Positions 1 to 64,000 of a DNA stretch of 64,000 nucleotides are shown piece after piece. The notes under the pieces are model-generated. The model ran no database searches. It had not been told where the DNA came from and saw only the letters and a list, made by a program, of their open reading frames with translations. Position numbers and translations under genes: made by a program. How positions within the stretch are numbered: position 1 is the stretch's first letter; each line of letters starts with the position of its first letter. This DNA is from Fibrobacter sp. (lineage in GTDB: Bacteria > Fibrobacterota > Fibrobacteria > Fibrobacterales > Fibrobacteraceae): assembly GCA_017412605.1 (NCBI GenBank), contig JAFPWY010000011.1, positions 248,001 through 312,000 of the forward strand. The letters run 5' to 3'.

Positions 1-1
1 C

Positions 2-469
2 GAACTCCGCCACGATGCCCTCGATCCAGCTGGGCTGCACGATACAGTCGGCGTCCGTGAGGCAGAGAATTTCGCCATCGCAGGCCTCGATGAGGCGGCT
101 CAGGGCGTGCTTCTTGGGGCTGACCCCCTCGGGAATCTCCTCGATGCTGAGAACATGGAGCCTCGGTTCGCGGGATGCGTATTCCTCCAGGATTTCGGGG
201 GTGTCGTCGGTGCTGCGGTCGTCGGCCACCCAGACATCCCATTCGCCGTCGTAGTCCTGCGCAAGGACGGAGTCGAGCGTAGCGCGGATGCCGGCCGACT
301 CGTTGCGGGCGGCGATCAGGATGCTCACGTGCGGTTTGGGTTCAACGTCGGATGTTCCCGTGCGCACGGAACCTAGGGCCCGGAAGAACCGGATCTCTAG
401 GACTATATAGAATAGCCCAAATACGGCCAATAGACCGATGACTAGGTATGTGAGCACCGTGATAAACAT
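2..469 (-). CDS. GT2-family glycosyltransferase, N-terminal part (cut by window edge)
   Basis: This is the first 156 codons of a membrane-associated family 2 glycosyltransferase; the rest lies beyond the left edge. Translating the minus strand gives one N-terminal hydrophobic helix (about residues 3-23). A GT-A nucleotide-sugar fold follows: HVSILIAARNES, then WVADDRSTDDT, then LCLTDADCIVQPSW, which is the DxD-type metal/nucleotide site. Such enzymes transfer a sugar from a nucleotide sugar to a lipid or glycan acceptor at the inner membrane face. The ATG at 469 is chosen because the hydrophobic helix follows directly. No clear Shine-Dalgarno is present, but a TAAATT box lies 11 nt upstream. 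The acceptor cannot be told from this fragment. Confidence 0.85.
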   Translation of the reverse strand, partial: MFITVLTYLVIGLLAVFGLFYIVLEIRFFRALGSVRTGTSDVEPKPHVSILIAARNESAGIRATLDSVLAQDYDGEWDVWVADDRSTDDTPEILEEYASREPRLHVLSIEEIPEGVSPKKHALSRLIEACDGEILCLTDADCIVQPSWIEGIVAEF

Positions 470-730
470 TTTCCGCGCAAAATTTAGTTCATCGAAAAGA
501 TTTTCCGAGCGCCGTCCGGCGGAAAAATACCCGAATTTTTTTGCACATGCCGTTTTTGGGCGAATTTCGCAGGTGCGACACTATATATATATGTGTGACT
601 ATATATATAGGTGATAATACGTGCGGTGGCTTGTGCTTGGCTGGGGCAGGAACCGGCCGAAACTTTCTATTTTCTGTTTATTCTTATATATGGCTTTGAA
701 TCTATCGAATCCCATCGCGCAGGAGGAATA
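470..730. other. divergent intergenic region with two TA-dinucleotide tracts
   Basis: This 261-nt gap separates the divergent GT2 gene and the first lipoprotein. It contains two alternating TA tracts at 581-592 and 599-610, 18 bp apart. The second, CTATATATATAG, is a perfect palindrome. An AGGAGGAA ribosome binding site lies at the right end before the ATG at 731. I see no other gene; an in-frame upstream extension from 611 lacks a ribosome binding site and is not used. Confidence 0.5.
481..486 (-). promoter_or_regulatory. possible -10 box (TAAATT) of the GT2 gene
   Basis: On the minus strand CTAAATTTTGC lies 11 nt before the ATG at 469. It belongs to the recurrent TA(A/C/T)ATT boxes found just before start codons in this window. 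No convincing -35 was seen. Confidence 0.35.
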
Positions 731-1897
731 ATGCGTTTTGAACACTTTGGCCTGACCAAGATGCTGGTCGTTCTAGCCACGTTTACCCTAGCTTTGAGCC
801 TTGCTGGCTGTGGAGACGATAGCAGCACTGCCGCCGACGGGAGTTCCGACGATCAGGAGAATTCCGCTATCGACTCTAGCGACACGGACGGTTCTTCCAG
901 TTCCTCCAAAGGGGACGGCTCTAGCGACGAGGACGGTTCCTCCAGTTCTTCCAAGAAAGACGGCTCTAGCGGCAAGGACGGTTCCTCCAGTTCCTCCAAG
1001 AAGGACAGCTCTAGCGGCAAGGACGGTTCCTCCAGTTCCTCCAAAAAGAACGGCTCTAGCTACAAGGGACACTTCGACAACGTGAACGTGCCCGATGTCA
1101 AGATAGGGGAGTGCAACATCAAGGAAGACGACGGGGTATGGGCCTATGCCTTTACTGAAACTGAAGATGAAGACTCTTTGACGGCCTTCTGTTTCACTTT
1201 CTTTGATGGCGAGAATATCAAGGATTCCTTGTATAGAGTCATCAGTGGGCCCGAGGCTGCCAAAGCGTGCAAACAGATGAATGGCAAGCAAAGGGAGGTA
1301 GATGAACTCTTTGGCATGACAATAACCTCTACAAGGTGGTGCAAAGACGAAGTCATGTATATAATCGAGGTTATGACTATTGGGGGAATGAATGATGTGT
1401 CCCGCAAAGAACTTTTTGAAACGGCCAAGGAAGAGTGCGCAAAATACAACGAGGAAAATGCTAATTCTTCTTCGAGTAGTGATGGCCAGTCTTCGTCCAG
1501 CAGCGAGGAAGAAGAGGAGTCTTCGTCCAGCAGCGATGCCGAAGAAGCCGAGTCTTCGTCTAGTAGCGAGGAAGAAGATGAGTCTTCCAGCAGTGCCGGG
1601 GAATCGGCAAGCGGTTCTACCTGCGATTTTGAGAAGGATGATGACGTATGGGTAATGGACCTAGTCGGTGTGGGCCGGACGACTCTCACGTGGAGTGGGA
1701 ATAGCTATACCGCTGTTGCCGAAATGAGTCTGAAATTTGCGGATGAGGCCTCCTGTGAGGCTTCGCTGGAAAATGCCGATCCGGATGCGCACGCCTACTG
1801 TGAAGGTAGCGTATATAAATCAAGAGTTGAAAGGGTTGTAGACGATGCGGACCGGGATGAAGTCTACGAGGCTTCGATGGCGGCGTGCGCTTTGTAA
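731..1897 (+). CDS. Ser-rich lipoprotein with two copies of a C(N/D)xxxDDxVW domain
   Basis: This is a 388-aa predicted lipoprotein of unknown function. The start at 731 has a strong AGGAGGAA site and gives a signal peptide ending in lipobox LAGC (Cys27). After Cys27 comes a low-complexity linker of DGSSSSSK-type 15-residue repeats encoded by 45-bp DNA repeats. A first folded domain follows at about residues 120-240, beginning CNIKEDDGVWAY. A second Ser/Glu linker and a second, similar domain (CDFEKDDDVWVMD) reach the C-terminus. Each domain has several Cys residues that may form disulfides. The next gene encodes a paralog with one copy of the domain. Probably anchored to a cell-envelope membrane, with the linkers projecting the domains. 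A typical Fibrobacter architecture; the ligand is unknown. Confidence 0.85.
   Translation: MRFEHFGLTKMLVVLATFTLALSLAGCGDDSSTAADGSSDDQENSAIDSSDTDGSSSSSKGDGSSDEDGSSSSSKKDGSSGKDGSSSSSKKDSSSGKDGSSSSSKKNGSSYKGHFDNVNVPDVKIGECNIKEDDGVWAYAFTETEDEDSLTAFCFTFFDGENIKDSLYRVISGPEAAKACKQMNGKQREVDELFGMTITSTRWCKDEVMYIIEVMTIGGMNDVSRKELFETAKEECAKYNEENANSSSSSDGQSSSSSEEEEESSSSSDAEEAESSSSSEEEDESSSSAGESASGSTCDFEKDDDVWVMDLVGVGRTTLTWSGNSYTAVAEMSLKFADEASCEASLENADPDAHAYCEGSVYKSRVERVVDDADRDEVYEASMAACAL
887..1066 (+). repeat. 45-bp tandem repeat, about 4 copies, inside lipoprotein linker
   Basis: Units start at 887, 932, 977 and 1022, and each encodes a 15-residue DGSSSSSK(G/K)DGSS(D/G)(E/K)-type segment. Serine codons alternate between TCC/TCT and AGC/AGT classes. 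Copy number is a likely site of length variation between strains. Confidence 0.85.
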
Positions 1898-1922
1898 TTC
1901 TTTGTGAACAAAGTGAAAAATT

Positions 1923-1944
1923 GGGCCCTGCGGGGCCCTTTTTT
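1923..1944 (+). terminator. Rho-independent terminator after first lipoprotein
   Basis: GGGCCC, loop TGCG, GGGCCC, then six T. It lies 25 nt after the stop codon and separates the two paralogous lipoprotein genes. Confidence 0.85.
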
Positions 1945-1977
1945 GTATATTCCCCACAACATGTACAAGGAGGAAGC

Positions 1978-2814
1978 ATGCATATTGGAAATTTCGGCCT
2001 AATCAAGGTATTGGTTGTTTCTATCTCGTTCGCTCTGGCAATCTGTTTTGTCGGTTGTGGCGACGACAGTAGCAGCGGGGCTACGAACGGGGATGATTCC
2101 AAGGCCGAACTGAATTCCGAGGCTGAAGCCGATACCGCAGATGTATTGGGCGATGCCGATGTTTCTTCCAGCAGCGCGGACGATGCCGACGACGAGGATA
2201 TCTCCTCCGACAGCGATGATGAAGACGAACAGGAGGATGCCGAAGAAGCCGAGTCCTCCTCCAGCAGCAAGAAAAGCAGCAAATCTTCCAGTAGCAGCAA
2301 GAAAAAGGGAAAGTCGTCCAGCAGCAAGGCGAAGTCTTCCGGCGATGATGAATCTGAGGATCCCGAGGATCCTGAAGATCCTGAAGACCCTGGCGTCGAA
2401 CCCGCGAAGCCGGAATCGTCTCCTAGCAGCGAAGGGGAATACCCTGACCTGAGTGTTCTCAGCAACCCGAACCTGGAACAGGGCTGCGATATCGACAAGG
2501 ATGCCGATGTGTGGGTCATTCCCTCGCAGTTCATGGAGGCCGAGAAGACTGTGTATATTTGGAAGGGAGACATGTATTCCGTTTCCTCGGTTGTTGAGTT
2601 GCCTCTGGGGTCGCCAATGTTCTGTGAAATGGCCCTCGGCAAGGCAGATTCGACCCTGTCTAGCGAAGAAGCGGGCGAGAATCTCGATATCCAGAAAACC
2701 TGCGACGAAAATGGCGTGTTGCGCACCTGGTCATCGAACCCGTTCCAGAAGGGCGACAGGGACGCCGTTTTCGTAAACGCTACAATCCTCTGCAAAGACG
2801 ACCTGTTGGATTGA
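1978..2814 (+). CDS. Ser/acidic-rich lipoprotein, paralog of the preceding gene
   Basis: This is a 278-aa predicted lipoprotein. The start at 1978 follows an AAGGAGGAAG site and gives a signal peptide ending FVGC (Cys27). The first 27 residues are closely similar in pattern to those of the upstream gene. A long linker rich in Ser, Asp, Glu and Lys follows, with SSSSSKKSSKS-type blocks and an EDPEDPEDPEDP run. The C-terminal domain of about 105 residues starts CDIDKDADVWVIP and matches the domain found twice upstream. The two genes look like a tandem duplication that diverged in linker and domain number. Function unknown; likely envelope-anchored. Confidence 0.85.
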   Translation: MHIGNFGLIKVLVVSISFALAICFVGCGDDSSSGATNGDDSKAELNSEAEADTADVLGDADVSSSSADDADDEDISSDSDDEDEQEDAEEAESSSSSKKSSKSSSSSKKKGKSSSSKAKSSGDDESEDPEDPEDPEDPGVEPAKPESSPSSEGEYPDLSVLSNPNLEQGCDIDKDADVWVIPSQFMEAEKTVYIWKGDMYSVSSVVELPLGSPMFCEMALGKADSTLSSEEAGENLDIQKTCDENGVLRTWSSNPFQKGDRDAVFVNATILCKDDLLD

Positions 2815-2828
2815 AAATGAGTCCTATA

Positions 2829-2857
2829 TTGACTTTATTCCCCCATTTTACTACATT
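2829..2857 (+). promoter_or_regulatory. possible promoter of yceD-rpmF-plsX (TTGACT, 17 nt, TACATT)
   Basis: TTGACT at 2829-2834 and TACATT at 2852-2857 are separated by 17 nt. The box also reads TACATTTG, fitting the Bacteroidota -7 consensus TAnnTTTG, with ATTG 20 nt before it. It ends only 9 nt before the TTG start codon, so the transcript would be nearly leaderless. Confidence 0.45.
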
Positions 2858-2866
2858 TGGGGCACT

Positions 2867-3397
2867 TTGAGAATCGATATCGCACAAGAACTTAAGGAAT
2901 CCGAAGACCGCCGGGTGGTCTGGTCCCATGCCGATGCCCCCGAAATCTTCGACGAACTGCACCTCAAAGGCGATCTGGTAGCCGAGGTGCTGGTTAGCCC
3001 CGAAGGCCCTAATAAGTGGCTTGTGTCCGGTACGCTCTCCGGAGTGCAAACTCTGACCTGCTCCCGTACGCTCGAGCTGTTCGACCGTCCCTTCGAAACT
3101 GAAATCGTCGTGGAAGTCGAGAGGCTAGGGGTGGCAAAACAGGAACTCGATGAAGACGATGCAGATGTCTTCGCTTACAGAATTCCCCAGGGACAGTACT
3201 TCGTGGACGTTTCCGAGTGCGTTCGACAGCTGGTTATACTGCAAGAACCGGCCGCACCCGTGAAAAATCCTGACGAAGATTTTATCTTTGTATCAAACAA
3301 ACCGACCAGTGACGGTTCCGCAGAGTCCGAGGACGCTGTAGACCCCCGCTGGGAAAAACTCAAAGCTTTAAAAAGCAAAATGGAAAATAGGAGTTAA
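2867..3397 (+). CDS. yceD: YceD/DUF177 family protein (large-subunit/23S rRNA accumulation factor family)
   Basis: This 176-aa protein is assigned by fold pattern and position. It has the central two-Cys-free variant of the DUF177 core ([19 protein letters not shown]) and lies directly upstream of rpmF (L32), the conserved arrangement in most bacteria. In other bacteria and plastids YceD is needed for normal 23S rRNA accumulation. The start is a TTG at 2867, required because the family N-terminus ([11 protein letters not shown]) begins there; no ATG is available. There is no clear ribosome binding site, only GGGG close by, and a promoter-like box ends 9 nt upstream. The C-terminal 30 residues are acidic. 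The gene is followed after 2 nt by rpmF. Confidence 0.85.
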
Positions 3398-3399
3398 AA

Positions 3400-3588
3400 A
3401 TGGCAGTACCTAAAAGAAAAACCTCGACCGCCCGTCGTGACAAGCGCCGCACCCACTGGAAGATGGAAGTGCCCGCCATGGCCACTTGCGAACATTGCGG
3501 TTCCGTGAAGCGCCCGCACCGCGTGTGCCCGGTTTGCGGTTACTACAATGGTGTTGAAGTTGTCGACATGAAGGGTGCTGAAGCCTAG
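3400..3588 (+). CDS. rpmF: 50S ribosomal protein L32
   Basis: 62 aa, starting [19 protein letters not shown], the hallmark L32 N-terminus. A four-cysteine zinc ribbon (CEHC at about 31-34, CPVC at about 44-47) shows this is the zinc-binding form. It sits between yceD and plsX in the conserved order, 2 nt after yceD and preceded by an AGGAG site. Length is normal for the family. Confidence 0.97.
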
Positions 3589-3608
3589 TCGCTTTTAAGG
3601 AGTTGTTC

Positions 3609-4592
3609 ATGGTTAAAGTTGCCTTGGATGCATTGGGCGGCGATTTCGCCCCCGACGTAGTGTTAGAAGGTGCTGTAAACGCCGTCAAGAAGAATGCTGA
3701 TTTGCATGTAGTCTTGTGCGGACCGGAGGCCGAGGTCAAGGCTGGGCTCGAAAAGCTCGGCTACGCTGGCAACGGTATTTCGGTCGTTGACGCACCGGAT
3801 CCGGTCGCCATGGACGAACACCCCGTACAGGTCCTCAAGAAGAAACCCCACTCCGGCCTGGTGACCTGCGTCGCCTTGCAGAAGAAGGGAATGGTGGACG
3901 CCTCGGTGAGTGCCGGCAACTCCGGTGCCATGATGGCGTCTTGCCTCATGCTTCTCGGGAAGTCGAGCGAAAAGTTCAGCCGTCCGCCTATCGGTTGCGT
4001 GATTCCTACCGCTGACCGTCCGATTATCTTGGTCGATGCCGGTGCGAACGTCGATGAACGAGCTTCTACGCTGGTGGACTTTGCCATTGCGGGTTCCGCC
4101 TTCGCCGAGACCTACTTCGGTTACCAGAATCCGAAGGTCGGCCTTTTGAACATGGGCGAAGAAGAACACAAGGGCCCGGCCGTGCTCCAGGAAGCACACC
4201 AGTTGTTGAAGTCCGCTCCGGTGAACTTCATCGGCAACATCGAAGGTGAAACCCTTATCGAAGGCGCAGCCGACGTCGTGGTGACTTCGGGCTTTACAGG
4301 CAATGTTGTTCTGAAAATGCTTGAAGGCTTCTACGAACTGCACAAGAAGATGTTCGGCTTTATCGACACTCCGAATGGCCGCCGCTTCGACGAAATGTGG
4401 GACTACCGCATGACGGGTGGCGCCTTGCTCCTCGGCCTCAACGGCACGGGCATCATCGCCCACGGCCGCTCCGACGCTCTCGCTATCGAGAAGGCTGTGG
4501 AAGTCGCCGCGAAGTACGCCGCGAAGGGCGTGTCCAAGAACGTGAATGAACGCTTGGCCGCCATCAAGGACGAACCCGCCGAAGCGAAGTAA
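3609..4592 (+). CDS. plsX: phosphate acyltransferase PlsX
   Basis: 327 aa. PlsX converts acyl-ACP and phosphate to acyl-phosphate, the donor for the first acylation of glycerol-3-phosphate in phospholipid synthesis; it is a peripheral inner-membrane enzyme. Recognisable segments are VALDALGGDFAP at the N-terminus, SAGNSGAMMA, and VDAGANVD in the centre, followed by GFTGNVVLKMLEG. The ATG at 3609 is preferred over a TTG six bases earlier because AAGGAG lies 6 nt upstream of it. In many bacteria fabH-fabD follow at once. Here a terminator and unrelated surface genes follow, and fabD is 9.8 kb downstream. Confidence 0.96.
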   Translation: MVKVALDALGGDFAPDVVLEGAVNAVKKNADLHVVLCGPEAEVKAGLEKLGYAGNGISVVDAPDPVAMDEHPVQVLKKKPHSGLVTCVALQKKGMVDASVSAGNSGAMMASCLMLLGKSSEKFSRPPIGCVIPTADRPIILVDAGANVDERASTLVDFAIAGSAFAETYFGYQNPKVGLLNMGEEEHKGPAVLQEAHQLLKSAPVNFIGNIEGETLIEGAADVVVTSGFTGNVVLKMLEGFYELHKKMFGFIDTPNGRRFDEMWDYRMTGGALLLGLNGTGIIAHGRSDALAIEKAVEVAAKYAAKGVSKNVNERLAAIKDEPAEAK

Positions 4593-4622
4593 CGGCCCCC
4601 AGCTTACAACAAGCTTTAATGG

Positions 4623-4656
4623 CAGAACCCTAAGAGATTAGGGTTCTGTTCTTTTT
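4623..4656 (+). terminator. strong Rho-independent terminator after plsX
   Basis: A perfect 11-bp stem (CAGAACCCTAA / TTAGGGTTCTG) with a GAGA loop is followed by TTCTTTTTTT. It closes the yceD-rpmF-plsX operon. Confidence 0.92.
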
Positions 4657-4753
4657 TTGTACAAAATATCACGCTAATTTGATTCACGGTGCGATGGGAC
4701 GCTTTTTTTATTATTTTCATGATAGCCACAAGGGGTGGTTGCTTGAGTTCAAG

Positions 4754-4762
4754 CTATATTTG
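4754..4762 (+). promoter_or_regulatory. possible -10 box (CTATATTTG) of the GH9 gene
   Basis: TATATTTG at 4755-4762 fits TAnnTTTG. A transcript starting near 4767 would have a leader of about 28 nt containing the GGAGGAAAG ribosome binding site before the ATG at 4795. A matching -33 TTTG was not found. Confidence 0.4.
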
Positions 4763-4794
4763 AATGTGGATGGGATTGCGTGTGGAGGAAAGAA

Positions 4795-7329
4795 ATGAAA
4801 TCTACACTGTTTGGAATTGTTGCCTTGGGGACCGCTTTGTCGGTCTCTGCAGCCGAAACCCCGTACGACCTGCTCCGTCCGGTCTACCCGATGGCCTGGG
4901 ACACCTCGAGTGTCGCGGACGGCGGAACGGTCTTTGATTTTGGCAATTTTAACGTAAATGAAAAGGATACGGTGGTCGGTACTCCGGCACCCGGTTCAAA
5001 GCCCGAAGATTTCAAGGCAAATGCATACATTGCGGACACCTTGAACTCGGCTTTCATTGATGCCTTGAACTTGAAGGCTAGCGATATCCGCGTGAACCAG
5101 GCCGGTTATCTGACGACTGATTCTGAAAAACAGTTCTACTATATTTCGGCTGGCTGCGAAACGGCAACCTATTCCGTTGTCGACTTGGATGGGAACGAAC
5201 TGGCTAAGGACGGCAAGTTCACGGCTACCGGAGATTCTGCCGGCTCTAGCAGGGAGTTGAAGGCTTACGCCAATGATGCTACTGTTACTCGTTATACGGT
5301 GGAAAAATCTACTCCTAAAACTAAGGTTTGTGCAGGCAAACTTGCTGATATGGCTTCGCTCCCTACGGACAAGCGTCTCCGTATCAAGGTGGGCAAGGAA
5401 TATTCCTCGACCTTTATCGTGAGTGACAGAATCTATTCGATGGTGCGCGATGCGAACCTCAAGTTCTTTGGCGTGCAGCGCAGCGGTGATTCGGAATCCT
5501 GGTTCCACAAGGCAAGCCATGTGCATGACACCATTCCAGGTGGTTGGTACGATTGCGGCGACCACCTGAAGATGGCACCGACCATGGGCTATGCCCTCTT
5601 GATGCTCTCGTTGCTTTCGACGACGAATCCGGAACGTGACGAAGACCATTACGCCTTCAATCACAACGAAACCGTAAATACCGATGGTATCCCGGACATG
5701 TTGCGCGAAGCGCGTCATGGCGCCGAATTCTTCTTGCGTTCCTATGAATACGCCAAGGGCGATATCAAGGATATGATTGTAAACATCGGTGATAGTAAAG
5801 ATCATAATTATTGGAATCGTGCGGACAATATGGAATCTATGACCCCGGTGCCCGAAAGGCCGGTTTTGCACGGCATTGGCCCCGGCATGTCGGCCCAGGT
5901 TGCGGCTGGCCTTGCCTTGCTGAGCGTGCGCTATGCCGCGTATGACTCGACTTTTGCAGATAGTTGCCTTAAGGTTGCCGAGAAGTTGTACGGCTATGCC
6001 AAGGAGCACTTCGGTGAAGAGGACGTTTGCGTCGATGGTCTATATCCTTGCTCCAGTCAGTTGAAATATATTGATGCCCTTGCGATGGCTGCTATCGCCC
6101 TCCATTATGCGACCTACGGAAAGACGAAGAAGATGGATTACTTTAACGATGCCGCCATGGATAAGACTATTAACGATAATGAAAATGCCAAGTACAAGCC
6201 TCAGTATTTCCCCGCGGGTTGGCTTGGCAACAAAAGTGGCTTTACTCCCGGAGGCTGGCCTTCGGATTATGACAATCGTTATGCGATAACTCTATATGCC
6301 TTCTACAAGTTGCTTTTGGCCGATAAGGCGACAGCGGCGAAATATGGCATTTCTGATTCCCTCCGCTTGGATTATACAGAGAGGGTGGTTCATACGTTGG
6401 CTAAGGGTGCTGCCGAAGGCGTTGGGGGGGGTAATGGAAAGAATTCAATAGCTCTTCCCGATTATAAATTGAGCTATCCGACTCCATGGTATGTCTTGAC
6501 AACCGCTGAATGGGGTTCGAACTATTATGATTCAGGCAATATCATCAATATGCTTGTCTATGCAGAAATTGCAAAAGACATTGAAGACAAGAAAACTATC
6601 AATAAGTCGGTTGCATGGAAACATGCCGAAGTTCGCCAGCTTGCGATAAACAAGGTGAACTATATTCTGGGCGTGAATCCGTGGGATATTTGCTTTATGG
6701 AGGGCGTAGGCGACAAGAACGAATCGCATGTGCATCACCGCACGGCCAACCCGGAACTCTGGAATGGGTTTGACAGGGATGCGATGGTGGCTCTTCCTGT
6801 GACTTATAGCTACAGGATGCCCGTCGGCGCTCTCATGGGAGGTTCGATAACTGAAGCCTTGCTGTCGGATGCAGCAATATATACATCGACAGAAACTTGC
6901 ATATCTGGCAACACCTCGTTCCTTGCGGTGAACGTGCTTCTTGCTGCCGATCACCCGGTTGTTCCGCCCAAGGATTCCACCAAGAAGGACACGACGAAGA
7001 CCGATACGACTAAGGCGGATACGGCAAAGGTCGATTCCTCGAAGAAGGACAACATTCCGAGTGTTTCGCCGGCCGGAGCATCCCACTTCGAAATTGCTAA
7101 CCACGGGAATGTCCTCGACGTGAACTACGTGCTCCCGACGTCCCGCAATGTCAGGGTCTCGCTCGTCTCGGTCAAGGGCAAGACCATGAAGCTGTATACC
7201 CCTGGGCAACAGAGTGCCGGCCGCCATGCGTTGCAGTGGAACATGGAACAGGTCCCTGCGGGCGTATATCTGGTGGAATACCGCGCAGGGAGCGCACGGG
7301 AAATCAGGACCGTCCGAATCGGTCTCTAA
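4795..7329 (+). CDS. secreted GH9 endoglucanase with Ig-like N-domain and T9SS-like tail
   Basis: This 844-aa enzyme cleaves beta-1,4-glucans such as cellulose. The start at 4795 has GGAGGAAAG 6 nt upstream and gives a signal peptide of about 19-20 residues (cut near SVSA-AETP). An early-set Ig-like CelD_N domain (about 95-215, starting IRVNQAGYL) precedes the GH9 barrel (about 215-720). GGWYDCGDHLKM holds the paired catalytic-base aspartates D253 and D256. NYILGVNPWD and HVHHRTANP are typical GH9 segments, and the proton donor is probably E700 in STETCISGNTS. A linker of repeated DTTK units (about 725-760) leads to an 80-residue C-terminal beta domain ending in GVYLVEY and VRIGL, of the T9SS sorting type. 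Exported outside the cell. Flanked by terminators, so monocistronic. Confidence 0.95.
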   Translation: MKSTLFGIVALGTALSVSAAETPYDLLRPVYPMAWDTSSVADGGTVFDFGNFNVNEKDTVVGTPAPGSKPEDFKANAYIADTLNSAFIDALNLKASDIRVNQAGYLTTDSEKQFYYISAGCETATYSVVDLDGNELAKDGKFTATGDSAGSSRELKAYANDATVTRYTVEKSTPKTKVCAGKLADMASLPTDKRLRIKVGKEYSSTFIVSDRIYSMVRDANLKFFGVQRSGDSESWFHKASHVHDTIPGGWYDCGDHLKMAPTMGYALLMLSLLSTTNPERDEDHYAFNHNETVNTDGIPDMLREARHGAEFFLRSYEYAKGDIKDMIVNIGDSKDHNYWNRADNMESMTPVPERPVLHGIGPGMSAQVAAGLALLSVRYAAYDSTFADSCLKVAEKLYGYAKEHFGEEDVCVDGLYPCSSQLKYIDALAMAAIALHYATYGKTKKMDYFNDAAMDKTINDNENAKYKPQYFPAGWLGNKSGFTPGGWPSDYDNRYAITLYAFYKLLLADKATAAKYGISDSLRLDYTERVVHTLAKGAAEGVGGGNGKNSIALPDYKLSYPTPWYVLTTAEWGSNYYDSGNIINMLVYAEIAKDIEDKKTINKSVAWKHAEVRQLAINKVNYILGVNPWDICFMEGVGDKNESHVHHRTANPELWNGFDRDAMVALPVTYSYRMPVGALMGGSITEALLSDAAIYTSTETCISGNTSFLAVNVLLAADHPVVPPKDSTKKDTTKTDTTKADTAKVDSSKKDNIPSVSPAGASHFEIANHGNVLDVNYVLPTSRNVRVSLVSVKGKTMKLYTPGQQSAGRHALQWNMEQVPAGVYLVEYRAGSAREIRTVRIGL

Positions 7330-7344
7330 AGTTGAAAACATACG

Positions 7345-7410
7345 GGGCTTAGGTCTCCTTGACCATAAGCCCGGAATAGAAGCCCGCGGGTCACCTCGCG
7401 GGTGTTTTTT
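7345..7410 (+). terminator. two tandem hairpins and T-run after the GH9 gene
   Basis: The first hairpin at 7345-7372 pairs GGGCTTAGGTC with GACC-A-TAAGCCC (one bulged A, TCCTT loop). The second at 7383-7402 pairs CCCGCG with CGCGGG and is followed by T6. The second alone suffices as a terminator; the first may stabilise the mRNA 3' end. Confidence 0.8.
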
Positions 7411-7576
7411 ACAAATTTGTCGCCTTTGTTTGTAAATTTGAGCAACGTTGTCGTGTAAAATAAAGAAAACATAATGCAAATGCAATACAATTCGCTGACA
7501 GTGTTGTAAACTTTTTATAAGTTTGGCGTAATGTTTTTGAAAACCTTGTTAAAAATTCAAAAAAAGAAGGCTTAAC

Positions 7577-10500
7577 ATGAAAAATAAGTTTCATGTGTTT
7601 TTCCTGTTTCTTTTGCTCGCGTTTTTAACCTCATCGGCGTGGGCTGACAATTACACGGTTTCGAGCGATGGGGATAGAGTCTTAATTCCCTGTTCGGGGA
7701 CTAACAAAATAACTGTGGCATCTAGCGTGAGCAATTTTATTGTCTATGATGATGGTGGGCCCGATTATGGCTACAGCAATAATTGCAGAGGCACCGTGGT
7801 CCTCTCGGCTCCATCTAACCATTCATTTGTGATTTCTGGCGCTGTGACCGTAGCGGATGGTAATGACACCCTACGTATTTACAATAGCGATATTTCATCG
7901 CATTCTTGGACGGAACCCCCTCTTATGCTGGCACGAAACAGTTCCTCTGAGTTTACTTCTTTATACGGGTCCTCTTCGTATATGAGCGTAACTTTCCGTT
8001 CGAATGGGAGTGGCAGTGCTTCGGGTTTTTCTGTTCGCGTAAATGTCGTTGAAACTTATAAAGTGATTCTCAGTTATCCGGTAACTGCAGGGTCTGTGTC
8101 TGCATGGATCCCTTGGCGAAAAGGACAAGCGTATACCGCTAGTGAAATTTCTTATGCATTCGATTTTGCTGCTGGATCCAGGGTCCCCTTGAAAATTACC
8201 GAGAATGATGGGTTTGTGCTGTCTGCCCTTGATTTGCATATAATAGGAAAATCCGATTTGTTGCCAACTTATTCGTACAATGATACGCTGTCTTTTATTA
8301 TGCCTTCAGACATGCTTTCAGTAAATCCCACTTTTTCTACTATTAGCAGTCTTTCTTCCATCAACATGTTGTGCAGGAAAAAAACGCTCGATATCCCGGC
8401 TAGCGTAAGTTCGTTCAAGATATACGATAATGGGGGCTATTCAAAAAATTATACGAGTTCCTGCGACGCAACTCTCATGCTGAATGCCCCTGAAGGATAC
8501 AAGATTCGATTGACGGGGTCTGTGGCAACGGAACCGAAGTCGAGCGGGAACGGGACTGTTTATGATTATTTGTCCATTTACGATGGAAACACAATTAATT
8601 CGACTCTACTGGATAAGATTTATAGTACGAGCAGTGATTCGGTAGTTGGTATTGGTACAAAAACGAGTACAGGACGAAGCTTGACTCTGTATTTCCATTC
8701 AGATGTAAGCGTTGAAAAAGGTGGTCTTGACTTGAAAGCGGAAATTGTTCCGCAGTACTATACCGTGTCGGTTGCCTCGGTCTCTAATGGATCGATGTCC
8801 CCTGTATCGCAATCCGTTTTGGCTGGCTCTACCGTGTCGTTGACCGCATCGCCTAATAGTGGCTACGAGTTAATTGATTTGAAAGTGGTTTCTGCATCGG
8901 GGAACAATGTTCCTTTTGCGATTTCGGGGAACAAGGCGACCTTTACGATGCCGGGCCAAGATGTGAGAGTGACTCCGACTTTCAGCAAGTATTCTGTTAC
9001 AGTTGATGCTTCTGCCCCGAGTGGATGCTTAACCCCGAATAAGCAATATGCTTTGTCTGGAAGTACTGTGACTTTGACGAGTTCTTGTAATGGATTTGTT
9101 TTGACTGCTGCGACCATTAAAACTGCATCTGGTTCCACGAGCTCTGCGACAGTTTCGGGCAACAAGGTGTCTTTCACAATGCCAAAGAGCAATGTAACTG
9201 TGATTCCGACCTATGTGACCGATACGTATCGTGTTGAAAAAATAGATGTTACGGGAGGACGTCTTTCGGGAAGTGATTCCGCGAAATATGGCTCCAGGGT
9301 GCCTTTGACGGTAACGCTTGATAACGGATACCTTTTGAACGAAGTCAAGGCGACTGCGAAAGGTTCGTCTTTGGCTGTTTCCGGAGGACGTTGGTATAAT
9401 GCTGATTCTAGCAAAAAGGCTTCATTTGTTATGCCATTGTCTGACGTGACGGCTACATTGAGTGTTACAAACAAGTTGACTGCTGAGGATGGCGGCTTGT
9501 TTATCAATATGCCAAAAACAGGAACGATTAATGCGACCATTCCGGCTGAAGTAAAATCGTTCAAGATTTATGATGATGGCGGCAAGGATGGCGACTACAG
9601 TAACAATGGCAATGGAACACTTGTATTGAATGCTCCTTCTGGGTATGTCTTTGAACTGACTGGGACTATAAAGACATATGCAACAAGTCAAAGTCATACG
9701 GAATGTTCGAGTTGGGGATCGTCAGATGGATTTAGTGTATGCAATGCATATTCCACGACAACTACCTATTCTTGCGATACGACAGATAATTTGAGTGTCT
9801 ATAATGGTTCGAGTACCTCGGCGACGGCTATGTTTACCAGAAAGTATGGTTGTACTTCTTCTGGTGGACCTTCATGGACTTCCTTGGGAAAAGTCGTGAG
9901 CAGCAGTAATAAAATGACTATCAACTTCAAGTCTGGATCTAGCGGAACAAATGGCGGCCTTGCTTTGACGGTTACCATGCGGAAACTGGCCTCGGGATTG
10001 GAAGACGACGGTAACGGTGGCAAATATGTGAACATACTTGCCCAACAGTCGATTACTATTCCAAGTGATGTGAAGACGTTCAAGATTTATGATGATGGCG
10101 GTAAGGATGGCGATTACAGTGAAAACGGCAATGGAACGCTTGTGTTGAATGCCCCTTCTGGCTATGTCCTTGAACTGACAGGGAAAATAAAGACCTATTC
10201 AACAAGTCAAACTCATTCGGAATGTTCGAGTTGGGGATCGTCAGATGGATTTAGTGTATGCTATGCATATTCCTCGACCACTACCTATTATTGCGATACG
10301 ACAGATAATTTGAGCGTCTATAATGGTTCGAGTACCTCGGCGACGGCTTTGCTTGCCGGAAAATATGGCTGTACTTCTTCTGATGGAGTTTCTTGGGTTT
10401 CCATAGATAAGATTACGAGTACTAGCAATAAGATGACGCTCAACTTTAAGTCTAATGGAGTTGGGACTAATGCGGGCCTTGATTTGACGGTTACTATGCG

Positions 10501-13500
10501 TAAACTCGCGATGGATTTGGAAACAGATGGTAACGGCGTCAAATATGTGAACATGCTTATGGTGAAAGGGGCGTCTCTATCTATCCCCAAGGGGGTAGAT
10601 TCCGTCAAGATATATGATGATGGGGGCGCGAATGGCTACTATAGTCGCAATGACAATAGTGCGCTTGAGTTGACGGTTCCTTCTGGACATGTCATCGAGT
10701 TGACTGGGAAAATAAAAACATATTCAACAAGTCAAAGTCATACGGAATGTTCGAATTGGGGGTCGTCAGATGGATTTAGTGTATGCTATGCATATTCCAC
10801 GACAACTACCTATTATTGCGATAAGGGCGATACGTTGAACGTTTATGATGGTTCGAGTACCTCAACTACAGTTTTGTTGAACGGGAAATATGGCTGTACT
10901 TCTTCTGGTGGACCTTCATGGATTTCCATAGATAAGGTTACGAGCACTGGCAATAAGATGACGCTCAACTTTAAGTCAAATGCTGATGGGGTTTTGGATG
11001 GCCTTAATTTGACAGCGAAGGTTGTTCCGGTTGATTATGCTGTCCAAGTGAAAGACGCTACAAATGGTAAAATGCAGGCCTCTAAAACTACAGGGGCTCA
11101 TATCGATGACGTCATTTTGCTTGAGGCGAAGCCTGAAGGCGCTTATAAGCTGAAGGATGTCTCTGCCACGGATGCGCTTGGTAATGTCGTTAAAGTCTCT
11201 CAGTATTCATTTAGCGCTGCGGAGTTTACGATGCCTGCAAGTAATGTGATGGTGACTCCGACCTTTACAAATAACCTTACTGCAGCCGGTGGCCTTCATC
11301 TCGATATGCGGAAGAACAAGAGCTTTAACGCAGATGTTCCTGGCGAAATCAAATCGTTCAAAATCTATGATAACGGCGGTAAGGACGGTCTTTATGCGGC
11401 GAGTAGTAATGACACTTTAACTCTTACGGCTCCCGAAGGATACCGGATGATATTGACGGGTTCTGTGATTATGGAAAGAAATTGGGAATACCTATATGTC
11501 TATGATGGTAATAATACCAAGGCGACGAACGTGCTTGAGATGACAGGTTCTGCAAATAGTAGTGACACGACTTCTTCTACTGACATTACCCCTATTACGA
11601 GCTCAGGCCGGTATATGACGTTGCGCTTTCATTCGGATGGCTCTCAACAATATGCGGGGCTCAACTTGACGGTGACGCTTCAACGAGTGTACAAAATTGT
11701 TGTAAATCCTGCTTCGGATGGAGAACTTTTCGGCAAGGATGTTGATACGCTCGGGGCCGTAATCAATCTGACGGCATCCGGAACGGGTTACAATCACTTG
11801 AGCGGTGTAAGCGTTCTTGATAAGAATGGAAAGATAGTCAAGTCGTCCATCTATTCGTTCGACCAGGTGAAGTTTACCTTGCCTGCAAGCGATGTGGCCG
11901 TAACCCCGACATTCACGAGTAAACTTACTGCAGAGGGAGGCCTCCATCTCGATATGTTAAAGAACGGTAATGAAACCGTTTATATTCCTGCAGGGGTCAA
12001 GTCTTTTAGACTGTATGACAATGGTGGTAAAGACAGCGTCTATGAGAGTTATAGCAGCGACACTCTGACGCTTGTTGCGCCTACAGGATATCGATTGAAG
12101 GTGACCGATTCAATTGCCCTTGAAACAGGATACGATTCGCTCTATATCTTTGATGGTCCAAATACTAGTGCAAAGAAATTGTTCGCTCGAAGCAGTGAAA
12201 CTTCTGGCGTGGCATTCGATGTTGGCACCATAACAAGTTCCGGCCCTACTTTGACGTTCTACTTTAAGTCGGATAGGTCTGTTCAAAAAGATGGCTTTGC
12301 CTTGAAGGTTTCTGTCGAAATTGAGAACTATGTTATCACGGTTAAAGATGCTCCGAATGGTCGGGTGCTTTGTGATTCGGCCACTGCGTCTGCGAAATCC
12401 TTTATCCCCCTGTCCTGGGAGGCTACAACGGGGTATTTGCTCAAGGATGTCCTAGTTCTTGATGCTGCGAATAGCAAGGTTCCTGTCAATGGCGGTTGGT
12501 ATACGGGAACTATGGCGGATTTCAGCATGCCCGCAAGCAATGTGACTATCACCCCGACCTTTACGAATGACCTTTCTGCGGATGAACTTTATATTGACAT
12601 GGCTATGCGTAGCACGGTCACGGCTACAATTCCGAAAGAAGTCAGGTCGTTCAGGATTTATGACAATGGCGGCGCGGACGGTGATTATTTGGAAAAGAGC
12701 GTCGATACGTTGATGCTTGTGGCACCTGAGGGAACTAATATTGGTCTGTCCGGCAATATGGTCTTGAATCCGGAAGATTCGCTGTTTGTTTTTGGCGGTA
12801 TGTATGGCCGTATGAAAACATTGTTTGTTGGATCCGGCGAAGGTCGCGTTGGCAACCTGAAAGCAGCCGGCAATTATATGATGATTGTCTTTAGGAGTAA
12901 CAGTCGTAACCCCAATAGGGGTTTCGAGTTGGTCGCGAGTGTGATTAAGCCCGTTCATCTCTTGACCATCGCCGATATCCCGCAGCAGTCCTACACGGGT
13001 GATTCGGTCAAGCCTGCGCTTACAATTACGGACGGTTCCGCCCAGCTTGTGGAGAATAGGGACTACAGGCTTCGCTACATGAACAATGTCAACTCGGGTA
13101 CGGCGACTGTTGGCATCATTGGCAGGGGTAACTACCTCGGCGATACGGCTGTGATGTTTACCATCGGCCCGAAGGTGACCCAGTTCGCGGCGATCAAGCT
13201 TCTCGAAGACGAGAGGGGCATGGGTGTCGCTGTCGATGGTAACTATAATGGTGACGATGCCATCATGATTACGGACAGCATCGAGGTCGACTACGTGGAT
13301 TACAGCCGTAAGTTCTCGACGTCGGGCTTCTCGACAATCGTGCTCCCGTTCGACGTGAACACCTCCAACGTCAATGGCCTTAAGAAGGTGGCTGCGTTCA
13401 GCGAAATCAAGACGAATGACGCTGGCCGCCTTGTCGCGGTGATGTCGCTTGTCTGGAAGGATTCTGTGGGCGTCCCCGATACGACCCTCAAGGCAAATAC

Positions 13501-14011
13501 TCCCTACATGGTTCTGATGAACGGCACGAACTTTGCCGTGGACGGCGGTGTCACTCTCGTTCCGACCGTGGAACCTGTCGTCAGGTCCGGTGACTGGGAA
13601 TTCAGGGGTACGCTCGCGAAGAGAGTCTGGGCGGCCGGCGATTCAGACCTGGGTCACGTTTACGGCTTCTCCGCCGAGGAACGCCCGGAGCAGAACATCA
13701 AGATAGGCCAGTTCGTGAAGGCTGCCGCCGGAGCGTGGATTCGCCCGGGTCGTGCCTACCTGATCAATGTCCCCGAGACGCAGGGAAACCATGTCGGTGC
13801 GGGTAGGCCCGCCATTGCGGCGCTCCCGTCCGTGGTTTTGCCCGAGGATATGGACGTGGTCATCGAGGACAAGGAAGATGGTTCCACGACGTTTGTCGGG
13901 CGCTTCAATGCCCGCACGGGCGAGTTCATCAACATGAAGGCGCGCACGTACGACCTGAAGGGTCGCAATGTGAACGGCTCCAGGACCAAGGGAATGTTTA
14001 TAAGGAAGTAG
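7577..14011 (+). CDS. giant multi-CUB surface protein with InlB-B-like repeats
   Basis: A 2144-aa exported protein, probably an adhesin or surface scaffold. The signal peptide ends near SSAWA. I count eight CUB-like modules, each opening with a (F/V)(K/R/I)(I/L)YD(D/N)GG motif followed by an L.L.AP.GY strand, a (L)(S/N)VY(D/N)G strand and an LTVT-type final strand. Between and before them are seven segments ending F(T/S)MP.S(N/D)V.VTPTF, the signature of divergent InlB B-like repeats. Modules 3-5 (about residues 655-1145) are nearly identical and carry an extra Cys-rich loop (TECSSWGSSDGFSVC). A strand-rich segment at about 1808-1862 (SYTGDSVKPALTI) resembles MBG domains. The protein ends YDLKGRNVNGSRTKGMFIRK, a short sorting-like tail. 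Base composition changes near 12950. A 53-aa peptide gene follows after 3 nt. Confidence 0.85.
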   Translation: MKNKFHVFFLFLLLAFLTSSAWADNYTVSSDGDRVLIPCSGTNKITVASSVSNFIVYDDGGPDYGYSNNCRGTVVLSAPSNHSFVISGAVTVADGNDTLRIYNSDISSHSWTEPPLMLARNSSSEFTSLYGSSSYMSVTFRSNGSGSASGFSVRVNVVETYKVILSYPVTAGSVSAWIPWRKGQAYTASEISYAFDFAAGSRVPLKITENDGFVLSALDLHIIGKSDLLPTYSYNDTLSFIMPSDMLSVNPTFSTISSLSSINMLCRKKTLDIPASVSSFKIYDNGGYSKNYTSSCDATLMLNAPEGYKIRLTGSVATEPKSSGNGTVYDYLSIYDGNTINSTLLDKIYSTSSDSVVGIGTKTSTGRSLTLYFHSDVSVEKGGLDLKAEIVPQYYTVSVASVSNGSMSPVSQSVLAGSTVSLTASPNSGYELIDLKVVSASGNNVPFAISGNKATFTMPGQDVRVTPTFSKYSVTVDASAPSGCLTPNKQYALSGSTVTLTSSCNGFVLTAATIKTASGSTSSATVSGNKVSFTMPKSNVTVIPTYVTDTYRVEKIDVTGGRLSGSDSAKYGSRVPLTVTLDNGYLLNEVKATAKGSSLAVSGGRWYNADSSKKASFVMPLSDVTATLSVTNKLTAEDGGLFINMPKTGTINATIPAEVKSFKIYDDGGKDGDYSNNGNGTLVLNAPSGYVFELTGTIKTYATSQSHTECSSWGSSDGFSVCNAYSTTTTYSCDTTDNLSVYNGSSTSATAMFTRKYGCTSSGGPSWTSLGKVVSSSNKMTINFKSGSSGTNGGLALTVTMRKLASGLEDDGNGGKYVNILAQQSITIPSDVKTFKIYDDGGKDGDYSENGNGTLVLNAPSGYVLELTGKIKTYSTSQTHSECSSWGSSDGFSVCYAYSSTTTYYCDTTDNLSVYNGSSTSATALLAGKYGCTSSDGVSWVSIDKITSTSNKMTLNFKSNGVGTNAGLDLTVTMRKLAMDLETDGNGVKYVNMLMVKGASLSIPKGVDSVKIYDDGGANGYYSRNDNSALELTVPSGHVIELTGKIKTYSTSQSHTECSNWGSSDGFSVCYAYSTTTTYYCDKGDTLNVYDGSSTSTTVLLNGKYGCTSSGGPSWISIDKVTSTGNKMTLNFKSNADGVLDGLNLTAKVVPVDYAVQVKDATNGKMQASKTTGAHIDDVILLEAKPEGAYKLKDVSATDALGNVVKVSQYSFSAAEFTMPASNVMVTPTFTNNLTAAGGLHLDMRKNKSFNADVPGEIKSFKIYDNGGKDGLYAASSNDTLTLTAPEGYRMILTGSVIMERNWEYLYVYDGNNTKATNVLEMTGSANSSDTTSSTDITPITSSGRYMTLRFHSDGSQQYAGLNLTVTLQRVYKIVVNPASDGELFGKDVDTLGAVINLTASGTGYNHLSGVSVLDKNGKIVKSSIYSFDQVKFTLPASDVAVTPTFTSKLTAEGGLHLDMLKNGNETVYIPAGVKSFRLYDNGGKDSVYESYSSDTLTLVAPTGYRLKVTDSIALETGYDSLYIFDGPNTSAKKLFARSSETSGVAFDVGTITSSGPTLTFYFKSDRSVQKDGFALKVSVEIENYVITVKDAPNGRVLCDSATASAKSFIPLSWEATTGYLLKDVLVLDAANSKVPVNGGWYTGTMADFSMPASNVTITPTFTNDLSADELYIDMAMRSTVTATIPKEVRSFRIYDNGGADGDYLEKSVDTLMLVAPEGTNIGLSGNMVLNPEDSLFVFGGMYGRMKTLFVGSGEGRVGNLKAAGNYMMIVFRSNSRNPNRGFELVASVIKPVHLLTIADIPQQSYTGDSVKPALTITDGSAQLVENRDYRLRYMNNVNSGTATVGIIGRGNYLGDTAVMFTIGPKVTQFAAIKLLEDERGMGVAVDGNYNGDDAIMITDSIEVDYVDYSRKFSTSGFSTIVLPFDVNTSNVNGLKKVAAFSEIKTNDAGRLVAVMSLVWKDSVGVPDTTLKANTPYMVLMNGTNFAVDGGVTLVPTVEPVVRSGDWEFRGTLAKRVWAAGDSDLGHVYGFSAEERPEQNIKIGQFVKAAAGAWIRPGRAYLINVPETQGNHVGAGRPAIAALPSVVLPEDMDVVIEDKEDGSTTFVGRFNARTGEFINMKARTYDLKGRNVNGSRTKGMFIRK
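9540..11010 (+). repeat. three tandem near-identical CUB modules (519-525 bp period)
   Basis: The same DNA block recurs with anchors at 9682, 10201 and 10726, giving periods of 519 and 525 bp (173 and 175 codons). Long stretches are identical, including the Cys-rich loop. This indicates recent in-frame duplication and a likely hotspot for copy-number change. Confidence 0.9.
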
Positions 14012-14014
14012 AGT

Positions 14015-14176
14015 ATGTTTAAAGATGAAGCTATGAAAAGTGATATCTGCAAGAAGGCGTATGTCGCACCCCAGATGACCGTTGTTGAATGCCGTGGGCC
14101 GAATTTGCTTTCGGGTAGCGATGTGTTTGGTCTTGATGACGATAAAACTCCGGATTGCGATTGTGAATTCCAGTAA
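14015..14176 (+). CDS. 53-aa conserved-pattern peptide downstream of the CUB protein
   Basis: The ATG at 14015 lies 3 nt after the stop of the giant gene, with GGAAG overlapping that gene's end as a ribosome binding site. The peptide begins MFKDEAMKSDICKKAYVAPQ; a second in-frame ATG is codon 7. Its core YVAPQMTVVE...NLLSGSD resembles a family of tiny Bacteroidota proteins with the pattern YxxPxxxVVE...LLxxSG that I recall lying next to large repeat-rich surface proteins. The tail is acidic with a CDC motif near the end (DDDKTPDCDCEFQ). There is no signal peptide. The LLSGS step looks like a leader/core boundary but this is unproven. Translational coupling to the giant gene is likely. Function unknown. 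Confidence 0.75.
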   Translation: MFKDEAMKSDICKKAYVAPQMTVVECRGPNLLSGSDVFGLDDDKTPDCDCEFQ

Positions 14177-14206
14177 TTCGCGTTAATCATTCCCGTGCAA
14201 AGATTT

Positions 14207-14236
14207 AAAGCCCCGCGTAAAAACGGGGCTTTAATC
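14207..14236 (+). terminator. hairpin after the 53-aa peptide gene
   Basis: AAAGCCCCG and CGGGGCTTT form a 9-bp stem around an 8-nt loop. The 3' T-run is short, so termination may be weak. Confidence 0.7.
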
Positions 14237-14305
14237 GTTCCTTTGTTACAAAATGGCGTTATTTATCTGTCTTTCGTAAGAATGGGTGTGGTTTCCTGGG
14301 CTTTT

Positions 14306-14319
14306 ACTCCCATGGGAGT
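14306..14319. promoter_or_regulatory. 14-bp perfect palindrome upstream of fabD (candidate operator)
   Basis: ACTCCCATGGGAGT is a perfect palindrome 61 nt before the fabD start, in the promoter region of the fabD-fabG-acpP-rnc cluster. It resembles a protein-binding operator more than a terminator because no T-run follows and it has no loop. Confidence 0.4.
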
Positions 14320-14355
14320 TTGTAATTTTTTAATTTGGTATCGCAAAAATAAAAT

Positions 14356-14374
14356 TGCGGCCTAGCCGCAGAGG
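14356..14374 (+). promoter_or_regulatory. hairpin abutting the fabD ribosome binding site
   Basis: TGCGGC, loop CTA, GCCGCA ends directly before the GAGG Shine-Dalgarno at 14371-14374. The ATG is at 14381. It could modulate ribosome access, or simply keep the GAGG exposed. Confidence 0.4.
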
Positions 14375-14380
14375 TTTACG

Positions 14381-15295
14381 ATGTCTAAGACGATTTTGCT
14401 TTTCCCGGGCCAGGGTGCCCAGTATGTGGGGATGGGCCAGACGCTCGCTTCCACGTTTGAACCGGCCAAGAAGATTATGCAGCAGGCCGACGAGATCCTC
14501 GGCTTCTCGCTCTCGAAGCTCATGGCCGAAGGTCCGGAAGACGTGCTCAAGAGCACCGACAACACCCAGCCGGCCCTCTTCACCGTGTCTGCCATGGTGA
14601 TGGAGCTCCTCAAGTCCGAAGGTTTCGCGTTCGACTACGTGGCCGGGCATTCCCTCGGTGAATATTCCGCCATCTACGCCGCCGGCGGTTTCAGCTTCGA
14701 AGATGGCCTCCGCCTGGTGCGTACCCGCGGCGAACTCATGGCCAGCGCCGGTTCCAAGAACCCGGGTGCGATGGCCGCCATCATGGGTCAGGACGAAGCC
14801 AAGATTCTTGAACTTTGCGAAGCTGTGAAGGATGTGGGCACCGTGGTGCCTGCGAACATCAACTGCCCGGGCCAGATTGTGGTGTCCGGTGCGGTCGCCG
14901 GCGTGAACAAGCTCGTGGAAAACTGCGGTGCTGCCGGTATCAAGGCCATCCCGCTCGCTGTCTCCGGTGCCTTCCACAGCCCGCTGATGCAGTTCGCCCA
15001 GGCTGGCCTCGCTGAAGCCATCGCCAAGACGACCTTCAAGGATGTTGAAAAGCCGGTCATCGCGAACGTGATTGCCGAACCGGTCACGAAGGGTAGCGAA
15101 ATTGCCGACCTGCTGGTGCGCCAACTGGTGTCTCCGGTCCGCTGGAACGACTGCATGAACAAGGCCATGTCCCTGGGTGTCACGCAGGGCGTGGAAGTCG
15201 GCTCCGGCAAGGTGCTCATGGGCCTGATGCGCAAGATCAGCCGCGACGTGAAGGTCACGCCGGTGGAAACCATCGAGGCTTTCCAGGCTTTATAG
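14381..15295 (+). CDS. fabD: malonyl-CoA:ACP transacylase FabD
   Basis: 304 aa. FabD loads malonyl from CoA onto acyl carrier protein for type II fatty acid synthesis in the cytoplasm. The N-terminal GQGAQ motif is at residues 10-14. The nucleophile Ser91 lies in GHSLGEYSA and the catalytic His199 in GAFHS. Length is typical. It opens a fabD-fabG-acpP-rnc cluster that lacks fabH and fabF. The stop codon TAG is the first triplet of a heptad repeat array filling the 129-nt gap to fabG. Confidence 0.97.
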   Translation: MSKTILLFPGQGAQYVGMGQTLASTFEPAKKIMQQADEILGFSLSKLMAEGPEDVLKSTDNTQPALFTVSAMVMELLKSEGFAFDYVAGHSLGEYSAIYAAGGFSFEDGLRLVRTRGELMASAGSKNPGAMAAIMGQDEAKILELCEAVKDVGTVVPANINCPGQIVVSGAVAGVNKLVENCGAAGIKAIPLAVSGAFHSPLMQFAQAGLAEAIAKTTFKDVEKPVIANVIAEPVTKGSEIADLLVRQLVSPVRWNDCMNKAMSLGVTQGVEVGSGKVLMGLMRKISRDVKVTPVETIEAFQAL

Positions 15296-15394
15296 ACGAG
15301 AGAACGCCGCTACGCGGCTACAGACGAAAGACGAAAGAATATATATGATGCTTCGCACAGAACTAATTAAAATATCTCTCGTCTCTCGTCTGAA
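15293..15394 (+). repeat. heptad-repeat intergenic element A (GACGARA type)
   Basis: The array starts on the fabD stop codon (TAGACGA, GAGAACG) and continues with a GCCGC-TAC-GCGGC hairpin and CAGACGA/AAGACGA units to about 15337. After a short AT-rich centre, reverse-complement units (TCTCTCG, TCTCTCG, TCTGAAA) run to about 15394, 30 nt before fabG. The two arms could fold into a long imperfect hairpin. Confidence 0.75.
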
Positions 15395-15424
15395 AACTAT
15401 TAACAACCAACCACAGGAACTACT

Positions 15425-16165
15425 ATGGGAAAACTTACAGGTAAAAAAGCCATTGTCACGGGGGCTTCCCGTGGTATCGGTCTCGCCATCGCTACAAAGC
15501 TTGCTAGCGAAGGCGCGGATGTCGCCATCCTTTCCACTTCGGTCAAGGAAGAACTGGCGGCCAAACTTTCCGCCGAACTTGGGGTGCAGGTCAAGAGCTA
15601 CGCATGCAACGTGGCCGACTCCGAGACTGTGCAGAACGTGTTCAAGCAGATTATTGCCGACATGGGCACGGTCGACATCCTGGTCAACAACGCCGGCATT
15701 ACCCGCGATGGCCTCCTGATGCGCATGAAGGACGAGGAGTTCGATGCGGTCATTGCGACCAACCTGCGTTCCGTGTTCCTGTGCACCCGTGCAGTCGCCC
15801 GCACCATGATGGGCAAGCGCACCGGCCACATTATCAATATTTCGAGCATTAACGCCCTGCGTGGCCAGGCCGGACAGGCCAACTACGCCGCTGCCAAGGC
15901 TGGCATCATCGGTATGACCCGCTCCAACGCAAGGGAATTCGCTTCCCGTGGCATTACGGTCAACGCCATCGCCCCCGGTTTCATCGGGACCGACATGACC
16001 GCCGCCATGGACGACGCCACCAAGGAAAAATATGCAGCCCAAATCCCCCTCGGACGTATCGGAAAACCCGAAGATGTGGCCAATGCGGTCGCATTTTTGG
16101 CCTCGGATGACGCTTGCTACATCACCGGCCAGATTCTAGGTGTGGATGGGGGGTTGAACGCCTAG
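15425..16165 (+). CDS. fabG: 3-oxoacyl-ACP reductase FabG
   Basis: 246 aa. FabG is the NADPH-dependent short-chain dehydrogenase that reduces beta-ketoacyl-ACP. The cofactor motif TGASRGIG is at residues 12-19, NNAG at 88-91, and the catalytic triad Ser141, Tyr154, Lys158 in NYAAAKAG. The C-terminal GQILGVDGGLNA segment is classical. Start at 15425 follows an AGGAAC site. Its stop codon sits inside a small hairpin before acpP. Confidence 0.97.
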   Translation: MGKLTGKKAIVTGASRGIGLAIATKLASEGADVAILSTSVKEELAAKLSAELGVQVKSYACNVADSETVQNVFKQIIADMGTVDILVNNAGITRDGLLMRMKDEEFDAVIATNLRSVFLCTRAVARTMMGKRTGHIINISSINALRGQAGQANYAAAKAGIIGMTRSNAREFASRGITVNAIAPGFIGTDMTAAMDDATKEKYAAQIPLGRIGKPEDVANAVAFLASDDACYITGQILGVDGGLNA

Positions 16166-16176
16166 GCGTTTTTTAT
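16157..16176 (+). terminator. hairpin containing the fabG stop codon, before acpP
   Basis: AACGCCTAGGCGTT is a 14-bp palindrome centred on the TAG stop of fabG and is followed by more T residues. It could be a weak terminator or a processing barrier separating acpP expression from fabG. Confidence 0.5.
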
Positions 16177-16212
16177 TAAATTTAACCTCAAACAATCCAA
16201 ACGGAGTTAACA

Positions 16213-16455
16213 ATGACACAAGAAGAAATTTTCAAGAAGATTACCGACGTCATCGTCGCCAAGCTCGAAGTCAAGGCCGAAGACGTGAAGATGGAATCCG
16301 AATTCGGCAATGACCTGGGTGCGGACTCTCTCGATCGCGTTGAACTGGTTATGGCTCTCGAAGACGAATTCGAAGTCGAAATCCTCGATTCCGATGCCGA
16401 AAAGTTCCAGAAGGTTGCCGACGTGGTCGCCTTCATCGAATCCAAGAAGGCTTAA
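16213..16455 (+). CDS. acpP: acyl carrier protein
   Basis: 80 aa, highly acidic. ACP carries growing acyl chains on 4'-phosphopantetheine attached to Ser39 in GADSLDRVELVM. Helix II (DRVELVMALEDEF) is typical. It sits between fabG and rnc as in many bacteria. A hairpin just upstream (fabG stop) and a terminator just downstream may let it be expressed at a level of its own. A separate Sfp-like phosphopantetheinyl transferase is encoded at 29882. Confidence 0.97.
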   Translation: MTQEEIFKKITDVIVAKLEVKAEDVKMESEFGNDLGADSLDRVELVMALEDEFEVEILDSDAEKFQKVADVVAFIESKKA

Positions 16456-16484
16456 TTCGGTTCTCATCGGAAAAGCAACTGGAC

Positions 16485-16515
16485 AGGGCGGCCCGAACGA
16501 GGCTGCCCTTTCTTG
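16485..16515 (+). terminator. terminator after acpP
   Basis: AGGGCGGCC pairs with GGCTGCCCT (one G-T wobble) around the loop CGAACGA, followed by TTCTTG. It lies 30 nt after the acpP stop and before heptad element B. Confidence 0.75.
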
Positions 16516-16516
16516 T

Positions 16517-16625
16517 TGATTAGAGATTAGAGACTAGGATCTAGAGGCTGACTCTTAAATCCAAATCTCTAACCCCTAATCCCTATTTTTCCCCTAGATC
16601 CTAGCCTCTAGCCCCTAACCCCTAT
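16517..16625 (+). repeat. heptad-repeat intergenic element B (TAGNNNN type)
   Basis: Left arm units in 7-bp register: TAGAGAT, TAGAGAC, TAGGATC, TAGAGGC. The right arm has the reverse-complement class: CTAGATC, CTAGCCT, CTAGCCC, CTAACCC, CTATT. It ends 5 nt before the rnc start codon and fills the gap from the acpP terminator to rnc. Confidence 0.85.
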
Positions 16626-16630
16626 TAAAT

Positions 16631-17455
16631 ATGGAAAAGAATACTCTACTCCACAAAGTGCTAAAACTCTGGTTTCGCCAGAAGTCCGGTGACGGGCTTG
16701 AGGCAAAGCTCGGGTATAGGTTCCGCGATCCGGAACTGCTGGCCCATGCCCTGGTGCATCGGTCTTTCCTGTCCGGCAAGGACCTCCCGTACACGAACAA
16801 CAACGAGCGCCTGGAGTTCCTGGGCGATTCCGTGCTCAACATGCTGACCACGGAGTTCCTGTACAAGACGTACCCCGACGATTCCGAAGGCAACCTTTCC
16901 AAGCGCAAGAGCGCCGTGGTTTCCGGCCATGCCTGCGCCCAGTCTTCCAAGGAATGGAACCTGGGTGACTACATCAAGATTGGCAAGTCCGAGGCCAAGA
17001 TGGGCGGTCGGGGCAAGGAAACAATCCTCGCCGACGCCTACGAGGCGGTGCTCGGGGCTGTGTACCTGGACGGCGGGCTCGAAGAGGTCCGCGCCATCCT
17101 CAACCGTTTCCATTTCCCGCGGGTACAAGAAATCATCGTGGGCGAGGACTTCGTGAACTACAAGAGCGAACTGCTGGAACTTACGCAGGGCTCCAAGCTG
17201 CACATGTCCCCGGAGTATGCGATTGTGGCCGAAGACGGTCCGGAACACCAGAAGTCGTTCACCGCCGAGGTCTCCGTGAACGGGAAGGTCTACGGCCGGG
17301 GGACCGGCCCGAACAAGAAGAAGGCCGAACAGGAAGCCGCGCGTGTCTCGCTGGAAATTCTCAGGGCCGAGATGGCAGCGGCTGAACCCGAAGCGTCCGA
17401 GAATGCGGGCTCCAAGGCCAAGAAGCAGAAGCAGCGCCACGTGGGCTTGCCGTAA
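16631..17455 (+). CDS. rnc: ribonuclease III
   Basis: 274 aa. RNase III cleaves double-stranded RNA in rRNA and mRNA processing. The signature NERLEFLGDSVL is at about residues 58-69, with the second acidic cluster in DAYEAVLGAVYLDGG. A C-terminal dsRNA-binding domain (about 170-245) ends with TGPNKKKAEQEAA. An extra Ala/Lys-rich tail of about 30 residues follows. The common acpP-(fabF)-rnc order is kept but without fabF. No Shine-Dalgarno is visible: the start codon directly follows heptad element B. Confidence 0.96.
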   Translation: MEKNTLLHKVLKLWFRQKSGDGLEAKLGYRFRDPELLAHALVHRSFLSGKDLPYTNNNERLEFLGDSVLNMLTTEFLYKTYPDDSEGNLSKRKSAVVSGHACAQSSKEWNLGDYIKIGKSEAKMGGRGKETILADAYEAVLGAVYLDGGLEEVRAILNRFHFPRVQEIIVGEDFVNYKSELLELTQGSKLHMSPEYAIVAEDGPEHQKSFTAEVSVNGKVYGRGTGPNKKKAEQEAARVSLEILRAEMAAAEPEASENAGSKAKKQKQRHVGLP

Positions 17456-17499
17456 TAGACGAGAGACGAAAGACGAGAGACGAAAGACGAGAGAGAAGG
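17456..17499 (+). repeat. heptad-repeat intergenic element C (GACGARA type)
   Basis: Immediately after the rnc stop codon come TAGACGA, GAGACGA, AAGACGA, GAGACGA, AAGACGA and GAGAGAA, a regular 7-bp array. Two related units (ACGAGAG, ACGATAG) recur at 17604-17617 just before the next start codon. Confidence 0.85.
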
Positions 17500-17519
17500 C
17501 GTGATTGGTCGCAGGAATT

Positions 17520-17556
17520 GTCATTGCGAGGTGCGAACAGCCCCGAAGCAATCTCC
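17520..17556. repeat. CATTGCGAGG-type dispersed intergenic repeat
   Basis: The sequence starts GTCATTGCGAGG and ends GAAGCAATCTC, with ATTGC (17523-17527) inverted as GCAAT (17548-17552). I recall near-identical repeats dispersed in unrelated bacterial genomes. Here it is a single, slightly degenerate copy between rnc and the binding-protein gene. Confidence 0.6.
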
Positions 17557-17618
17557 GCTAGTCATCTGAAGGGTATGTGGCCCGAGCCTCGAAACTTAAT
17601 CAAACGAGAGACGATAGT

Positions 17619-19418
17619 ATGAAGACGAGAATTTATGGTATAGCACTTGCATCCCTGATGGTGTCGGCGATGGCCCTCACCGCCTGCAACGAGCAGGGGG
17701 CCTCGGGTTCCAAGTCTGCGAAGTCTGCCGAGCTGAACTGCCCGGAACTGCCGCTTGATTCCACCGCCACGGGCGAGTTCGACCCGATTGCCTCGAAGGA
17801 TGCCCGCCCCTGCGGGACGATTACCCTTTGGGGCTCCGCGATGCCGAAGTCGTTTAACATGTGGGAAGACTACAACAGTTTCTCCGCCGAGCTCATGGGC
17901 ATGATGTTCGAGCCGCTCGTGAGTCTGCACTCCACCGAGGACCGCGAAGTCGGTATCCTCGCTGACAGCTGGAGCGTCAGTGAAGATGGCAAGACGTTCA
18001 CCTTCCACGTGGATGCGCGGGCTCGGTGGAGCGACGGCAAGCCCGTCACCGCCGAAGACGTGCAGTTCTACTACGACGTCATCATGGACGAGAAGAACCT
18101 CACGCCGATTTTCAAGGTCGGGCTTAGCCGTTTCGACCGCCCCGAGGTGGTCGACAGCCTCACGGTGAAGATGACTGCGAAGGAATCGCACTGGGGCAAC
18201 TTCTGGGAAGCCGCGGGCATGCTTGCGTTCCCCAAGCACGTGTGGGCCGGCAAGGACTTCAACCAGATTCGCTACGAGTTCCCGGTGGTATCGGGCCCCT
18301 ACAAGATCAAGACTTTCCGCGAAGACCGCTACGTGGAACTGCAGCGCCGAGCTGACTGGTGGGGTTTCCACAAGAACTGGAACCGCGGCAAGTACAACTT
18401 CGAGAAAATCCGCTACCGCTTTATGAACGACCAGACGAAGGCCCTTGAAGCCTTCAAGAAGCAGGACTTCAACGCCTACGCCATCTACACCAGCAGCATC
18501 TGGATGAAGCAGACTGACTTCGACGCCGTCAAGAAGGGCTGGGCCGTAAAGCAGCGTATCTTTAACAAGGAGCCCATCGGCTTCCAGGGCATGGCCATCA
18601 ACCTGCGCAAGCCGCAGTTCCAGGACGTTCGCGTCCGCCGCGCCTTGAGCATGCTTTTGAACCGCGAGGCCATGAACGAAAAGTACATGTTCGGCCAGTA
18701 CTTCTTGCTGAACAGCTACTACCCCGACCTGTGGGAAGGCAACCAGAACCCGACCGCTCCGCTCTACAAGTTCAACCCGGACAGCGCCCGCGCCCTCTTT
18801 GCCGAAGCGGGCTACAAGGTGAACGCCCAGGGCGTGCTCGAGAAAGACGGCAAGGCCTTCGCCATCAACTTCATCACGAGCCAGGAAGACCTGCGCCACC
18901 TCACGCTGTTCCAGGAAGACCTGAAGAAGGTCGGCGTGGTGGCGACCATCGAGCAGATGAGCCAGAGCACGCTTCGCAAACGCCTGGACGACGCCGACTT
19001 CGATTTGTACTGGGTGAACTGGGGCGCAGGCCGCCTCCGCGATCCGGAAGCGAGCTGGTATTCCTCCACCGCACTCCAGAAGGGTACGAACAACCTAGCC
19101 GGTGTGCAGGACAAGGTCGTGGACAGCCTCATCAACTTGCAGAAGACGGAATTCGACCTCGCGAAGCGTAACGAAATCCTGAAGGCTTTGGATAACCGCC
19201 TTGCCGAAATCGTGCCGTACGTGCTCATGTGGCAGTGCGATCACCACCGCATTCTCTACTGGAACCGCTACGGCATGCCCGAGAAGGTGCTGGACCATTT
19301 CAACCGCGAAGACGCCATCCCCGTTTACTGGTGGCTTGACCCCGAGAAGTCCAAGAAACTCGACGCCGCGATGAAATCCGGCGAAAGCCTGCCGATCCCC
19401 GAATACGATGTGAAATAG
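17619..19418 (+). CDS. ABC transporter substrate-binding lipoprotein, family 5 (peptide type)
   Basis: This 599-aa predicted lipoprotein has a signal peptide ending in lipobox LTAC (Cys23). It has the SBP_bac_5 fold: early FEPLVSLHSTEDREVGILADSW, then FHVDARARWSDGKPVTAEDVQFYYD, the classic oligopeptide/dipeptide-binding signature. Family members bind peptides, nickel or sugars for an ABC importer. No permease or ATPase gene is adjacent, so the partner must lie elsewhere. The start at 17619 is chosen because it begins the signal peptide; a longer frame from 17577 would add 14 polar residues. The stop codon leads straight into heptad element D. Confidence 0.9.
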   Translation: MKTRIYGIALASLMVSAMALTACNEQGASGSKSAKSAELNCPELPLDSTATGEFDPIASKDARPCGTITLWGSAMPKSFNMWEDYNSFSAELMGMMFEPLVSLHSTEDREVGILADSWSVSEDGKTFTFHVDARARWSDGKPVTAEDVQFYYDVIMDEKNLTPIFKVGLSRFDRPEVVDSLTVKMTAKESHWGNFWEAAGMLAFPKHVWAGKDFNQIRYEFPVVSGPYKIKTFREDRYVELQRRADWWGFHKNWNRGKYNFEKIRYRFMNDQTKALEAFKKQDFNAYAIYTSSIWMKQTDFDAVKKGWAVKQRIFNKEPIGFQGMAINLRKPQFQDVRVRRALSMLLNREAMNEKYMFGQYFLLNSYYPDLWEGNQNPTAPLYKFNPDSARALFAEAGYKVNAQGVLEKDGKAFAINFITSQEDLRHLTLFQEDLKKVGVVATIEQMSQSTLRKRLDDADFDLYWVNWGAGRLRDPEASWYSSTALQKGTNNLAGVQDKVVDSLINLQKTEFDLAKRNEILKALDNRLAEIVPYVLMWQCDHHRILYWNRYGMPEKVLDHFNREDAIPVYWWLDPEKSKKLDAAMKSGESLPIPEYDVK

Positions 19419-19690
19419 GCGCGAGGTCGCTCGCAAGCTCGCTTTGAGGCACGAGGTCGGCACTTCGTGCCTTTGAGGTGTGCGGTAAATAGAGGTTAGG
19501 GGTTAGGATCTAGGATCTAGGGAAAAATATCACGGCTTCGCCGTCTTATGTTGACGCACGAAGTGCGTGATTCTTTTCACTAGCCTCTATTCTCTAGTCT
19601 CTCGAAGCCTCACAGCTCACTGCTCATACCTCACCGCTCGCGCCTCATCCCCCTAGATTCTAGCCTCTAGATCCTAGCCTCTTACCCAAA
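19416..19690 (+). repeat. large composite heptad-repeat element D
   Basis: It begins on the stop codon TAG (19416-19418). Left part: TGAGGCA/CGAGGTC-type units, then TAGAGGT, TAGGGGT, TAGGATC, TAGGATC, TAGGG. The centre holds short hairpins (CGGCTTCGCCG; CGCACGAAGTGCG). Right part: CTAGCCT, CTATTCT, then GCCTCAC, AGCTCAC, TGCTCAT, ACCTCAC, CGCTCGC, GCCTCAT, then CTAGATT, CTAGCCT, CTAGATC, CTAGCCT. Most units keep a 7-bp step and the right half mirrors the left. Confidence 0.8.
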
Positions 19691-19861
19691 AAAAGTGTTG
19701 TACAAAATTAAACATGTGACGCCTGTCATTTTGTAGTATTTTGGGCAGTTTTTGCACTTGCGCCCTATCACAGTGTAAAGAAAAAGAAACTCTCGTTTGG
19801 AATATTTTCCGTTTTTAATAGTATCTTATATGAAGAATCAGAACGAGGTAGGGTGTAAGCG
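19691..19861. other. AT-rich leader/promoter region of the GLUG surface gene
   Basis: This 171-nt stretch follows element D and has no gene. It is AT-rich with several T runs. A purine-rich stretch (GAGGTAGGG) near 19846-19854 may serve as ribosome binding site for the ATG at 19862. I could not place a convincing promoter. Confidence 0.4.
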
Positions 19862-22800
19862 ATGAAAGTAAAATCCATTTTGTTATTCATTTGGGGATTC
19901 CTGACGGCGGGATCCGTTTTTGCACAAGAGCAGGATGCTGGCTTTGTCAACCTCTATGACGAAGGTAATGGCAACGCCTACATTTCGAGAACTGCCGACT
20001 CTTGCGGTACAGCAGCAAAGCCCCCTGTAGGATATTCGTTTTTCCCGTTTGGCTCGGTCCCCGTTTTGACTGGGACGTGTACGGGCGCACATTTGATCGA
20101 TTCGTCCCACGCCGCTGCAGTCCTGGATTCCCTGTTGAATGCGGATTGGAAACCCGTCTTAAACGATACCCTGAACAAGACGACGGGAAAGATTACCTTT
20201 TTGACGGATTTTAATTTTGCGCAGTATAAGGTGGATGGAACGGACACCACCTGTCTTGTCAACCACACTCCACTCACGTTCAAGGCCGAATACGGCGAAA
20301 TCGACGGGAACCACCATCTCATCGAAAATGTTTGCTATTTCAAGGACATCGACTATTCGGTAGAGAGCCTTTCCGATACGGTCGGCCTTTTCAAGCGTCT
20401 TGATTCGGTCAACGTCCATTACCTGAAGCTTAAAAATTTTCATTTTCGTGTAATGGCCTCCAAGACGCAGTCGGTCCCGACGAAGGATGCGTCGTTCTTC
20501 GGCCCTGTGGGCGCCATGGCTGGCGTGATGATCAATTCGCTGATTTATCAGGATACCTTGATTGACGTTACCGTTTCGGCTCCCATGGCGGGGGGATTTG
20601 TCGGCTATGCGAAAAACAGTACCATCCAGTGGGTATACAGCGACGATGACCTGAAAGTCTACAACCAAGTGGACTTGAACGGCGCGAATTATTATGCGGC
20701 GAGCCGCACTTCCGGTTGGGGGGGCGAATATCACGCCTTCATCGGTGGCCTGGTTGGCTATGCGGTGGATCTCGAAGTGTATGATATCAATGTGATTGCC
20801 CGGGTCGAGAACCTGTCTGAAGATACGTCTACTGTCGTAGGCGGACTTGTGGGCATGTATGCGCTTTCCAAGAAGGCGGATACTCAGGAAAATCGGCTTG
20901 CTATGAAGATTGACAAGGTGGTTATGCCTCAAAAAACCGAGAAGACCTATACCAAGATCAGTGGCGGTAAGTCGATGGGTGGCCTCGTCGGCGAGGCGGC
21001 TATCTACAAGAACGAAGTCAATGAAGCTATGGACCTGTCCATTACGAATGTGGATTTCAATGGTTCCATTTCCAAATCGAAAGGTTCGGACGTGCATGCC
21101 GGCGGCTTGGTTGGCCGCAGCGCCGTTGATGGAGGCTCTATCGTAAAGATCGAGAATGCCTTGGTTCAACTCACCATGAAGGACTCTCTCTCGAATGCCG
21201 GGTTCTATGAATATTCTGTGGGAGGCCTGATTGGCGAAGAGACTTGCGTGTACACAAGGAATACCGTGACGGCCGAATCGTTTGTCTCTATCAGGAATTC
21301 AAGAACCAGTGGTTCCCTTACGGTGGCGAAAAAGGCTGATGCCGAGAATGTGAGCGCCAATGTATTCATGGGCGGTCTGGCTGGCCGTGCTTGTCTTGCA
21401 CGTAATGCGGACGCTCTGTCGGGGAATTCATCGTCGATGGAGATGAAGGTGGCCGTGAAAGGCCTGCGCGGACATTCTGTCGGAGGTAGCGAGATTGCAT
21501 CCATCGATTCCTTGATGGTGGGTGGCTTTGTCGGCAAGGCCGTGACGCGGCCCAATACGAGTGGATCCTATACCAATGGGGATTCCGTCCTGACGGTTCG
21601 CAATGGGCTGTTTACAGGAACGATTGAAGTAACGGATAGCCTGAATCTAGTCCGCATGGGAGGCATCATTGGCTCGTTTGCCGACAATGCCGGTATGCTG
21701 TATGTTGCCTTTGACAATATCCGGGTGAATAATATAGGCGTGATGACCCTCAATCCCAAAGCGGGGGCGGCATTCCCGGTGCAGGGCTCTGCGGCCGTGG
21801 GCGGAATTTGCGGCTATTGCATCATGCCGAATAAAGTCGACCATGTCTGGGTTAGAGGTGCTATCAAAGTACAAGGTGATTTTTCCCAGGCGGACTCCCT
21901 GTTCGTGGGCGGCGTGTTTGGTGGCTTGCTCAGCAGCAAGGACTTTGTCATGCAGAATGCGTACTACATTGGTTCGATGAGTGTTCCCGGCAGTACGCCT
22001 TCGGATAACATCTACGGAGGTTACCTGGCAGGAAAGCTCACGTTGAACGGCACGAAGGTTCTTAGAAAGATTGTTTCCACATACCATAATGGCGATGACG
22101 ACCTGGACGCCTTCGGCTTGTTCGAGGGGGGCAACGCCCGTTACCTGCCGTCGGCGCAGGGGGATGACTGGAGCCTGATCGAGAACGAGTGCAGCGGCAA
22201 GTCCAAGTTGAACGGAAACATGACGTGCTGGGATGTCCGTTACAACGTACGTAACGGCGATGCGGAAAACACAAACGAGAATTTCAATGGTGTAAAGACG
22301 GTCGCTTCCATGAAGACGCCCGAGTTTGCCGACTTCTTGAATGCTCCGTTTGCAGTGGAGGGCAAGGCATATTGGGGATACAAGGCTGCCGAGAACGGTG
22401 GCTTCCCGTACCTTCTTGAGGTGCCTGCCGTCGTCATTCTGCCGTCATCGTCGTCCGAGGCTGTTTCCAGTTCTTCGGAACCGCAGTCGAGCTCTAGCTC
22501 GCAGCTTCCACCTCCGCCAGAGAGTTCCTGCTCGCTGTCTCCTCCTTCGGAAAGTTCCAGTTCGTTCTGGTGGCCCATACCGGCAAGTTCCAGCTCGCTG
22601 CTTCCGCCTCCGCCGGAGAGCTCCAGCTCCCTGTTTGTCCCGTCCAGCTCTTCTGAACTCGTGCCGGTCGTCTTTAGCTCTTCCGAGCAGCCGCTGCCCG
22701 AATCTTCCTCCTCGTTTGTGCTGCCCATGTCTAGCAGCGAACCGGTGATTGTCGTTATCCCGACTCCCGAGATCGAGTCGCACCGTATAGAATGGGCGGG

Positions 22801-24229
22801 TTCCATGGCTAGGCTCAAGTTCAATGCCAGCGTGGATTCCTTGGCGGGCAAGGTCTCCGTATCGGTGCGTGTGTGGGCCGGCGGTTCCGTCGTTGTCGAT
22901 ACGCTGCTGCTTGATTCCGTGCCTGGTTCCGTGCGCGGCGCATCCGTGACTTTTGCAGTGTCTTCCGGCGATTCTGTTGCCTACGAGATTGTTCTGCAGG
23001 GCGATTCCGTCTCCGCCTTCGCCAATGGGGGTGCCAAGGAAGTTCAGCCTGTCCGGTCGAGCCGCTGGCAGATGGTTTCGCTCGCCGATGTCGACCTCCG
23101 CAAGCTCCACCTGGACAAGTACCATGTGCTCTACCGCTGGGATGAGTCACTTTCTGTGGGCGACTACTTGCAGTACCGCGCCTATTCCCGCTCGGACGAG
23201 GTTGCCGCGACCGATGGTTACTGGTATGGTTCGTATGATGGCGTTCCCCTGAAGCGCAAGGCTGGCAAGTATGTCGAAGGTGCCGAAATTGTATGGAACG
23301 TCGACAGCATCCATAGCGGCTGGAACATGGTGGCTAACCCCTACAGCTGGGTGGTTGACCTGTCCGCGATTAAAGACTCCGGAGTCGATGTGTGGAGCTG
23401 GAACGATGAGTCCGGCGAATACGATATCCCGACGGAGCTGAAACCCTACGAAGCAATCTGGCTGAATGCTTCCGGCCCGCAGACGATCAAGTTCCCTGCC
23501 AAGCCCAAGTTTGTGAAGGGCGAGACAAAGGCCCTCGCGAAGGCCTCCTCGCTCAAGAGGTCGTCCGACGGCTGGACGGTCCGTGCCATCTTGTCTGACA
23601 AAAACGGCAAGAAGGATTCCTGGAACATGTTCGGTACGAGCAGCAAGGTGTCTACGAGCTCCGAGCCGCCTTCCGGAATGGGAGACCACGTGTCGCTGGC
23701 GATCGTCGAGTCGGGTCGCGCTCTCGCCAGGTCGTTCCGCCCTGCCGAAGAAGAGATGGAATGGACGCTGAGCCTCTCCGCCTCTAGTGAAAGGACCGCC
23801 TATCTCCAGTTGGATGGCATCGACGATGTCAATGCGACGGGCAAAAAGGTGTTCGTGACGGTTGACGGCAAGACGGTCGAGATGAAGGACGGCAAGAAGA
23901 TTTCCGTGAAGGTGGGATCCCTCAAGAAGACGGCGGTTGTCCGCGTGGCCCCGCATGCCAAGTCCGAGGTGGAATACGCACTCAAGGATGTCCGCACTTT
24001 CCGGAACGGCAGTTCGCTCGATGTCCAGTTCGTTGTGAGCAATGGGCTTGCGGGCTCGAATGCGAAGGTCGAACTGGTGGATCTATCCGGAAAGGTGGTG
24101 GCCTCGCTTTCGAGGACCTCGTTGGCCGGATTGAACAACGTGAGGTTCCCTGCTCTCGAAAGTGGCCTATACGTCCTCAGAATCCGTTCCGGGAGCCAGA
24201 TTGCCGTCAAGAAAGTCGTCTTGCGGTAA
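19862..24229 (+). CDS. surface protein with GLUG-like repeats, Ser/Pro linker and T9SS-like tail
   Basis: 1455 aa with a signal peptide (cut near SVFA-QEQ). Residues about 200-745 hold repeated (V/M)GG(L/F)(V/I)G segments of the GLUG type, found in adhesins and IgA-peptidase-like proteins, which suggest a beta-solenoid. A linker at about 860-966 alternates Ser runs with PPPPESS blocks. A module at about 1066-1376 (starting WQMVSLADVD) is shared with the next gene. The last 75 residues (LDVQFVVSNG...VVLR) look like a T9SS sorting domain. Likely exported and displayed on the cell surface. No enzymatic motif is seen; a role in attachment to fibre is inference. Confidence 0.8.
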   Translation: MKVKSILLFIWGFLTAGSVFAQEQDAGFVNLYDEGNGNAYISRTADSCGTAAKPPVGYSFFPFGSVPVLTGTCTGAHLIDSSHAAAVLDSLLNADWKPVLNDTLNKTTGKITFLTDFNFAQYKVDGTDTTCLVNHTPLTFKAEYGEIDGNHHLIENVCYFKDIDYSVESLSDTVGLFKRLDSVNVHYLKLKNFHFRVMASKTQSVPTKDASFFGPVGAMAGVMINSLIYQDTLIDVTVSAPMAGGFVGYAKNSTIQWVYSDDDLKVYNQVDLNGANYYAASRTSGWGGEYHAFIGGLVGYAVDLEVYDINVIARVENLSEDTSTVVGGLVGMYALSKKADTQENRLAMKIDKVVMPQKTEKTYTKISGGKSMGGLVGEAAIYKNEVNEAMDLSITNVDFNGSISKSKGSDVHAGGLVGRSAVDGGSIVKIENALVQLTMKDSLSNAGFYEYSVGGLIGEETCVYTRNTVTAESFVSIRNSRTSGSLTVAKKADAENVSANVFMGGLAGRACLARNADALSGNSSSMEMKVAVKGLRGHSVGGSEIASIDSLMVGGFVGKAVTRPNTSGSYTNGDSVLTVRNGLFTGTIEVTDSLNLVRMGGIIGSFADNAGMLYVAFDNIRVNNIGVMTLNPKAGAAFPVQGSAAVGGICGYCIMPNKVDHVWVRGAIKVQGDFSQADSLFVGGVFGGLLSSKDFVMQNAYYIGSMSVPGSTPSDNIYGGYLAGKLTLNGTKVLRKIVSTYHNGDDDLDAFGLFEGGNARYLPSAQGDDWSLIENECSGKSKLNGNMTCWDVRYNVRNGDAENTNENFNGVKTVASMKTPEFADFLNAPFAVEGKAYWGYKAAENGGFPYLLEVPAVVILPSSSSEAVSSSSEPQSSSSSQLPPPPESSCSLSPPSESSSSFWWPIPASSSSLLPPPPESSSSLFVPSSSSELVPVVFSSSEQPLPESSSSFVLPMSSSEPVIVVIPTPEIESHRIEWAGSMARLKFNASVDSLAGKVSVSVRVWAGGSVVVDTLLLDSVPGSVRGASVTFAVSSGDSVAYEIVLQGDSVSAFANGGAKEVQPVRSSRWQMVSLADVDLRKLHLDKYHVLYRWDESLSVGDYLQYRAYSRSDEVAATDGYWYGSYDGVPLKRKAGKYVEGAEIVWNVDSIHSGWNMVANPYSWVVDLSAIKDSGVDVWSWNDESGEYDIPTELKPYEAIWLNASGPQTIKFPAKPKFVKGETKALAKASSLKRSSDGWTVRAILSDKNGKKDSWNMFGTSSKVSTSSEPPSGMGDHVSLAIVESGRALARSFRPAEEEMEWTLSLSASSERTAYLQLDGIDDVNATGKKVFVTVDGKTVEMKDGKKISVKVGSLKKTAVVRVAPHAKSEVEYALKDVRTFRNGSSLDVQFVVSNGLAGSNAKVELVDLSGKVVASLSRTSLAGLNNVRFPALESGLYVLRIRSGSQIAVKKVVLR

Positions 24230-24304
24230 TCTTTACCCCTCCAGAATGATATTTTTGTAAGATTCTTTTAGCAAAATCGTCCGATATTATTTATTTTCAT
24301 AGTC

Positions 24305-27184
24305 ATGAGGACGTCTGCCGGATTGAAAATCCTTTTGCGCTTGTTCGCCATTTTTATGATGGCGTCCTTTTCCTTTGCAAAACCACACCTCGACAAGCCC
24401 CACATTAATATAGAGTACTACATCTCGGACGGGGAGGTTTTCCGCTCGTTCGAGAAGAGCGGTCTGTCCATTTATGCCTATATGCCGGTCGTGAGGGAAG
24501 TTGATGTCGACGCTCTCGACGAGATTCCCTTGTTCGGTGTCGTGGATGACAACGGGATAAATGCGATGGACCTAGACAGCGTTTTCGTGCAGACTGCGAC
24601 GCAAACGTTGTTCTATGACTGCACCAAGCAGAGGGCCGGGTACTTTTTCCAGGACTACGTGCAGAACATAAAAGAAGATGCCACGATCCAGTTGTTTTTC
24701 AGTGCGACGCTGGGCAAGGCTGTCCTGAAGAATGTGGTTGTATCCAACGAGGGCCCGGTGCCGATTGTGCTCAAGACGCAGACGGGCGAGAATGAACTTC
24801 TGCAAGGCGAGTCCGATGCGGTTGCCTTTGTGACTAAATTGCGGGTGACTCCGAAGGTCCATCCCGGAGAAAGGCTGGACAGCCTTTATATGTTCTTCTC
24901 TGTCGAACTTGACGAGGAGGCTTCTGCCAATGCTTCTCCGTCTACCTTGGATGCGCTGGATTCGCTGCGCTTCATGATGCGGGTCCGCTCGGATATGGTC
25001 GACTTGGAGCGAGTCCTCAAGAATGCGCTCAAGATTCTGGATGCAGACAGCAGTGTCAATTTCAGTTCCGTCCAGTTCAAGGTGGAGTTCTTTGCCACGA
25101 CGCACAAGCACCTGCATTCGTTTGTGTTTACCAAGGACTTGGACAGCACCTTCTATGACGAGACTTGGAAGGAAGAAGTGTCCATGGCCGACGGGGGCGG
25201 CGATTTCCCCACGGTCTACCGCGCAGATGCCTGTTTTGACGGATGGTCCGTGGAAAACCGCGACATAGAAGGTAGGATGTTCAAGAGCTCCGACTTCGAT
25301 ATGTCGCTGCTGAATTCCGAGGACGAAGTCCTGGTCATGAAACCGAACTGGACGTATGGTCCGGAATGTGCCGGGCTTGACGTGACGCTTGGTTCCGATC
25401 ACGGTAGCATAGAACTGTTGCAGGTGGTTTCGGGCGATACGGTGTTCCGTAGCCTTCGTGATTCCATCAGGGTCCCGCGCAGCATGAATGGTCTCCCGTT
25501 CATTGTGCATGCTCTGCCCGATTCGGCATTTGTCGTGGACGGGATGATTCCTTACACGGTTTTGTCCGATGTCTCGTCCAAGCGGAAGACTCGCAAGAAA
25601 CACTCTAGTCTCGTTGCGGACAGTGGTTGGGTCCGGATTGGAGGGACGACTCAGTTTGAACCTCATTTTGTTCCTGGCCCCGATCCCGAGCCGCTTATGG
25701 TCATCGTTGAATCTGGACTCGAAGTCTCGGGCAATGCGGCGCGTCTGCGTTACAGCACCGGGGAGATGAACATTTTCCGTAAGGTTGGCTTCCGGGTCAC
25801 GGTCACGGGTCCGGAAGGCTACATTGTGGATTCTCTGCTCGTGGATTCTGCGGAGACGACCATGCTCGAAGGGGAATGGAGGCTTGTGCCGGCGCCTGTG
25901 GGCGAATACGTCGTCGAGGCGAAGGTCTTCCATGACCTGGATTCGGCGAGTTACGTGGATACGCTACGTGTTGCGGGCGAGATGGCTATTGATGCAGGCG
26001 CCTGGGCGATGGTTTCGCTCTCGGGCGTGGATATGCAGTCCCTCAAGTGGGATGACGACCAGCTGTTCTACCGCTGGGACGAATCTTATGGCGGCGCCGA
26101 GTATATGCAGTACCGCAGGCTGAAGCGCGGTGACGAACCTTCGGCAGTCGATGGTTTCTGGTACAACAGTCTCGAAGGCCGTTCGCTTTCGATTGTCGGG
26201 GAAAACGCCGGGGAACTCGCGTTCTCCTGGACGCTGGACAGCCTGAACAGTGGCTGGAACCTGGTGGCGAATCCGCACGGCTACTATGTGGACCTGCGAA
26301 CCGACGCGGCCGGCGATTCCGTGCAGTTCTGGCGCTGGAACCCGAAGACCCGCGAGTATGAGATGCCGACCGTTCTCGGCCCTTACGAGGCCGTGTGGGC
26401 GAAGGTCGATCGAACCGTAGTCTGGGAACTGGATGGCGAACCCGTTTTTGACAGCTCGATGTGGGAAGGTTCTGCACTGGCCCGTAGGGCGCTCGCAAAA
26501 GAAGGTGCGGGCGACGGGTGGGAATTCCGTGTCGTGCTTAGCGATGGCCGTGGCCATAGGGATTCCTGGAATATCTTGGGAGCGTCGACCCGCGACGTAA
26601 GCCGCGAGGAACCGCCTTCCGCCATGGGCGATCATGTGAACCTGTCTGTGCTCGGGGATCGCGGCGGGCGTCTGGCGAAGTCCTTGAGGCGCTTTACGAA
26701 GGATGGCGCCTACGAATGGACGCTTGAACTGCAGGCCGGGAGCGAAAGCGACGCCTTTGTGTCTGCCGAAGGGGTCGCGGCCCTGCAGGCGCGCGGCTTG
26801 CGAGTGTTCCTCACCATTGACGGGAAGACGACTGAACTCTCGGACGGCGATAGTTTGGGCGTAAGGCTTCTCCCGCGTGCCAGGGAGGCGACCCTCCGTG
26901 TGGCCTCCGCTCCGAAAGCAAAAGTCTCTTATACGCTGGACGGCCTGAAGTTCCGCCAGTCGCCCGGCGTTTTACAGGTCGGGTTCGTTGCGGGAAAAGG
27001 CCTTGCCGGGAACTCTGCGAAGGTGGAACTCCTGGATTTGCAGGGTAGGGTGGTCTCTTCGGCTGCATTCTCTGCCCGTGACGGGGCGAATAGCGCAGCC
27101 CTCCGCGTGACCCGTTCGGGAATCTTTGTCGCCCGGGTAAGTGTCGGTGGCCACCGCCTGGTCTCCGGAGTGGCTGTCCGGTAG
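24305..27184 (+). CDS. surface protein sharing the C-terminal module of its upstream neighbour
   Basis: 959 aa with an N-terminal signal peptide (cut near SFA-KPH). Residues 30-560 are unlike the neighbour and match nothing I recognise. They include a part with Asp-rich strands and a PGPDPEPL linker. From about 568 to 872 it matches the neighbour's module: (W)MVSL..VD, FYRWDES, a DG(F/Y)WY motif, SGWN(L/M)VANP, and PSAMGDHV. The final 80 residues form a T9SS-like sorting domain ending VSGVAVR. The 75-nt gap to the upstream gene has no terminator, so the two are probably cotranscribed and cooperate on the surface. Confidence 0.8.
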   Translation: MRTSAGLKILLRLFAIFMMASFSFAKPHLDKPHINIEYYISDGEVFRSFEKSGLSIYAYMPVVREVDVDALDEIPLFGVVDDNGINAMDLDSVFVQTATQTLFYDCTKQRAGYFFQDYVQNIKEDATIQLFFSATLGKAVLKNVVVSNEGPVPIVLKTQTGENELLQGESDAVAFVTKLRVTPKVHPGERLDSLYMFFSVELDEEASANASPSTLDALDSLRFMMRVRSDMVDLERVLKNALKILDADSSVNFSSVQFKVEFFATTHKHLHSFVFTKDLDSTFYDETWKEEVSMADGGGDFPTVYRADACFDGWSVENRDIEGRMFKSSDFDMSLLNSEDEVLVMKPNWTYGPECAGLDVTLGSDHGSIELLQVVSGDTVFRSLRDSIRVPRSMNGLPFIVHALPDSAFVVDGMIPYTVLSDVSSKRKTRKKHSSLVADSGWVRIGGTTQFEPHFVPGPDPEPLMVIVESGLEVSGNAARLRYSTGEMNIFRKVGFRVTVTGPEGYIVDSLLVDSAETTMLEGEWRLVPAPVGEYVVEAKVFHDLDSASYVDTLRVAGEMAIDAGAWAMVSLSGVDMQSLKWDDDQLFYRWDESYGGAEYMQYRRLKRGDEPSAVDGFWYNSLEGRSLSIVGENAGELAFSWTLDSLNSGWNLVANPHGYYVDLRTDAAGDSVQFWRWNPKTREYEMPTVLGPYEAVWAKVDRTVVWELDGEPVFDSSMWEGSALARRALAKEGAGDGWEFRVVLSDGRGHRDSWNILGASTRDVSREEPPSAMGDHVNLSVLGDRGGRLAKSLRRFTKDGAYEWTLELQAGSESDAFVSAEGVAALQARGLRVFLTIDGKTTELSDGDSLGVRLLPRAREATLRVASAPKAKVSYTLDGLKFRQSPGVLQVGFVAGKGLAGNSAKVELLDLQGRVVSSAAFSARDGANSAALRVTRSGIFVARVSVGGHRLVSGVAVR

Positions 27185-27262
27185 CTTTTTTCGCCTTTTT
27201 TGCCCAAATTTGCAGGGTGTCCGTAAAAAATCCCGTTCTATCACATATTGTGAATGTGCGTA

Positions 27263-27293
27263 AATAATAGTATAGCCGAAATGCGCTATTATT
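27263..27293. promoter_or_regulatory. inverted repeat upstream of the DASS transporter gene
   Basis: AATAATAG (27263-27270) is repeated inverted as CTATTATT (27286-27293), with a 15-nt spacer, ending 18 nt before the ATG. It overlaps the region where a promoter would lie and could be an operator. Confidence 0.4.
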
Positions 27294-27295
27294 GC

Positions 27296-27303
27296 TAAAT
27301 TTG
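27296..27303 (+). promoter_or_regulatory. possible -10 box (TAAATTTG) of the DASS gene
   Basis: TAAATTTG fits the TAnnTTTG consensus. The TAAATT core ends 10 nt before the ATG at 27312, and no Shine-Dalgarno is visible, so the mRNA may be leaderless. Confidence 0.4.
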
Positions 27304-27311
27304 CGCCCGTT

Positions 27312-28937
27312 ATGACAAAGGCTAAATTCATCAAATTCATCATTGCGTCGGTGCTCGCCATCGCCGCCCTCTTCTTGCCCTACGAATCCCTCGGATTCGA
27401 TGCCGCAAGCCCCATGGGAATCCTGAATCCGCTCGAAATTCGCGTCATTGGCGTTTTCGTCATGGCTGCCCTTTTCTGGATTCTGCAACCGTTCCCGATT
27501 TGGTCCACCTCGATGCTTGTCATCGTGCTCATGATTGTCACGATGTCGGATTCGGCTCTCGCCCCGTTCCGCGTGGATGGTGTGACGATGATTAGCCACA
27601 AGTCCATCATGGCGACCTTTGCAAACCCCATCATCATGCTCTTCCTGGGTGGGTTCTTCCTTGCTGCCGCCGCCACCAAGTACAAGATGGACTTGAACCT
27701 GGCCCGCGTGCTCCTGAAGCCCTTCGGCAAGAACCCGAAGTTCGTGCTCCTCGGCCTCATGCTCATTACGGCTGTGTTCTCGATGTTCATGAGCAATACC
27801 GCTACCGCAGCCATGATGCTTGCCATCCTCGCCCCGGTGCTCAAGCTCTTCGACGAAGATGACCGTGGTAAGGCTGCCTTTGCTCTTGCCATTCCGCTCG
27901 GTGCCAACATCGGTGGTATGGGCACCCCGATCGGTACGCCTCCTAACGCTATCGCCCTTGGTGCCCTGAACGACGCTGTTGCCCGTGGCGACCTCGTTGC
28001 GAACCCCGTCTCCTTCGGCCAGTGGATGGCCTTCGGTATCCCGTACGTGATTATCTTGATGGTCATTGCTTGGCTCCTCCTCCTCAAGATCTACCCGATC
28101 AAGATGAAGGAAATGGTCCTCAACATTGAAGGTGCCGGCAAGTTCGACACGAGCCCCAAGGCCATCATCGTCTACATTACCTTCGTTGTGTGTGTGCTTT
28201 TGTGGGTGACCGGTAAGGGTGTCCACGGTATTAACGATAATGCGATTGCTATGATCCCGATGGCTGTCTTCGCCCTCACCGGCGTGATTACCAAGAAGGA
28301 CTTGAACGCAATGAGCTGGGACGTGCTCTGGCTCGTGGCCGGTGGCTTCGCGCTCGGTGTTGGCCTCAATGCGACTGGCCTTGCTGCCCACCTTATCAAG
28401 ACGATCCCGTTTGCAAGCTGGTCTCCGATTGCCCTGATGATCGGTTGCGGCATCATCTGCCTCTTCATGGCAAACTTCATGAGCCACACCTCTACGGCAA
28501 CGCTCTTGGTTCCGATTCTCTGCGCTGTGGGCATTGCCTGCCAGGACAACCTCGTTGGCCTCGGTGGCGTGACCGCTCTGCTCGTGTCTGTCGCATTCGC
28601 CAGCTCTCTCGGTATGAGCCTCCCGATTTCTACGCCGCCTAACGCCCTTGCCCACGCTACCGGTTACACCGACACGAACGGCATGGCCAAGACGGGTATC
28701 GTGATGGGTATTTCCGGCCTTGCCCTCTCCTGGGTGATGATGATCTTCCTCGCCAAGGTGAACTTCTTCGGCACTCCGACCCCGAAGGCCGCCGAAGCCG
28801 TTCCGGCCGCTCCTGCTGCCGTAGAAAAGGTTGTCGAAGCTCCTGCTGCGCCTGTGGCTGACAGTGTTGCTGTTCCTGCTGCGGACAGCGTCGTTGCTGC
28901 TCCGGTGGATTCCGCTGCGGTAAATCAGGCCAAGTAA
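27312..28937 (+). CDS. DASS/SLC13-family anion (dicarboxylate) symporter
   Basis: 541 aa, multi-spanning inner-membrane protein of the divalent anion:Na+ symporter family, which carries C4-dicarboxylates, citrate, sulfate or phosphate. Both pseudo-repeats show their signatures. The first has SNTATAAMM and GGMGTPIGTPPN. The second has SHTSTATLLVPI and SLPISTPPN, the two SNT-like ion/substrate sites. The last roughly 50 residues are an unusual Ala/Val/Pro-rich soluble tail with AADSV-type repeats, probably cytoplasmic or periplasmic disorder. Monocistronic: a terminator follows. A role in succinate export, the main fermentation product of Fibrobacter, is possible but cannot be told from the sequence. 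Confidence 0.9.
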   Translation: MTKAKFIKFIIASVLAIAALFLPYESLGFDAASPMGILNPLEIRVIGVFVMAALFWILQPFPIWSTSMLVIVLMIVTMSDSALAPFRVDGVTMISHKSIMATFANPIIMLFLGGFFLAAAATKYKMDLNLARVLLKPFGKNPKFVLLGLMLITAVFSMFMSNTATAAMMLAILAPVLKLFDEDDRGKAAFALAIPLGANIGGMGTPIGTPPNAIALGALNDAVARGDLVANPVSFGQWMAFGIPYVIILMVIAWLLLLKIYPIKMKEMVLNIEGAGKFDTSPKAIIVYITFVVCVLLWVTGKGVHGINDNAIAMIPMAVFALTGVITKKDLNAMSWDVLWLVAGGFALGVGLNATGLAAHLIKTIPFASWSPIALMIGCGIICLFMANFMSHTSTATLLVPILCAVGIACQDNLVGLGGVTALLVSVAFASSLGMSLPISTPPNALAHATGYTDTNGMAKTGIVMGISGLALSWVMMIFLAKVNFFGTPTPKAAEAVPAAPAAVEKVVEAPAAPVADSVAVPAADSVVAAPVDSAAVNQAK

Positions 28938-28961
28938 TCTTATAAAATATCAAAAATAAAA

Positions 28962-28989
28962 GGGACGCTCAAACGAGCGTCCCTCTTTT
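28962..28989 (+). terminator. terminator after the DASS gene
   Basis: GGGACGCTC, loop AAAC, GAGCGTCCC, then TCTTTT. A perfect 9-bp stem. Confidence 0.9.
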
Positions 28990-29133
28990 GTCAACAAGGA
29001 GGAAACCCATAAGGCCTGAATGACCTAATGCGTTTATCTCTCATATTTTCTCTTTCTGGGTGTAATAATATTATAATAAATAATTTTTTAGAAAACCACA
29101 CGGAATGTTAAAATCTGTATTCCAAGTTGGAAC
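28990..29133. other. intergenic AT-rich stretch, no gene seen
   Basis: An AAGGAGGAAA site occurs at about 28997-29006 but no start codon or open frame follows at a usable distance. The rest is AT-rich with no recognisable element. Confidence 0.4.
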
Positions 29134-29166
29134 AAAAAAAACGGCCTGCTTGCGCAAGCCGTTTTT
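29134..29166 (-). terminator. terminator of the tRNA-Val gene
   Basis: On the minus strand an imperfect hairpin (outer ACGG/CCGT, inner CTTG-CG-CAAG) is followed by eight T. It starts a few bases after the tRNA 3' end. Confidence 0.8.
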
Positions 29167-29169
29167 CAG

Positions 29170-29243
<74 letters not shown>

Positions 29244-29321
29244 GTAAGGTAGGGGCAATATTAGAAAAGTATTTGGGATTTGTCAAGGGGTTTTTGAGGT
29301 GTTGTTGTCAAAAAACGGGTT

Positions 29322-29359
29322 TTTCTCTAGATTCTAGCCCCTAGATCCTAACCCCTATC
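29322..29359 (-). repeat. heptad-repeat intergenic element E (TAGNNNN type)
   Basis: Read on the minus strand, the array starts on the stop codon of the 29355 gene: TAGGGGT, TAGGATC, TAGGGGC, TAGAATC, TAGAGAA. It is a single arm without a mirrored partner before the tRNA. Confidence 0.85.
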
Positions 29360-29852
29360 TATCGTCTTCCGGTATCCAGTAGCGGAGCCGTCCTTCGACG
29401 TGAATCGACGGCTTTTTGCTATTGCAGTTGCCTGTTCGGCAGTCCTGAAAGTACAGGTCTATGTCGGCAGTCCACGTGGAGTCATCTTTCTGGTCGAAAT
29501 GGACTATGTTGCTGTCCCCCGTGAGGAACGCTTTTTCGGACTTTTCCGCAATCATCCAGCTGTAGTTGGCGTCTGCGTTGTTGTAGCCCAGCTTGGGGCG
29601 GTTCACGACGATGGAGAACTGGTCCCCGCGGCTGCTCTCGTCCATTTGCGTCAGTACCTGGAAAAAGCTCCGCCCGTAATCGGGAATGACGACATCGTCT
29701 GCTTCGAGTTCGATGGTGTTGGACTCCCCCCCATTTATCGTGTATTTGAGGTATCCGCCTCCCTTGACTTCCCAGCTGTCGTTAATCTCTGAACAGCCGA
29801 GCAGTAGAAAAAGGATAGATATTGCGGATAAATTTCGTCCAAGGTGGTGCAT
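29355..29852 (-). CDS. small lipoprotein of unknown function
   Basis: 165 aa. The start at 29852 is chosen because it begins a signal peptide ending in lipobox LLGC (Cys20). The mature part is polar with one CRTGNC motif near the C-terminus (Cys pair, possible disulfide) and several beta-strand-like segments. I recognise no domain. It is divergent from the phosphopantetheinyl transferase gene, with only 29 nt between start codons, and its stop codon begins heptad element E. Confidence 0.75.
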   Translation of the reverse strand: MHHLGRNLSAISILFLLLGCSEINDSWEVKGGGYLKYTINGGESNTIELEADDVVIPDYGRSFFQVLTQMDESSRGDQFSIVVNRPKLGYNNADANYSWMIAEKSEKAFLTGDSNIVHFDQKDDSTWTADIDLYFQDCRTGNCNSKKPSIHVEGRLRYWIPEDDR

Positions 29853-29853
29853 A

Positions 29854-29881
29854 TCCCTAAAGTAGAAATTATCTTTAGGGA
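29854..29881. promoter_or_regulatory. 9-bp inverted repeat filling a 29-nt divergent gap
   Basis: TCCCTAAAG (29854-29862) and CTTTAGGGA (29873-29881) are perfect inverses around a 10-nt centre. Each arm places an AGGGA next to the start codon it faces. It can act as a dimeric operator or as a symmetric pair of ribosome binding sites. Confidence 0.5.
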
Positions 29882-30445
29882 ATGGAGTTGAGATCGACCA
29901 AAATAGATACTCCCTGCGGGGAGGTCTATATCGCGATGTTTCCGAAGGAGGGAACACGCGGTCACCGTGCGCGCATTTTCGATATCCTGTCATCGGCGTG
30001 CGGGAAGAAGGTTTCGGAAGGTGACATGGTCATTAACTCCGATTCTCCGCGGCCATTTTTTCCTGAGCAGGATTTCGATGCCAACTGGACCCATTCCGGC
30101 GATGTGTGCGCATTGGCGTATTCCTTCGACGCCGTGGTCGGGCTCGACCTGGAGTTCTTCCGTAGGAACAGGCTGTCGTTGGCCGAAAGGTTCTTTAGCG
30201 AAGAAGAAGTGCTCCACTTGCAGGGGGCTTCGCAGTTCGACAGCGAGTTCTTCCGCTTGTGGTGCCGCAAGGAAGCCTTTTACAAGTGTCATGGCGGGGA
30301 TTTTTTTGCCGGAACGTTGCGCCGTCCCATGCTGAGCGACGTTATCGAAGGCGTCCACCTAATTGACCTGGATGCAAAAAAGCTTGCCCCGGACCTGATT
30401 GGCGCGGGGAATGCTGCAATGTGCCTTGCTGTTGAATTGCCTTAG
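29882..30445 (+). CDS. Sfp-type 4'-phosphopantetheinyl transferase
   Basis: 187 aa. The enzyme transfers phosphopantetheine from CoA to a carrier-protein serine. The family motifs are all present: NWTHSGD (about 69-74), the metal-binding VGLDLE with D89 and E91, and W127CRKEAFYK with E131 and K135. The size is at the short end of the Sfp class, with no N-terminal extension. No AcpS was seen in the window, so it may activate AcpP (16213) or a specialised carrier. No carrier or synthase gene is adjacent. It converges with the DUF6941 gene, overlapping by 4 nt. Confidence 0.88.
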   Translation: MELRSTKIDTPCGEVYIAMFPKEGTRGHRARIFDILSSACGKKVSEGDMVINSDSPRPFFPEQDFDANWTHSGDVCALAYSFDAVVGLDLEFFRRNRLSLAERFFSEEEVLHLQGASQFDSEFFRLWCRKEAFYKCHGGDFFAGTLRRPMLSDVIEGVHLIDLDAKKLAPDLIGAGNAAMCLAVELP

Positions 30446-30885
30446 CTTACTTTTTCTTCGTCGCTTTCGGGTTCCTGCAACTTGGATTGAGGCGGCTCCA
30501 GGATGTAAAGCGGCAACACGGCGAGTTCCTCGTCATCGATGAAGAAACGTACCATGTACTTGTCCGGCCTGTCAATCTTGAGCCTCTGCATGTTGAGGAT
30601 CATGTTGACTGCTGCAGTGTCGAAGCCTGCGACAACAGATTCGAGCGGGAGGTTCGATTCCAGGTTGGGCACGATGGGCTTGCCGCAAACGTCCTCGATG
30701 GAGAGACGAACCTTGTGCATGCCCGCCTCGGAACGCTGGTAGCGGATGCGGAACACCGCAGAACACTGCGGAATGACTAGCGGAAATTTTGCAAAGATTC
30801 TGTCAAAAGCTCCCAAGATGTTTAGGCGGCCGCCCACGCTGTTGGCTGTAGCGGCATCACAAATAGCTGCAATTTCAATATTCAT
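30442..30885 (-). CDS. DUF6941-like protein, downstream of the 1764-aa lipoprotein
   Basis: 147 aa. The start at 30885 has AAAGGAAT 5 nt upstream. The sequence pattern (AAICDAA...GRLNILGAFDRI, then FRIRY, then FIDDEEL) matches what I recall of DUF6941, cytoplasmic proteins of unknown function often encoded singly in varied bacteria. No signal peptide or catalytic motif is visible. The C-terminus is acidic (PESDEEKVS). It starts 10 nt after the stop of the giant lipoprotein on the same strand, so the two are probably cotranscribed. Confidence 0.75.
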   Translation of the reverse strand: MNIEIAAICDAATANSVGGRLNILGAFDRIFAKFPLVIPQCSAVFRIRYQRSEAGMHKVRLSIEDVCGKPIVPNLESNLPLESVVAGFDTAAVNMILNMQRLKIDRPDKYMVRFFIDDEELAVLPLYILEPPQSKLQEPESDEEKVS

Positions 30886-30895
30886 TTGATTCCTT

Positions 30896-33800
30896 TTACT
30901 TGTCGTTGACGGTCCAGTTCTTGGCCGCATATTTCATGACGATGGGGCCGAAGTTGTTTCCGCCGCCATTGCCATTTTCCCAGGCGAGCATCGAGATGTA
31001 CACGTCGTCATGTTCGTCGACGGTTATATTCGGATGCGAACCGCGCAGGTAGTAGCCGTTCTGGTTGAAGAACTCAATCTTGAAGTAGGGAAGTTCGTTT
31101 TCACCATACAGTTTCCAAGAAGACGATACCAACTGGTAAACGTGAGTCTGAGCCGAAGAATGGCGGTCAGCATCGTCGAAGGTGACAAATGTCTTGCCGT
31201 TCTTTGCCGTGACTTGGATTCTGTAGGCGAAGCGGTTGACAATCGGGTTGCCGAACGCGCCATCCTTCTTCCAGTTGACATTGTCGCTGTTGATGGTTCC
31301 CCTGTATACGTAAGGTCCGTATTTTTCCACCTTACGGCTGAGGAAGGCAAGGTAAGCCGTGTTGTTTGACGGGTCGATGGTGAGGTTCACCTTGTTGATA
31401 CTGTCGGCGATCGCCTTGTCTCTTGTTTTTCTGTTGTTGCCGTTGTCGTACAAGGCGTAGAATCCGGAATACGTCTTCGTGGTGTCGACGTATGCGGCGA
31501 CCCAGCCACCATTGCTGGTGAATGCACCCGTGATGTTGCGGCAACCCTTGTCGCTAATGGATGTGGAATTCCAGCTGCTGGAGTACGAAGCGTAATAGGG
31601 CTTTTTGCTCGAGGAGTTCAGGTACAATACAAGCGGCCCGCTGCTCTTGGCCATCAAGTGGAAGGAGTTGGTGTCGGCGCTGAGTGCGCTGCCCATCATG
31701 CTCCATCCGCTTGTACCGCTAGAGCTGTATATGGAGAGCTTCTTGTCTACGGTCATGATGGCCATATAGACATTGTTGTCGTTGCTTGCGAGCTGGACCC
31801 TGGTGATGTTTGCCGATGTGCTCACTGCCGCACCGAGGTTTTTCCAGCTAGATCCATTGTGGTAAGCCGCCTGGACGCTGGTGGCGCTCTTGAGATAGGC
31901 CACATAAGGCTTGTCGTTCAAAGAGGTGAGTGCAGGAGGCACGATCACGTTGCTTGTCGTTATCACGGTGTCGCCGTTTGCAGCGAGGTTCTTCCATGCC
32001 TTGCGGAAATAGACGGTCCTTGTCTTGATGGGGCCGCTATGGCGCGTGTAGAATGCCTGTGTTGCAGCGCCATCCGGGATACTGTCGCGGAAGTCGAGCG
32101 AGATGGTTATGCTGCCTTCGCTGGTCGGTCTCCTGAATGCGTTGTTGAATTCATAGCTCGACGTGTCCAGGCTTCCGTTGCTATTGCCGACATAGAAGGC
32201 CGTGCTCACGTTGCTGAATTGCCAGCGGTATTCGAAATTCCCGCTCGGGTCGGCCAGTTCGCCGGGTTCGGAGTGGGCTCCGCCCCATTCTGTCGTATAG
32301 AAGTACTTGGCGTCGTTGTCGGCGGTGTTGTCTCCGCTCCACAGGTAGACCGTATCTGCAGCGGAGATGATGCCCTTCGGATACTGCCGCATGATCTTGA
32401 CGACGGTCGTGTCCTTGAGAACCATGTCGCTGGAAGATTCCTCGGCGCTGATGACGCAGAGAAGGGAATCGATACCGTTGAGCTTTGTCGGATCCTTGAT
32501 GTAGGAAACCGTATCGGTACGGATGTCGTAGAGGTCTCCGTGGTAGGCCCACTTCTTCTCGCCTTCCATGGCGTGTCCCTTAGTGTCGAAGCATTGCCAG
32601 CTGTACCAGTTGACACCCTGCCAGGCGTCGTTGATGGATGCGTTAAGGTCGAATACATCACCGAGGTTCACGTAGATAATCGGGACGTTTGCCTGGATGA
32701 TCGGGGTGCTGGTGGTGAACTTTACGCGAGTCGTGTCGGTTGCCGTGTTGCCGTCGTCGTCCGTGGCACGGGCGACGCAGATGTAGTTGGCAACGGCGTT
32801 GCTCGGAGCCTTCCACGAGGTGTCGAAGGAACTGACCTTCTTCCAGTTGTTCGGAATTTCGTAGGGCTCGCCGCAGCTCCATTCGCGCTTCACGATTTCG
32901 CCATCGTAGTTGTCGGCGTCCTTCGCGTCGGCGTCCAGGTTAATCTTGTATTTCGGACGTGTGGTGATTTCCTTGTGCTTGACAGTGACGATCGGCGGCG
33001 CGAGGGCGACGTCGATGTGTGTCGTGTCGGTGGCGGTGAGGCCGTCGTCGTCGGTGACGCGGACAACGCAGCGGAAGTCGGTCTCGGCGGAGGCCGGCAT
33101 GATCGCGTCGTGGCGCGGCGTGGACTTGGAAGACCAGGAATAGTTAATTGCACTGCCCTTGGGCGCACAGCCCCATTCGTACTTGACGATGCGTCCCATG
33201 CCGTCGCCGGAACGGGCGTCGAGGCTGACGGTATCCTTGATGGTCACGGACTTGTAGTCTTCGCTGACCTGTACCCAGGGCGGGTCGAGCACGACGGTGT
33301 AGGTGGCGGAATCCGCAGCGACCAGGCTGTCGTCGTCGACAATGTGGACAAGGCAGGTCCAGGTGCAGGGCACGCTCGGAACGCTGATGCTTGTGTCGAG
33401 CTTGGACATGTGCGTCCAGTCGTTCTCGTTGATGTTTGCGAAATGGCTCTTGATGCTGTCGCAATAGAACATGTAGTCTACGATCTGGCCCAAGGTGTCG
33501 ATGGCGATACCGTTGAGCGATACCTTGGTGTTAATCTTTACGGTCGCGTTGTGCGTGTCTAACAACAGGTACGGTTTGTCTTCGATGATGTTGTAGGTGA
33601 TGGTGTCGTAGCCGTACTCGTTGTCATCGTCGGTGGCGCGGACAATGCACATGTAGTTGCTGGTGGCCGTGCCCGGCATGGTGAAGGTAATCTGTGCCGT
33701 GACCGTATCGTCTTCGGTGATGGTGACGTCATTGTCGAAGGTGATCGGGTTGTTGGAACAGGTCCACTTGAGTTCCTTGACGGTCCCGAACTTGTCGAAA

Positions 33801-36190
33801 GCCTTGATGTCGACTGTTTCGGTTGTCTTGATCTTTTTCTTCGTGTTGTTCTGCTTGTTCTGGATCTTGACGGTCGGCGGGTCTTCGATGACTTTCACGC
33901 GCAGCGTGTCGGCTGCCCTCTTTCCGTTCTTCTCGAAGTAGACGATGACCTTCTTGTCGCCGGGTGTATTCCAGTGGATGGACTCGTCTTCGCCAATCTT
34001 GACGCCGCTGTTGAAGCTACGGTTGCAGCCTTCGCCGATGGTCTTGATGGAAGGCGTGCCGCTTTCGCCTTCGCCCGGGTAGAAGAATATGGAGAACAGG
34101 ATTCTGTCGTCTATGGTGACGACGGTATCGTTTGAGGGCTTCTCGAAGAAGATGACCGGATCCTTGCCGAGAATGCCGAAGCGTACGATGTTCGACTTGA
34201 TTCCGCTCGGAGTTATAGCGTACATCTCGTACATCTTGCCGCTTTCCAAGTCGCCGATGTCCGATGCCTTGCTGTAGCGCAATGTATCCTTGAAATCCTT
34301 GATCTTGTGGCGGACCTTCTTGAATTTAGGAGCGTTCGATTCCCAAATCAAACTGTCGGCAATACTTGACTTGCTCAGCTCGGCCGTGAATGTGAACGCC
34401 TTGGAACTTTCTTGGATGGATGCCGCCTGGTTGTTGACCATGATGTGGATGGATGTCGCCTTCACGTAGAACGTAATCGTGGAGTCGCTCTTCCTTCCGG
34501 CGCTGTCCTTTGCGGCGATGTAGAACGTGTGCTTGCCGTCTTCCATCTTCTTGATGTCGACAACCCATGTGTTCTGGCTAAACGAATTGAACTTGAGCGT
34601 ATCGCCGTCCAGCGTGGCGACTGCGGATTTCACCTGTGAACCGTGGTCGTAGAATTTACCCTTCAACATGAGGTCTGAGGTGTTGATGGTGTCGGACGGA
34701 ATGTCGCTGAACACGATGACCGGGTCTGCAGTGTCCCTGAGCACGAGATTACCCAGGTTCTTGTCGCTGGAAACGTCTACGAACAGGCCGGTAAGGATGG
34801 TGTCCTTGAAGCCGTAGCCGGTGGTATCCATGGCGATCATGTCGTATGTGCCGGACTTGACCGAGATGGAGAATTGGCCGTTGTCGGAAGTGTGCGTGTA
34901 GTAACGGTTGCCGAGAGAATCCTGGAAAACGATGCGGATGCCTTCATGGTGTGACCAGCCTTCGTAGGTTACGTAGCCCATGAATGTGCCAGCCGTGTCC
35001 TTGAGGTTACCGTAGAAGAACTTCCACGGGCGCTTCGTTCCGTCCTTTTCCTTGATCTTGGCGGAATACACCGTGTCGTAGCCGTCGGTGACCCACACGT
35101 CCCAATAGAGCTTGCCGCTGAGGATGGTTTTCGGGTCCTTCAGGGTGACAATGACATTGCTGTCGTTGAGCTTTTTAGCTCTGGGCTCGTAGCTCTTTTC
35201 TTTTATGTTCTTGGCGATGAGGTCGTTGTCGGTGAGGACCGGCGGCGTGCCGTAGTTGTCCCTGCTCTTTGCTACGCGGATGAAGTAGCGCAGGGAGGCC
35301 GGATTGTCGACGTCGTTTGCCTTGTAGAAGAATGCGAAACGTTCATCGGTCCCGTAACGTCCGTCGTCTTTCGGGTCAAGCAGTTCGATGGTCGGGGGAG
35401 TGTTGAAGTGCAGGTTCACACTGTCGAGTGTTTCGTTGTCGTCGTCGTCGATGACGATGACGTAGATTTTCTGGTTGCCGTTCGACTTGATGTATGCCGA
35501 GTCAAATGGGATTGTAATCAACATCGAGTCGGTTCCTTCGACCGCCTTGACTTTCCAGTTCTTGGGCTTTTTCTTTCCGCTTGCGTCGAGGTCCACCTGG
35601 ATTTTCTTGATGGTGCCGAAGGAATCCAATGCAACGATGGGGAAGGTGATGTCGCTCTTGGCGCGAGTCCACAGCGTGTCCTTCGGGACGGTTAGGTACG
35701 GCGGCGTGTCGATGACGCGGATGAACTGGTCCTTGCCGGCCGTGTCCCTTGCGTTGTTGCCGTCGACGGCAATGAACAGGGGGCAGAATAGCTTACCCTT
35801 GTTGATGGGGCAGTTGTTTCCTTTGTCGCTTGTCTTGGTGAAGACCCACATTTCCTGCGTTGCGTTCTTGCTGACGATAGTGGAGTCGGGATTCTTGAAA
35901 GCCCAGGCGTAGCGGTAAATCTTGTCGGCATTGTACTTGAGGAAACCCATCAGGTAGATGGTGTCGTTGACGGTTACCGTGAGCGTGTCGTGGGCGATGA
36001 CGGAGTCCGGGTTGGACAAGTTCATGATGGAGTCCGCAAAAGCTTGTGGGTCCTTGAACGGTGTCCGGGACACGAAGACAACGGAATGGTTGTTTCGCAG
36101 GTTTACGTTTTCGCTGATGGAGGATTCCCTGGAGCAACCGCTCAGGGCTAGTAGGCAGATGGCAAAGGCCAGGAACACTCTTAAACGCAT
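30896..36190 (-). CDS. giant Ig/PKD-repeat lipoprotein (1764 aa)
   Basis: The start at 36190 gives a signal peptide ending in lipobox LSGC (Cys19). The mature protein is built of repeated beta-sandwich modules. Early ones resemble Ig/cadherin-like domains (DTLWTRAKSDITFPIVALDSFG). A carboxypeptidase-regulatory-like domain lies at about 395-480 (GYVTYEGWSHHEGIRIVF). From about 760 to 1180, PKD-like repeats carry a recurring R(V/A)TDDD...DT signature and one or two Cys each. The last 340 residues hold repeated WKNLG/AAYHNGSSW segments like a beta-propeller. Probably a cell-envelope scaffold or adhesin. The DUF6941 gene follows after 10 nt. Confidence 0.8.
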   Translation of the reverse strand: MRLRVFLAFAICLLALSGCSRESSISENVNLRNNHSVVFVSRTPFKDPQAFADSIMNLSNPDSVIAHDTLTVTVNDTIYLMGFLKYNADKIYRYAWAFKNPDSTIVSKNATQEMWVFTKTSDKGNNCPINKGKLFCPLFIAVDGNNARDTAGKDQFIRVIDTPPYLTVPKDTLWTRAKSDITFPIVALDSFGTIKKIQVDLDASGKKKPKNWKVKAVEGTDSMLITIPFDSAYIKSNGNQKIYVIVIDDDDNETLDSVNLHFNTPPTIELLDPKDDGRYGTDERFAFFYKANDVDNPASLRYFIRVAKSRDNYGTPPVLTDNDLIAKNIKEKSYEPRAKKLNDSNVIVTLKDPKTILSGKLYWDVWVTDGYDTVYSAKIKEKDGTKRPWKFFYGNLKDTAGTFMGYVTYEGWSHHEGIRIVFQDSLGNRYYTHTSDNGQFSISVKSGTYDMIAMDTTGYGFKDTILTGLFVDVSSDKNLGNLVLRDTADPVIVFSDIPSDTINTSDLMLKGKFYDHGSQVKSAVATLDGDTLKFNSFSQNTWVVDIKKMEDGKHTFYIAAKDSAGRKSDSTITFYVKATSIHIMVNNQAASIQESSKAFTFTAELSKSSIADSLIWESNAPKFKKVRHKIKDFKDTLRYSKASDIGDLESGKMYEMYAITPSGIKSNIVRFGILGKDPVIFFEKPSNDTVVTIDDRILFSIFFYPGEGESGTPSIKTIGEGCNRSFNSGVKIGEDESIHWNTPGDKKVIVYFEKNGKRAADTLRVKVIEDPPTVKIQNKQNNTKKKIKTTETVDIKAFDKFGTVKELKWTCSNNPITFDNDVTITEDDTVTAQITFTMPGTATSNYMCIVRATDDDNEYGYDTITYNIIEDKPYLLLDTHNATVKINTKVSLNGIAIDTLGQIVDYMFYCDSIKSHFANINENDWTHMSKLDTSISVPSVPCTWTCLVHIVDDDSLVAADSATYTVVLDPPWVQVSEDYKSVTIKDTVSLDARSGDGMGRIVKYEWGCAPKGSAINYSWSSKSTPRHDAIMPASAETDFRCVVRVTDDDGLTATDTTHIDVALAPPIVTVKHKEITTRPKYKINLDADAKDADNYDGEIVKREWSCGEPYEIPNNWKKVSSFDTSWKAPSNAVANYICVARATDDDGNTATDTTRVKFTTSTPIIQANVPIIYVNLGDVFDLNASINDAWQGVNWYSWQCFDTKGHAMEGEKKWAYHGDLYDIRTDTVSYIKDPTKLNGIDSLLCVISAEESSSDMVLKDTTVVKIMRQYPKGIISAADTVYLWSGDNTADNDAKYFYTTEWGGAHSEPGELADPSGNFEYRWQFSNVSTAFYVGNSNGSLDTSSYEFNNAFRRPTSEGSITISLDFRDSIPDGAATQAFYTRHSGPIKTRTVYFRKAWKNLAANGDTVITTSNVIVPPALTSLNDKPYVAYLKSATSVQAAYHNGSSWKNLGAAVSTSANITRVQLASNDNNVYMAIMTVDKKLSIYSSSGTSGWSMMGSALSADTNSFHLMAKSSGPLVLYLNSSSKKPYYASYSSSWNSTSISDKGCRNITGAFTSNGGWVAAYVDTTKTYSGFYALYDNGNNRKTRDKAIADSINKVNLTIDPSNNTAYLAFLSRKVEKYGPYVYRGTINSDNVNWKKDGAFGNPIVNRFAYRIQVTAKNGKTFVTFDDADRHSSAQTHVYQLVSSSWKLYGENELPYFKIEFFNQNGYYLRGSHPNITVDEHDDVYISMLAWENGNGGGNNFGPIVMKYAAKNWTVNDK

Positions 36191-36317
36191 ATCGATAAAC
36201 CTCGCGATGCTCAATATTTAGACATACATGTACGTAAATATAATTTATCTTTTTTGAGGCCGAAAAGTAATATCTTGTGGCCTAAAAAGTCGAAATCCGG
36301 TAGGAAATGAGGTTTTT

Positions 36318-37136
36318 ATGGAAATATTCCCGCTTTGGTACGGACTGATTGTGTTCTTCGTCATAGGGGCCTGCGTGGGCAGTTTCTATAACGTGGTCGT
36401 TTACCGCATGCCGCGCGGTATTTCCCTCATCAATCCGCCGTCGCACTGCCCGCTGTGCAAGAAGCGCATTCCCCTCTATTTGAACCTCCCTATCGTGGGC
36501 TGGTTAATCCTCCGAGGCAAGAGTGCCTGCTGCAAGCAACCCATCAGTCCCATATACCCGATAGGGGAGGCCTTGTGCGGGCTCCTGGGGGCGCTAGCCC
36601 TGTTTTCGACAAACTATTTTGTCGGTATGACGGGTAATGTTGCGGACTGGGCTTCTGCGCTCGCGATGTTCTGGCTCCTTTTGGGAATATATCCCGTCTG
36701 CGCAGTGGATTTTAAGTACAAATTAATTCCCGATACCATCTCGGTGGGCGGCATCGTGGCTGGCCTGCTCATTTCGCTGTTCCCGGGTGGCGTGACCCCG
36801 CTTGAAAGCCTGATTGGCGCAGTAGGTGCCGGTGGCGGGTTGTTCCTGTTGGGCTGGGTGGCGTCGAAGGTGCTCAAGAAAGAAGCGATGGGCTTTGGCG
36901 ATGTGAAACTCCTGGCGGGTTATGGGGCTCTCATGGGCTTTACTGGCGCTATCGAGGTGCTGGTCGTTGCCGCCGTGCTCGGGATTGTCGTGATGCTCCC
37001 TTGGGGCAAATTTCACAAGGGTGATGGTAGTGGCCAAATCCCGTTCGGGCCCTTCCTCGCCGTGGCTGCTCCGGTAATTTTCCTTTGGGGGGAGACTTTG
37101 CTGGAGCTTTATGTAAGGTTTGTTCTCGGGGAATAA
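36318..37136 (+). CDS. prepilin peptidase (type IV leader peptidase, A24)
   Basis: 272 aa inner-membrane aspartyl protease that cleaves and N-methylates type IV pilin or pseudopilin leaders. The N-terminal methylase-like part has GSFYNVVVYR and the C44-P-L-C47 pair. The second Cys pair is altered: GKSACC instead of the usual CxxC, so Ser69 replaces one cysteine. The two catalytic aspartates are in VDFKYKLIPD and GFGDVKLLAGYG. Size and about seven or eight hydrophobic segments fit PilD/GspO. No pilin genes are nearby. Confidence 0.93.
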   Translation: MEIFPLWYGLIVFFVIGACVGSFYNVVVYRMPRGISLINPPSHCPLCKKRIPLYLNLPIVGWLILRGKSACCKQPISPIYPIGEALCGLLGALALFSTNYFVGMTGNVADWASALAMFWLLLGIYPVCAVDFKYKLIPDTISVGGIVAGLLISLFPGGVTPLESLIGAVGAGGGLFLLGWVASKVLKKEAMGFGDVKLLAGYGALMGFTGAIEVLVVAAVLGIVVMLPWGKFHKGDGSGQIPFGPFLAVAAPVIFLWGETLLELYVRFVLGE

Positions 37137-37163
37137 AAAAACACCGGCGTTTGAACCGGTGTT
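37134..37163 (-). terminator. shared terminator between converging prepilin peptidase and beta-barrel genes
   Basis: AACACCGG and CCGGTGTT form an 8-bp stem with an 8-nt loop. A T-run follows on the minus strand (seven T). On the plus strand the T-run is short, so it serves mainly the minus-strand gene. Confidence 0.85.
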
Positions 37164-37189
37164 CTGCGAAAATCCGCAATTCCTTTGGA

Positions 37190-37822
37190 TTAGAGGAAGA
37201 ACCAGATCAGGTTGACTCGCGTAGCGAGGCCCAAGCTGAGCTTGTCGATATCGTTGTTGCCTTCCGAACGCCACTGATACTTGATGTCGAAGCCGACCTT
37301 TCCGTTGATGGAGAAGTTCTTGATGATTTCGGCGCGCATGCCGAACATGGGCTCGATGTCAAGTTGGTTGTTGTCTTCGCCCCAGTGGGTGAAGATGATG
37401 TCGCCGCCCACGGAAATCGGGAGGAGCGACTGGAAGAAGATATCGAAGCCGGCACCGAGAGCGACCTGCGTATAGCCGTCGTCAGCATCAATCTTGTTAC
37501 CAGCAGCGTCTTCTCCACCGGTGTCACCGACAATGTTGATACCGAAGATTGCCGTCAATTCCATGTTTTCGGCAAGTCTGAACACGAGACCCATGCGCTG
37601 GAGATCGCCGAAGAGGCTGACGAGGTCGAGGTTGACACCCAGGAAGCCTTCGCCGCCTTCAGCCTTTTTAGCCTTGGCTGCCGGAGCGGAATAGGAGGAC
37701 GATGTGGTGGATTCGGCCACGGCACGCGGGCTGTCTTCTTCGTATTCGTCGTCGTCGTCCTGGGCGTAGCTGTAGCTGCACAGGGACATTGCCATCAGGG
37801 CAGCAAGGAAAATTTTTTTCAT
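37190..37822 (-). CDS. outer-membrane beta-barrel-like protein
   Basis: 210 aa with a clear signal peptide (cut near YSYA-QDD). Next come an acidic stretch and an Ala/Ser-rich linker (about 20-55). The remainder has alternating amphipathic strands (GFLGVNLDLVSLFG, MGLVFRLAENMEL, LSLGLATRVNLIWFFL) typical of small 8-strand barrels and ending in an aromatic-rich C-terminus. Family not identified. The start at 37822 is preceded by AAGGAGTT, a good ribosome binding site. Confidence 0.75.
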   Translation of the reverse strand: MKKIFLAALMAMSLCSYSYAQDDDDEYEEDSPRAVAESTTSSSYSAPAAKAKKAEGGEGFLGVNLDLVSLFGDLQRMGLVFRLAENMELTAIFGINIVGDTGGEDAAGNKIDADDGYTQVALGAGFDIFFQSLLPISVGGDIIFTHWGEDNNQLDIEPMFGMRAEIIKNFSINGKVGFDIKYQWRSEGNNDIDKLSLGLATRVNLIWFFL

Positions 37823-37945
37823 AATAACTCCTTTAATGAACAGATATTAATGTTAATGAATATAGATAATTCCGCTTGGATAGAAAAACTGGCGATGGTA
37901 AAAAAAGATTAAGCACGAAAATTGAGCAAAAAAAGCCGTTTTTCC

Positions 37946-40519
37946 CTAAAATTCAATGGAATGTTTACGAATCAGGTAGCGTCTCGAGGATTCGTTGAGG
38001 TTGCTGGGGTCGAACGATTCTCCCATGAGGGCCGCGAAAATGCTGAACGGGCTTGCGGTCGCGCCCTGCTCGTTGCACTTGATGCGGGCGAATATCGTGC
38101 CTTCGCGAATTTCGACATCGAGGACGTGCTCGTTCAGGTCGAGTTCCTTGCCGCGGTGGTTCGTGACCACGGGGAGTTGCTTGGCCTGGAAGCGTTCCAG
38201 TATTCCTTCGGGGATGGATTCGGGCGTGAAACTGTAGACCATGGCCTTGGGGAAGTGCTTGCTGAGTTTTTCCTTCAAGGGCTCGATGTTCACGATTTCC
38301 ATGCCGCGCGGGAATGGTGCGCTGAGCTGCGCCTTGATTTTCGGAAGGTTCTCGGGCGAAATGTCGAGCGGTTGCAAAAGCTCGACGCTGATGATTTCGC
38401 AGTAGGTCTCGACGCCTAGCGGCAGCGCTCCCATGTTCACGATGCGCGGCTTGGGGCTGAAGCCCTCGCTGAACTTGATGGGGATTCCAGCGCACAGGAA
38501 GGTTCGCTCGAAGAAGCTGAGCATGTTCTGGTGCGGCAGGAAGCGGCTGATGCCGGTCTTCTTGAAAGTAATCTTGTAGCTGTAGCTGACTTTTTGGCTC
38601 GGGCGGCGTTCGACGACCAGCTTCTTGATTTCTTCGGGGGTGCGGCTCGGGGCCTTGTGGCGCACCGGATCGTCGGCGAGCTTGATTTCGGCTCCGAATC
38701 CGGGAATGCCGCACTTTTGGCAGTCGCCCCACTTGCAGTTGGGCACGGGCGCGCTGTTTGGGTCGAAAGCCTTCTCCCATTCGCGGCGCAGGTACTGCTT
38801 GCTCGTGCCGGCATGGATGAAATCCCACGGGAACACTTCGTCCTTCTCGCGTTCGCGGTACACCCAGCTTGTGTCGTAGCCGCATTCTTCCCATACCTCT
38901 AGCCATTTGTTGTAGTCAAAGCGGTAGGCGTCACTTTCGAAGATGATTCCCTTCTTGTAGGCGGCATAGATGACAGGGGCAAGCGTGCGGTCGCCGCGGC
39001 TGTACACGGCTTCGAGGAAGCTTGTTTCCCAGCTCGCCCAGTTGATTTTCACGTTCGGGTGCTTGTAGAACTTTTCGCGCACGTAGCGGATGTGCTTGAG
39101 TGCCGTCTCCTTGTCCATGTAGGGCGCCCACTGCAGCCCGGTGAACGATTTCGGGATGAGGATGCCGATGGAGACCGCAATCTGGATGCCGCGGTTGTAC
39201 TTGCGCCCGATTTTGACGAGGTTGAAGATAAGGTCGCAGAAGGCCTGCATGTCGGCTTCGTTCTCGGTCGGGAAGCCAATCATCGTGTAGAGCTTGATCT
39301 TGTTGAACCCGCTAGAGAAGGCGTGCTCTGCCGCGTCGTACATGTCCTGGTCGCTGATGGTCTTGTTGATCATCTTGCGGATGCGCTCCGACCCGGTTTC
39401 CGGGGCGAAGGTGGCGCTTCGCCCACCTTTCAGGGCTGCGATTTTCCCGGCGAGCGTTTGTCCGAAACTGTTCACGCGGATGCTCGGCAGGCTCACGTCC
39501 ACGGTGTCAAAAAACGGGTCGTCGATGATGGAGTCGGTGAGGGCCTCGACCGGCTTGTAGTCGGCGGTCGAAAGCGAGAGAAGCCCGAGCTCGCGCTCGC
39601 CCGTGGCGCGTATGCCAGCCTTCGCGATGTCGAGTACGTCGTCGGGATCGAGCTCGCGGCAGGGCCTGTACCAGATGCCCGCCTGGCAGAACCGGCAGCC
39701 CTGTGCGCATCCGCGCATGACCTCGACGCTGAAGCGGTTGTGGACCAGGTGCATGTTCGCGATGAGGTTCTTGACGGGGTAGTCCTTGGGATCCATCACG
39801 GGGATGAACAGGCGGCGCACGCCGTTGGTATGTTCGTAGCTGCCCTTGGCAGGTTCAGCCGGGACAATCATCCCGAATTCATTTTTCACGACGGGGCGAA
39901 GGCTCGGGACGTACACACCGTCTATTTTGGACAAATTTGTAAGGATTTCCTGACGGGAAAGGCCTGCCTTGCGTCCTTCGCCGACGCAGCGCAGGAACTG
40001 CACCATCACCTTTTCGCCGTCTCCGATCATGAAGGCGTCGAAGAAGTCCGCGACCGGCTCGGGGTTCGCCATGGCCGGGCCGCCGGCCACCACGATGGGG
40101 TCTTCTTCCTTGCGGTCCTTTTGCCATGCCGGGATGCGCGAAAGTTCCAGCACGTAGGGCACGTTGGTAAAGTTCAGTTCCGTCTGCAGCGTAATGCCGA
40201 TGACCTCGAACTCGCTTACGGGCGTGTAGCTTGCGTGCGTGTACAGCGGGATGTCGTACCGCTCCATCTCCTTGGCCATGTCGTCCCACGGGGCAAAGGC
40301 CACTTCACAGAGCAGGTCGGGCTCGCGGTTCACCACGTGGTACAGGATGCGCATGCCGTTGTTGCTCATGCCGATTTCGTAGGTGTCCGGGAACACGAAC
40401 GCCATGCGGGCGAGCATCTTGGAATGGTCTTTTACGACACTATTCGCCTCGCCGCCCATGTATCTTGCAGGGGATTCGACGGCGGGGAGGGCTAGCGCAA
40501 TCTTTTCGAGGAGGGTCAT
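37946..40519 (-). CDS. radical SAM protein with B12-binding-like N-domain fused to DUF2344
   Basis: 857 aa. It matches the architecture of the uncharacterised TIGR03960 radical SAM family joined to a TIGR03936/DUF2344 domain. The N-terminal part (about 30-230) has a B12-binding-like fold (MAFVFPDTYEIGMSN, GGPAMANPEP). The radical SAM core has the cluster motif RGCAQGCRFCQAG (C-x3-C-x2-C, about residues 271-278). The C-terminal part (from about 640, KITFKKTGISRFLPHQNML) is the DUF2344 domain. It is often encoded near RNase G/L21/L27, but not here. The start at 40519 is taken because the family N-terminus begins there. A TAAATT box lies 7 nt upstream and no Shine-Dalgarno is seen. The substrate is unknown; an RNA or ribosome target is inference from gene context elsewhere. 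Confidence 0.9.
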   Translation of the reverse strand: MTLLEKIALALPAVESPARYMGGEANSVVKDHSKMLARMAFVFPDTYEIGMSNNGMRILYHVVNREPDLLCEVAFAPWDDMAKEMERYDIPLYTHASYTPVSEFEVIGITLQTELNFTNVPYVLELSRIPAWQKDRKEEDPIVVAGGPAMANPEPVADFFDAFMIGDGEKVMVQFLRCVGEGRKAGLSRQEILTNLSKIDGVYVPSLRPVVKNEFGMIVPAEPAKGSYEHTNGVRRLFIPVMDPKDYPVKNLIANMHLVHNRFSVEVMRGCAQGCRFCQAGIWYRPCRELDPDDVLDIAKAGIRATGERELGLLSLSTADYKPVEALTDSIIDDPFFDTVDVSLPSIRVNSFGQTLAGKIAALKGGRSATFAPETGSERIRKMINKTISDQDMYDAAEHAFSSGFNKIKLYTMIGFPTENEADMQAFCDLIFNLVKIGRKYNRGIQIAVSIGILIPKSFTGLQWAPYMDKETALKHIRYVREKFYKHPNVKINWASWETSFLEAVYSRGDRTLAPVIYAAYKKGIIFESDAYRFDYNKWLEVWEECGYDTSWVYREREKDEVFPWDFIHAGTSKQYLRREWEKAFDPNSAPVPNCKWGDCQKCGIPGFGAEIKLADDPVRHKAPSRTPEEIKKLVVERRPSQKVSYSYKITFKKTGISRFLPHQNMLSFFERTFLCAGIPIKFSEGFSPKPRIVNMGALPLGVETYCEIISVELLQPLDISPENLPKIKAQLSAPFPRGMEIVNIEPLKEKLSKHFPKAMVYSFTPESIPEGILERFQAKQLPVVTNHRGKELDLNEHVLDVEIREGTIFARIKCNEQGATASPFSIFAALMGESFDPSNLNESSRRYLIRKHSIEF

Positions 40520-40524
40520 AATCC

Positions 40525-40555
40525 CAAATTTAGCTAAAATGGGGCCGTTTTCAAA
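40525..40555 (-). promoter_or_regulatory. Bacteroidota-style promoter (TTTG, 19 nt, TAAATTTG) of the radical SAM gene
   Basis: On the minus strand TTTG (plus 40552-40555) is followed after 19 nt by TAAATTTG (plus 40525-40532). This equals the Bacteroidota -33/-7 consensus and spacing. The TAAATT core lies 7 nt before the ATG. Confidence 0.55.
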
Positions 40556-40592
40556 AAAAACACCCTTTTTTCGCAAATTTTGTGTGAAAACG
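40546..40592. promoter_or_regulatory. inverted repeat in the divergent promoter region
   Basis: CGTTTTCA (40546-40553) and TGAAAACG (40585-40592) are perfect inverses 31 nt apart between the divergent radical SAM and GGDEF genes. The left arm overlaps the -33 TTTG of the radical SAM gene. Confidence 0.4.
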
Positions 40593-40614
40593 CTATTTTT
40601 TTTTGTAGAAAAAG

Positions 40615-40620
40615 TAAATT
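40615..40620 (+). promoter_or_regulatory. possible -10 box (TAAATT) of the degenerate-GGDEF gene
   Basis: TAAATT ends 7 nt before the ATG at 40628, and no Shine-Dalgarno is visible between them. Confidence 0.4.
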
Positions 40621-40627
40621 TATTGGC

Positions 40628-42019
40628 ATGAGCGTTGTCATTTTCATCATTTGGCTTGTGGCCTTTATTGGCGGCGTGCTCGCTGCCTATTTTGTCCCTG
40701 CAAATGTCCTCTCGATGGACTTGAAGTTTGTCTTTATTGGAGCGTGGGGTTCCGTACTGGGAGTCGTGCTCTTTTGCATCTGCAAGAAGAAACTTGCCAA
40801 CGCCGAGGCCGATTTCTCTTCTGCCCTGAATTCCCTGAGGCAGTCCCAGAGTCCGCGCACCCAGTATTTGCCCGTCGTGAATCCCGGTAACCCGGAATTC
40901 CCGCCCAAGCCCGTCGCTCCGAGAGCTCCGGAACCTCCGTCTTCGATGGGACTCCCTCCGGGAGCCGTTCCCGCCAAGGATGCGCTCGCCGCTCTCAACC
41001 CCAAAAAACCGCCTGTCCTTTTCCCGCTCGAAGCCTGGGCCCCGTTCTGCAAGGATATCCTCAAGAACCGCCCGTTCTCGGAAGTGGTCGCCTCGTTTGG
41101 CAACGCGCTGCCTAAGTTCTTCCCGAAATCCAGCGGAATACTTTATATGTACGGCGGCACCCAGACCGAACTCCACAAGATTCTTTCGTTCGGTGACTAT
41201 ACCATTAGCGACGACACGATCATGCCTGCGGAATGCGCTAGCTTCAACAAGGGCGAGATTGTCGTGACCGACTTTGCGAAGCCGTCCCTTTCCGGAGGTT
41301 GTACGCACTTGCACCACCATCCGCACGGTGTTTCGTTCTGTGCCCCGATCGAAGGCTTCGAGGAACATTTCGGTATCCTCTCCGTCCAGACGGACGCATT
41401 GCCCGAGGGCGAGAACGTGGATCTGTGGAAGTCTAAGGTGAGCGTCATTGCTGCCGTGTTCGGGCTGTACGTGGCGAACCAGAACATGAGCATCCGGTTC
41501 CAGCAGCACAGCATCCGCGATTCACTGACCGGACTATTCAACAAGCGCTACATGGAAGAATCCCTGCGCCGCGAAATTGCTGCGGCAAGACGCCGCAAGG
41601 CCCCTATCGGCGTCATCATGATGTATCCGGATGCGGTTTCCAGTATCCAGAAGACTCGTGGCCGTCACGCCGTGGAACAGATGCTGTGGGAACTTGGCCA
41701 GCGTATCCCGGGATTCATCCGCTACGAGGACATTCCTTGCCGTTGCGACGGCGATGCCATCTGCGTCATTTTGCCTGGAGCGGACTTCAAGATTACCCGA
41801 GCCCGCGCCGAGAAAATCCGCTACGAGATTTCCCAGCTGCAGATTGCCTATGGCGATGCCATCCTCGCGACGACGCTCAGTATCGGTGTGACTGTGGCCC
41901 TGCCCGGTGCGGAAAACAGCGCCGAGGCCCTGCTATCCCGCGTCGAGGAGGCGATGAACTTCGCCGTGAACGCCGGCATGAACCGCGTCGTCATCGACGA
42001 AACCATGCAGGGCGGCTAG
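40628..42019 (+). CDS. membrane protein with GAF-like and degenerate GGDEF domain
   Basis: 463 aa. Two N-terminal transmembrane helices (about 2-25 and 32-52) are followed by a Pro-rich linker. A GAF-like sensor region spans about 130-300 and a GGDEF-fold domain about 300-460, beginning with the typical RDSLTGLFNKRYMEESL. The active-site signature is altered: CDGDAICVI stands where R(Y)GGDEF is expected, so diguanylate cyclase activity is unlikely. It may bind c-di-GMP or GTP, or act as a scaffold. Divergent from the radical SAM gene with short promoter-like boxes on both sides. Confidence 0.85.
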   Translation: MSVVIFIIWLVAFIGGVLAAYFVPANVLSMDLKFVFIGAWGSVLGVVLFCICKKKLANAEADFSSALNSLRQSQSPRTQYLPVVNPGNPEFPPKPVAPRAPEPPSSMGLPPGAVPAKDALAALNPKKPPVLFPLEAWAPFCKDILKNRPFSEVVASFGNALPKFFPKSSGILYMYGGTQTELHKILSFGDYTISDDTIMPAECASFNKGEIVVTDFAKPSLSGGCTHLHHHPHGVSFCAPIEGFEEHFGILSVQTDALPEGENVDLWKSKVSVIAAVFGLYVANQNMSIRFQQHSIRDSLTGLFNKRYMEESLRREIAAARRRKAPIGVIMMYPDAVSSIQKTRGRHAVEQMLWELGQRIPGFIRYEDIPCRCDGDAICVILPGADFKITRARAEKIRYEISQLQIAYGDAILATTLSIGVTVALPGAENSAEALLSRVEEAMNFAVNAGMNRVVIDETMQGG

Positions 42020-42049
42020 CTCTATCCCGAAAAATTTGTGGAAAACAAA

Positions 42050-42082
42050 AAATACCCCGACAGAATCGGGGTATTTGATTTT
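42050..42082 (+). terminator. terminator after the degenerate-GGDEF gene
   Basis: AAATACCCCGA, loop CAGAA, TCGGGGTATTT, then GATTTTT. An 11-bp perfect stem. Confidence 0.88.
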
Positions 42083-42266
42083 TGGGGTTAGGAGGAGAAC
42101 AAAGAGTTCTTGTACATTAATATACCTACCCCCAAAGCTTCTCGGGTATATTTCTGTAAGTTTTCCAAAAAAGGTGTTGAGTATTTCTCAATTTTCCAAA
42201 ATTGCCTTTTTTTCACGATTTGACGTACTTTTGACTCGTCTGAATCCTGCAACGTTGTATTTTTTC

Positions 42267-42272
42267 TACATT
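42267..42272 (+). promoter_or_regulatory. possible -10 box (TACATT) of the 42280 gene
   Basis: TTTTTCTACATTTC lies with TACATT ending 7 nt before the ATG at 42280. No Shine-Dalgarno is visible. An almost identical TTTTTCTACATT precedes polA. Confidence 0.4.
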
Positions 42273-42279
42273 TCTCAAC

Positions 42280-43302
42280 ATGAAGAAGTTTACTGCTCCC
42301 GCCGTGCTTTTTGTTTTGGCGCTTGTTATAATCATTTATTTGAAGTTGGATACTTCCATGGGGAACGCCAACTTTGACGCCGAGGCGTATTTGGTCGCCC
42401 GTGCCAAGATTGACTCCTTGGAGATGGCTCTCTGGGAATCGTCGCAGCGACCCGACCTGCAGATAAAGATTCGTGAAGAACTCGAGACGAGCTGGAATGC
42501 GTTGACCGAGATGCAGACCCCGTCCGCTCCGGAAAGTGAGGCGGCCGAAGAAGGTGGACTTTCCAACAATGCCTGGATCTGGATTGTGGGCGGCGTTGCC
42601 GCCGTGGGAATCATTTTCTTTGTTCTGGTTTTTGTCTTAGGACACGGCAAGAAAGAATTGACGCAAAAGCTGGCCGCTATTACGGGCAGGCACAGATTCA
42701 AGGAACCGAAGAACGGATTTGAAAACGATCCGACGCTTGTGCCGCCGCGTCCGCGCCCGCAGCGCCGCTCCATCATCGACGACGCTACTGAGTTTGCCGA
42801 AAGGCAGAAGCGCGTTGCCGAGGTGCAGCTCCCCAGTGCGCCTGGCGAACCGGCCCCGTCCGAACAGTCCGCTTCCGAACCGGCTTCCGAAATGGAACCT
42901 GCATCGAAGGTGGCCTTTGAAGACGAGAACGGCGTCCCCGAGAACAAGATTTTGACTAGCGATCTCGAAAGACCGCATCTCCGTCCGACGGCAAAGGAAC
43001 GTATCACGTCGGCGATGCAGTCCCTGTCCGATGTGCTGCGCACCCCGCGTGGCATGACCAGGGAACAGACGATGAAGATTCGTGCGCAGAGCCACAATAT
43101 CACGGGAGGCCCGCAGGGTGGAGCCCCGGCCCCGCGTACGCCGCTTTCCACGAGCCGCTTTGATCGCGAGTTTACCGAGAAGACGAAGATTTTGCAGATG
43201 ACCCGTCGCGGTTTCCCGGCGTCGGCGATCGCTTCGCAGCTGAGAATTCCGCAGGAACACGTCGAGGCCGTCATCAAGGAATCCCAGGATACGGGGGCCT
43301 GA
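42280..43302 (+). CDS. two-helix membrane protein with C-terminal HTH-like segment
   Basis: 340 aa. The first hydrophobic helix is at about 6-22. A short extracytoplasmic helix pair precedes a second helix at about 98-122. The rest is cytoplasmic, Pro/Ala/Glu-rich and probably disordered (about 150-290). The final 40 residues (KILQMTRRGFPASAIASQLRIPQEHVEAVIKES) contain a helix-turn-helix like those ending DUF6115-type proteins or sigma region 4; quoted here only to show the motif, its core is GFPASAIASQL. Its TGA stop overlaps the truA ATG by one base, so the two are translationally coupled. Function unknown; a membrane-tethered DNA- or protein-binding role is inference. Confidence 0.75.
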   Translation: MKKFTAPAVLFVLALVIIIYLKLDTSMGNANFDAEAYLVARAKIDSLEMALWESSQRPDLQIKIREELETSWNALTEMQTPSAPESEAAEEGGLSNNAWIWIVGGVAAVGIIFFVLVFVLGHGKKELTQKLAAITGRHRFKEPKNGFENDPTLVPPRPRPQRRSIIDDATEFAERQKRVAEVQLPSAPGEPAPSEQSASEPASEMEPASKVAFEDENGVPENKILTSDLERPHLRPTAKERITSAMQSLSDVLRTPRGMTREQTMKIRAQSHNITGGPQGGAPAPRTPLSTSRFDREFTEKTKILQMTRRGFPASAIASQLRIPQEHVEAVIKESQDTGA

Positions 43303-44054
43303 TGCGCTACCGCTTCCGTTGCGAGTACCTTGGCAGCGCTTTTTACGGCTGGCAAGAGCAGAACGAAGCGGGCAAGACCAAATTTGTCACAGTGCAGTCG
43401 TCGCTTGAAGAAGCGTTTTCCATTGCGCTTCGGGCGCCGGTCCGCATCGTGGGATCGGGCCGTACCGACACGGGTGTCCATGCGCGCGGCCAGTGCTGCC
43501 ATTTCGACTACGACGGCGAACTGGACCCGCAGAAGACGGTCCGGTCCATAAACGGCCTGACCAAAAGGCTTATCCGCATCCGCGACCTGGAACGCTGCGC
43601 TGACGATTTCAATGCGCGCTACGATGCCGTGATGCGCTATTACCAGTATACGATTTTCACCCGTCCGGTCGCCCTGATGCGCGACTTCGGCTGGGAGTGC
43701 GGTTCGATGCACCTGGACCTGGACGCGATGGAGCGCGAGGCCGCCGCCTTCCTGGGCGAGCACGACTTCATCGACTTTTGCATCCCGCGCAACGACGGGA
43801 AGTCGACGCTCTGCACGCTAAGCGAGTTCCGGCTCGAACGGCTGAATGATTGGAGCGTTGTCTTTCATATCAGGGGAAATCGGTTCCTGCACCGGCAGGT
43901 CCGCGCTATGGTTGGAACGTTGTTCGATGTGGGACGCGGACGGCTTCCCGAAGGCAGCGTCAACCAGATTTTTGCAAAACGGTTCAAGGGCGAACGCACC
44001 TGGGCGCCTCCGCAGGGGCTGGTACTGCACGACGTGATTTATCGGGACTATTAG
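43302..44054 (+). CDS. truA: tRNA pseudouridine(38-40) synthase TruA
   Basis: 250 aa. TruA converts uridines 38-40 of the tRNA anticodon arm to pseudouridine. The catalytic Asp56 lies in GSGRTDTGVHA. FNARYDAVMRYYQYTIF and FLHRQVRAMVGTL are further family signatures. The start codon overlaps the stop of the previous gene (TGATG). The end overlaps the converging sugar transferase gene by 4 nt through a shared TTAG. Confidence 0.96.
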   Translation: MRYRFRCEYLGSAFYGWQEQNEAGKTKFVTVQSSLEEAFSIALRAPVRIVGSGRTDTGVHARGQCCHFDYDGELDPQKTVRSINGLTKRLIRIRDLERCADDFNARYDAVMRYYQYTIFTRPVALMRDFGWECGSMHLDLDAMEREAAAFLGEHDFIDFCIPRNDGKSTLCTLSEFRLERLNDWSVVFHIRGNRFLHRQVRAMVGTLFDVGRGRLPEGSVNQIFAKRFKGERTWAPPQGLVLHDVIYRDY

Positions 44055-45223
44055 TACGCCCCGTCGCCTTTGAATACGACTTTGAACGTCTTTAGGATAA
44101 GCTTGATGTCTTCGGCTATCTTGCCGTCGCGGCGGATATAGTCGTTGTCAAGACGCATCTGCCCTTCGAACGGAATGTTGCTTCGACCACTGACCTGCCA
44201 GATGCAGGTAAGACCCGGGGTGACGGACAACCTAACCTGATGCCACGGTTCGTATTCTTCCACCTCGGAAGGCAGGGGAGGTCTTGGTCCGACGATGGAC
44301 ATGGACCCCTGGATGATGTTGAACAGCTGCGGCAACTCGTCGAGGCTGAACTTGCGCAGAATTCGCCCGAACGGATAAATGCGCGGGTCGTTCTTCATCT
44401 TGAATGTCTTGCCGCCGGTCTCGTTCAGGGCCATGAGGTCCTTCTTGCGTTCTTCGGCGTCGATGTACATGCTGCGGAACTTGTACATCGTGAATTCCCT
44501 GCCGTTCTTGCCGACGCGGGTCTGCTTGAATATGACCGGACCCTTCGGGTCGCTAATCTTGACTGCCAGAGCGCAGAACAGGAGCAGGGGAGACAGCAGG
44601 ATGATGCCGCAGCTGGCTCCGACCAAGTCGAATGTGCGCTTGACGAAGTGCCTGTAGCGAATCTTGTTCGGGTGCTGCCAAATTTCCGAAAGCAGCAGGC
44701 GGGACAGCTGGAAGAAGCTCCCGCCCATGCTGTTGAATTCTTCGATACGCTTGCCCAGTTCCTGGTTCTCCTTCTCTTGGAGACCGGAATAGAGGAACGC
44801 CTTGAAAATAGGCTTCTTGGGGGTGTGGCGTAAAATTTGAATGAGGCCTGCGTCGTTCAGCCTGTGGAGCATGTCCTTGCGGATGTTTTCGAGCTTGTTT
44901 AGATCCGAGTTCAAAAGGATGATGCCAAGTCCGTTTCCATCGGGAAGGTATCCGAGAACGTCGATGAAACGCAGGTACGAGAACATGGTGAGCACGCTGA
45001 TTTTCCAGGTCTTGTCGATAGTTTCGCTGGGCCTGGACCACCCGAGGATGTCAAACTGGTGGGCGTAAATCTTGATGAAAAGGAACGGCTTGCGTGTACG
45101 GTTGGAACGCAAGAATTCCTCATTCAGTCGCGCACGGAACAACCTTGCCGGGTAGACAATGTTCTTGAGCTTTTGCTCGTCGAGAATAGAGCCAATGGCA
45201 GAGTTGACGGATTCCTGTTCCAT
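44051..45223 (-). CDS. polyprenyl glycosylphosphotransferase with GGDEF-like N-domain
   Basis: 390 aa. The C-terminal half (about 190-390) is the bacterial sugar transferase domain (PF02397). It has one membrane hairpin helix (LVGASCGIILLSPLLLFCALA), then MYKFRSMY, DELPQLFNIIQGSMSIVGPRP and TPGLTCIWQVSGR. These enzymes attach the first sugar phosphate to undecaprenyl phosphate for surface polysaccharide. Instead of the usual multi-helix membrane domain, the N-terminal 180 residues are soluble. They read like a degenerate GGDEF fold (FLFIKIYAHQFD early; GYLPDGNGLGIILL at the turn). It is divergent from hom. A TATATT box lies 7 nt before the ATG. Confidence 0.88.
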   Translation of the reverse strand: MEQESVNSAIGSILDEQKLKNIVYPARLFRARLNEEFLRSNRTRKPFLFIKIYAHQFDILGWSRPSETIDKTWKISVLTMFSYLRFIDVLGYLPDGNGLGIILLNSDLNKLENIRKDMLHRLNDAGLIQILRHTPKKPIFKAFLYSGLQEKENQELGKRIEEFNSMGGSFFQLSRLLLSEIWQHPNKIRYRHFVKRTFDLVGASCGIILLSPLLLFCALAVKISDPKGPVIFKQTRVGKNGREFTMYKFRSMYIDAEERKKDLMALNETGGKTFKMKNDPRIYPFGRILRKFSLDELPQLFNIIQGSMSIVGPRPPLPSEVEEYEPWHQVRLSVTPGLTCIWQVSGRSNIPFEGQMRLDNDYIRRDGKIAEDIKLILKTFKVVFKGDGAY

Positions 45224-45230
45224 ATTTGGA

Positions 45231-45236
45231 AATATA
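45231..45236 (-). promoter_or_regulatory. possible -10 box (TATATT) of the 44051 sugar transferase gene
   Basis: Minus-strand CTATATTTCC has its TATATT ending 7 nt before the ATG at 45223. No Shine-Dalgarno lies between. Confidence 0.4.
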
Positions 45237-45264
45237 GTAAATGGCTCATGGCTCAGCGCCGCCC

Positions 45265-45292
45265 TTGTGCATTATCCCCGTTTTTCTATATT
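45265..45292 (+). promoter_or_regulatory. possible promoter of hom (TTGTGC, 16 nt, TATATT)
   Basis: TTGTGC at 45265-45270 and TATATT at 45287-45292 precede a leader of about 25 nt with GGAG before the ATG at 45324. The box reads CTATATTTAG, close to TAnnTTTG. Confidence 0.45.
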
Positions 45293-45323
45293 TAGCGCGT
45301 AAAATTTAAAATGGAGACGCATT

Positions 45324-46613
45324 ATGCTGCGTATTGGTTTAATTGGTACTGGAACCGTCGGTGGCGGTGTCATTCAGATCCTGGAACAGAAAATTGCCGA
45401 GTATAAGGAAAAGCTCGGTGTTGAACTCGAACTCGCCTGCATCTGTGCGAAGTCCGAGGAAGAAGTCGCCCCCTACAAGGCGAAGGGCTACAAGGTTTCG
45501 ACCAACGCCGACGAGATGATTGCCGGTAACGACATCGACGTGCTCGTGGAACTCGCCGGCGGCTACAACATGCCGCGCAAGTGGATCCTCGCTGCCCTCA
45601 ATTCGGGCAAGCACGTGGTAACCGCGAACAAGGCCCTCCTTGCCAAGTATGGCCACGAAATTTTCCCGCTCGCTGCCGAAAAGGGCCTGCATGTTTTGTT
45701 CGAAGCTGCGGTTGGCGGTGGCATTCCTATAATCCGTAGCCTGCAGGAAGGCCTGCTCGGTTCTACGGTGGAACACCTGAGCTGCATCATCAACGGTACT
45801 TGTAACTATATCCTCAGCCGCATGGCCGATGAAGGCCTCGACTTCGACGTCGTGCTGAAAGACGCCCAGAAGCTCGGCTTTGCCGAAGCCGACCCGACCT
45901 TCGATATCGAAGGTATCGACTCCGCCCACAAGACGGCCCTGCTCGCTAGCCTCTGCAGCGGCAAGCGCGTGGACTTCGAGAAGATTCACGTGACGGGTAT
46001 TTCGAAGATTACCGCCCAGGATATCGCGTTCGCGAAGGAACTCGGTTGCTGCGTGAAGCTCCTCGGTATCTATCACCGTGACGGTGACCGCGTGGACGCC
46101 CGTGTCCATCCATGCTTTGTCTCGAACGAGAACCTGCTTTCGAATGTGAACGGCGTGATCAACGCTGTGTACCTCAAGTGCGACAACCTGGGCGAAACGG
46201 TCCAGACGGGTGCCGGTGCCGGCCGCCTCCCGACGGCTTCTGCTGTGGTCGCCGATCTCGTTTCCCTGGCCCGTTCCGTGGATCAGGGCAGCCGCAAGGC
46301 GCTCCCGATGGGCTGGTTCAACGTCGACAATTCCGCGACGCTTGTGCCTATCTCCGAGACGAGCGCCCGCTACTACCTGCGCTTCACTTCCCGTGACGCT
46401 TGCGGCGTGCTTGCGAAGATTACGAGCGTCCTTGCTGAGAATAACATCTCCATCGAGACGATTATCCAGAAGAACGTGAAGGACCCGGGCAAGGTGTCCA
46501 TCGTTGTGATTACCGAGAAAACTCTCGACTGCAAGGCTTCGAAGGCGGTGGACGCTATCGACGCCCTGCCCGAAATCGTCGAAAAGAGCCAGGTTATCCG
46601 TTTCCTCGCCTAG
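45324..46613 (+). CDS. hom: homoserine dehydrogenase
   Basis: 429 aa. It reduces aspartate semialdehyde to homoserine for threonine and methionine. The Rossmann motif GTGTVGGGV is at residues 7-15. The catalytic-domain segments are INGTCNYILSRM and AEADPTFDIEGIDSAHKTALL. A C-terminal ACT domain (about 350-429, YLRFTSRDACGVLAKI) implies allosteric control, typically by threonine. It is followed after 24 nt by a sugar transferase gene in the same direction, with no terminator. Confidence 0.97.
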   Translation: MLRIGLIGTGTVGGGVIQILEQKIAEYKEKLGVELELACICAKSEEEVAPYKAKGYKVSTNADEMIAGNDIDVLVELAGGYNMPRKWILAALNSGKHVVTANKALLAKYGHEIFPLAAEKGLHVLFEAAVGGGIPIIRSLQEGLLGSTVEHLSCIINGTCNYILSRMADEGLDFDVVLKDAQKLGFAEADPTFDIEGIDSAHKTALLASLCSGKRVDFEKIHVTGISKITAQDIAFAKELGCCVKLLGIYHRDGDRVDARVHPCFVSNENLLSNVNGVINAVYLKCDNLGETVQTGAGAGRLPTASAVVADLVSLARSVDQGSRKALPMGWFNVDNSATLVPISETSARYYLRFTSRDACGVLAKITSVLAENNISIETIIQKNVKDPGKVSIVVITEKTLDCKASKAVDAIDALPEIVEKSQVIRFLA

Positions 46614-46637
46614 TTGGTTGTTTGCTGAGGGGCTTGA

Positions 46638-48089
46638 ATGATCCGCGCGACCACATTGGAACGTATCCTCGTAGTCCTTTCGGACTTCGCGGCCTTGTCA
46701 ATTTGTTTTGCCTTGGCCTTCTGGGTGCAGTTCCATAGCGGCTGGATTGCGGACAAGTTCGACCCGAGCAAGACATTTGCCGAATACTGGCACATGGGCC
46801 TTGTCCTGAACTTGGGCTGGCTCGTACTCTTTACGTGTGCCGGTTTGTACCGCTCCTGGCTCCTGATGTCGCGCACCCACCAAATCCTGAGGGTGCTGCG
46901 CGCTGTGGCGCTGGGTATTGTGCTCGTTGTTGTCGGGCTGTTCGGCGCCGAGTTTGTCGGCAAGGTGTTTGCCAATTCCCCGCTGAGCGAAGGTTACCTC
47001 TACGGTTCGCGTTTCCCGTGGATATTCATCTACGGTGGCCTCGCCATGACTCTGGTGGCCGGGTTCCGCATGGCCATTTACTGGTGCCTGCGCGGATTCC
47101 TGCGCTTGGGTTATGGTGCGAACAACATTCTGGTACTCGGGGCTACGGAAGCCGGGCAGAAGATTGCCGATGCGCTTACAAAGACCCCGGCACGTGGCCA
47201 GCGTGTAATCGGCTTTGTCGATGAGCGTTTCCAGGTGATGGATCACGAGTTTGCGGGCTACCCGGTGTTGGGCAAGTATTCGGACTTGCCTGCGCTTGTC
47301 AAGAAACACAAGGTCAGCGGCATCATCATCGCCCATGATAGCGCCTCCCCGCAGGAAATCATGCGCGTGCTGGTGTGGATTTGCGAACTGCCCCTCCATA
47401 TTTACATTGTCCCTGAACTTTATGGTGTGGTGAACGGTCAGTTCAAGGCGAACTTGGTCTACGGATTTGAACTGCAGGAACTTTTTGCCTTCACGATGCC
47501 TCCTTGGCAGGTGCAGGTCAAGCGCATTATCGATATCGTGTTCGGCGCTTTCCTTGGATTGTTCTCGTTGCCGGTCTGCATTCTGGCTGCTATTGCCATC
47601 AAGCTTGAGGACCGGGGACCGGTTTTCTATTCTCAGGAACGCATCGGCCTGTACGGCAAGCCCTTTACGGTCTACAAGTTCCGCACCATGCGTACCGATG
47701 CCGAGAAGTTCGGTGCGCAGTGGGCCACCAAGGACGATCCGCGCATAACGAAGGTGGGCAAGTTCCTGCGTAAGACCCGCATTGACGAACTTCCGCAGAT
47801 TTTCTGTGTGCTCAAGGGCGACATGAGCATGGTCGGCCCGCGTCCGGAACGCGCCGTGTTTATCGGCAAGCTCCGTGAAAAGATTCCGTTCTACATCAGC
47901 CGCCTCAAGATGAAGCCGGGCCTTACGGGCTGGGCTCAGGTGCGCCACCATTACGACACCAGCATCGAGGACGTGCAGATTAAGTTGCAGTACGACATGT
48001 ATTACTACGAGAATATGAGTTTGCTGCTTGACTTCCAAATTTTGGTGCGTACGGTCTATGTTGTCTTGACCGGAAAAGGAGCGCAATAG
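46638..48089 (+). CDS. undecaprenyl-phosphate glucose phosphotransferase-like enzyme (WcaJ type)
   Basis: 483 aa. Full-length polyprenyl glycosylphosphotransferase: four or five N-terminal transmembrane helices (to about residue 145), and a Rossmann-like CoA_binding_3 domain (about 150-270, NILVLGATEAGQKIA). A fifth membrane helix leads into the catalytic domain: VYKFRTMRTDAEKFG, DELPQIFCVLKGDMSMVGPRPE and KPGLTGWAQVRHHYDT. It starts surface polysaccharide repeat synthesis on undecaprenyl phosphate at the inner membrane. Together with the 44051 enzyme it gives two initiating transferases within 4 kb, flanking hom. Its stop codon TAG is the first triplet of heptad element F. Confidence 0.93.
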   Translation: MIRATTLERILVVLSDFAALSICFALAFWVQFHSGWIADKFDPSKTFAEYWHMGLVLNLGWLVLFTCAGLYRSWLLMSRTHQILRVLRAVALGIVLVVVGLFGAEFVGKVFANSPLSEGYLYGSRFPWIFIYGGLAMTLVAGFRMAIYWCLRGFLRLGYGANNILVLGATEAGQKIADALTKTPARGQRVIGFVDERFQVMDHEFAGYPVLGKYSDLPALVKKHKVSGIIIAHDSASPQEIMRVLVWICELPLHIYIVPELYGVVNGQFKANLVYGFELQELFAFTMPPWQVQVKRIIDIVFGAFLGLFSLPVCILAAIAIKLEDRGPVFYSQERIGLYGKPFTVYKFRTMRTDAEKFGAQWATKDDPRITKVGKFLRKTRIDELPQIFCVLKGDMSMVGPRPERAVFIGKLREKIPFYISRLKMKPGLTGWAQVRHHYDTSIEDVQIKLQYDMYYYENMSLLLDFQILVRTVYVVLTGKGAQ

Positions 48090-48178
48090 AGACTAGGATC
48101 TAGGTTCTAGAGACTAGTTGTTCATGCTTATATTCAATCCCTAAATCCTAGATCCTAACCCCTAACCCCTAGGTTATA
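48087..48178 (+). repeat. heptad-repeat intergenic element F (TAGNNNN type)
   Basis: It starts on the stop codon of the sugar transferase gene: TAGAGAC, TAGGATC, TAGGTTC, TAGAGAC, TAGTTGT. After a 25-nt centre come the reverse-complement class TCCCTAA, ATCCTAG, ATCCTAA, CCCCTAA, CCCCTAG, ending 4-8 nt before the nadC start codon. The whole intergenic region is the element. Confidence 0.88.
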
Positions 48179-48181
48179 ATT

Positions 48182-49045
48182 ATGTATGGAGATTGCTCAA
48201 CACCCGTTTTCCCTGTAGATGATGCTTTGACCATGATTCGCTTGGCACTTGCCGAAGATGTGCGCACGGGCGACGTGACTAGCGAATGGACCATCCCTGC
48301 CGACCAGAAGCAGCATGCCCGCCTGATTGCGAAGGAAGACGGTGTGCTTGCCGGCCTCCCGGTCATCGAGCTCGTTTTCCAGGAGCTGAAGGCCAACGTG
48401 AAGGTGACGCTCCACAAGAAAGATGGCGACGTGGTGAAGAAGGGCGACCTGATTGCCGAAATGGATGGCACGACGCATGAACTTCTGACGGGTGAACGCA
48501 CGCTCTTGAACTTCATCCAGCAACTTTCCGGTGTGGCGACGGTCGCGCATACCTTCCAGGAAGCCCTGAAGGGTGGCAAGACGAAGGTGCTCGATACGCG
48601 CAAGACCGTTCCCGGCTTCCGCACGCTGCAGAAGTATGCGGTGCGTGTGGGTGGCGGTTCCAATCACCGCATGGGCCTCTTTGACATGGTGCTCGTGAAG
48701 GACAACCACATCGCTGCGGCGGGTGGCGTGCTCCAGGCGCTCGAAGTCGTGAAGAAGAACAACAAGCAGAACTTGATGGTCGAAATGGAAGTCGAAAACT
48801 TTGACCAGCTTCGCGCGCTTTTGAACAAGGGCGTGGACGTCATTATGCTTGACAACATGAGCAACGAGATGATGGCCGAGGCCCTCAAGATTATCAAGGA
48901 AAGCGGTGACAAGTGCCTGGTGGAAGGCTCCGGCAACATGACACTCGAACGCGCGAAGGAAATCGCGACGCTCGGCCTTGACTACATCTCCGTCGGTGCG
49001 CTTACCCACAGCGTTAAAGCGCTCGACATTTCCATGCGCATCTAG
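48182..49045 (+). CDS. nadC: nicotinate-nucleotide pyrophosphorylase (carboxylating)
   Basis: 287 aa. NadC converts quinolinate and PRPP to nicotinate mononucleotide in NAD synthesis. Family segments are LAEDVRTGDVTSEW, LDTRKTVPGFRTLQKYAVRVGGGSNHR (split here as RKTVPGFR and GGGSNHR), VKDNHI, and LVEGSGNM near the C-terminus. The start at 48182 gives an N-terminus MYGDCSTPVFPV. No Shine-Dalgarno is present and a perfect TATAAT lies 1 nt before the ATG. The true start could therefore be downstream, for example Met18 at 48233, which would still leave the family core intact. Confidence 0.93.
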   Translation: MYGDCSTPVFPVDDALTMIRLALAEDVRTGDVTSEWTIPADQKQHARLIAKEDGVLAGLPVIELVFQELKANVKVTLHKKDGDVVKKGDLIAEMDGTTHELLTGERTLLNFIQQLSGVATVAHTFQEALKGGKTKVLDTRKTVPGFRTLQKYAVRVGGGSNHRMGLFDMVLVKDNHIAAAGGVLQALEVVKKNNKQNLMVEMEVENFDQLRALLNKGVDVIMLDNMSNEMMAEALKIIKESGDKCLVEGSGNMTLERAKEIATLGLDYISVGALTHSVKALDISMRI

Positions 49046-49095
49046 TTTTTCTATACAAACGATTTCGAAAGATAAAATTCGTGTAATCTTGAAAG

Positions 49096-49125
49096 GCTGA
49101 CGAACAGGTTGTCGTCAGCTTTTTT
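49096..49125 (+). terminator. terminator after nadC
   Basis: GCTGACGA, loop ACAGGTTG, TCGTCAGC, then T6. An 8-bp perfect stem. Confidence 0.88.
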
Positions 49126-49256
49126 ATGATACAGGGTGTATTATAATGAGAAAATTTTTTATATGAAATTAAAAATTTGACGATTTTTAATAAAAAATTC
49201 ATTGTTTGTATAGTAAATGTATTGACTGTGACTGCGAATCAATATAAATTAAAGGT

Positions 49257-50078
49257 ATGAAGCCAATAGTTGAATATCAGGACTATCGCCAGTACATGAG
49301 CGACTACTACGAGGAGCGCAAGCGGTGCTCGATATTTTCGTGGCGTGAGTTCTCTCGTTTGGCCGGGTTCACTTCGCCTAACTATATAAAGCTGGTCTGC
49401 GAAGGAAAAAGCGGCCTGAGCAAGAAGGGCGTGGAAGGTGTCGCCGATGCCATGGGGCTTGTCGGGACGGATCGTGATTATTTCCGCGCGATGGAGCGTT
49501 TTGCGGACGCCAAGAGTGACGAGAAGAAAAGGCAAGCTTTTCTCGAGATGCAGAAAATAGCCAAGGAAACCCATTTACGTGTCGTCGATTCCGAGGCGTT
49601 TCAGTATTTTGAGTCGTGGGTGAATCCTGTCGTGCGCGAACTTGCCCCGATAATGCCGGGCGCAAAGCCGCTGGAGCTGGCGCACAACTGTTATCCGGAA
49701 GTCACCGCCGCCGCTGTCCGGCAGTCTTTGGATTTTATGCTTCGTACGGATTTCCTGAAGAAGGTGGGCGAGGATGCCTATGTGCAGACCGACAAGGTTG
49801 TGACGGGGTCTTCGGAGGCGATTCCCCTGGCTCTTCGCTCCATGAACCGCCAGATGTCGCAGCTTGCTGCGGAGGCTGTTGACAACGTGCCGCCTGAAAA
49901 GCGTCATGTCACGGGGGTGACGCTTGGCATGTCCGAATCTACGTATATGTGGTTGGTGCAAAAGTTGGAAGATCTCCGGCAACAGGTGGTTGCCATGGCT
50001 GCCAAGGAAAAAGATTACGAAAAGGTTTATCGCTTGAATCTACAGCTGTTCCCGCTGACCAAAGGGAAGGAGGCTTAA
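49257..50078 (+). CDS. TIGR02147-family (DUF4423) regulator
   Basis: 273 aa. The sequence fits TIGR02147, a paralogous family expanded in Fibrobacter and thought to be transcription regulators. The N-terminus (IVEYQDYRQYMSDYYEERKR) is characteristic, followed by an HTH-like stretch (FSWREFSRLAGFTSPNYIKLV). The DUF4423 domain spans about 110-270. There is no signal peptide. The preceding 130 nt are AT-rich. It is followed after 1 nt by a lipoprotein gene, whose GGAGG site lies inside this gene's last codons, so the two are translationally coupled. A regulator/lipoprotein pair is the likely unit. Confidence 0.88.
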   Translation: MKPIVEYQDYRQYMSDYYEERKRCSIFSWREFSRLAGFTSPNYIKLVCEGKSGLSKKGVEGVADAMGLVGTDRDYFRAMERFADAKSDEKKRQAFLEMQKIAKETHLRVVDSEAFQYFESWVNPVVRELAPIMPGAKPLELAHNCYPEVTAAAVRQSLDFMLRTDFLKKVGEDAYVQTDKVVTGSSEAIPLALRSMNRQMSQLAAEAVDNVPPEKRHVTGVTLGMSESTYMWLVQKLEDLRQQVVAMAAKEKDYEKVYRLNLQLFPLTKGKEA

Positions 50079-50079
50079 C

Positions 50080-51567
50080 ATGAAAAGTCTGTATAAATTA
50101 TTCCTTGTCGGACTCGTTGCCTTTGGGGCTTCCTGCTCGAGTGACGATCCAAGTGTTGCCGGGGCGACCACGGAACCGAATACTTTGCAACAGGCGTCCA
50201 GTTCGAACGATTCAAACGATGTCGGGACAAATCCGGAACCAGATACTCCGTTTGTTGCGCAATTGACCGATGAGCAGAAAGCGATTCTTGTCAAAGCTTT
50301 CGGTTCTTATGTTGATTCTGGATCGTTTGTGTGGATGAATGACGATTCTGGTAGTTCCCCCGATACCAGCTATGAGGAAATTTTGAAACTGGCATATCCG
50401 TTCCATACAAAAGCCAGTGAATCTTTTATTCACCGTAGCAAAGATGACCGCATGGATTGCGATATTGCGGTTTTCCCGGAGGAATCTGGCGTTCAGGTAC
50501 GTGAGGCGTTTAACTCGAGTGTCACCTATGCCGGTTCACAAAAAATCAAGTCTGGTGTTTATGCCTCTAAACTTATTGATGTAGATGGCGTTCCCGTCAT
50601 TGTGAAAAGTGTTGGAAATGCCCGATACTGGGGATATAATGTCACTTGCTCTGAATATCTCAAACAGTTCGAGGAATCTTGCATTGAAGCCAACGGAGTC
50701 TTCAGGGATTTCGGGGATGGTTGCCGTGAATCGATTCTGAACCTGGCGTGTTCCATGCTTGCTCCGGAAGGAATGGATGCCGAAACCATCGTAGCTTCCT
50801 TTACCGAAGAATACCAGGGTGTATGTAAAGAGGATTCTATAAGATATGCGGCTTTTGAAGATGAAAACGGAGCAATTCAGGCATGCTCTGGTTATGGTAC
50901 CGTAGATCTAAGCGGTAATTCGTCTTCGTACTCCAGCTGTGGTCAGGTCGAGGATTCTTATGACTCGGTATCGGCCCGACTGAGCCAAGAATGGCGTAAT
51001 AGCTTGACGCGTACATTTGACGCTTACACGGCTCAGTTTAATGACTTTACTCCTGATACGATTAATGGCGGGGTATTTGGAATTGACTCGGGTGTGAGCT
51101 TGGTAAAGCGTAAATTTTACGAGGAATTGACGTTTAAGGACGGTCTTGCCTATAACACTTTCCCGAGTGCAGAAGTTGCAAGTTCGTATAAAGAAGAAGG
51201 TATTTACCCATTGCCCGATTCCCTGATTGGCGTGTTCTTCCCCGAAATTGCAAACCATGTGCGGAGTGGAACTGCTTATTGGGTTATTGTGCTAAAAGAT
51301 GTTGGCGCGAAGGGTCATGTTTTGCATGAAATCAGTCTGGAAGAAGTCCATGTCGTAGATATTCTAAAAAGTGGTGATTCATGCCCGGAAGATACAGCGG
51401 TTTATTATTCCACCTACTTGATTAAGGGATCTTCGGAGTGGGATGTGAGCGGAAAGCAGATCGTGAGGGAGCCTTACGTAAGTCCGCTCTGGAATTGCGA
51501 CAATCCGGAAAGTATGGAACAGATTGAACCGTATGGCGAGTGGATAAACACGAACGGGCTTATTTAG
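50080..51567 (+). CDS. lipoprotein paired with the TIGR02147 regulator
   Basis: 495 aa. The signal peptide ends GASC (Cys19), followed by a short Ser/Asp-rich linker. Two similar halves are suggested. Each has a DEQK/QEWR-type helix (LTDEQKAILVKAFGSYVD; LSQEWRNSLTRTFDAYTA) followed by strands and a hydrophobic PLPDSL or TYAGSQ segment. About six Cys residues in the middle may pair. I recognise no family. It starts 1 nt after the regulator stop with AAGGAGG at a proper distance. Its product is presumably exported and its expression tied to the regulator. Confidence 0.8.
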   Translation: MKSLYKLFLVGLVAFGASCSSDDPSVAGATTEPNTLQQASSSNDSNDVGTNPEPDTPFVAQLTDEQKAILVKAFGSYVDSGSFVWMNDDSGSSPDTSYEEILKLAYPFHTKASESFIHRSKDDRMDCDIAVFPEESGVQVREAFNSSVTYAGSQKIKSGVYASKLIDVDGVPVIVKSVGNARYWGYNVTCSEYLKQFEESCIEANGVFRDFGDGCRESILNLACSMLAPEGMDAETIVASFTEEYQGVCKEDSIRYAAFEDENGAIQACSGYGTVDLSGNSSSYSSCGQVEDSYDSVSARLSQEWRNSLTRTFDAYTAQFNDFTPDTINGGVFGIDSGVSLVKRKFYEELTFKDGLAYNTFPSAEVASSYKEEGIYPLPDSLIGVFFPEIANHVRSGTAYWVIVLKDVGAKGHVLHEISLEEVHVVDILKSGDSCPEDTAVYYSTYLIKGSSEWDVSGKQIVREPYVSPLWNCDNPESMEQIEPYGEWINTNGLI

Positions 51568-51592
51568 CGCATTGCCGTCCTTTTAATTTTTC

Positions 51593-51598
51593 TATCTT
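51593..51598 (+). promoter_or_regulatory. possible -10 box (TATCTT) of the isocitrate dehydrogenase gene
   Basis: TTTTTCTATCTTAG precedes the ATG at 51607 with 8 nt between box and start. A GGGG lies in the gap and could be a very close ribosome binding site. Confidence 0.3.
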
Positions 51599-51600
51599 AG

Positions 51601-53799
<2,199 letters not shown>

Positions 53800-53805
53800 T
53801 TGTTG

Positions 53806-53830
53806 CCCGGGGCCTTGGCCCCGGTGTTTT
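53806..53830 (+). terminator. terminator after icd
   Basis: CCGGGGCC, loop TT, GGCCCCGG, then TGTTTT. It overlaps the stop codon of the converging OLD-family gene. Confidence 0.75.
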
Positions 53831-55610
53831 ACGTCTTGCTGCCGTCGATAATCCAGCGGCAGAGTTCCTCGATGCTTTCGTAGTCGGGCAATGTGCGCGT
53901 GAAGTTCTGCGATTTGCTCCGCTCGATGAAGTTGTTCCAGACGTTTTCGTTCTTGCCGTCGAGCCCCAGGTGTTCTTCGATGGCGCCTTTTGTCCATACC
54001 CAGATTCCCTGGCTGCGCAGCTTGGCGTGGATGCTCTTGATGGGGCGTTCCGCTTCGGGCATCGCGGCCATCATGGCATAGGCCTTGGCGGCGGTGATGT
54101 TGCTGTGCTTGTTGACGGGCAGTCCGTTCACCAGGCGCAGGTGGTTGTGGAATGCAAGTTCACGGAAAAGGTTCCGGCACATCTTGATGTCGGGGTCGTT
54201 CGCTTCGAGGAAACCGTCTCGCGTGGCTGTGGTGAAGGCGTAGTCCAGGTCGACAATCGAGCGCGCCGGCATGTCCATGGCTTCGAGCACCTGCATGCTC
54301 TTACGAGTGTTGCTCACACCGCCCTGGCGTACGAGGGCGCACTTGATGAGCGCGAAGGATTGCCCGGTAATGCGCTCGAAAAGGGCCGGCAGCACGCGCC
54401 ATTCGGTCTTGCCTTCGGTCAGCAAAACATAGTCGGCAAAAAGGAGCTCGTTGCTGTTCGATAAGCTGAACAGCATCTGGAGCTGGCTTGGAGCGTCCTG
54501 GATGACTTGGCGGACGGCATCTTCCATTCGCTTGCGCATGAACGTGCCGCGATCCTTGTTCTTGCGGATAAGGAGGGACGTACTCACGTCTTCGCTGGTG
54601 ACCATCTGCGCGGAATGGGTGGCGAACACCACCTGATAGCCTTCGTTGGAAAGGTTCTTGAGCGCGACGCGCACGAGTTCCACCGCCTGCGGGTGCAGGT
54701 ACAGCTCGGGCGAGTCGATGAGCAGCATGGTGCGGCTCAGGTAATGGTTGTTGTGGTGCTTCTTGATTTCGGCAAGGTAGCGGATGAGCGCCATCTGGAT
54801 GGCTCGCTGCGATCCGGCTCCCATCCTGGATATGTCGCGCTGGAAACCGTCGTCTTCGTCGATGACCTTGATGGTGGCTGTCTTGAGGAACGTCTCGAGC
54901 GTGGGGATGGGAATGTCGAGCTCAACGTGGACGCTCGGGAAAAGCGGCCTCAGTGCCGTATTTACGTCCTTGTCGAATGCCTTGAGTTCTTCGGCACGTT
55001 CGTCGCTGCCCGGCGAAAGGATTTCGCTGAACTGTGCGAGAACGTCGTTGAGTTCGCCTCCGTATCGGCGTTCCAGCGGCTTGAATATTTCATGCAGGAG
55101 CTTGGTGAATGCGCGGTTGCCTTCGAAGTCCCAGATGGCGATGGATTCGGGGAACATGCGGTTGAATGCGCAGACAAACTTCTCGTTGACGCGCACCCAT
55201 TCCTTGTTGTTCTTGCCGCTGCCTCGCTTGTTGGGCGGAACGTATGCCCAGAGCTCTATGTTGTCAGGAAGTTCTCCTGGAATCCGCTGCACCTTCTTGA
55301 TGCGCATTGCGTAACCGCTGACGAACGGTCGCACTTCCTGTGCCTTCTCTTCGCCCAACCGGTTCAGGATCTGGTCGGTAATTCCGTCAAAGTACCCTTC
55401 CACCTCTACGGAACGGTTCGGGTCGTCGAAGTAGGAAATGTCCAGCGAAAAATGGGCCAGTAGCCAGCGGATGCCCATGAGGATGTTCGTCTTTCCGGCG
55501 TTGTTGTAGCCGATAAGTGCTGTAAAACTGCTAAGAGGAAAGGTCTCGTTTTGGATGGAACGAAGGTTCGAGATGGTAATGTGCGATAGTCTGAGTGCTG
55601 GCGGTTGCAT
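53829..55610 (-). CDS. OLD-family ATPase/TOPRIM nuclease
   Basis: 593 aa. The N-terminal ABC-type ATPase has a Walker A (GYNNAGKT, residues 34-41), a Walker B (LLIDSPELYLHP) and an H-motif (FATHSAQM). A TOPRIM domain starts at about 395 with LLTEGKTEW, and DLDYAF supplies the acidic pair. This is the architecture of overcoming-lysogenization-defect (OLD) nucleases, including GajA. No helicase partner (GajB type) or reverse transcriptase is adjacent, so it is best viewed as a class 1 (stand-alone) OLD protein. It may serve in DNA repair or phage defence; the sequence cannot decide. The start at 55610 is taken at the first Met before the conserved ITISNLRSI strand. Confidence 0.88.
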   Translation of the reverse strand: MQPPALRLSHITISNLRSIQNETFPLSSFTALIGYNNAGKTNILMGIRWLLAHFSLDISYFDDPNRSVEVEGYFDGITDQILNRLGEEKAQEVRPFVSGYAMRIKKVQRIPGELPDNIELWAYVPPNKRGSGKNNKEWVRVNEKFVCAFNRMFPESIAIWDFEGNRAFTKLLHEIFKPLERRYGGELNDVLAQFSEILSPGSDERAEELKAFDKDVNTALRPLFPSVHVELDIPIPTLETFLKTATIKVIDEDDGFQRDISRMGAGSQRAIQMALIRYLAEIKKHHNNHYLSRTMLLIDSPELYLHPQAVELVRVALKNLSNEGYQVVFATHSAQMVTSEDVSTSLLIRKNKDRGTFMRKRMEDAVRQVIQDAPSQLQMLFSLSNSNELLFADYVLLTEGKTEWRVLPALFERITGQSFALIKCALVRQGGVSNTRKSMQVLEAMDMPARSIVDLDYAFTTATRDGFLEANDPDIKMCRNLFRELAFHNHLRLVNGLPVNKHSNITAAKAYAMMAAMPEAERPIKSIHAKLRSQGIWVWTKGAIEEHLGLDGKNENVWNNFIERSKSQNFTRTLPDYESIEELCRWIIDGSKT

Positions 55611-55705
55611 AACCTGAATGTATAAAAAAACAAAAGCGGATGCTTCGAAATTCGTGTTTTTTTGGGAAAAGTTGAGATAAATCAAGCGGAAATCCAGCTT
55701 TTAAG

Positions 55706-55736
55706 CGTTTTTGTGTTTTTTTTATCACAAAAAACG
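55706..55736. promoter_or_regulatory. inverted repeat in the region between OLD and GH10 genes
   Basis: CGTTTTTGTG and CACAAAAAACG form an imperfect inverted repeat (one extra A) around a T-rich centre. It lies 90 nt before the first GH10 start codon and 96 nt before the OLD start, so it could influence either. Confidence 0.4.
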
Positions 55737-55825
55737 ATGAAATTGGGCAAAGAACGCCTTTTTTGTTAAAAAAAAGACTATTCTTTACTCATAAACTTTA
55801 AACTAATACCATAAGGGTTGGAAAG

Positions 55826-57307
55826 ATGAAATATTCTAAAATCATGCTCGGAGCGGCGCTGATTGGTGCGACGGCTTCTACAATTTTTGCACAGGAGACT
55901 CTCCGCAGTTTGGCCGAAGAAAGGGGCCGTTATATCGGAGCCATCCTGAACAGCGAATGGTTCAATAACGCCATCGAATCGCAGTTCGAGGAAATACACA
56001 AGACGCAGTTCAATGCGGTCGTCGCTGAAAACGAAATGAAGTTCGATGCGACGGAGCCCAACAAAGGCCAGTTCAGCTACGCCAAGGGCGATAAGATGGT
56101 TACCTATGCCAAGGCAAACAAGATGCGCGTCCGTGGCCATGCCCTCGCTTGGCACAGCCAGGTTCCCGGCTGGGTGAACAATATTCGCGACAAGAAACAG
56201 CTTCTTGACGTTCTTAAGAACCATATCGACAATGTTGTCGGGCACTGGAAGGGCGAAGTCGCCGAATGGGACGTGGTGAACGAAGCTATCAACGACGATA
56301 ACAACCACGGTTGGCGTTCCAACGGCTCTGTCTGGTTCCAGACGATTGGTGCCGAATTCCTCGACTCCGCTTTCGTGTGGGCTCATGCTGCCGACCCGGA
56401 TGCCGAACTCTGCTATAACGACTACGCTATCGAATGGGGTCTCGGCCAGGGCAGCAAGGCTGGCTTCGTGGTGGATCAGGTCAAGCGCTGGAAGCAGAAT
56501 AACATTCCTATCACTTGTGTGGGTACGCAGACCCATATCGAAATTTCCCACGAAACGACTCCGCAGAACGTTCGCGCTCTTGCCAAGGCTCTTGCCGAGC
56601 ATGATGTCGTCTTGAACATCACCGAACTGGATGTCGGTTTCCCGCAAGGTTCCGCCGGTAGCTTGGGGGCTTCCGATTATGCCAAGCAGGGCCATCTCTA
56701 TCGCCAGTTCATGGACGTGTTCCTCGAAGAACCGAACATGGGTGAATTCATGATTTGGGGTGTGACCGACGCTCACAGCTGGCTCGATGGTCAGCAGGGC
56801 AAGACACAGGGCCTCATTTACGACAAACAGTACAAGGCGAAGCCGGCCTACGACAGCCTTATCGCAAGCCTCAAGGCTCACCCTGCTTCGGAGGTGAAGT
56901 CTCCGTATAAGTCCGCTGCAACGCCGGATACCACGGTCCAGGATACGACAACTCAGGATACTTCGGCTCATGATACGACCGCCGTTCAGGACACGACTGT
57001 TAAAGACACTACAACTCAGGATACGGTTGCCACTCCGGGCCCTGTTGTGAGCGATACGGGCAATGTCGGTATCCGTCGTGGCTCTGCGACATTGACGGAA
57101 GTCCGCATGAACCTCGTTGGTCGTACGCTGTCCATTGTGGGTGCTTCGAATGCGAAGGTCCAGGTCTTCGATATGCGTGGCCGCCCGGTCTATAGTGCCG
57201 TTACGAGCAAGGGCTCTGTCGATCTTTCCGCAATTTCTGACGGCCTGTATGTCGTCCGCGTCAAGGTCGGTTCGAAGACCCTGGAACGCCGCGTGGCGCT
57301 TCGATAA
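55826..57307 (+). CDS. secreted GH10 endo-beta-1,4-xylanase (copy 1)
   Basis: 493 aa. It cleaves beta-1,4-xylan. The signal peptide is cut near IFA-QET. The GH10 barrel spans about 25-355: GHALAWHSQVPGW, the acid/base E153 in WDVVNEA, and the nucleophile E267 in ITELDVG. WGVTDAHSWLDG closes the barrel. A linker of repeated QDTTxQDT units (about 372-412) leads to a 75-residue C-terminal beta domain (VQVFDMRGRPVY, GLYVVRV, RRVALR) of the T9SS sorting type. The next gene is a close paralog, separated by a terminator. Both are expected outside the cell, complementing the GH9 enzyme at 4795. Confidence 0.96.
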   Translation: MKYSKIMLGAALIGATASTIFAQETLRSLAEERGRYIGAILNSEWFNNAIESQFEEIHKTQFNAVVAENEMKFDATEPNKGQFSYAKGDKMVTYAKANKMRVRGHALAWHSQVPGWVNNIRDKKQLLDVLKNHIDNVVGHWKGEVAEWDVVNEAINDDNNHGWRSNGSVWFQTIGAEFLDSAFVWAHAADPDAELCYNDYAIEWGLGQGSKAGFVVDQVKRWKQNNIPITCVGTQTHIEISHETTPQNVRALAKALAEHDVVLNITELDVGFPQGSAGSLGASDYAKQGHLYRQFMDVFLEEPNMGEFMIWGVTDAHSWLDGQQGKTQGLIYDKQYKAKPAYDSLIASLKAHPASEVKSPYKSAATPDTTVQDTTTQDTSAHDTTAVQDTTVKDTTTQDTVATPGPVVSDTGNVGIRRGSATLTEVRMNLVGRTLSIVGASNAKVQVFDMRGRPVYSAVTSKGSVDLSAISDGLYVVRVKVGSKTLERRVALR

Positions 57308-57332
57308 TAGTTCTCTCTCTTTTCATTGGCTG

Positions 57333-57361
57333 AAATGGCGGGTTTTTACCCGCCATTTTTG
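57333..57361 (+). terminator. terminator after GH10 copy 1
   Basis: AAATGGCGGGT, loop TTTT, ACCCGCCATTT, then more T. An 11-bp perfect stem. Confidence 0.92.
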
Positions 57362-57521
57362 CGATAAATGCCGTTTTTATGCGAAAAGCGCTGTTTTGTC
57401 ATAGTGAGTTGTAAGAGTTTGCAACATTAAATAAAATTTAGCGTTGATATTGTCTCAACAGGAATTATTTTTAGTAAAAATGGTTTGGGTTGTAGAGTTA
57501 TCCACAATGAGGTTAAGGAAA

Positions 57522-59090
57522 ATGAAGATAACTCAACTTACACAAAAGGTAGTGCTTGCTGCTGCCTTAATTGGTATTGGCGCCTCTGCCGCCGGTGCCC
57601 AGGAAACCCTACGTAGCTTGGCCGAAGAACGTGGCCGCTACATTGGCGCAATCCTCAATTCTCAATGGTTTAGCGGCGGATTGCCGGCCGATTACGAAAA
57701 AATTCACAAGACGGAATTTAACGTCGTTGTTGCCGAAAACGAAATGAAATTCGACGCAACGGAGCCCAGCCAGGGCAATTTCAGCTTTGGCAATGGCGAC
57801 AAGATGGTCAACTACGCCAAACAGAACAACATGCGTGCCCGTGGTCATGCTCTTGCTTGGCACAGCCAGGTTCCGGGCTGGGTGAACAACCACCGCAACA
57901 AACAGGAACTTCTCGGTATCCTCAAAAACCACATCGACAAGACGGTTGGCCACTTCAAGGGCAAGATTGACGAATGGGATGTGGTGAACGAGGCTGTAAA
58001 CGACGACAATAATCACGGTTGGCGTAGCCGCGGCTCCGTCTGGTTCGAAACCATCGGCGCCGAGTTCCTGGATTCCGCCTTCGTTTGGGCGCACGCTGCC
58101 GACCCGGATGCAGAGCTCTGCTATAACGACTATGCCATTGAACAGGGAATTGGCCCTGGTTCCAAGGCGGGCTTCGTTCTTGAACAGGTCAAGCGCTGGG
58201 TCAAGGACGGCATTCCTATCACTTGCGTGGGATCCCAGACTCACGTCGAAGATGTCACGACTGCCAAGGAATTTATCGGCGCTCCTGATAGCCTCCGCCA
58301 TTTTGCTCAGGAACTCGCGAAGCTCGGTATCAAGTTGAACATCACTGAACTCGATGTCGGTTTCAAGAGCGGTGTAAACGTCAGTGCCGAAGATCTCGCT
58401 CGTCAGGGCCAGGTCTACCGCCAGTTTATGGATGTGTTCCTTGAAGAACCGAACATGGGCATTTATTTGATTTGGGGCATATCCGACAAGTGGAGCTGGC
58501 TTGGCAGCTTGAACAGGCAGAAAGGCCTTATCTATGATGATAACCTGAAGAAGAAACCCGCTTACGATAGTATCGTCGCTAGCTTCAAGGCTCACCCGCC
58601 TGAGACGGTGAAGAGCCCGTACAAAGAAAGCTTTGTTCCGGATACGACCAAGAAGGATTCCTCTGCAGCGACCGATAGTACGCAGAAGGCGGATTCCACG
58701 AAGACGACGACACCGGGTGATTCTACCAAACCCACGACACCAGGCGATTCTACTAAACCCACGACGCCGGGCGATTCCACTCAGGTTGCTGTTACTCCGG
58801 GGGATTCCTCTAAGGTCACGGCTCCGGCAGATTCGACGAAGGTGGGCGATGATACTCCCATTCAGGTGCGCAGGGTGAATGTCCCGCTTGGTATGAGTCT
58901 TTCTGGCCGTATGCTCAGCGTTACCGTAAGGGGAGCTTCTGTCGAGGTGTTCAACTTGCAGGGTCGTCCGGTGTTTAACGGCAAGGCCGTTGACGGAACA
59001 GTTTCCCTTGCCAATATGACCAGTGGTCTGTATGTGGTGCGCGTGAAGTCGGGCTCCAGCAGCCTCGTCCGCCGCGTCGTTCTCAAGTAA
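57522..59090 (+). CDS. secreted GH10 endo-beta-1,4-xylanase (copy 2)
   Basis: 522 aa, paralog of the preceding gene. Of four in-frame starts the ATG at 57522 is chosen. AAGGAA lies 4 nt upstream and it begins a clean signal peptide (cut near AGA-QET). The acid/base is E157 in WDVVNEA and the nucleophile E277 in ITELDVG. It has a small insertion near 243-258 (DVTTAKEFIGAPD) absent from copy 1. The linker is a TTPGDSTKP repeat (27-bp DNA units) rather than the QDTT repeat of copy 1. The C-terminal T9SS-like domain ends RRVVLK. The two copies arose by tandem duplication and then diverged in linker and surface loops. Confidence 0.95.
   Translation: MKITQLTQKVVLAAALIGIGASAAGAQETLRSLAEERGRYIGAILNSQWFSGGLPADYEKIHKTEFNVVVAENEMKFDATEPSQGNFSFGNGDKMVNYAKQNNMRARGHALAWHSQVPGWVNNHRNKQELLGILKNHIDKTVGHFKGKIDEWDVVNEAVNDDNNHGWRSRGSVWFETIGAEFLDSAFVWAHAADPDAELCYNDYAIEQGIGPGSKAGFVLEQVKRWVKDGIPITCVGSQTHVEDVTTAKEFIGAPDSLRHFAQELAKLGIKLNITELDVGFKSGVNVSAEDLARQGQVYRQFMDVFLEEPNMGIYLIWGISDKWSWLGSLNRQKGLIYDDNLKKKPAYDSIVASFKAHPPETVKSPYKESFVPDTTKKDSSAATDSTQKADSTKTTTPGDSTKPTTPGDSTKPTTPGDSTQVAVTPGDSSKVTAPADSTKVGDDTPIQVRRVNVPLGMSLSGRMLSVTVRGASVEVFNLQGRPVFNGKAVDGTVSLANMTSGLYVVRVKSGSSSLVRRVVLK
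58704..58790 (+). repeat. 27-bp tandem repeat in the GH10 copy 2 linker
   Basis: Three units encode TTPGDSTKP, followed by more distant DSTQV and DSSKV variants. Synonymous third-base differences separate the copies. Confidence 0.8.
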
Positions 59091-59114
59091 ATTATTCGAT
59101 TCATCTGAAAGAAA

Positions 59115-59148
59115 GGATTTCTTCCAAATGGGAGAAGTCCTTTTTTTT
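59115..59148 (+). terminator. terminator after GH10 copy 2
   Basis: GGATTTCTTCC, loop AAAT, GGGAGAAGTCC (11 bp with two G-T pairs), then T8. Confidence 0.9.
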
Positions 59149-59204
59149 ATGTTTTGTGTATATATTAATAAGGGGAGAAATTATAGCTGACGTTGGAGAA
59201 TCTT

Positions 59205-60002
59205 ATGCCTATCCGAATTTGCTATCGTAATATTGTCTTATGTATGGCTCTCGTTTTTTGGGTGGCTTGTAACGACGATTCAAGCAGTAATACTCCAGTT
59301 GAAATCAGTGCGCCCGACGAAGTTTCGTCCAGTTCCGAGGTTGTGACTGAAATATCGAGCAGTTCCAAAACTCAAGAGATCTTGAGTAGTTCCCAAAAAC
59401 AGGAATTGTCCTCTTCCAGTGTGGCTTCGAGCAGTTCCGAAATTTCTAGTTCCTCTGGAGTAAATGCTGATTATCCCTATACATTATGGCTCCATCCTTC
59501 GGTTCATTGCTGGGATACGACGTACATGAATCAAGTATCTTGCTCATCATTCCGTCCAGAATTGCAGATGGATAAATCGGACGTTCTGGCTGCCCTGCCT
59601 CCTAGTGGTGAATCGTTGCCTTCGTATTGTATGCCGGGATACTTATCTGTATATGTGTGTGAAAATAGAATGATATATCCCAAATACGACAAGTTTTCCT
59701 TAATTGGCGACACTATTGTACAGTGCTCGGCTGATAATTTGGACGGTGGATGTGAGCCTGCGGAAGATGCGTGTGCAAAAAAGATTGAAGATGCAGAGGC
59801 GAGTACGGAATATCCTTATATGTTGAAAAAGGATTTGTCCGTCAACTGCAAGGAAATGTACAAGATGGAATTGGATACGGGGGATGTTCTGTACTACAAT
59901 TGGCCTTATTCTGGTCGTTATGAATGGTTGCGGTGTACTTCGTATTATCTGTGCGAAGACGGGAATAGCTATGAATATGAAGATATGCTTCAGGAGGAAT
60001 AA
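59205..60002 (+). CDS. Ser-rich lipoprotein of unknown function
   Basis: 265 aa. The ATG at 59205, with GGAG upstream, is preferred over a TTG four codons earlier. The signal peptide ends WVAC (Cys22), a slightly atypical lipobox. A linker of repeated (E/I)SSSS(K/E) blocks covers about 25-85. The mature domain (about 90-265) has about nine Cys residues and two repeats opening YPY(T/M)L(W/K), so it may be a small disulfide-rich duplicated fold. No family recognised. It is flanked by terminators and follows the xylanase genes, but no functional tie can be shown. Confidence 0.8.
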   Translation: MPIRICYRNIVLCMALVFWVACNDDSSSNTPVEISAPDEVSSSSEVVTEISSSSKTQEILSSSQKQELSSSSVASSSSEISSSSGVNADYPYTLWLHPSVHCWDTTYMNQVSCSSFRPELQMDKSDVLAALPPSGESLPSYCMPGYLSVYVCENRMIYPKYDKFSLIGDTIVQCSADNLDGGCEPAEDACAKKIEDAEASTEYPYMLKKDLSVNCKEMYKMELDTGDVLYYNWPYSGRYEWLRCTSYYLCEDGNSYEYEDMLQEE

Positions 60003-60056
60003 GGCATCTGCACGCATAGAGCGACCGAGGAATAGTTGAAAGCGCGAATTTTCAGG

Positions 60057-60083
60057 AAAGGGACCCACAAGGGTTCCTTTTTT
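60057..60083 (+). terminator. terminator before nnrDE
   Basis: AAAGGGACCC, loop ACAA, GGGTTCCTTT (one G-T pair), then further T. Confidence 0.85.
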
Positions 60084-60098
60084 ATATAGATTAATGGC

Positions 60099-61772
60099 AT
60101 GAAGCTCTTGGAACAATTCAATTACCGTGAACTCCCGCCTGTGCTATCCACCGATGCGATGCGTGCGCTTGACGCTGCAACGAAAGAAGAAATGGCACGT
60201 GATGCTGGGGACGGCTCTACGGCTGTCGATGCCGGCTATCGCCTCATGAAGCAGGCGGGTGCCGCGCTTTACCGGCATGTTGTGGATGTTCTGGAAAATA
60301 TGGATGGCGCGCCCGGACAGGGGGCGCCGCGCAAGGCGGTCGCGGTCTTTGTTGGCGGGGGCAATAATGGGGGAGACGGGCTTGTGCTCGCGAAGCTGCT
60401 GATTGAAGCGGGAATCCCTTGCACTGTGTATTCGCTTGCCGCCGCCGAAAAGTTCAAGAACGAAGCGAAGTTGGCTTTGGATGATTTTGTACTGGCGGGC
60501 GGAAGGCTTGTCGCCTATGCACCGGCCGGAACGGGTGCGCATTTCTCGCTGGTTGTGGATTGTATGCTCGGGAATGGCGCCTCCGGTGAATTGCGGGAAT
60601 TGTATGCGGCCGCAGTCCGCGACATCGGGGACTGGAATGTCCCGGTTGTCGCGGCAGACGCCCCCACCGGTTATGATTCGCACGAGCATGTGCGCCGAGA
60701 ATCCTGTGTCAACGCCGTGGAAACGGTGTTGTTCGGTTTTCCGCGGCTCGATGCCTATGTCCGGGAAGGCGGAAAGGTGTTCGGCCGACCTGTTGTTGCA
60801 CCGCTCGCTTATCCGGATTCCCTTGTCTGCAAATTCGACGAAAAAATTTATCTGGCGACAGAATCGCTTATTCCCCAGTTGCTCCCGGAGCGCGACGAAT
60901 GGGGTGACAAACGCGAGCAGGGCTGCGCCATGATTGTCGCGGGTTCGGGAAACATGCCGGGGGCTGCCGTGCTTTGTACGCGGGCCGCGCTCCGTAGCGG
61001 TGTTGGCCTTGTAACGCTTGCCAGCCCGGAAGCGGTCATGCCCGTATTGCAGACTAAATTATCCGAGCCCGTTTTCTGTAACTTGCAAGATATGGCCGGC
61101 CAGGATGCCGACTCTGTCGATGATTGTGCAATGGCGCTTGCTCCGGCTCATATTCCGCAGATTCTTGAAAAGGCAAAACATTGTCAGGCGCTAGCGATTG
61201 GCCCGGGCCTGTCCTCTGCCGATTGTGTGCGCGAAGCCGTCCTTGAACTGCTTCCGAAAATCAATTGCTCCATGGTCATCGATGCCGATGCCCTGAATTC
61301 TATCGCCACGCTCAACAAGACCGTCGCAAGTACCACGTCGGGAGCGGCGTCGTTTTTGCATGGGATTGCAAGTCCGGCAATTCTCACGCCGCACCGTCGG
61401 GAATTCGAAAGGCTTTTCGGCCCCCTTCCTGCAAGCAGCATCGATATCCCTGCCCGTTTACGAGACATTGCCCGGATTACGGACAAGGTCTTGCTCCTGA
61501 AGGGGGCGCCGACATTCGTCGCCATTCCCGACGGGCGTGTCTACGTGGTACCGGCCTGCAATTCGGGGCTGGCCAAGGGCGGTTCCGGCGACGTGCTTAC
61601 GGGTGTCATTGTGGCTCTGCTTTCGCAGGGCTTGACAGCCCCCGAAGCGGCTGTTCTGGGGGCTCTGCTCCATCAAAAGGCAGGAAAAATGGCCCGCGAT
61701 GAACTCGGGCCATATTCAATGCTTCCAGGAGATGTCGTCAAAAGGCTTTCTAGGGCAATTCCCGTTTCCTAG
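60099..61772 (+). CDS. nnr: bifunctional NAD(P)H-hydrate repair enzyme (epimerase + ADP-dependent dehydratase)
   Basis: 557 aa. It restores damaged NAD(P)H hydrates. The N-terminal epimerase domain (about 10-230) has GNNGGDGLVLA and VDCMLGNG and the AADAPTGYD segment. The C-terminal kinase-like dehydratase (about 260-550) has IVAGSGNMPGAAVL, IGPGLSS, VIDADALN, TPHRREFERLFG and the catalytic segment AKGGSGDVLTG. Both halves look complete. A TATATAGATT stretch lies just upstream and no clear Shine-Dalgarno is present. Its stop codon abuts the stop of the converging small lipoprotein gene. Confidence 0.95.
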   Translation: MKLLEQFNYRELPPVLSTDAMRALDAATKEEMARDAGDGSTAVDAGYRLMKQAGAALYRHVVDVLENMDGAPGQGAPRKAVAVFVGGGNNGGDGLVLAKLLIEAGIPCTVYSLAAAEKFKNEAKLALDDFVLAGGRLVAYAPAGTGAHFSLVVDCMLGNGASGELRELYAAAVRDIGDWNVPVVAADAPTGYDSHEHVRRESCVNAVETVLFGFPRLDAYVREGGKVFGRPVVAPLAYPDSLVCKFDEKIYLATESLIPQLLPERDEWGDKREQGCAMIVAGSGNMPGAAVLCTRAALRSGVGLVTLASPEAVMPVLQTKLSEPVFCNLQDMAGQDADSVDDCAMALAPAHIPQILEKAKHCQALAIGPGLSSADCVREAVLELLPKINCSMVIDADALNSIATLNKTVASTTSGAASFLHGIASPAILTPHRREFERLFGPLPASSIDIPARLRDIARITDKVLLLKGAPTFVAIPDGRVYVVPACNSGLAKGGSGDVLTGVIVALLSQGLTAPEAAVLGALLHQKAGKMARDELGPYSMLPGDVVKRLSRAIPVS

Positions 61773-62030
61773 TTATTTTTGGGGACTCCAGCTCCAGTCT
61801 TCCAGATATTCGTCATATTGGCACACGACGACTTCGTCCGTAGCTTCGATACGGACGGTCATGCCGCTTCTTGAAATGTCGCATTCATATTTGAAAAGGT
61901 CGACATCCTTGGCGATTTGGATTACGCCATTTGTGGAGTCTCCCATAGCCCCGGCGGTTTCGTCACCACAGGTCACGCATATTGTCGTAACGAGAAAAAT
62001 TGCGCAAGCAACCAAAAGCTGTTTTTTCAT
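61773..62030 (-). CDS. very small lipoprotein (85 aa)
   Basis: The signal peptide ends CVTC (Cys21), leaving a mature part of about 64 residues with two more Cys (YECDI and VVCQY) that could form a disulfide. It ends WSWSPQK. The TTG/ATG choice is clear: the ATG at 62030 follows a GAGG site. No family recognised. Convergent with nnr with zero bases between stop codons. Confidence 0.7.
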   Translation of the reverse strand: MKKQLLVACAIFLVTTICVTCGDETAGAMGDSTNGVIQIAKDVDLFKYECDISRSGMTVRIEATDEVVVCQYDEYLEDWSWSPQK

Positions 62031-62270
62031 CCGAACCTCATCTCACCGCGCATAAATTTACAATATAACGTGATAAAAATCACGAATGTAGTAGAAAAAA
62101 AACAAATGAAGCGTGTTTTTTTTCGACTGCTGGTATGTCTTGCCTAAAAAAGCAAATGGGGAGAAATACTTTTGTAAACATTTTTTAGTCCTTTTCCTTT
62201 TTTTTGAGGTTTGGATGTAATCGTTCCTGAGTTTGTTATTTGCGTTCCATCGTTTTTCTACATTCAGTTT
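62031..62270. other. intergenic region before polA, AT-rich
   Basis: 240 nt between the divergent small lipoprotein and polA. It contains several A and T runs. Near its right end is the TTTTTCTACATT block treated as a possible polA promoter. No gene or repeat seen. Confidence 0.45.
62259..62264 (+). promoter_or_regulatory. possible -10 box (TACATT) of polA
   Basis: TTTTTCTACATTCAG lies with TACATT ending 6 nt before the ATG at 62271. There is no Shine-Dalgarno. It is almost identical to the block before the 42280 gene. Confidence 0.4.
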
Positions 62271-64000
62271 ATGCCTGAAAAGACTCTACTTCTGCTCGAC
62301 TCCTACGCACTCGCGTTCCGCATGTTCTACGCCTATTCGCAAAATCCCTTGACGAACAGCCAGGGCGAAGAGGTCTCGATGATGCACGGCTACTGGGGTG
62401 CAGTTCTGCGCATCCTTGCGAAGCACAAGCCGACGCATTTTGCGATTGCGCGCGATGTTGCCCACACGAAGACGTTCAGGCACGAACTTTATCCCGACTA
62501 CAAGGCGAATCGCGGACCCATGCCCGAGGAGATGGCGGCCCAGATGCCGCTCCTTGGCGAAAGCCTTGAAGCGAGTGGTATTCCTCTGCTTTCGGAACCG
62601 GGTTACGAGGCCGACGACGTGATGGCGAGTACCGCTACGGCGGCCGTCGAGGCGGGCTTTGACCATGTGGTGATTCTCAGTAAGGACAAGGACATGTCGC
62701 AAATCGTAAGCGACAAGATCCACCTTTTTCACCTGACGAAGGGTGCCGACGGCATTGACTTTGGACCGGAACAGGTGCTCGAAAAATACGGGCTCCCGCC
62801 AGAGAAAATTCGCGATTACTTGGCACTCATGGGGGACGCAAGCGACAACGTTCCCGGCGTGCCGAAGGTGGGCCCCAAGACGGCCATCCAGTTGCTGAAC
62901 GATTATGGCGACATGGACAACTTGTATGCGAACCTGGACAAGATTACCAAGAAGGGCCTGCATGACAACTTGGCGAACAACCGCGAGAAGGCGTTCCTCA
63001 GCCGTGAACTTGTGACGCTCCAGACCAAGCGAGCCTTCAACGGGAACCTGGATGCTCTTGAATACAACGGCTTGCATGTGGATACGCTTGCCGCGATGTT
63101 CAAGGACCACGAAATCAACAGCTTGCTGCGATTGCTCGAGAACATTCCGAGCAAGACCGGCTTTGTGCGCGAAGGCGCCGAGGGTGAGGCTTCCGGAGAA
63201 GGGGTGGAACGCGCCAGCTTCCCTGTCGATGAACTGCCGACCTATGTGTGCGTCGACAACGAAAAGACTTTTGAACAGATGAAGGCGGAATTTGCCGCAT
63301 CTTCCATTGTGGGGATTGATACCGAGACGGACGGTCTCGACCCGATGCAGTGCAACCTGGTGGGGCTGTGCCTCGCTGCCGCCGATGACAATGGCAAGGT
63401 GACGAAGGGTTACTACATCCCGCTCGGACATTCCGACGAAATCGGCTTCCCGCTCCCGGCCGGAAAGAACGGCAACTTCGACTTCAACAAGGCGAAGGAA
63501 TGGTTCTGTGGATACTTCGCCGACGTAACTCCGATTGAGTCTACCGGCAAACCCCGCGCTCTCGTGTTCCACAATGCGAAATTCGACTTGCACGTGCTTG
63601 CCCGCGCATTCAAGATTCCGCAGGCCGACATCGACAAGGCGAACATCGTCGATACGCTCATTGCCGCATGGATGCTTTCGCCGGGACAGTCGGGACTCGG
63701 GCTCGACAACCAGGTGATGCAACGCCTGCAGCACGAGATGATTCCCATCGAGAACCTCATTGGCCGCGGCAAGAACCAGATTACGTTTAACCGCGTTCCC
63801 GTCAAGGATGCGACCGAATACGGCGCCGAAGACGCAGTCTATACGCTTCGCCTGTGGGAACCGCTCAAGAAGGATCTTGAAAAATTTGACTACGTGAAGT
63901 ATTTCTTCGACCAGGAAATGCCTCTGTTGAAGGTGCTTTACCAGATGGAAACGGTCGGTGTCGCTATTGACGTGCCCGCCCTCAAGACGCTGGAGCAGGA
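62271..64000 (+). CDS. polA: DNA polymerase I, N-terminal part (cut by window edge)
   Basis: 576 codons are visible; the polymerase domain lies beyond the edge. Residues about 1-300 form the 5'-3' exonuclease: LLLLDSYALAFR, ARDVAHTKTFRHELYPDYKANR, YEADDVMAS, and the H3TH segment GDASDNVPGVPKVGPKTA. Residues about 320-510 form the 3'-5' proofreading domain with intact motifs: GIDTETDGLD (Exo I), HNAKFDLHVL (Exo II) and YGAEDAVYTLRLW (Exo III). It is therefore a three-domain Pol I with a likely active proofreading site. No Shine-Dalgarno precedes the ATG. Confidence 0.95.
   Translation, partial: MPEKTLLLLDSYALAFRMFYAYSQNPLTNSQGEEVSMMHGYWGAVLRILAKHKPTHFAIARDVAHTKTFRHELYPDYKANRGPMPEEMAAQMPLLGESLEASGIPLLSEPGYEADDVMASTATAAVEAGFDHVVILSKDKDMSQIVSDKIHLFHLTKGADGIDFGPEQVLEKYGLPPEKIRDYLALMGDASDNVPGVPKVGPKTAIQLLNDYGDMDNLYANLDKITKKGLHDNLANNREKAFLSRELVTLQTKRAFNGNLDALEYNGLHVDTLAAMFKDHEINSLLRLLENIPSKTGFVREGAEGEASGEGVERASFPVDELPTYVCVDNEKTFEQMKAEFAASSIVGIDTETDGLDPMQCNLVGLCLAAADDNGKVTKGYYIPLGHSDEIGFPLPAGKNGNFDFNKAKEWFCGYFADVTPIESTGKPRALVFHNAKFDLHVLARAFKIPQADIDKANIVDTLIAAWMLSPGQSGLGLDNQVMQRLQHEMIPIENLIGRGKNQITFNRVPVKDATEYGAEDAVYTLRLWEPLKKDLEKFDYVKYFFDQEMPLLKVLYQMETVGVAIDVPALKTLEQ

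Follow-up and report, generated by a model that had tools for sequence, protein, structure and literature searches.

The window, a stretch of 64,000 nt from a Fibrobacter sp. contig, carries a two-gene unit in which a gene for a 2144-aa surface protein is followed, 3 nt after its stop codon (14009-14011), by a 53-aa open reading frame (Table 1). The first-pass annotation had placed both genes in one operon, and the coordinates, the Shine-Dalgarno match in front of the small gene and the hairpin downstream of it agree with this. The 53-aa protein has no match in Pfam or NCBIfam, and orthologues with 72% and 58% identity occupy the same place among the same neighbours in two related genomes. When these are compared, the small protein proves conserved over its N-terminal half and fast-diverging over its C-terminal half; against the more distant (58%) orthologue dN/dS is ~0.3. 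The same-place orthologues, this dN/dS and the 147-member census described below, with 133 members behind tail genes, confirm that the 53-aa ORF is real beyond chance.

The large protein ends in a domain of ~273 aa which is common to the partners of other members of the small-gene family, and the shared C-terminal tail of these upstream partners ends in DLKGRxxNxKPxxKGxYxxxGKKVIIK. A Pfam search with the 273-aa domain gave no match, its AlphaFold model is of moderate quality (pLDDT 73) and poor at the last motif, and a fold search of the PDB with this model returned no significant match. With the C-terminal sorting domains of T9SS substrates (PF18962/TIGR04183) the tail shares a short C-terminal D-x-x-G-R element and its occurrence on secreted surface proteins in T9SS genomes, but it matches neither family in Pfam and NCBIfam, it gives no profile match to the canonical T9SS tail of this window, and it vanishes together with the kinase cluster described below while the T9SS remains. 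A relationship of the tail to T9SS sorting domains was not detected by family search, profile comparison or fold search, the last with a model that is weak exactly at the terminal motif, and the tail may yet be a divergent T9SS domain. A 1455-aa protein encoded at positions 19862-24229 of the window bears a canonical Por_Secre_tail (PF18962), and thus two types of surface-protein tail are found in one genome. Inside the large gene, a 300-nt stretch is present three times at 9536-10879 (79-89% identical, with spacings of 519 and 525 nt), an amplification within the CUB region at which the length of the gene might vary.

When 111 genomes from the host's taxonomic family were searched at the protein level, 52 gave matches to the small protein, nearly all of them from the same genus. 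A search-based census of 28 near-complete genomes of the genus counted 147 small genes, 123 tail genes and 51 NTP_transf_5 genes. In 133 of 147 cases the small gene follows a tail gene on the same strand at a distance of no more than 700 nt, a placement with a chance of ~0.0004 per gene; 104 of the 123 tail genes have a small-gene neighbour, and in about 22 cases an NTP_transf_5 gene comes directly after a tail/small-gene pair. The host genome itself has five small genes, four of which stand behind tail genes, and a tailed protein is encoded just upstream of 25 of the 32 Prevotella-type small genes inspected. The first-pass annotation had pointed to very small Bacteroidota proteins encoded beside large ones whose short C-terminal tails resemble each other, and had proposed a family search with tabulation of the neighbours in Fibrobacter and Prevotella; both genera bear this pattern out. 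Its giant CUB partner is correct for this locus (Table 1) and does not hold for partners in general, which have assorted domains and range from ~300 to >2000 aa. At some loci (L048, L009, L015, L018, L019, L021, L025 and L026) two small genes with different cores are found in tandem behind one tail gene. No tail gene was detected for 14 of the 147 small genes in the 28 genomes. One such orphan (L034 1507-1629; G000:C11:27089) keeps its place in L016 and L030 as well, where it adjoins the end of a gene identified by eye as coding for an MqnC-like radical SAM protein. Identities among small proteins correlate with those among tails (Mantel r 0.51-0.53, with a drop to 0.23 among distant pairs), a result that we do not take as proof of interaction because it is confounded by shared ancestry.

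Members of the family follow the pattern KKxYxAPxMxVVE..LLxGS, behind which comes a variable acidic tail, and K14, Y16 and P19 are invariant in an alignment of 34 members. Residue frequencies were obtained from 147 distinct sequences from fetched loci, a set that differs from the 147 census genes. In these sequences Lys is present two residues before the Tyr in 93%, the Tyr in 93%, Pro at +3 in 97%, Met at +5 in 82% (a hydrophobic position) and Leu at +16, within the LL motif, in 84%. Counting from the Tyr, 146 of the 147 have a Ser at positions +16 to +23, most commonly at +20 (77%), Ser making up 4.3% of the residues behind; in the window peptide it is at +19. The acidic, CDC-containing tail pointed out in the first pass is partly a family trait: the C-terminal part is acidic (27% D+E, 4% K+R), and the CDC is not conserved, Cys occurring in only some members.

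Loci bearing a pair often run on into genes for NTP_transf_5, an HprK-like kinase, an S24/S26-like peptidase, PqqD and an ABC exporter, and several such clusters sit within polysaccharide loci. The host genome has a complete operon of this kind outside the window, at G000:C1, with overlapping genes on one strand. Its kinase has weak matches to Hpr_kinase_C and HprK_rel_A/B, all below the curated cut-offs, with a near-invariant P-loop GKSGTGKST. The best NCBIfam matches of the peptidase, also below cut-off, are to archaeal-type and bacterial SPase I. Over 76 loci the SipW-type residues Ser29 and His67 are present in 100% and 97%, the third, acidic residue may be D82 or E89, and D93 of LppS, the LPP peptidase introduced below, has no clear counterpart. 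The RRE is nearest by sequence to lasso RREs, with a profile match to TfuB1 (6jx3, E 5e-4), and the top six PDB matches of its model (pLDDT 90) are all lasso B1-leader complexes (5v1u, 5v1v, 6jx3; TM ~0.75). A single-sequence search of the PDB with this RRE found nothing at E 0.1, and its sequence-level match to LppB (9x8z) was not significant (E 0.7-1). A DUF5662 protein is encoded near the cluster in two genomes (L053:4840-5376 and L048:5484-6020).

A frame for these observations is provided by Popov et al. (2026), who described the linear polyphosphorylated peptides (LPP RiPPs) and reported this type to be confined to Bacillota (PMC13381572). Their core set consists of SpI (SipW-like), a discrete RRE, an HprK-like kinase, an NTP transferase and an MsbA-like transporter, and there are 1-3 precursors of 35-200 aa with a constant N-terminus (PMC13381572). 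Residues K-18, Y-16 and P-13 of the precursor LppA contact LppB in the crystal, LppK polyphosphorylates LppA at S3 and LppS cleaves after T-1; the clusters are located in capsular polysaccharide loci, and the biological role of the peptides is stated to be unknown (PMC13381572).

Table 1. Features of the two-gene unit in the window and of the machinery operon of the host genome (locus L053).
Feature	Position	Strand	Remarks
2144-aa surface protein gene	7577..14011	+	Opens the unit; N-terminus resembling a signal peptide; CUB (PF00431, E 1e-21), Flg_new_2/InlB-B repeats
~273-aa C-terminal domain of the large protein	13190..14008	+	Common to partners of other family members
Conserved terminal tail RTGEFxxxxxxYDLKGRxxxxxxxKGxxxxK	13850..14008	+	Profile A2, E 2e-17
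Shine-Dalgarno-like AAGGAAG	14002..14008	+	Lies within the final codons of the large gene, 6 nt upstream of the ATG; kept in two relatives
53-aa ORF, candidate precursor of an LPP-like RiPP	14015..14176	+	MFKDEAMKSDICKKAYVAPQMTVVECRGPNLLSGSDVFGLDDDKTPDCDCEFQ
Predicted leader, residues 1-32	14015..14110	+	K14, Y16 and P19 form the KxYxxP RRE-binding element; spacing as in LppA K-18/Y-16/P-13
Predicted core, 21 residues	14111..14173	+	SGSDVFGLDDDKTPDCDCEFQ; predicted cut after L32, by analogy with LppA T-1
Ser35 codon, predicted (poly)phosphorylation site	14117..14119	+	Ser position across relatives; LppA S3
Intrinsic-terminator-like hairpin	14205..14234	+	Closes the two-gene unit
Tail protein gene, machinery operon	L053:9746-13594		
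NTP_transf_5, machinery operon	L053:8620-9744		PF14907, 1e-40
HprK-like kinase, machinery operon	L053:7691-8623		Weak matches
S24/S26-like (SipW-like) peptidase, machinery operon	L053, ending 7264		Weak matches
PqqD-type RRE, machinery operon	L053:6998-7267		PF05402, 8e-13
MsbA-like ABC exporter, machinery operon	L053:5373-7001		ABC_membrane + ABC_tran

The kinase and the small genes go together across genomes. Both are present in 26 of the 28 genomes of the genus and both are missing from the other two (G018 and G045), and the kinase is single-copy in each of the 26. T9SS SprA was found in all 60 of 60 genomes of the host's taxonomic family, those free of small genes included. A kinase scan of public genomes returned Fibrobacter and rumen Prevotella/Bacteroidales, and small genes are present in 13 of 15 kinase-bearing Prevotella-type genomes, with up to 28 matches in one. 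When 119 Bacteroidia genomes were searched with the small-gene profile, a match was obtained only in the kinase-bearing centre genome and in 0 of the 118 others. In two genomes the kinase gene was matched in two pieces (G020:C2:368306-369158 and G055:C5:336941-337924) and is perhaps frameshifted; one of these, G055, has one small gene left.

To the gene, its family, the pairing, the machinery and their co-occurrence we would put the following reading, with a probability of about 0.8: the product of the 53-aa gene is a RiPP precursor, and the RiPP made from it is linear, RRE-dependent and phosphorylated and works in the manner of the LPP RiPPs found in Bacillota. A PqqD-type RRE encoded elsewhere in the genome would bind the KxYxxP element of the leader, as its fold and the motif suggest. 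The HprK-like kinase, by analogy with LppK, would phosphorylate the conserved Ser of LLxxS (Ser35 here), and the NTP_transf_5 protein may add a sugar to the phosphate. The SipW-like peptidase would take the leader off, probably after LL (L32 here), and the MsbA-like ABC protein would export the acidic 21-residue core, the mature peptide presumably acting together with its partner on the cell surface. A single machinery locus would serve several precursors whose genes are dispersed through the genome, every one of them in a transcription unit with the gene of a secreted tailed protein; processing in trans is assumed because the machinery locus of the host genome holds no small gene and only 20 of the 147 small genes in the 28 genomes lie within 5 kb of the kinase gene. 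The leader/core layout and the RiPP-like precursor, the latter one of several options in the first-pass annotation, are both supported by the associated machinery, and its statement that no such system had been described is superseded by the LPP RiPPs of Bacillota (PMC13381572).

Three other explanations deserve attention. The small protein may be an unprocessed helper of the tailed protein, a chaperone or secretion partner and no RiPP at all, with the RRE/kinase cluster only loosely connected to it. The pairing with tailed proteins is indeed near-obligate and the small proteins diverge in step with the tails, shared phylogeny contributing to the latter, but the presence of small genes follows the kinase cluster and not the secretion system, 14 of them do without a tail gene, the C-terminal half diverges fast, as a core does, and the leader retains the RRE-binding element; we regard such a helper as unlikely. 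Less probable still is that the gene codes for the precursor of a different kind of RRE-dependent RiPP, such as a lasso peptide whose cyclase is encoded elsewhere. The YxxP leader, the lasso-type RRE, the kinase and the nucleotidyltransferase are common to paeninodin/pseudomycoidin clusters, whereas macrolactam synthetase and B2 protease are absent among the cluster neighbours examined and inspection of the predicted cores shows no constant Gly1/Ala1 with an Asp/Glu at 7-9 that could form the ring. Finally, that the ORF has no peptide function and is a leader, a regulatory ORF or a remnant of translational coupling, as its shortness and its position directly behind a large gene might suggest, is very improbable in view of its location after and not before its partner, the dN/dS of ~0.3, the conservation at the amino-acid level across two phyla and the near-invariance of K, Y, P and S.

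If the 53-aa gene is such an LPP-like precursor, the main possibilities for the role of the peptide are that it anchors the tailed surface protein, stabilises it or switches it. We tentatively propose, as a speculative extension, that the tailed protein and the co-transcribed phosphorylated (perhaps phospho-glycosylated) peptide constitute a functional unit and that the RiPP pathway anchors or switches many surface proteins genome-wide; for example, the peptide could dock on the tail domain or link it to surface polysaccharide. The range of a RiPP type that was Bacillota-restricted in its 2026 description would now extend to two dominant groups of rumen bacteria, with an unusual genome layout in which one enzyme set goes with many dispersed precursors. 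Each of these precursors has as its partner a secreted surface protein, and these partners have an unclassified C-terminal domain in common. This pairing supplies a concrete and testable partner for LPP-type peptides, and many short uncharacterised ORFs of Fibrobacter and Prevotella genomes gain meaning. In a term search of a 2023 survey of Bacteroidales RiPPs no such cluster was found.

Among known systems, the phosphorylated lasso peptides paeninodin and pseudomycoidin share with the present family the PqqD-type RRE, HprK-like kinase, NTP transferase, ABC exporter and Y/WxxP leader, and differ from it in the macrolactam synthetase/B2 protease, not found nearby here, and in the ring residues, which are not constant in the cores of the present family. 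The cluster on plasmid pNP243 of Butyrivibrio fibrisolvens (WAA20_RS20635-20655), which all four enzyme profiles pick up, likewise has HprK-like, PqqD and S24/S26 peptidase genes in a polysaccharide locus, but it belongs to Bacillota, its core is Cys-rich and there is no tailed surface protein. Between its HprK-like and PqqD genes (L238 7449-7622) lies a gene for a Cys-rich 57-aa KKAYVKPEL peptide, which is likely another precursor.

The closest counterpart is the lpp system of Paenibacillus alginolyticus. Four of the five core genes are the same and the fifth, for the peptidase, probably so, both systems are associated with polysaccharide loci, and in both the precursors are short, with a constant N-terminus, a variable C-terminus, a KxYxxP leader at the spacing of the LppA-LppB contacts and a Ser ~18-20 residues past the Tyr. 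The extended LPP consensus YxxPxVLxHQxIxFETxxS is not kept in the present family, YxxP, the Ser and, in a subset, HQ being shared and FET being absent; Met stands after YxxPx where LPP has Val, and LLxxS where LPP has FETxxS. New with respect to LPP are the phyla (Fibrobacterota/Bacteroidota instead of Bacillota), the number of precursors (1-11 in a Fibrobacter genome), most of which lie apart from the machinery, and their pairing with tailed surface proteins, which suggests the rewiring, for use at the cell surface, of a system hitherto known from Bacillota alone. Since the agreement with LPP covers the gene set and the spacing of the KxYxxP element, while the Ser is mostly at +20 and not at +18 and LL replaces FET, we refer to the Fibrobacter/Prevotella system as LPP-like and do not file it as a member of LPP.
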